Shown in pieces: positions 1 to 11,260 of a DNA stretch of 11,260 bases; positions within the stretch are counted from its first letter, which is position 1, and each line of letters begins with the position of its first letter. The notes beneath the pieces are model-generated. The model did no database searches and was not told the DNA's origin. It saw only the letters and a list, made by a program, of their open reading frames with translations. This stretch comes from an uncultured Erythrobacteraceae bacterium (lineage in GTDB: Bacteria; Pseudomonadota; Alphaproteobacteria; Sphingomonadales; Sphingomonadaceae): positions 1-11,260 of the forward strand of contig CAMLQG010000100.1 in assembly GCA_946482075.1 (NCBI GenBank), read 5' to 3'. The position numbers and the translations under genes are program-made.

Positions 1-240
1 GAAGCGATGGAAACGCGGTTTCCCTGGCGCGGCTTCATTCAGGACTGGCTGATGGCGTCCGCCGTGCTCAGCCTCTATCTCGGCATCGGCGCGGTCCTTT
101 CCGGCACCGGACGGGGCTTCATGCAGTTGCCGCTCATCGCGCCGCAGCTCCTGCTCTCCGTGATGCTGTTTCCGATGGTCGGGCGTATCGTGGCCTCGCT
201 CGATCGCCTGCGCCTGACCAGGATCAGGGTCATCTCCTGA
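1..240 (+). CDS. mreD: Rod shape-determining protein MreD, C-terminal part (5' end outside window)
   Basis: The reading frame is open from the first base (Glu-Ala before the first Met at 7) to TGA at 238-240, so this is the 3' end of a longer gene. About 79 residues are visible. They contain two hydrophobic stretches (roughly 'LMASAVLSLYLGIGAVL' and 'LIAPQLLLSVMLFPMVG') followed by a short basic end, as in the last membrane segments of MreD. MreD is an inner-membrane subunit of the elongasome that works with MreB, MreC, PBP2 and RodA to guide lateral wall synthesis. The stop codon overlaps the mrdA start by one base (TGATG), which suggests translational coupling. Sequence similarity in such a short membrane fragment is weak, so the call leans on the canonical mreD-mrdA-rodA order. 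Confidence 0.85.
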   Translation, partial: EAMETRFPWRGFIQDWLMASAVLSLYLGIGAVLSGTGRGFMQLPLIAPQLLLSVMLFPMVGRIVASLDRLRLTRIRVIS

Positions 241-2324
241 TGCCGCGCGGTATCCACAAGCAGAACATCACGTCGGGCGCGCTGCGCAACACATTCGATC
301 GCCGGGCAGTGGTGGTCGGTGGGCTGCAGATCGGCGTCGGCGTGCTGCTCGCCTCGCGCATGGCCTATATCGCGGTGGCGGAGAATGAGAAGTACAAGAT
401 GGAGGCGGAAAGCAATCGGGTGAACCTCACCCTGATTCCGCCGCGCCGGGGCTGGATTCTCGACCGCAACGGTGCTCCGCTTGCGTCCAATCGCGCGGAT
501 TTTCGCGTCGACGTCATCCCTGACCGGATGATAGATCATGACGAGACGATCACCGAACTCGGCAAGCTGCTCAGCCTGAGCGATGTCGAACTGCGCGATC
601 TCAAGGACAAGATCGAGGATTCGCGCGGTTTCCGACCGGTAGAAGTCGCCTCCAGGCTGGACTGGGACCGGTTTGCGGCGGTCAGCGTGCGCCTGCCCGA
701 TCTTCCCGGTGTGGTGCCTCAGCGGGGCTATTCGCGATTCTATCCCACCGGCCCGTCGGTCGGCCACCTGATCGGCTATGTCGGCACGGCTTCGGCCGAG
801 GAATACGAGGCGGATCGCAATCCGCTGTTGATCACGCCGGGCTACAAGATCGGCAAGGACGGGGTCGAAAAGCAGTTCGAACAGACCCTGCGCGGCTATC
901 CCGGCGCCCGGCGCGTGGAAGTGACAGCTTCGGGCCGCATCGTGCGCGATCTGGAAACGCGCGAGGACGTCCAGGGCAAATCCGTGAAGCTCACCATCGA
1001 CGGCCCGCTGCAGGATTATGCCGCGCGGCGGATCGGCCTCGAATCCGGTTCCGTCGTGGTCATGGACTGCCTGACCGGCGATCTCCTGTGTGCCGCGTCC
1101 ATGCCGAGCTTCGATCCCAACAGCTTTTCCGACGGCATCGGGCGTATCGAATGGAAGATGCTGTCGGACGACGATCACGTGCCCTTGCGCAACAAGGTGC
1201 TGAAAGGGCTCTATCCACCCGGCTCCACCGTGAAGCCGATGGTGGCGATGTCCTTCCTCGAAGCGGGGCTCGATCCCGAAGAATCCGTCTTCTGCGGCGG
1301 CGGCTTGCGTGTCGGCAATCGCGTATTCCACTGCTGGAATCGGCGCGGGCACGGCCAGGTCAACATGGCAAAAGGCATCTATCAGAGCTGCGACGTCTAT
1401 TTCTATCACTTCGCCCAGCGCATGGGGATGGACGTGATCGCGGCGATGGCCAAGCGGCTCGGCATGGGGCAGCAATTTCCGCTCCCGGTGCTCAGCCAAT
1501 TCTTCGGGACCGTCCCCGATCCGGCCTGGAAGCTCAAGAAATACAAGCGGGAGTGGCAGCCCTTCGACACGGTGAACGCCACGATCGGCCAAGGCTATAT
1601 GCTTGCCAATCCCCTGCAATTGGGAGTGATGGCTGCCCGCATCGCGACGGGCAACAAGATCATGCCCCATCTTCTGTGGGGCAAGGGACACGACAAGCTC
1701 GATTCCATGAATTTCCATCCAGGTCATGTTGAAATCGTTCGCCAGGCCATGCGCGATGTCGTCAACGGCCCCGGTACCGCCCATCGCGCCAGGCTTCCGC
1801 TCGACGGGATCGAAATGGCTGGCAAGACCGGCACCGCGCAGGTCGTGTCGCTGAACGTATCCAGCGGCAAGGGCGGCTTGTGGAAGCATCGCGACCACGG
1901 GCTGTTCATCTTCTTCGCACCCGTCGAAAACCCGCGTTATGCCGGCGCGGTGGTCATCGAGCATGGCGGCGGATCGGGCGCGGCCTATCCCATCGCGCGC
2001 GACGTGATGACCTTCCTGTTCGATCCGAACAAGGCGCTGGAAGCGCTCTACGCGTTGGAGAAAGGCTGGGGCGGCACGCCGCAGCAGCGCATGGCCGCGA
2101 GATACGCGGCCTATTCGCAGGAGTTCGGCACCGGTGCGCCGCGCCCGCCCAGTGCGGAAGCGATCGATCGCGCGGTCAATGCCGACGCGGCGTCCGCCCA
2201 GGCCCGGCAACCTATCGCAACGGAAGCCGCTACGCCCGCACCCGAACCGGTTGGCCAGGACAACATCGCACCTGCCGCGGCACCTTCCCCACCACCCATT
2301 CCTTCGGAAGCCGAACCGCGATGA
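240..2324 (+). CDS. mrdA: Penicillin-binding protein 2 (elongasome D,D-transpeptidase)
   Basis: This 694-aa class B PBP cross-links peptidoglycan stem peptides during cell elongation, in complex with the glycosyltransferase RodA. A single N-terminal membrane anchor lies at about residues 22-46. A PBP dimerisation/pedestal region follows (about 62-235, including 'RRGWILDRNG' at 69-78), then the transpeptidase domain (about 268-595). The catalytic motifs are all present: S329-T-V-K332 (nucleophile Ser329), S383-C-D385 (the SxD form typical of PBP2) and K529-T-G531. The start ATG at 240 overlaps the mreD stop by one base, and the gene's own stop is in an ATGA overlap with rodA. After about residue 600 the protein carries a roughly 90-residue Ala/Pro-rich tail that looks disordered. 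It is somewhat longer than E. coli PBP2 (633 aa), largely because of that tail. The identification is firm. Confidence 0.97.
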   Translation: MPRGIHKQNITSGALRNTFDRRAVVVGGLQIGVGVLLASRMAYIAVAENEKYKMEAESNRVNLTLIPPRRGWILDRNGAPLASNRADFRVDVIPDRMIDHDETITELGKLLSLSDVELRDLKDKIEDSRGFRPVEVASRLDWDRFAAVSVRLPDLPGVVPQRGYSRFYPTGPSVGHLIGYVGTASAEEYEADRNPLLITPGYKIGKDGVEKQFEQTLRGYPGARRVEVTASGRIVRDLETREDVQGKSVKLTIDGPLQDYAARRIGLESGSVVVMDCLTGDLLCAASMPSFDPNSFSDGIGRIEWKMLSDDDHVPLRNKVLKGLYPPGSTVKPMVAMSFLEAGLDPEESVFCGGGLRVGNRVFHCWNRRGHGQVNMAKGIYQSCDVYFYHFAQRMGMDVIAAMAKRLGMGQQFPLPVLSQFFGTVPDPAWKLKKYKREWQPFDTVNATIGQGYMLANPLQLGVMAARIATGNKIMPHLLWGKGHDKLDSMNFHPGHVEIVRQAMRDVVNGPGTAHRARLPLDGIEMAGKTGTAQVVSLNVSSGKGGLWKHRDHGLFIFFAPVENPRYAGAVVIEHGGGSGAAYPIARDVMTFLFDPNKALEALYALEKGWGGTPQQRMAARYAAYSQEFGTGAPRPPSAEAIDRAVNADAASAQARQPIATEAATPAPEPVGQDNIAPAAAPSPPPIPSEAEPR

Positions 2325-3442
2325 GCCGCTCGATCGTCCCCGCGCCGATCGCCCGCCTGCCCTGGCAAGCGATCCTCCCGCTGACCGTGCTGGTCTGTTT
2401 CGGCGCGGCGGTCCTCAATTCGGCCGCGGGCGGGCATATGAAGCCCTACGCGGAATCGCATCTCATCCGTTTCGGGATATTCCTCGTCATGGCGCTCGTC
2501 ATGTCGCGGGTTCCCCGCGAAGTGGTGCGCCTGGCGGCATTTCCGATCTACATCGCGGTGCTGGTCCTTCTCGTGCTGGTGGAACTGCTCGGCGCGATCG
2601 GCGGCGGCAGCCAGCGCTGGCTCGATCTCGGCTTCATCGTGCTGCAGCCATCGGAATTCATGAAGCCCGCGATCGTGCTGGTGCTCGCGCGGTTCTATGA
2701 TTCCCTCCCGCCGGCGATGACGGGCAGCTGGCGATCCCTCATTCCGGCCGGCGCATTGATCGGCGTGCCCATGGTCCTCGTACTGATTCAGCCCGATCTC
2801 GGAACCGCGCTTGCGATCACGTTCGGCGGCGTGGTGATGATGTTCCTCGCCGGCCTTCCTTTCCGCTGGTTCGTGGGCGGCGCGCTCGCGGCGATGATCG
2901 CCGCGCCGATCGCCTTTTTCTTCGGCCTGCGCGACTATCAGCGACAGCGCGTGTGGACATTCCTCGATCCGGAAAGCGACCCGCTGGGCACCGGCTATCA
3001 CATCACCCAGTCCAAGATCGCGATCGGCTCCGGCGGGCTGACCGGCAAGGGCTTCGGCAATGGCTCGCAGAGCCATCTCGACTACCTGCCCGAACCGCAT
3101 ACCGATTTCGTCTTCGCCACCATGGCGGAGGAATGGGGCCTGCTGGGCGGGCTGGCGGTGCTGCTGATCTTCGGCATCGTGCTGCGCTGGGGCCGGAACG
3201 TCGCCCGCCGCGCGCCGGATCGCTTCTCCAGCCTTCTGGCCGCGGGCATGACGGCGACGATCTTCTTCTACATGGCGATCAATCTGATGATGGTCATGGG
3301 GCTGGCCCCCGTCGTCGGCATCCCCCTGCCTTTCATGAGCCATGGCGGATCGTCGATGCTTACCAACATGATCTGCATCGGCACGCTGATGGCAGTCGAT
3401 CGCTGGTCGCGTTCGGGGCCGCGCAGCCTGACGCAAGGCTGA
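2321..3442 (+). CDS. rodA: RodA, SEDS-family peptidoglycan glycosyltransferase
   Basis: This 373-aa polytopic inner-membrane protein polymerises lipid II into glycan strands, and PBP2, encoded just upstream, cross-links them. The start ATG at 2321 lies in the ATGA overlap with the mrdA stop. The frame stays open further upstream, but only this start gives the normal short RodA N-terminus. SEDS signatures are visible: 'RWLDLGFIVLQPSEFMK' at about 99-115, 'QPDLGTA' at 157-163, 'LPEPHTDFVFA' at 256-266 and 'PFMSHGGSSML' at 337-347. Asp262 in the third motif lies where the essential Asp of E. coli RodA is, with the same number. About ten hydrophobic segments fit the SEDS fold. FtsW is the main alternative family, but it sits in the dcw cluster, and adjacency to mrdA favours RodA. 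No clear intrinsic terminator follows. Confidence 0.97.
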   Translation: MSRSIVPAPIARLPWQAILPLTVLVCFGAAVLNSAAGGHMKPYAESHLIRFGIFLVMALVMSRVPREVVRLAAFPIYIAVLVLLVLVELLGAIGGGSQRWLDLGFIVLQPSEFMKPAIVLVLARFYDSLPPAMTGSWRSLIPAGALIGVPMVLVLIQPDLGTALAITFGGVVMMFLAGLPFRWFVGGALAAMIAAPIAFFFGLRDYQRQRVWTFLDPESDPLGTGYHITQSKIAIGSGGLTGKGFGNGSQSHLDYLPEPHTDFVFATMAEEWGLLGGLAVLLIFGIVLRWGRNVARRAPDRFSSLLAAGMTATIFFYMAINLMMVMGLAPVVGIPLPFMSHGGSSMLTNMICIGTLMAVDRWSRSGPRSLTQG

Positions 3443-3464
3443 AGGGCCTCGGTGGGTAGGTAGG

Positions 3465-3482
3465 GTCCCCTAGTTGGGGGAC
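3465..3482. promoter_or_regulatory. 18-bp interrupted palindrome, possible operator (or weak rodA terminator stem)
   Basis: GTCCCCTAGTTGGGGGAC has perfect 6-bp arms (GTCCCC/GGGGAC), and 14 of its 18 positions agree with the reverse complement. It begins 22 nt after the rodA stop and ends at the base before a TTGAGA hexamer. Its size, symmetry and position just upstream of a -35 element resemble a dimeric activator site such as a LuxR-type box. As RNA it could form a 6-bp hairpin, but no U-tract follows, so a terminator role is less likely. The protein that might bind here is unknown. Confidence 0.35.
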
Positions 3483-3511
3483 TTGAGACCAGTATTTCCG
3501 CGGCCTATGGG
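3483..3511 (+). promoter_or_regulatory. Possible sigma70-type promoter upstream of the winged-helix regulator
   Basis: TTGAGA (3483-3488) and TATGGG (3506-3511) are separated by 17 nt. The -35 matches the consensus in five of six positions, while the -10 keeps only the TAT core. Transcription would start near 3518 and give a leader of about 165 nt that contains the long hairpin at 3566-3647. The 18-bp palindrome abuts the -35 directly. This is a pattern match in a GC-rich genome and is moderate evidence at best. Confidence 0.35.
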
Positions 3512-3551
3512 CCCTGCAACAGCCCCCTGACGTCGTGCGGAGCAGTGTTCC

Positions 3552-3576
3552 GGAACGATCGTCAAGCGCTCCCGTT
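3552..3576 (+). promoter_or_regulatory. Candidate EcfG (general stress response sigma factor) promoter
   Basis: GGAAC (3552-3556), 16 nt, then CGTT (3573-3576) reproduces the consensus reported for alphaproteobacterial EcfG promoters (GGAAC-N16/17-CGTT). The site is intergenic, in the right orientation and about 100 nt upstream of the regulator start. The start site would be near 3583. The GGAAC is also the right half of a perfect palindrome, GTTCCGGAAC (3547-3556). The -10 lies inside the 5' arm of the long hairpin. The match is exact but short, and no other clear EcfG site was noticed in the other intergenic regions. Confidence 0.5.
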
Positions 3577-3647
3577 CTTCCTGCGGACCTTTGCAGGGCA
3601 ATCCCTCAGCCCTGCATGGCGGTTCGCAGTGAGAGGAACGGGAGCGC
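3566..3647 (+). promoter_or_regulatory. Long three-stem RNA hairpin in the leader of the winged-helix gene
   Basis: Three coaxial stems are visible. Stem 1 is a perfect 12-bp pairing of 3566-3577 (GCGCTCCCGTTC) with 3636-3647. Stem 2 pairs 3582-3589 with 3621-3628 (eight pairs, one G-U). Stem 3 is a perfect 8-bp pairing of 3592-3599 (TGCAGGGC) with 3609-3616, closed by a 9-nt loop AATCCCTCA (3600-3608). The internal loops are 4/7 nt and 2/4 nt. That is 28 pairs in 82 nt, lying between the candidate promoters and the gene. No U-tract follows, so it is not an ordinary terminator. It could be a cis-regulatory leader or a small RNA. It matches no named RNA family that I recognise. Confidence 0.6.
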
Positions 3648-3669
3648 ACGCATCTGCCTGCAGGCGTGC
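3646..3669 (+). promoter_or_regulatory. Second leader hairpin just upstream of the ribosome-binding site
   Basis: GCACGC (3646-3651) pairs perfectly with GCGTGC (3664-3669) around a 12-nt loop. A self-complementary GCCTGCAGGC (3656-3665) offers an alternative pairing. The hairpin ends four bases before the Shine-Dalgarno sequence GAAAGGA (3673-3679). Its first two bases are also the last two of the long hairpin's 3' arm, so the two folds compete slightly. A role in translation control is inferred from position only. Confidence 0.4.
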
Positions 3670-3684
3670 AATGAAAGGATCGCG

Positions 3685-4107
3685 ATGAGCGGAAACACCG
3701 CCGGCGCCCGAAAGATATATGATCGGCCCGATCCGGCGAACGGAAACGGGCCGCCGGGATCGCCCGACAAATCGTTCTTCGCGCATATCATCGCGATGCG
3801 GCGCAACCGCGATCGGATTTTCGGGCCCGATCTCTTCGGCGAGCCGGCATGGGACATTCTGCTCAATCTGATGGTCGCGCGCTTCGACGAACGCGGGATG
3901 GCGGTGCGCGATCTGGCGGAGGCCATTGGCCATCCCGAAAGCACCACCATCCGGTTCATCGACGCGATGGCCGCCGACCGCCTGCTGGAACGCGACAATC
4001 AGCCCACCGATCCGCGCAACGCCGTCGTGCGCCTCACCGATCGCGCAGCCAGCGCCATGCTGGCCTTCTTCCGGGAAAGTCCGGCCATCTCTTACTCGCC
4101 GCTTTGA
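3685..4107 (+). CDS. Winged-helix (MarR-like) DNA-binding regulator, 140 aa
   Basis: This small transcription factor has a flexible N-terminus (residues 1-30, Gly/Pro/Asp-rich) followed by a winged helix-turn-helix at about 45-130. 'FGEPAWDILLNLMVAR' (51-66) is the first helix. 'VRDLAEAIGHPESTTIRFIDAMAADRLLER' spans about 74-103 in two parts, with the recognition helix near 86-97. 'DPRNAVVRLTD' (109-119) is the wing. The start ATG at 3685 has the Shine-Dalgarno GAAAGGA at 3673-3679 with 5-nt spacing. An in-frame GTG at 3535 would add 50 residues of protein-unlike sequence through the structured leader and is rejected. Similar short winged-helix proteins are, from memory, common in sphingomonads, but I know of no target or ligand. 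There is no visible sensor domain. The MarR superfamily label is structural; the specific role is unknown. Confidence 0.75.
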   Translation: MSGNTAGARKIYDRPDPANGNGPPGSPDKSFFAHIIAMRRNRDRIFGPDLFGEPAWDILLNLMVARFDERGMAVRDLAEAIGHPESTTIRFIDAMAADRLLERDNQPTDPRNAVVRLTDRAASAMLAFFRESPAISYSPL

Positions 4108-4148
4108 AAGTTTGTGATCAACCCCCTTCCCTCTCGCGATCGAGACTG

Positions 4149-4192
4149 TATAGGGAGCGCTCCGCACGATTCGTGCGGCACCGGTTAGCCGG
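4149..4192 (+). promoter_or_regulatory. tRNA upstream region: weak -10-like element and 5' hairpins
   Basis: TATAGG (4149-4154) could be a -10 element, but no -35 stands at the proper distance (the nearest TTGTGA, 4112-4117, is about 31 nt away). It overlaps a perfect GGAGCGCTCC palindrome (4154-4163). A hairpin CCGCACG/CGTGCGG (4162-4168 with 4172-4178, loop ATT) and a small CCGG-TTAG-CCGG repeat (4181-4192) lie just before the mature tRNA. They could be a pre-tRNA leader or the end of the preceding gene's transcript, although there is no U-tract. The promoter call is weak. Confidence 0.25.
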
Positions 4193-4195
4193 AAT

Positions 4196-4271
<76 letters not shown>

Positions 4272-4326
4272 CTCCTTCCCTTTGCAACCCCCGTTAAGGC
4301 GCGGCTCATGCTGGTGGCGCTATCGC

Positions 4327-4355
4327 TTGATTGGCGCAGCGCGGAGAGGTATTTC
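4327..4355 (+). promoter_or_regulatory. Possible promoter for the L,D-transpeptidase gene
   Basis: TTGATT (4327-4332) and TATTTC (4350-4355) stand 17 nt apart, upstream of the gene in the 142-nt gap after the tRNA. The start site would fall near 4361, giving a leader of about 50 nt. Both hexamers are partial matches. No operator-like repeat was seen. Confidence 0.35.
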
Positions 4356-4413
4356 TCTTGAAAGCCAGCGTTTTCGGCGGGAGGCGATGCGAGCCGTACA
4401 GGAGACATGCAGG

Positions 4414-5784
4414 GTGAACAGCCGCCGGATTTCATTGCTCGCCGCGTGCATTCCCGCAATACTCCTGATGGTCGCTCCGTCGACGGCCACGGCGCGCAAG
4501 GCGAAAGTCGCCAAGGAACAGGCGCCTTCGCCCGCAATCCAGGCCCTGATCGACCAGACGCCCCAGAAGGCGGCGGTCCAGTCCTATTACGGCCGCTGGC
4601 GCGGACCGGCGTGGTTCGACGACAACGGCCGTTCGACTGCTGCCCTGATCGCCATTCTGCGCCGTGCGCCGCTGGATGGACTGGCCGCCGGCCCGACGCT
4701 CGCCAACCGGGTGGAGGAGGCGGCACGCTTGGCATCTTCCGGCAATCCGGCGGATCGTATCGCAGCGGGACGCGTCCTGTCGGCGGCCTGGCTTGCCTAT
4801 GTGGAAACGATCCGGCAGCCGGTGGGCAACATGATCTATGGCTACCCTTCGCTGGGGCCCAAGCCGGTCGAGGCCGATCAGATCCTGTCCGCCGCCTCCG
4901 CTGCGCCTTCGCTCGAACAGCATCTGGCCGAAACCTCGGCCGTCAATCCGATCTATGCGGAGCTTCGCCAGGCCGCATGGCAAGCGATGCAGGCCTCGCC
5001 CGGCCCGGGGCCGGATCCGCGCATCGTGGCGAACCTGGCGCGCCTGCGATCCCTGCCCAACGCGCAGCGCTTCGCATTGATCAACGTCGCGACGCAGCGC
5101 ATGCAGATGTTCGAGAACGGGCAGCCGGTGGATTCGATGAAAGTGATCGTCGGCACCAAGGAACTGCCGACCCCGATGATCAGCAGCGTGATCTATTACA
5201 CCACTTTCAATCCTTACTGGAACGTGCCCGATCATCTCGTGCGCAAGACGGTGGCTCCAAACGTGATCCGGCAGGGCCAGGCCTATCTCAAGGCGAGAGG
5301 CTATCAGGTGATGTCGGACTGGACGGGCGACGCCACGGTCGTGCCTGCCGGCAGCATCGATTGGAAAGCGGTGGCGGCCGGTTCGGTCAAGATCCGCGTC
5401 CGCCAATTGCCGGGGCCCGGCAACTCGATGGGGAAACTCAAATTCTCCTTCGCGAACGGACAGGACATCTTCCTGCACGATACGCCGTCGAAGGAACTGT
5501 TCGCGAAATCCGAACGCGATCTGAGCAATGGCTGCATCCGGCTCGAGGATGCGCGGCGGTTCGGGCGCTGGTTGCTGGGCCGTGATCCGGTTGCCCCCTC
5601 GGCAGAGCCCGAGCAATTCGTCAAGCTGCCCCAAGGCGTGCCGGTCTACGTGACCTATCTCACCGCGCAGCCGGTCAGCGGCCAGATCACCTATGCGTCC
5701 GACATCTATGGGTGGGATCGCATCGCCGGCGCGCAGAGCGCTGCGGCATCCTCTGCTTCCTCGGATGCCGTTTCCGCCAAATAG
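4414..5784 (+). CDS. Secreted L,D-transpeptidase of the YcbB/LdtD type
   Basis: This 456-aa enzyme is predicted to form meso-DAP to meso-DAP (3-3) cross-links in peptidoglycan, or to attach substrates to it, in the periplasm. The start GTG at 4414 has AGGAGA (4400-4405) 8 nt upstream and gives a clean Sec signal peptide: basic n-region, hydrophobic core at about 7-21, likely cleavage after 'TATA' near residue 27. An in-frame ATG at 4387 is possible but has a badly spaced Shine-Dalgarno. Residues 38-200 resemble the scaffold region that precedes the catalytic domain in YcbB proteins. The YkuD catalytic domain covers about 219-390. It carries His355 in 'FLHDTPSK' and the nucleophile Cys374 in 'SNGCIRLED', the YcbB spacing of HDTP...S-x-GC-x-R. 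At 456 aa it is shorter than E. coli LdtD (615 aa), and I see no separate peptidoglycan-binding domain. The Ala/Ser-rich C-terminus looks disordered. Family assignment is firm; the exact cross-link made is inferred. Confidence 0.92.
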   Translation: MNSRRISLLAACIPAILLMVAPSTATARKAKVAKEQAPSPAIQALIDQTPQKAAVQSYYGRWRGPAWFDDNGRSTAALIAILRRAPLDGLAAGPTLANRVEEAARLASSGNPADRIAAGRVLSAAWLAYVETIRQPVGNMIYGYPSLGPKPVEADQILSAASAAPSLEQHLAETSAVNPIYAELRQAAWQAMQASPGPGPDPRIVANLARLRSLPNAQRFALINVATQRMQMFENGQPVDSMKVIVGTKELPTPMISSVIYYTTFNPYWNVPDHLVRKTVAPNVIRQGQAYLKARGYQVMSDWTGDATVVPAGSIDWKAVAAGSVKIRVRQLPGPGNSMGKLKFSFANGQDIFLHDTPSKELFAKSERDLSNGCIRLEDARRFGRWLLGRDPVAPSAEPEQFVKLPQGVPVYVTYLTAQPVSGQITYASDIYGWDRIAGAQSAAASSASSDAVSAK

Positions 5785-5814
5785 CCGGCAGGCCGAAGCG
5801 ACGGGCGAATCGCC

Positions 5815-5853
5815 AAAGAAAAAGGGGCAGGAGCGCTGCTCCTGCCCCTCTTC
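5815..5853. terminator. Intrinsic terminator between convergent genes
   Basis: A perfect 12-bp stem, AGGGGCAGGAGC (5823-5834) with GCTCCTGCCCCT (5838-5849), closes a 3-nt loop. Read on the - strand, the stem is followed by TTTTCTTT, a good U-tract, so it should end transcription from the barrel gene. Read on the + strand, the tail is CTTCATT, a poorer tract, so termination of the L,D-transpeptidase transcript is probably less complete. It sits in the 87-nt gap between the two convergent genes. Confidence 0.9.
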
Positions 5854-5871
5854 ATTCGCAAGCCGGTTCGA

Positions 5872-6729
5872 TCAGCCGCGTTCAGGCGCCGGCGGAGGCG
5901 GCGGAGGCGGTGGTGGGCAAGACTGATCAGCCGGAATCCGCATGCCATCCGGGCAGGTCTGCATTGCTGGCGGCGGCGGAGGCGGTGGCGGAGGCGGCGG
6001 TGGCGGGGGAGCGGGTTCGGCAGCCGGAGCGCCGAAATTGTAGCTCAAAGTGGCCAGAATGCTGTGCGTCTTGAGCTTGCCCGAACCGAACAGGCCCAAA
6101 GTATCGCCACCCGCCGTGTCGACCGTTCCCTCGAAGTCGAGGTTCTGTGTCTGAAAATAGCGATATTTCAGGCCGAGATCGACATTCTGGGTGATCGCGT
6201 AGCGGACGCCCGCGATCAGCTGCCATGCCCAGGCGCTGTCCTTGTCGTCGACCATCTTGACGCTGGCGCGGCCCGCACCGCCGCCGGCATAGAAGCTGAA
6301 ACCGTTCTCGTCACCGAGATCGACCAATGCATTCACCATCCCGGAAACCACGCTGGCGCGGTTGCTGGCGAAGAAGTCGTCCGGATCATAGGGACCGGTA
6401 TCGGGCAGGCCCAGATCGGTCGCCAATGCGGGACTGAAATTCAGGCTTTTGGTCTTGAGGCGCTTGTAGGACGCCTCGACCTCGGCGCGGATGATACCAA
6501 AATCATAGCCGAGGACGGCACCGACTTCCCAGCCGGGCTTCTTGTAGCGCGTGCTTACGCCGTTCTCATAAACCAGAACGTCCGGGCCATCGACGATCGC
6601 GAGATCGAGATCGGTGCGTTCGCCGATGACGCCGCCCCCTTCGAACCCGAGATAGGGCTGGCCATCGCGCGCCAATGCCGGTGTGGAAAGTGCCGCCAGT
6701 GCGACGGCCGATAGTATCAATTTTCGCAT
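5872..6729 (-). CDS. Outer-membrane beta-barrel protein (OmpA-like N-domain) with polyproline tail
   Basis: This 285-aa protein has a signal peptide 'MRKLILSAVALAALSTPALA' cleaved after residue 20. A small barrel follows at about 23-233, with alternating aromatic/polar strands such as 'GWEVGAVLGYDFGIIRAEVE' and 'VDLGLKYRYFQTQNLDFEG', ending at 'ATLSYNFG'. This fits the OmpA/opacity-type eight-stranded barrel family. After it come a run of 14 prolines (241-254), a 17-residue segment with Cys259 and Cys271 that could form a disulfide, a run of nine prolines (272-280) and the end APERG. OmpA proteins of sphingomonads usually, from memory, have a peptidoglycan-binding OmpA domain after such a linker; here it is absent. 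The stop and the terminator follow with no remnant. The start ATG (6727-6729) has AGGAGG at 6737-6742 with 7-nt spacing. Function beyond an outer-membrane structural or pore role is unknown. Confidence 0.88.
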   Translation of the reverse strand: MRKLILSAVALAALSTPALARDGQPYLGFEGGGVIGERTDLDLAIVDGPDVLVYENGVSTRYKKPGWEVGAVLGYDFGIIRAEVEASYKRLKTKSLNFSPALATDLGLPDTGPYDPDDFFASNRASVVSGMVNALVDLGDENGFSFYAGGGAGRASVKMVDDKDSAWAWQLIAGVRYAITQNVDLGLKYRYFQTQNLDFEGTVDTAGGDTLGLFGSGKLKTHSILATLSYNFGAPAAEPAPPPPPPPPPPPPPPAMQTCPDGMRIPADQSCPPPPPPPPPAPERG

Positions 6730-6741
6730 TCCTGAACCTCC

Positions 6742-6775
6742 TTGTGACCCCTTTCAGCCTCCTCCACGGTCACAA
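6742..6775 (-). promoter_or_regulatory. Perfect 8-bp inverted repeat in the leader of the barrel gene
   Basis: TTGTGACC (6742-6749) and GGTCACAA (6768-6775) are perfect inverted repeats 18 nt apart. In the barrel mRNA the 3' arm ends in the first base of the Shine-Dalgarno AGGAGG, and the loop itself contains GGAGGAGG, a second purine-rich site. A hairpin here could stabilise the mRNA or affect ribosome access, as 5' hairpins do in some omp mRNAs. No convincing -35/-10 pair was found between this repeat and the purT stop (6776-6924). Confidence 0.45.
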
Positions 6776-6924
6776 CCGCACACATTGCGGAAAGTTTCAT
6801 TGTTCTTGGAATAAAATTACCTGTGGCTAAGATGACACAGTTTAACTGCGCAGACTATATCGAATGTTGCGCGAAACGGGAATTTTCTGCCGTTTTATCA
6901 TCAAACCGCGAAATGAGCGGCATA

Positions 6925-8091
6925 TCAGTCGTACAGGACGCGAAGCCGCCGTGCCGCATCCGCCGCGATGCGTCGGGCGTCGTCGGTATTTCCGGCCAGT
7001 GCAAGGCCCACGCCCATGCGGCGATAAGGCCGCGTGGTGGGCTTGCCGAAGATCCGGATATCCACCTCCCCACCTGGGCTCGCCAATGCCTCGGCCAGGC
7101 CTGCATAGCGCACCGTATCGGAATGGCGATCGGCTAGCACCACCGCCGATGCGGAGGGCCCGCGCAAGGCTATCTCCGGGATAGGTAAGCCCAGGATCGC
7201 ACGCGCATGGAGATCGAATTCGCTGAGATTCTGGGAAATCAGCGTCACCATGCCAGTATCATGGGGACGCGGCGACAGTTCGGAGAAGATCGCCTCGTCA
7301 TCCTTGATGAAGAATTCCACGCCGAACAGGCCGTAACCGCCCAGATCATCCACCACCTTGCGCGCCATGTCCTGCGCGCTCGCGATCGCGGCATCACTCA
7401 TCGCGGCGGGTTGCCAGGATTCCTGGTAGTCGCCGCGTTCCTGGCGATGGCCGATGGGTGGGCAGAACAGCACGCCTTCGCGGGTGCGGATGGTGAGGAG
7501 CGTGATTTCGTAGTCGAAATCGACGAACTCCTCCACGATCACCCGGCGACGGTCGCCCCGCATGTTGTCGACGGCATAGTTCCACGCAGCCTCCAGGCCG
7601 TCCGCCGTTTTCACCGTGCTCTGCCCCTTGCCCGAGGAAGACATGACCGGCTTGATCACGCAGGGCAGCCCGGTGTGATCGGCACCGGCCCGCACTTCGT
7701 CCAGATTCTCCGCATAGCGATAGCGGGAGGTCCGCAGGGCGAGTTCGACTGCGGCGACTTCGCGGATTCGGTCGCGGTTCATGGTCATCACTGTCGCCCG
7801 CGCGGACGGAACCACGGTGACGCCGCCGGCCTCCACCTCGGCAAGGACTTCGGTGCGAATGGCTTCCACTTCGGGGACGACGAAATCGGGCCGGTGCTTG
7901 TCTATGGCGGAGCGCAGCAGGTCGGCATCGAGCATCGAGAACACTTCGAACTCATCAGCGAGCTGCATCGCGGGTGCGCCTGCATAGGCATCGCAGGCGA
8001 TCACATAGGCACCGAGCCGCTTTGCCGAGATCACGAACTCCCGGCCGAGTTCACCCGAACCGAGCAGCAATATCCTCGCTGTAAACGCCAT
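6925..8091 (-). CDS. purT: Formate-dependent phosphoribosylglycinamide formyltransferase (GAR transformylase 2)
   Basis: This 388-aa cytosolic enzyme of de novo purine synthesis makes formyl-GAR from GAR, formate and ATP, bypassing the folate-dependent PurN. It is an ATP-grasp protein. The N-terminal domain carries 'GSGELG' (11-16), the glycine-rich loop of the family. 'IKPVMSSSGKGQS' (146-158) is the ATP-grasp lysine and flexible loop. 'EEFVDFDYEITLLT' (187-200) lies in the nucleotide-binding half. Glu259 and Glu271 ('GVEFF', 'FSELSPRPHDTGMVTL') fit the metal-binding positions. The length agrees with E. coli PurT (392 aa). The start ATG at 8091 gives the expected N-terminus, though its Shine-Dalgarno is weak (purine-rich ACGGGG upstream). 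It lies 95 nt downstream of the permease gene on the same strand and may be co-transcribed; no functional link is evident. No clear terminator follows its stop. Confidence 0.96.
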   Translation of the reverse strand: MAFTARILLLGSGELGREFVISAKRLGAYVIACDAYAGAPAMQLADEFEVFSMLDADLLRSAIDKHRPDFVVPEVEAIRTEVLAEVEAGGVTVVPSARATVMTMNRDRIREVAAVELALRTSRYRYAENLDEVRAGADHTGLPCVIKPVMSSSGKGQSTVKTADGLEAAWNYAVDNMRGDRRRVIVEEFVDFDYEITLLTIRTREGVLFCPPIGHRQERGDYQESWQPAAMSDAAIASAQDMARKVVDDLGGYGLFGVEFFIKDDEAIFSELSPRPHDTGMVTLISQNLSEFDLHARAILGLPIPEIALRGPSASAVVLADRHSDTVRYAGLAEALASPGGEVDIRIFGKPTTRPYRRMGVGLALAGNTDDARRIAADAARRLRVLYD

Positions 8092-8186
8092 GTATCACGC
8101 CCCGTTCATTGCCTGCCCCGCCGGGCTGCTCGGGTTGGTGACATGCGCCGCAGCGCCGATCAATAGTGGCCCTGTGGATGAATGCC

Positions 8187-9395
8187 CTACTCGTGGCGCA
8201 GCGCGTCGATGGGGTTGAGACTGGCCGCGCGGCGGGCCGGGAAATAGCCGAACACCACGCCGATCAGCGCAGAGATCACGAACGCGATGAGGTTGATCTG
8301 CAGGTCGAAAGTCCACGGCACCTGCATCAGCGGCGTGGCGACCGCGATCACCAGCTGCGCCAGCATGAGCCCGATAAGACCCCCCAGGCAGGACAGGACC
8401 ACCGCTTCCACCAGGAACTGCAGCAGCACTTCATTGGCGACCGCGCCGATCGCCAGGCGGATGCCGATCTCGCGCGTTCGTTCGGTAACGGAAACCAGCA
8501 TGATGTTCATGATCCCGATCCCGCCCACCACCAGGCTGATCGCGGCCACGGCGGCGACGATGCGGGTCAGCAGCGTGGTGGTGCCGGTCAGCGTGTCGCT
8601 GATCTGCTTGGTGTCGAAGATATTGAAATTATCGTCCCTGCCCTGCGTGATCCGGCGCCGTTCGCGCAGCAGATCGGTCAGCTGCGTCTGCACCTGCGAA
8701 GTGGAATAGGTCTTGTCCACGCCGACCAGGATCATGCGGATATCCGTGCTGCCGGTGAAGCGGCGCTGCACCGCTTTGATCGGCATGATCACCACATCGT
8801 CCTGATCGCCGCCGAAGCCCGCTTGCCCGCGCGTGGAAAGCGTACCGATGATGTCGCAGCTGACATCGCCCACGCGGAAGCGCCGGCCCACGGCTCCGCC
8901 GCCGCGGAAGAGGTTCTTCTGCACGGTGGAACCGATGATGCAGACGGCCTTGCCCGCTTCCTCCTCCATGGGCGTGAACAGCCTGCCGTCGGTGAGCGGC
9001 CAGGGCTGGACTTCGAAATAGGCGGACGTCGTGCCGTTGACCGTGGTCGACCAGTTGGCCCCTTCATAGATCGCCGTCGCGGTGGATTGCGCCTGCGGAG
9101 CCACAGCCGTCACGCCGGCGATCTGCTGCTGGATCGCGGTCACGTCGGCCGGATCGAAATCGGGCGGCCTCGGCCCCCCGCCTCCCCGTCCGAAACCCTG
9201 CCCGGGGCGCAGCTGCAGGACATTGGTCCCGAGCGCGGCGATCTGTTCCTGCACCGCCGCGGTGGTCGCCTTGCCGAGCGTGGTCATCGCCACCACCGCG
9301 CTCACCCCGATGACGATCCCGAGGATCGTCAGGAACGATCGCAGCATGTGCCGGCGGATGGAACGCAGCGCGAGCAGGAAGATCGTGCCCAGCAT
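8187..9395 (-). CDS. MacB-type ABC transporter permease (FtsX-like)
   Basis: This 402-aa inner-membrane subunit of a tripartite transporter has four predicted membrane helices at about 20-40, 278-302, 328-352 and 366-386. A large periplasmic domain lies between the first two (about 41-275, MacB periplasmic core type). 'SVTERTREIGIRLAIGA' (about 302-318) is the conserved cytoplasmic segment of the MacB/FtsX fold that contacts the ATPase. Such pumps do not carry substrate through the membrane; they use ATP hydrolysis to drive periplasmic substrates through an adaptor and a TolC-like channel. A Gly-rich loop occurs near residues 66-76. Unlike E. coli MacB, the ATPase is a separate protein, encoded just upstream with stop and start overlapping by one base (TGATG at 9397-9393). 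The substrate cannot be told from sequence. The symbol is left blank because MacB proper is a fusion. Confidence 0.94.
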   Translation of the reverse strand: MLGTIFLLALRSIRRHMLRSFLTILGIVIGVSAVVAMTTLGKATTAAVQEQIAALGTNVLQLRPGQGFGRGGGGPRPPDFDPADVTAIQQQIAGVTAVAPQAQSTATAIYEGANWSTTVNGTTSAYFEVQPWPLTDGRLFTPMEEEAGKAVCIIGSTVQKNLFRGGGAVGRRFRVGDVSCDIIGTLSTRGQAGFGGDQDDVVIMPIKAVQRRFTGSTDIRMILVGVDKTYSTSQVQTQLTDLLRERRRITQGRDDNFNIFDTKQISDTLTGTTTLLTRIVAAVAAISLVVGGIGIMNIMLVSVTERTREIGIRLAIGAVANEVLLQFLVEAVVLSCLGGLIGLMLAQLVIAVATPLMQVPWTFDLQINLIAFVISALIGVVFGYFPARRAASLNPIDALRHE

Positions 9396-10108
9396 CAGAA
9401 GCTCACTCCGGCCCGGCCGGTCTGTTCGATCCGTTCCACCAGCCCGTCGAGGAAGTGGACGATGGTGCGGGCATAGGCGGCCATGTCCGGCTCATGCGTC
9501 ACCATCAGCACGGTGATTCCGGCATCGCGGTTGAGGCTGGTGAGGAGTTCCATGATCTCGACCGAACGCTCGCTGTCGAGATTGCCGGTCGGCTCGTCCG
9601 CCAGAAGCACGGCCGGATTGGTCACGATGGCCCGTGCGATCGCCACACGCTGCTGCTGGCCGCCGGAAAGCTCGGCCGGGGTGTGGTCCCACCAGTCCTT
9701 GAGGCCCACCTTGTCCAGCGCCGCCATCGCCGCTTCCCGCCTCGCGCCCTTTTCGTCGCCGCGATAGAGCAAGGGCAGCTCGACATTCTCCAATGCGGAG
9801 GTCCGCGAGAGAAGGTTGAAGCCCTGGAATACGAAGCCGAGATATTTCCGCCGCAGCAGCGCCCGCTGGTCGCGATCCAGCGTCTCCACATGATGGCCCT
9901 TGAACAGGAAGGTCCCCGCGCTCGGCACGTCGAGGCAGCCCAGTATGTTCATCGTAGTGGACTTGCCCGAACCGGACGGCCCCATCACGGCGACGAAATC
10001 GCCCTGCCTGATGTCGAGGTCGACGCCCTTCAGCGCGTTGAACGCGGTCGGGCCTGTACCGTAGACCTTCGTCACGCCGCGCATAGAGATCAGCGGCTGA
10101 TCAGCCAC
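9395..10108 (-). CDS. MacB/LolD-type ABC transporter ATPase
   Basis: This 237-aa nucleotide-binding subunit powers the neighbouring permease. All ABC motifs are intact: Walker A 'GPSGSGKST' (43-51), Q-loop Gln95 in 'FVFQGFNLL', signature 'LSGGQQQRVAIARA' (147-160), Walker B 'VLLADEPTGNLDS' (167-179) with catalytic Glu172, and the switch His205 in 'VTHE'. The best start is GTG at 10108-10106, preceded by the purine-rich GGGAGGGGG. It overlaps the adaptor gene's 3' end by 8 nt and yields the usual N-terminus 'ADQPLISMRGVTKVYG'. An in-frame start at 10180 would add 24 low-complexity residues and a long overlap, and is rejected. The motif set and pairing with a MacB-like permease place it in the macrolide-exporter/lipoprotein-release group of ATPases. 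The Gly-Asn-Leu-Asp D-loop is typical of that group. Confidence 0.94.
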   Translation of the reverse strand: MADQPLISMRGVTKVYGTGPTAFNALKGVDLDIRQGDFVAVMGPSGSGKSTTMNILGCLDVPSAGTFLFKGHHVETLDRDQRALLRRKYLGFVFQGFNLLSRTSALENVELPLLYRGDEKGARREAAMAALDKVGLKDWWDHTPAELSGGQQQRVAIARAIVTNPAVLLADEPTGNLDSERSVEIMELLTSLNRDAGITVLMVTHEPDMAAYARTIVHFLDGLVERIEQTGRAGVSF

Positions 10109-11260
10109 CGCCCCCTCCCCGACGCTGCCCGCCGCCGCCGCTTCCGCGGCGCGATCCGCTTTCCTCATCCGAACCGGCAAGCTGTCCGGTGATGATCGTC
10201 ATGCCGGGTTTGAGGCCGCCCGAAAGGACTTCCGTGTTCGATCCGTCGCTGTCGCCGGTGGTGATGCTGATCGGCTTCGGCTTGCCATCCTCGCCTACGA
10301 CATAGACCGTCTGGGTCGCGCCGCGGCTCAGCGTGACGCTGCGCTGGCTCTGGCCGCGGCGGGAAGGCCGGGCAGTGATGGCCTTGGTGATGCCGCCGGA
10401 ATCATCGCCGGCCGCAGCGCCCGATTGGGGGGTGAAACGCAGGGCGGCATTGGGCACGAGCAGCACGTTCTTCTTGTCGGAAGTCACGATATCCGCCGTC
10501 GCCGTCATGCCCGGCCGCAATTCGAGCTTGGTATTGTCCACCGTGAGATCAGCCGCATAGGACACCACCTGTCCGGTGCTGGCCGAGCCCGATGCGCCGG
10601 ACGAAGCCGAGGAGGACGAACTCGCGGATTCGGCCGAAAGGTTGGAACCGATCTCGACCAGCGCGATCGAGGCAGGGAACGTCCGTCCAGGGAACGCATC
10701 GACGGTAAAGGTCGCGCGCTGTCCTTCCTTCACGGCGCCCACATCCGCCTCGTCGATCGCTACCTCCAGCTTCATCTGGGAGAGATCCTCGGCAATCACG
10801 AACAGGGTCGGCGTGTTGAAGGATGCAGCCACGGTCTGGCCTGGATCGACCTGCCGGGCGAGGACGACGCCGGAAACGGGCGAGCGGATGATCGCCCGGT
10901 TACGCTGGGTCTGGAACTGCGAAAGGTTGGCCTGGCTGGCCACTACATTGGCTTCCGCCACCCGCAGTGCAGCCACCGCGCGCTGGGCATCCGCGCGGCC
11001 CGCCTGCAATTCCGTATCGGACGGCACGCGGCCGTTGGACAGGCGATGGACTTCCTCGAGCCGGGCGAGCTGCGCCCGAGCTTCCGCCACCGTCGCCCGC
11101 GCCTGCTGGACTTGCGCTTGATTGGCCGCGAGCTGGGCCTGCCCTTGGCGAATCTGATCCTCGATCTGTTCCGGATCGATTTCGGCCAGCAGCCAGGTCG
11201 CCCCAGCGTCGGGCGTGAACAGCTTGACCACGGGCGCCGGGTCGAAGTCAGGGTTCTGCA
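10101..11260 (-). CDS. MacA-like periplasmic adaptor (HlyD family), 5' end missing and apparently chimeric
   Basis: The adaptor links the MacB-like permease to an outer-membrane channel. The frame is open from the window edge to TGA at 10103-10101, with about 385 residues visible. In order: a long alpha-helical hairpin rich in Ala/Gln ('EQIEDQIRQGQAQLAANQAQ' onward), a half-lipoyl segment 'IRSPVSGVVLARQVDPGQTV', the beta-barrel 'KLEVAIDEADVGAVKEGQRA' with a Ser-rich insert ('SAESASSSSSASSGAS'), the membrane-proximal domain, and a Gly/Arg-rich tail ending in GGGGG. What precedes the hairpin is odd. A MacA-type adaptor should show a signal or membrane anchor and the first lipoyl half ending in '...GQLLAEIDPEQ'. 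Here 'LLAEIDPEQ' is preceded by 'VVKLFTPDAGATW', which is not adaptor-like. The true start is not in the window. The gene overlaps the ATPase start by 8 nt. Confidence 0.88.
   Translation of the reverse strand, partial: QNPDFDPAPVVKLFTPDAGATWLLAEIDPEQIEDQIRQGQAQLAANQAQVQQARATVAEARAQLARLEEVHRLSNGRVPSDTELQAGRADAQRAVAALRVAEANVVASQANLSQFQTQRNRAIIRSPVSGVVLARQVDPGQTVAASFNTPTLFVIAEDLSQMKLEVAIDEADVGAVKEGQRATFTVDAFPGRTFPASIALVEIGSNLSAESASSSSSASSGASGSASTGQVVSYAADLTVDNTKLELRPGMTATADIVTSDKKNVLLVPNAALRFTPQSGAAAGDDSGGITKAITARPSRRGQSQRSVTLSRGATQTVYVVGEDGKPKPISITTGDSDGSNTEVLSGGLKPGMTIITGQLAGSDEESGSRRGSGGGGQRRGGGGG
11169..11260 (-). other. DUF2958-like coding fragment fused in frame to the adaptor
   Basis: On the - strand the last codons of the window read 'QNPDFDPAPVVKLFTPDAG' then 'ATWLLAEIDPE'. 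From memory this matches the N-terminal region of DUF2958 proteins ('..PVVKLFTPDAGATWLLTELDPE..'), small proteins of unknown function usually carried by plasmids and integrative conjugative elements. In DUF2958 the next residues would be similar to 'DPDIAFGLCDLG'; here the adaptor hairpin follows instead. Both families share the 'LLxEIDPE' stretch (about 11169-11192), which is the obvious point of crossover or misjoining. The match was not checked by search. Confidence 0.6.

Follow-up and report, generated by a model that had tools for sequence, protein, structure and literature searches.

The closest known counterparts of the locus analyzed here fall into two protein families. One is the MacA-type, or RND-like, adaptor of MacAB-type ABC exporters (Pfam HlyD_D23; NCBIfam TIGR01730 and PRK11578). 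The other is DUF2958 (Pfam PF11171), which PMC9127768 refers to as a domain of unknown function, and which we find in plasmids that carry integrase and ParB-type genes. A third point of comparison is mis-assembly at contig ends. Metagenome contigs may be chimeric, according to PMC6843070, and extension of contig ends by wrong reads is described for viral data in PMC7953547.

The window, that is, the whole stretch of 11,260 nucleotides that was analyzed, resembles each of these in part. Like the MacA-type system, it encodes the 362 C-terminal residues of an adaptor, after which come distinct open reading frames (ORFs) for an ATPase and a MacB-type permease; however, it has DUF2958 sequence in place of the first 101 residues of the adaptor protein P0002. 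Like DUF2958 of the integrase/ParB plasmids, residues 3-30 of the terminal ORF match the family, and the DNA is 86-88% identical, but only an inner piece of the gene is present, with A at residue 25 and E at residue 30, whereas the listed members mostly have T and D. As in contig-end mis-assembly (PMC7953547; PMC6843070), foreign sequence lies at the edge of assembled sequence, although the cited cases are viral and within one genome, and ours is a probable case.

We conclude that the join is very probably an artefact that arose when the end of a contig was extended by a read that was chimeric or misjoined. The pump adaptor itself is likely ordinary, and the DUF2958-adaptor fusion is likely not a real feature. 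The features of the window are collected in Table 1.

Table 1. Coordinates of features in the window and the evidence for each
Feature	Coordinates	Strand	Evidence or comment
Foreign tail, inner piece of DUF2958 gene (frame residues 1-24)	11187..11260	-	PF11171; 88% DNA identity over 91 bases to L096
Junction zone LLAEIDPE	11169..11192	-	crossover likeliest 11187-11190; P0002 allows 11169-11190
MacA-type periplasmic adaptor, C-terminal 362 residues to stop	10101..11189	-	identical to P0002 102-463; HlyD_D23, HlyD_3
ABC transporter ATPase, probably same pump	9395..10180	-	ABC_tran E 3.4e-32; ORF as listed, true start may be internal
MacB-type permease, probably same pump	8187..9395	-	MacB_PCD E 4.3e-49, FtsX E 1.7e-16
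L,D-transpeptidase	4414..5784	+	P0242, 100% identity over 98% of query

Two parts of the terminal reading frame

A minus-strand ORF of 385 residues (10101-11258), whose start reads QNPDFDPAPVVKLFTPDAGATWLLAEIDPEQIE, reaches the right edge of the window. Its first residues, QNPDFDPAPVVKLFTPDAGATWLLAEIDPE, match the Pfam DUF2958 profile: residues 3-30 score 38.3 bits (E 1.9e-9; cut-off 21). When the tail is searched in isolation, the match covers profile positions 21-48 of 111. The whole 111-position domain is not present in the tail, and the remaining upstream part would fall past the window edge. With the 30-residue tail as the tblastn query, 21 plasmid records match, 18 of which have an annotated DUF2958 gene at the match. 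The similarity of the tail to DUF2958 is far beyond chance.

The remainder of the ORF contains the core domains of HlyD/RND adaptors, with HlyD_D23 (E 2.3e-15) and HlyD_3 (E 4.3e-11) both above the Pfam cut-off. Among NCBIfam models, TIGR01730 (RND_mfp) scores 91.4 bits, slightly under its cut-off of 94.9, and PRK11578 (MacA) scores 85.9 bits against a cut-off of 342. The adaptor is adjoined by the ATPase (ABC_tran) and permease (MacB_PCD, FtsX) ORFs. Because these two ORFs follow it, we assign the ORF as the adaptor of a MacAB-type exporter. The window thus has 71-74 bases that match DUF2958, in the same reading frame as a MacA-type adaptor gene that is otherwise ordinary. The initial annotation had proposed this arrangement, with an adaptor downstream and DUF2958 upstream in one frame, and both halves proved real by Pfam (PF11171; HlyD_D23 and HlyD_3) and tblastn. 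Its suggestion that the two parts be searched separately against protein families was followed, and the tail was recovered as DUF2958 and the rest as an adaptor.

MacB functions are split in this operon (8187-10180, minus strand) between the permease ORF and a separate ATPase ORF; one half of the 648-position NCBIfam model PRK10535 (MacB) matches the former, and the other half the latter.

Ordinary starts of related adaptors

Over 362 residues, the 463-residue adaptor protein P0002 and the window do not differ. Identity begins exactly at window residue 24, a Leu with codon 11189-11187, and runs from there to the end (P0002 102-463). Before the join, P0002 reads ...DVNDRVVAGQA, which is of the same type as in the other aligned adaptors. 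P0002 has 101 extra N-terminal residues, and the N-terminal membrane anchor and first lipoyl half are missing from the window's adaptor.

P0002 is recorded on a single contig of 22,257 bases. P0242, which matches the window's L,D-transpeptidase and whose start, read as M, is a GTG codon in the window at query residue 10, is likewise recorded on a single contig, also of 22,257 bases. Equal size is no proof, but we infer that these are one contig carrying the window's locus with a whole adaptor gene. Because both proteins lie on a contig of this size, the adaptor is whole in an assembly that apparently comes from the same strain. At the protein level, what is probably the same locus is seen without the junction in another assembly, with 362 identical residues preceded by a normal N-terminus.

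The comparison of adaptor starts in relatives, another check put forward with the first reading, gave the same picture. A DUF2958 motif was found in none of 120 adaptor proteins listed among 7942 relatives, nor in any of the 69 adaptor loci, which span up to about 13 kb apiece. As a positive control, the DUF2958 pattern finds 12 of 14 DUF2958 loci, with the broken pieces L082 and L085 left out, and 113 of 120 DUF2958 proteins. Starts are ordinary in all eight aligned relatives, and VGSQxSG, an ordinary adaptor motif ahead of the join, occurs in every one of the 120 listed proteins; an odd but native adaptor N-terminus was rejected on these two counts. An old fused family was likewise rejected, given that no fused member appears among the 120 listed relatives.

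At the level of loci, 57 of the 69 fit our first pattern for a normal start. Nine others (L042, L043, L045, L046, L047, L053, L054, L056 and L057) have ordinary starts by eye, with a slightly different motif, and the remaining three (L055, L068 and L069) match too incompletely or too remotely for the start to be read. In the phylum, 44 of 200 sampled genomes have an adaptor relative at E 1e-20. Among the 49 matches listed for this sample, 47 start at query residue 19 or later, and the two earlier ones start at residues 6 (G471) and 14 (G434).

Position of the join and sequence shared across it

The stretch LLAEIDPE had been described as common to both families, and about 24 bases (11169-11192) as shared between them. 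The short motif xLxEIDPx does occur in frame in both. However, judged from residue frequencies, the full stretch fits neither family completely. Residue 23 is A, P, V, T, E, I or S in the listed adaptor proteins and Leu in none of 120. For DUF2958, we took the 120 best matches to one query, four of which do not fit the residue pattern; residue 25 is T, S or I, and Ala in none of the 116 that do. A looser DUF2958 pattern agrees in having no Ala at this residue, with one C. The exception lies outside the listed 120: a more distant DUF2958 locus, L102, reads CTGCTGGCCG, with Ala at residue 25. Because Leu in first place is foreign to the adaptors and Ala in third place to the listed DUF2958 proteins, the 24-base overlap is an upper bound.

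DNA alignments are in line with this limit. The nearest DUF2958 DNA (L096) is alike in 67 of 74 bases over 11260-11187, and then in 13 of 18 over 11186-11169. For the other nine DUF2958 loci compared with the tail DNA, the corresponding values are 45-66 of 74 and 13-16 of 18. The join most likely lies at about 11187-11190, by this comparison, and anywhere in 11169-11190 is allowed. The overlap with the nearest DUF2958 genes would amount to a few bases, about 3-4 should the adaptor itself use CTG for this Leu, the codon found in 27 of 52 adaptor relatives. A shared stretch of 21-22 bases would require a true DUF2958 parent unlike the nearest known genes.

The junction was also compared with other places where the two genes share sequence. 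We used 520 pairs, consisting of 10 of the 19 loci from the DUF2958 search, two of which (L070 and L098) are the same DNA, and 52 adaptor loci; L095 had been rejected as a DUF2958 locus because it is a chance match. The longest shared DNA word sits at the junction in 12 pairs and elsewhere in 508, and shared words are at most 13 bases at the junction versus up to 17 elsewhere. When one DUF2958 protein is compared with P0002 eight residues at a time, five identities are reached in six of 49,704 comparisons, three of them at the junction, which is one of the places where the two proteins are most alike. Broader sampling of protein windows took every sixth protein from each list (20 x 20, from 120 and 120), and 20 of the 400 pairs were dropped for having no motif. 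In 273 of the remaining 380 pairs the junction ranks with the best places, a weak result, since 233 of the 273 are tied with other places.

These observations bear on how the join arose. The adaptor and DUF2958 genes share the short motif xLxEIDPx in the same frame, and in the proposed mechanism the assembler at this motif, or a template switch during library preparation, would step from the sphingomonad chromosomal adaptor into a DUF2958 gene that probably belongs to another replicon or organism. We infer the artefactual origin, the window edge as a contig end, and a chimeric molecule or k-mer misjoin as the step that produced the join. The tail, truncated by the window edge, falls short of the usual length of a short read, which would favor an artefact. 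An overlap of a few bases, as with the nearest DUF2958 DNA, would be too little for a k-mer misjoin. Because the DUF2958 DNA found gives no support for a shared 24-base k-mer, we give equal weight to a k-mer misjoin and to a chimeric read or template switch. Joining at a short similarity is consistent with a chimeric library molecule and with contig extension by a wrong read; real microhomology recombination is the least likely of the three. Retention of the reading frame says little, in that any random join is in frame one time in three.

The initial annotation had left the choice between recombination through microhomology and a misjoin of short reads, with the edge position favoring the latter. 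Its preference for an artefact is supported, because P0002 is identical from residue 24 with a normal N-terminus before it, and because no DUF2958-started adaptor exists in the loci and listed proteins surveyed; the shared 24-base k-mer it invoked is not.

Source of the tail and competing explanations

The closest DNA to the tail comes from DUF2958 genes outside the order sample. G001 is the Novosphingobium MAG of L001, and 33 of 396 genomes from its order contain a match at E 1e-3. Many of these matches are short; the best-scoring are 83% identical over 58 bases and 76% over 78. In the phylum sample of 398 genomes, six reach E 1e-8, with 88%, 87% and 86% identity over 91 bases in the best matches. 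The DUF2958 loci at 86-88% identity (L070, L071, L096, L097 and L098) lie outside the 396 sampled order genomes, although the genomes of L096-L102 could belong to the order while being outside that sample. A DUF2958 gene identical to the tail was not found, the best in the sampled genomes being at 88%. Sphingomonad names are absent from the 21 plasmid records matched by tblastn and from the 28 of a second plasmid search, and three exact tail patterns, the first of which runs two bases into the adaptor side, have no match in viral contigs.

Of the 24 genomes with adaptor relatives that were searched (corresponding to 24 of the 69 loci), 11 have a DUF2958 gene. These genes are mostly of the (K/R)LFNP type, and 13 pieces are alike to the tail in 45-59 of 92 bases; a fourteenth, L082, lacks the part of the gene that corresponds to the tail. 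Given that DUF2958 in the adaptor genomes is distant and that closer matches lie elsewhere, the donor of the tail is likely, on sequence similarity, something other than the window's own chromosome.

The alternative that survives best is a real rearrangement in part of the population, in which a DUF2958 mobile element recombined with the adaptor via microhomology and left an in-frame hybrid, removing the membrane anchor and first lipoyl half and thereby inactivating the pump. We regard this as improbable. The overlap of a few bases would suit microhomology-mediated joining, and the frame is kept across the join. The setting of DUF2958 also speaks for it: in the two plasmids examined, both typed as conjugative, the gene has a site-specific integrase, a PDDEXK nuclease and a ParB-type protein in the same segment, and a DUF2958 gene occurs in 11 of the 24 genomes. 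However, the tail is the interior of a DUF2958 gene and not the end of an element, the same adaptor protein has a normal start in P0002, no second case occurs in 69 adaptor loci, and the DUF2958 genes of those 24 genomes, L082 aside, are the distant ones described above. A true new gene class, with DUF2958 as the N-terminal domain of an adaptor, is hardly credible: the ORF is uninterrupted and Pfam recognizes each of its parts, but no such adaptor is among the 120 listed of 7942 relatives, DUF2958 ends after about profile position 48 of 111, and the product would be without the first lipoyl half and membrane anchor.

If the junction were true, loss of the anchor and a dead pump would follow, and the locus would be of modest interest as a case in which a mobile element naturally cost the cell an efflux adaptor. 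With an artefact as the preferred explanation, the locus is a caution that a short foreign tail, joined in frame at a chance shared motif, can mimic a gene fusion. Here the apparent fusion was exposed by an identical protein, P0002, from another contig.

Three further observations were made. A similar segment, in the order integrase, nuclease, MFS, DUF2958 and ParB, occurs in Hydrogenophaga and Pseudomonas aeruginosa plasmids (L070 4001-4090 and L071 4001-4090). In Novosphingobium lindaniclasticum (G012, the genome of L012), the DUF2958 pieces L082 and L085 lie about 3.7 kb apart on one contig and cover profile positions 1-61 and 50-110, as if a DUF2958 gene had been interrupted. Finally, an ORF at 5872-6729 (minus strand) of the window encodes, as judged by eye, a putative outer-membrane protein that has, close to its C-terminus, two long stretches of proline, of 14 and 9 residues.
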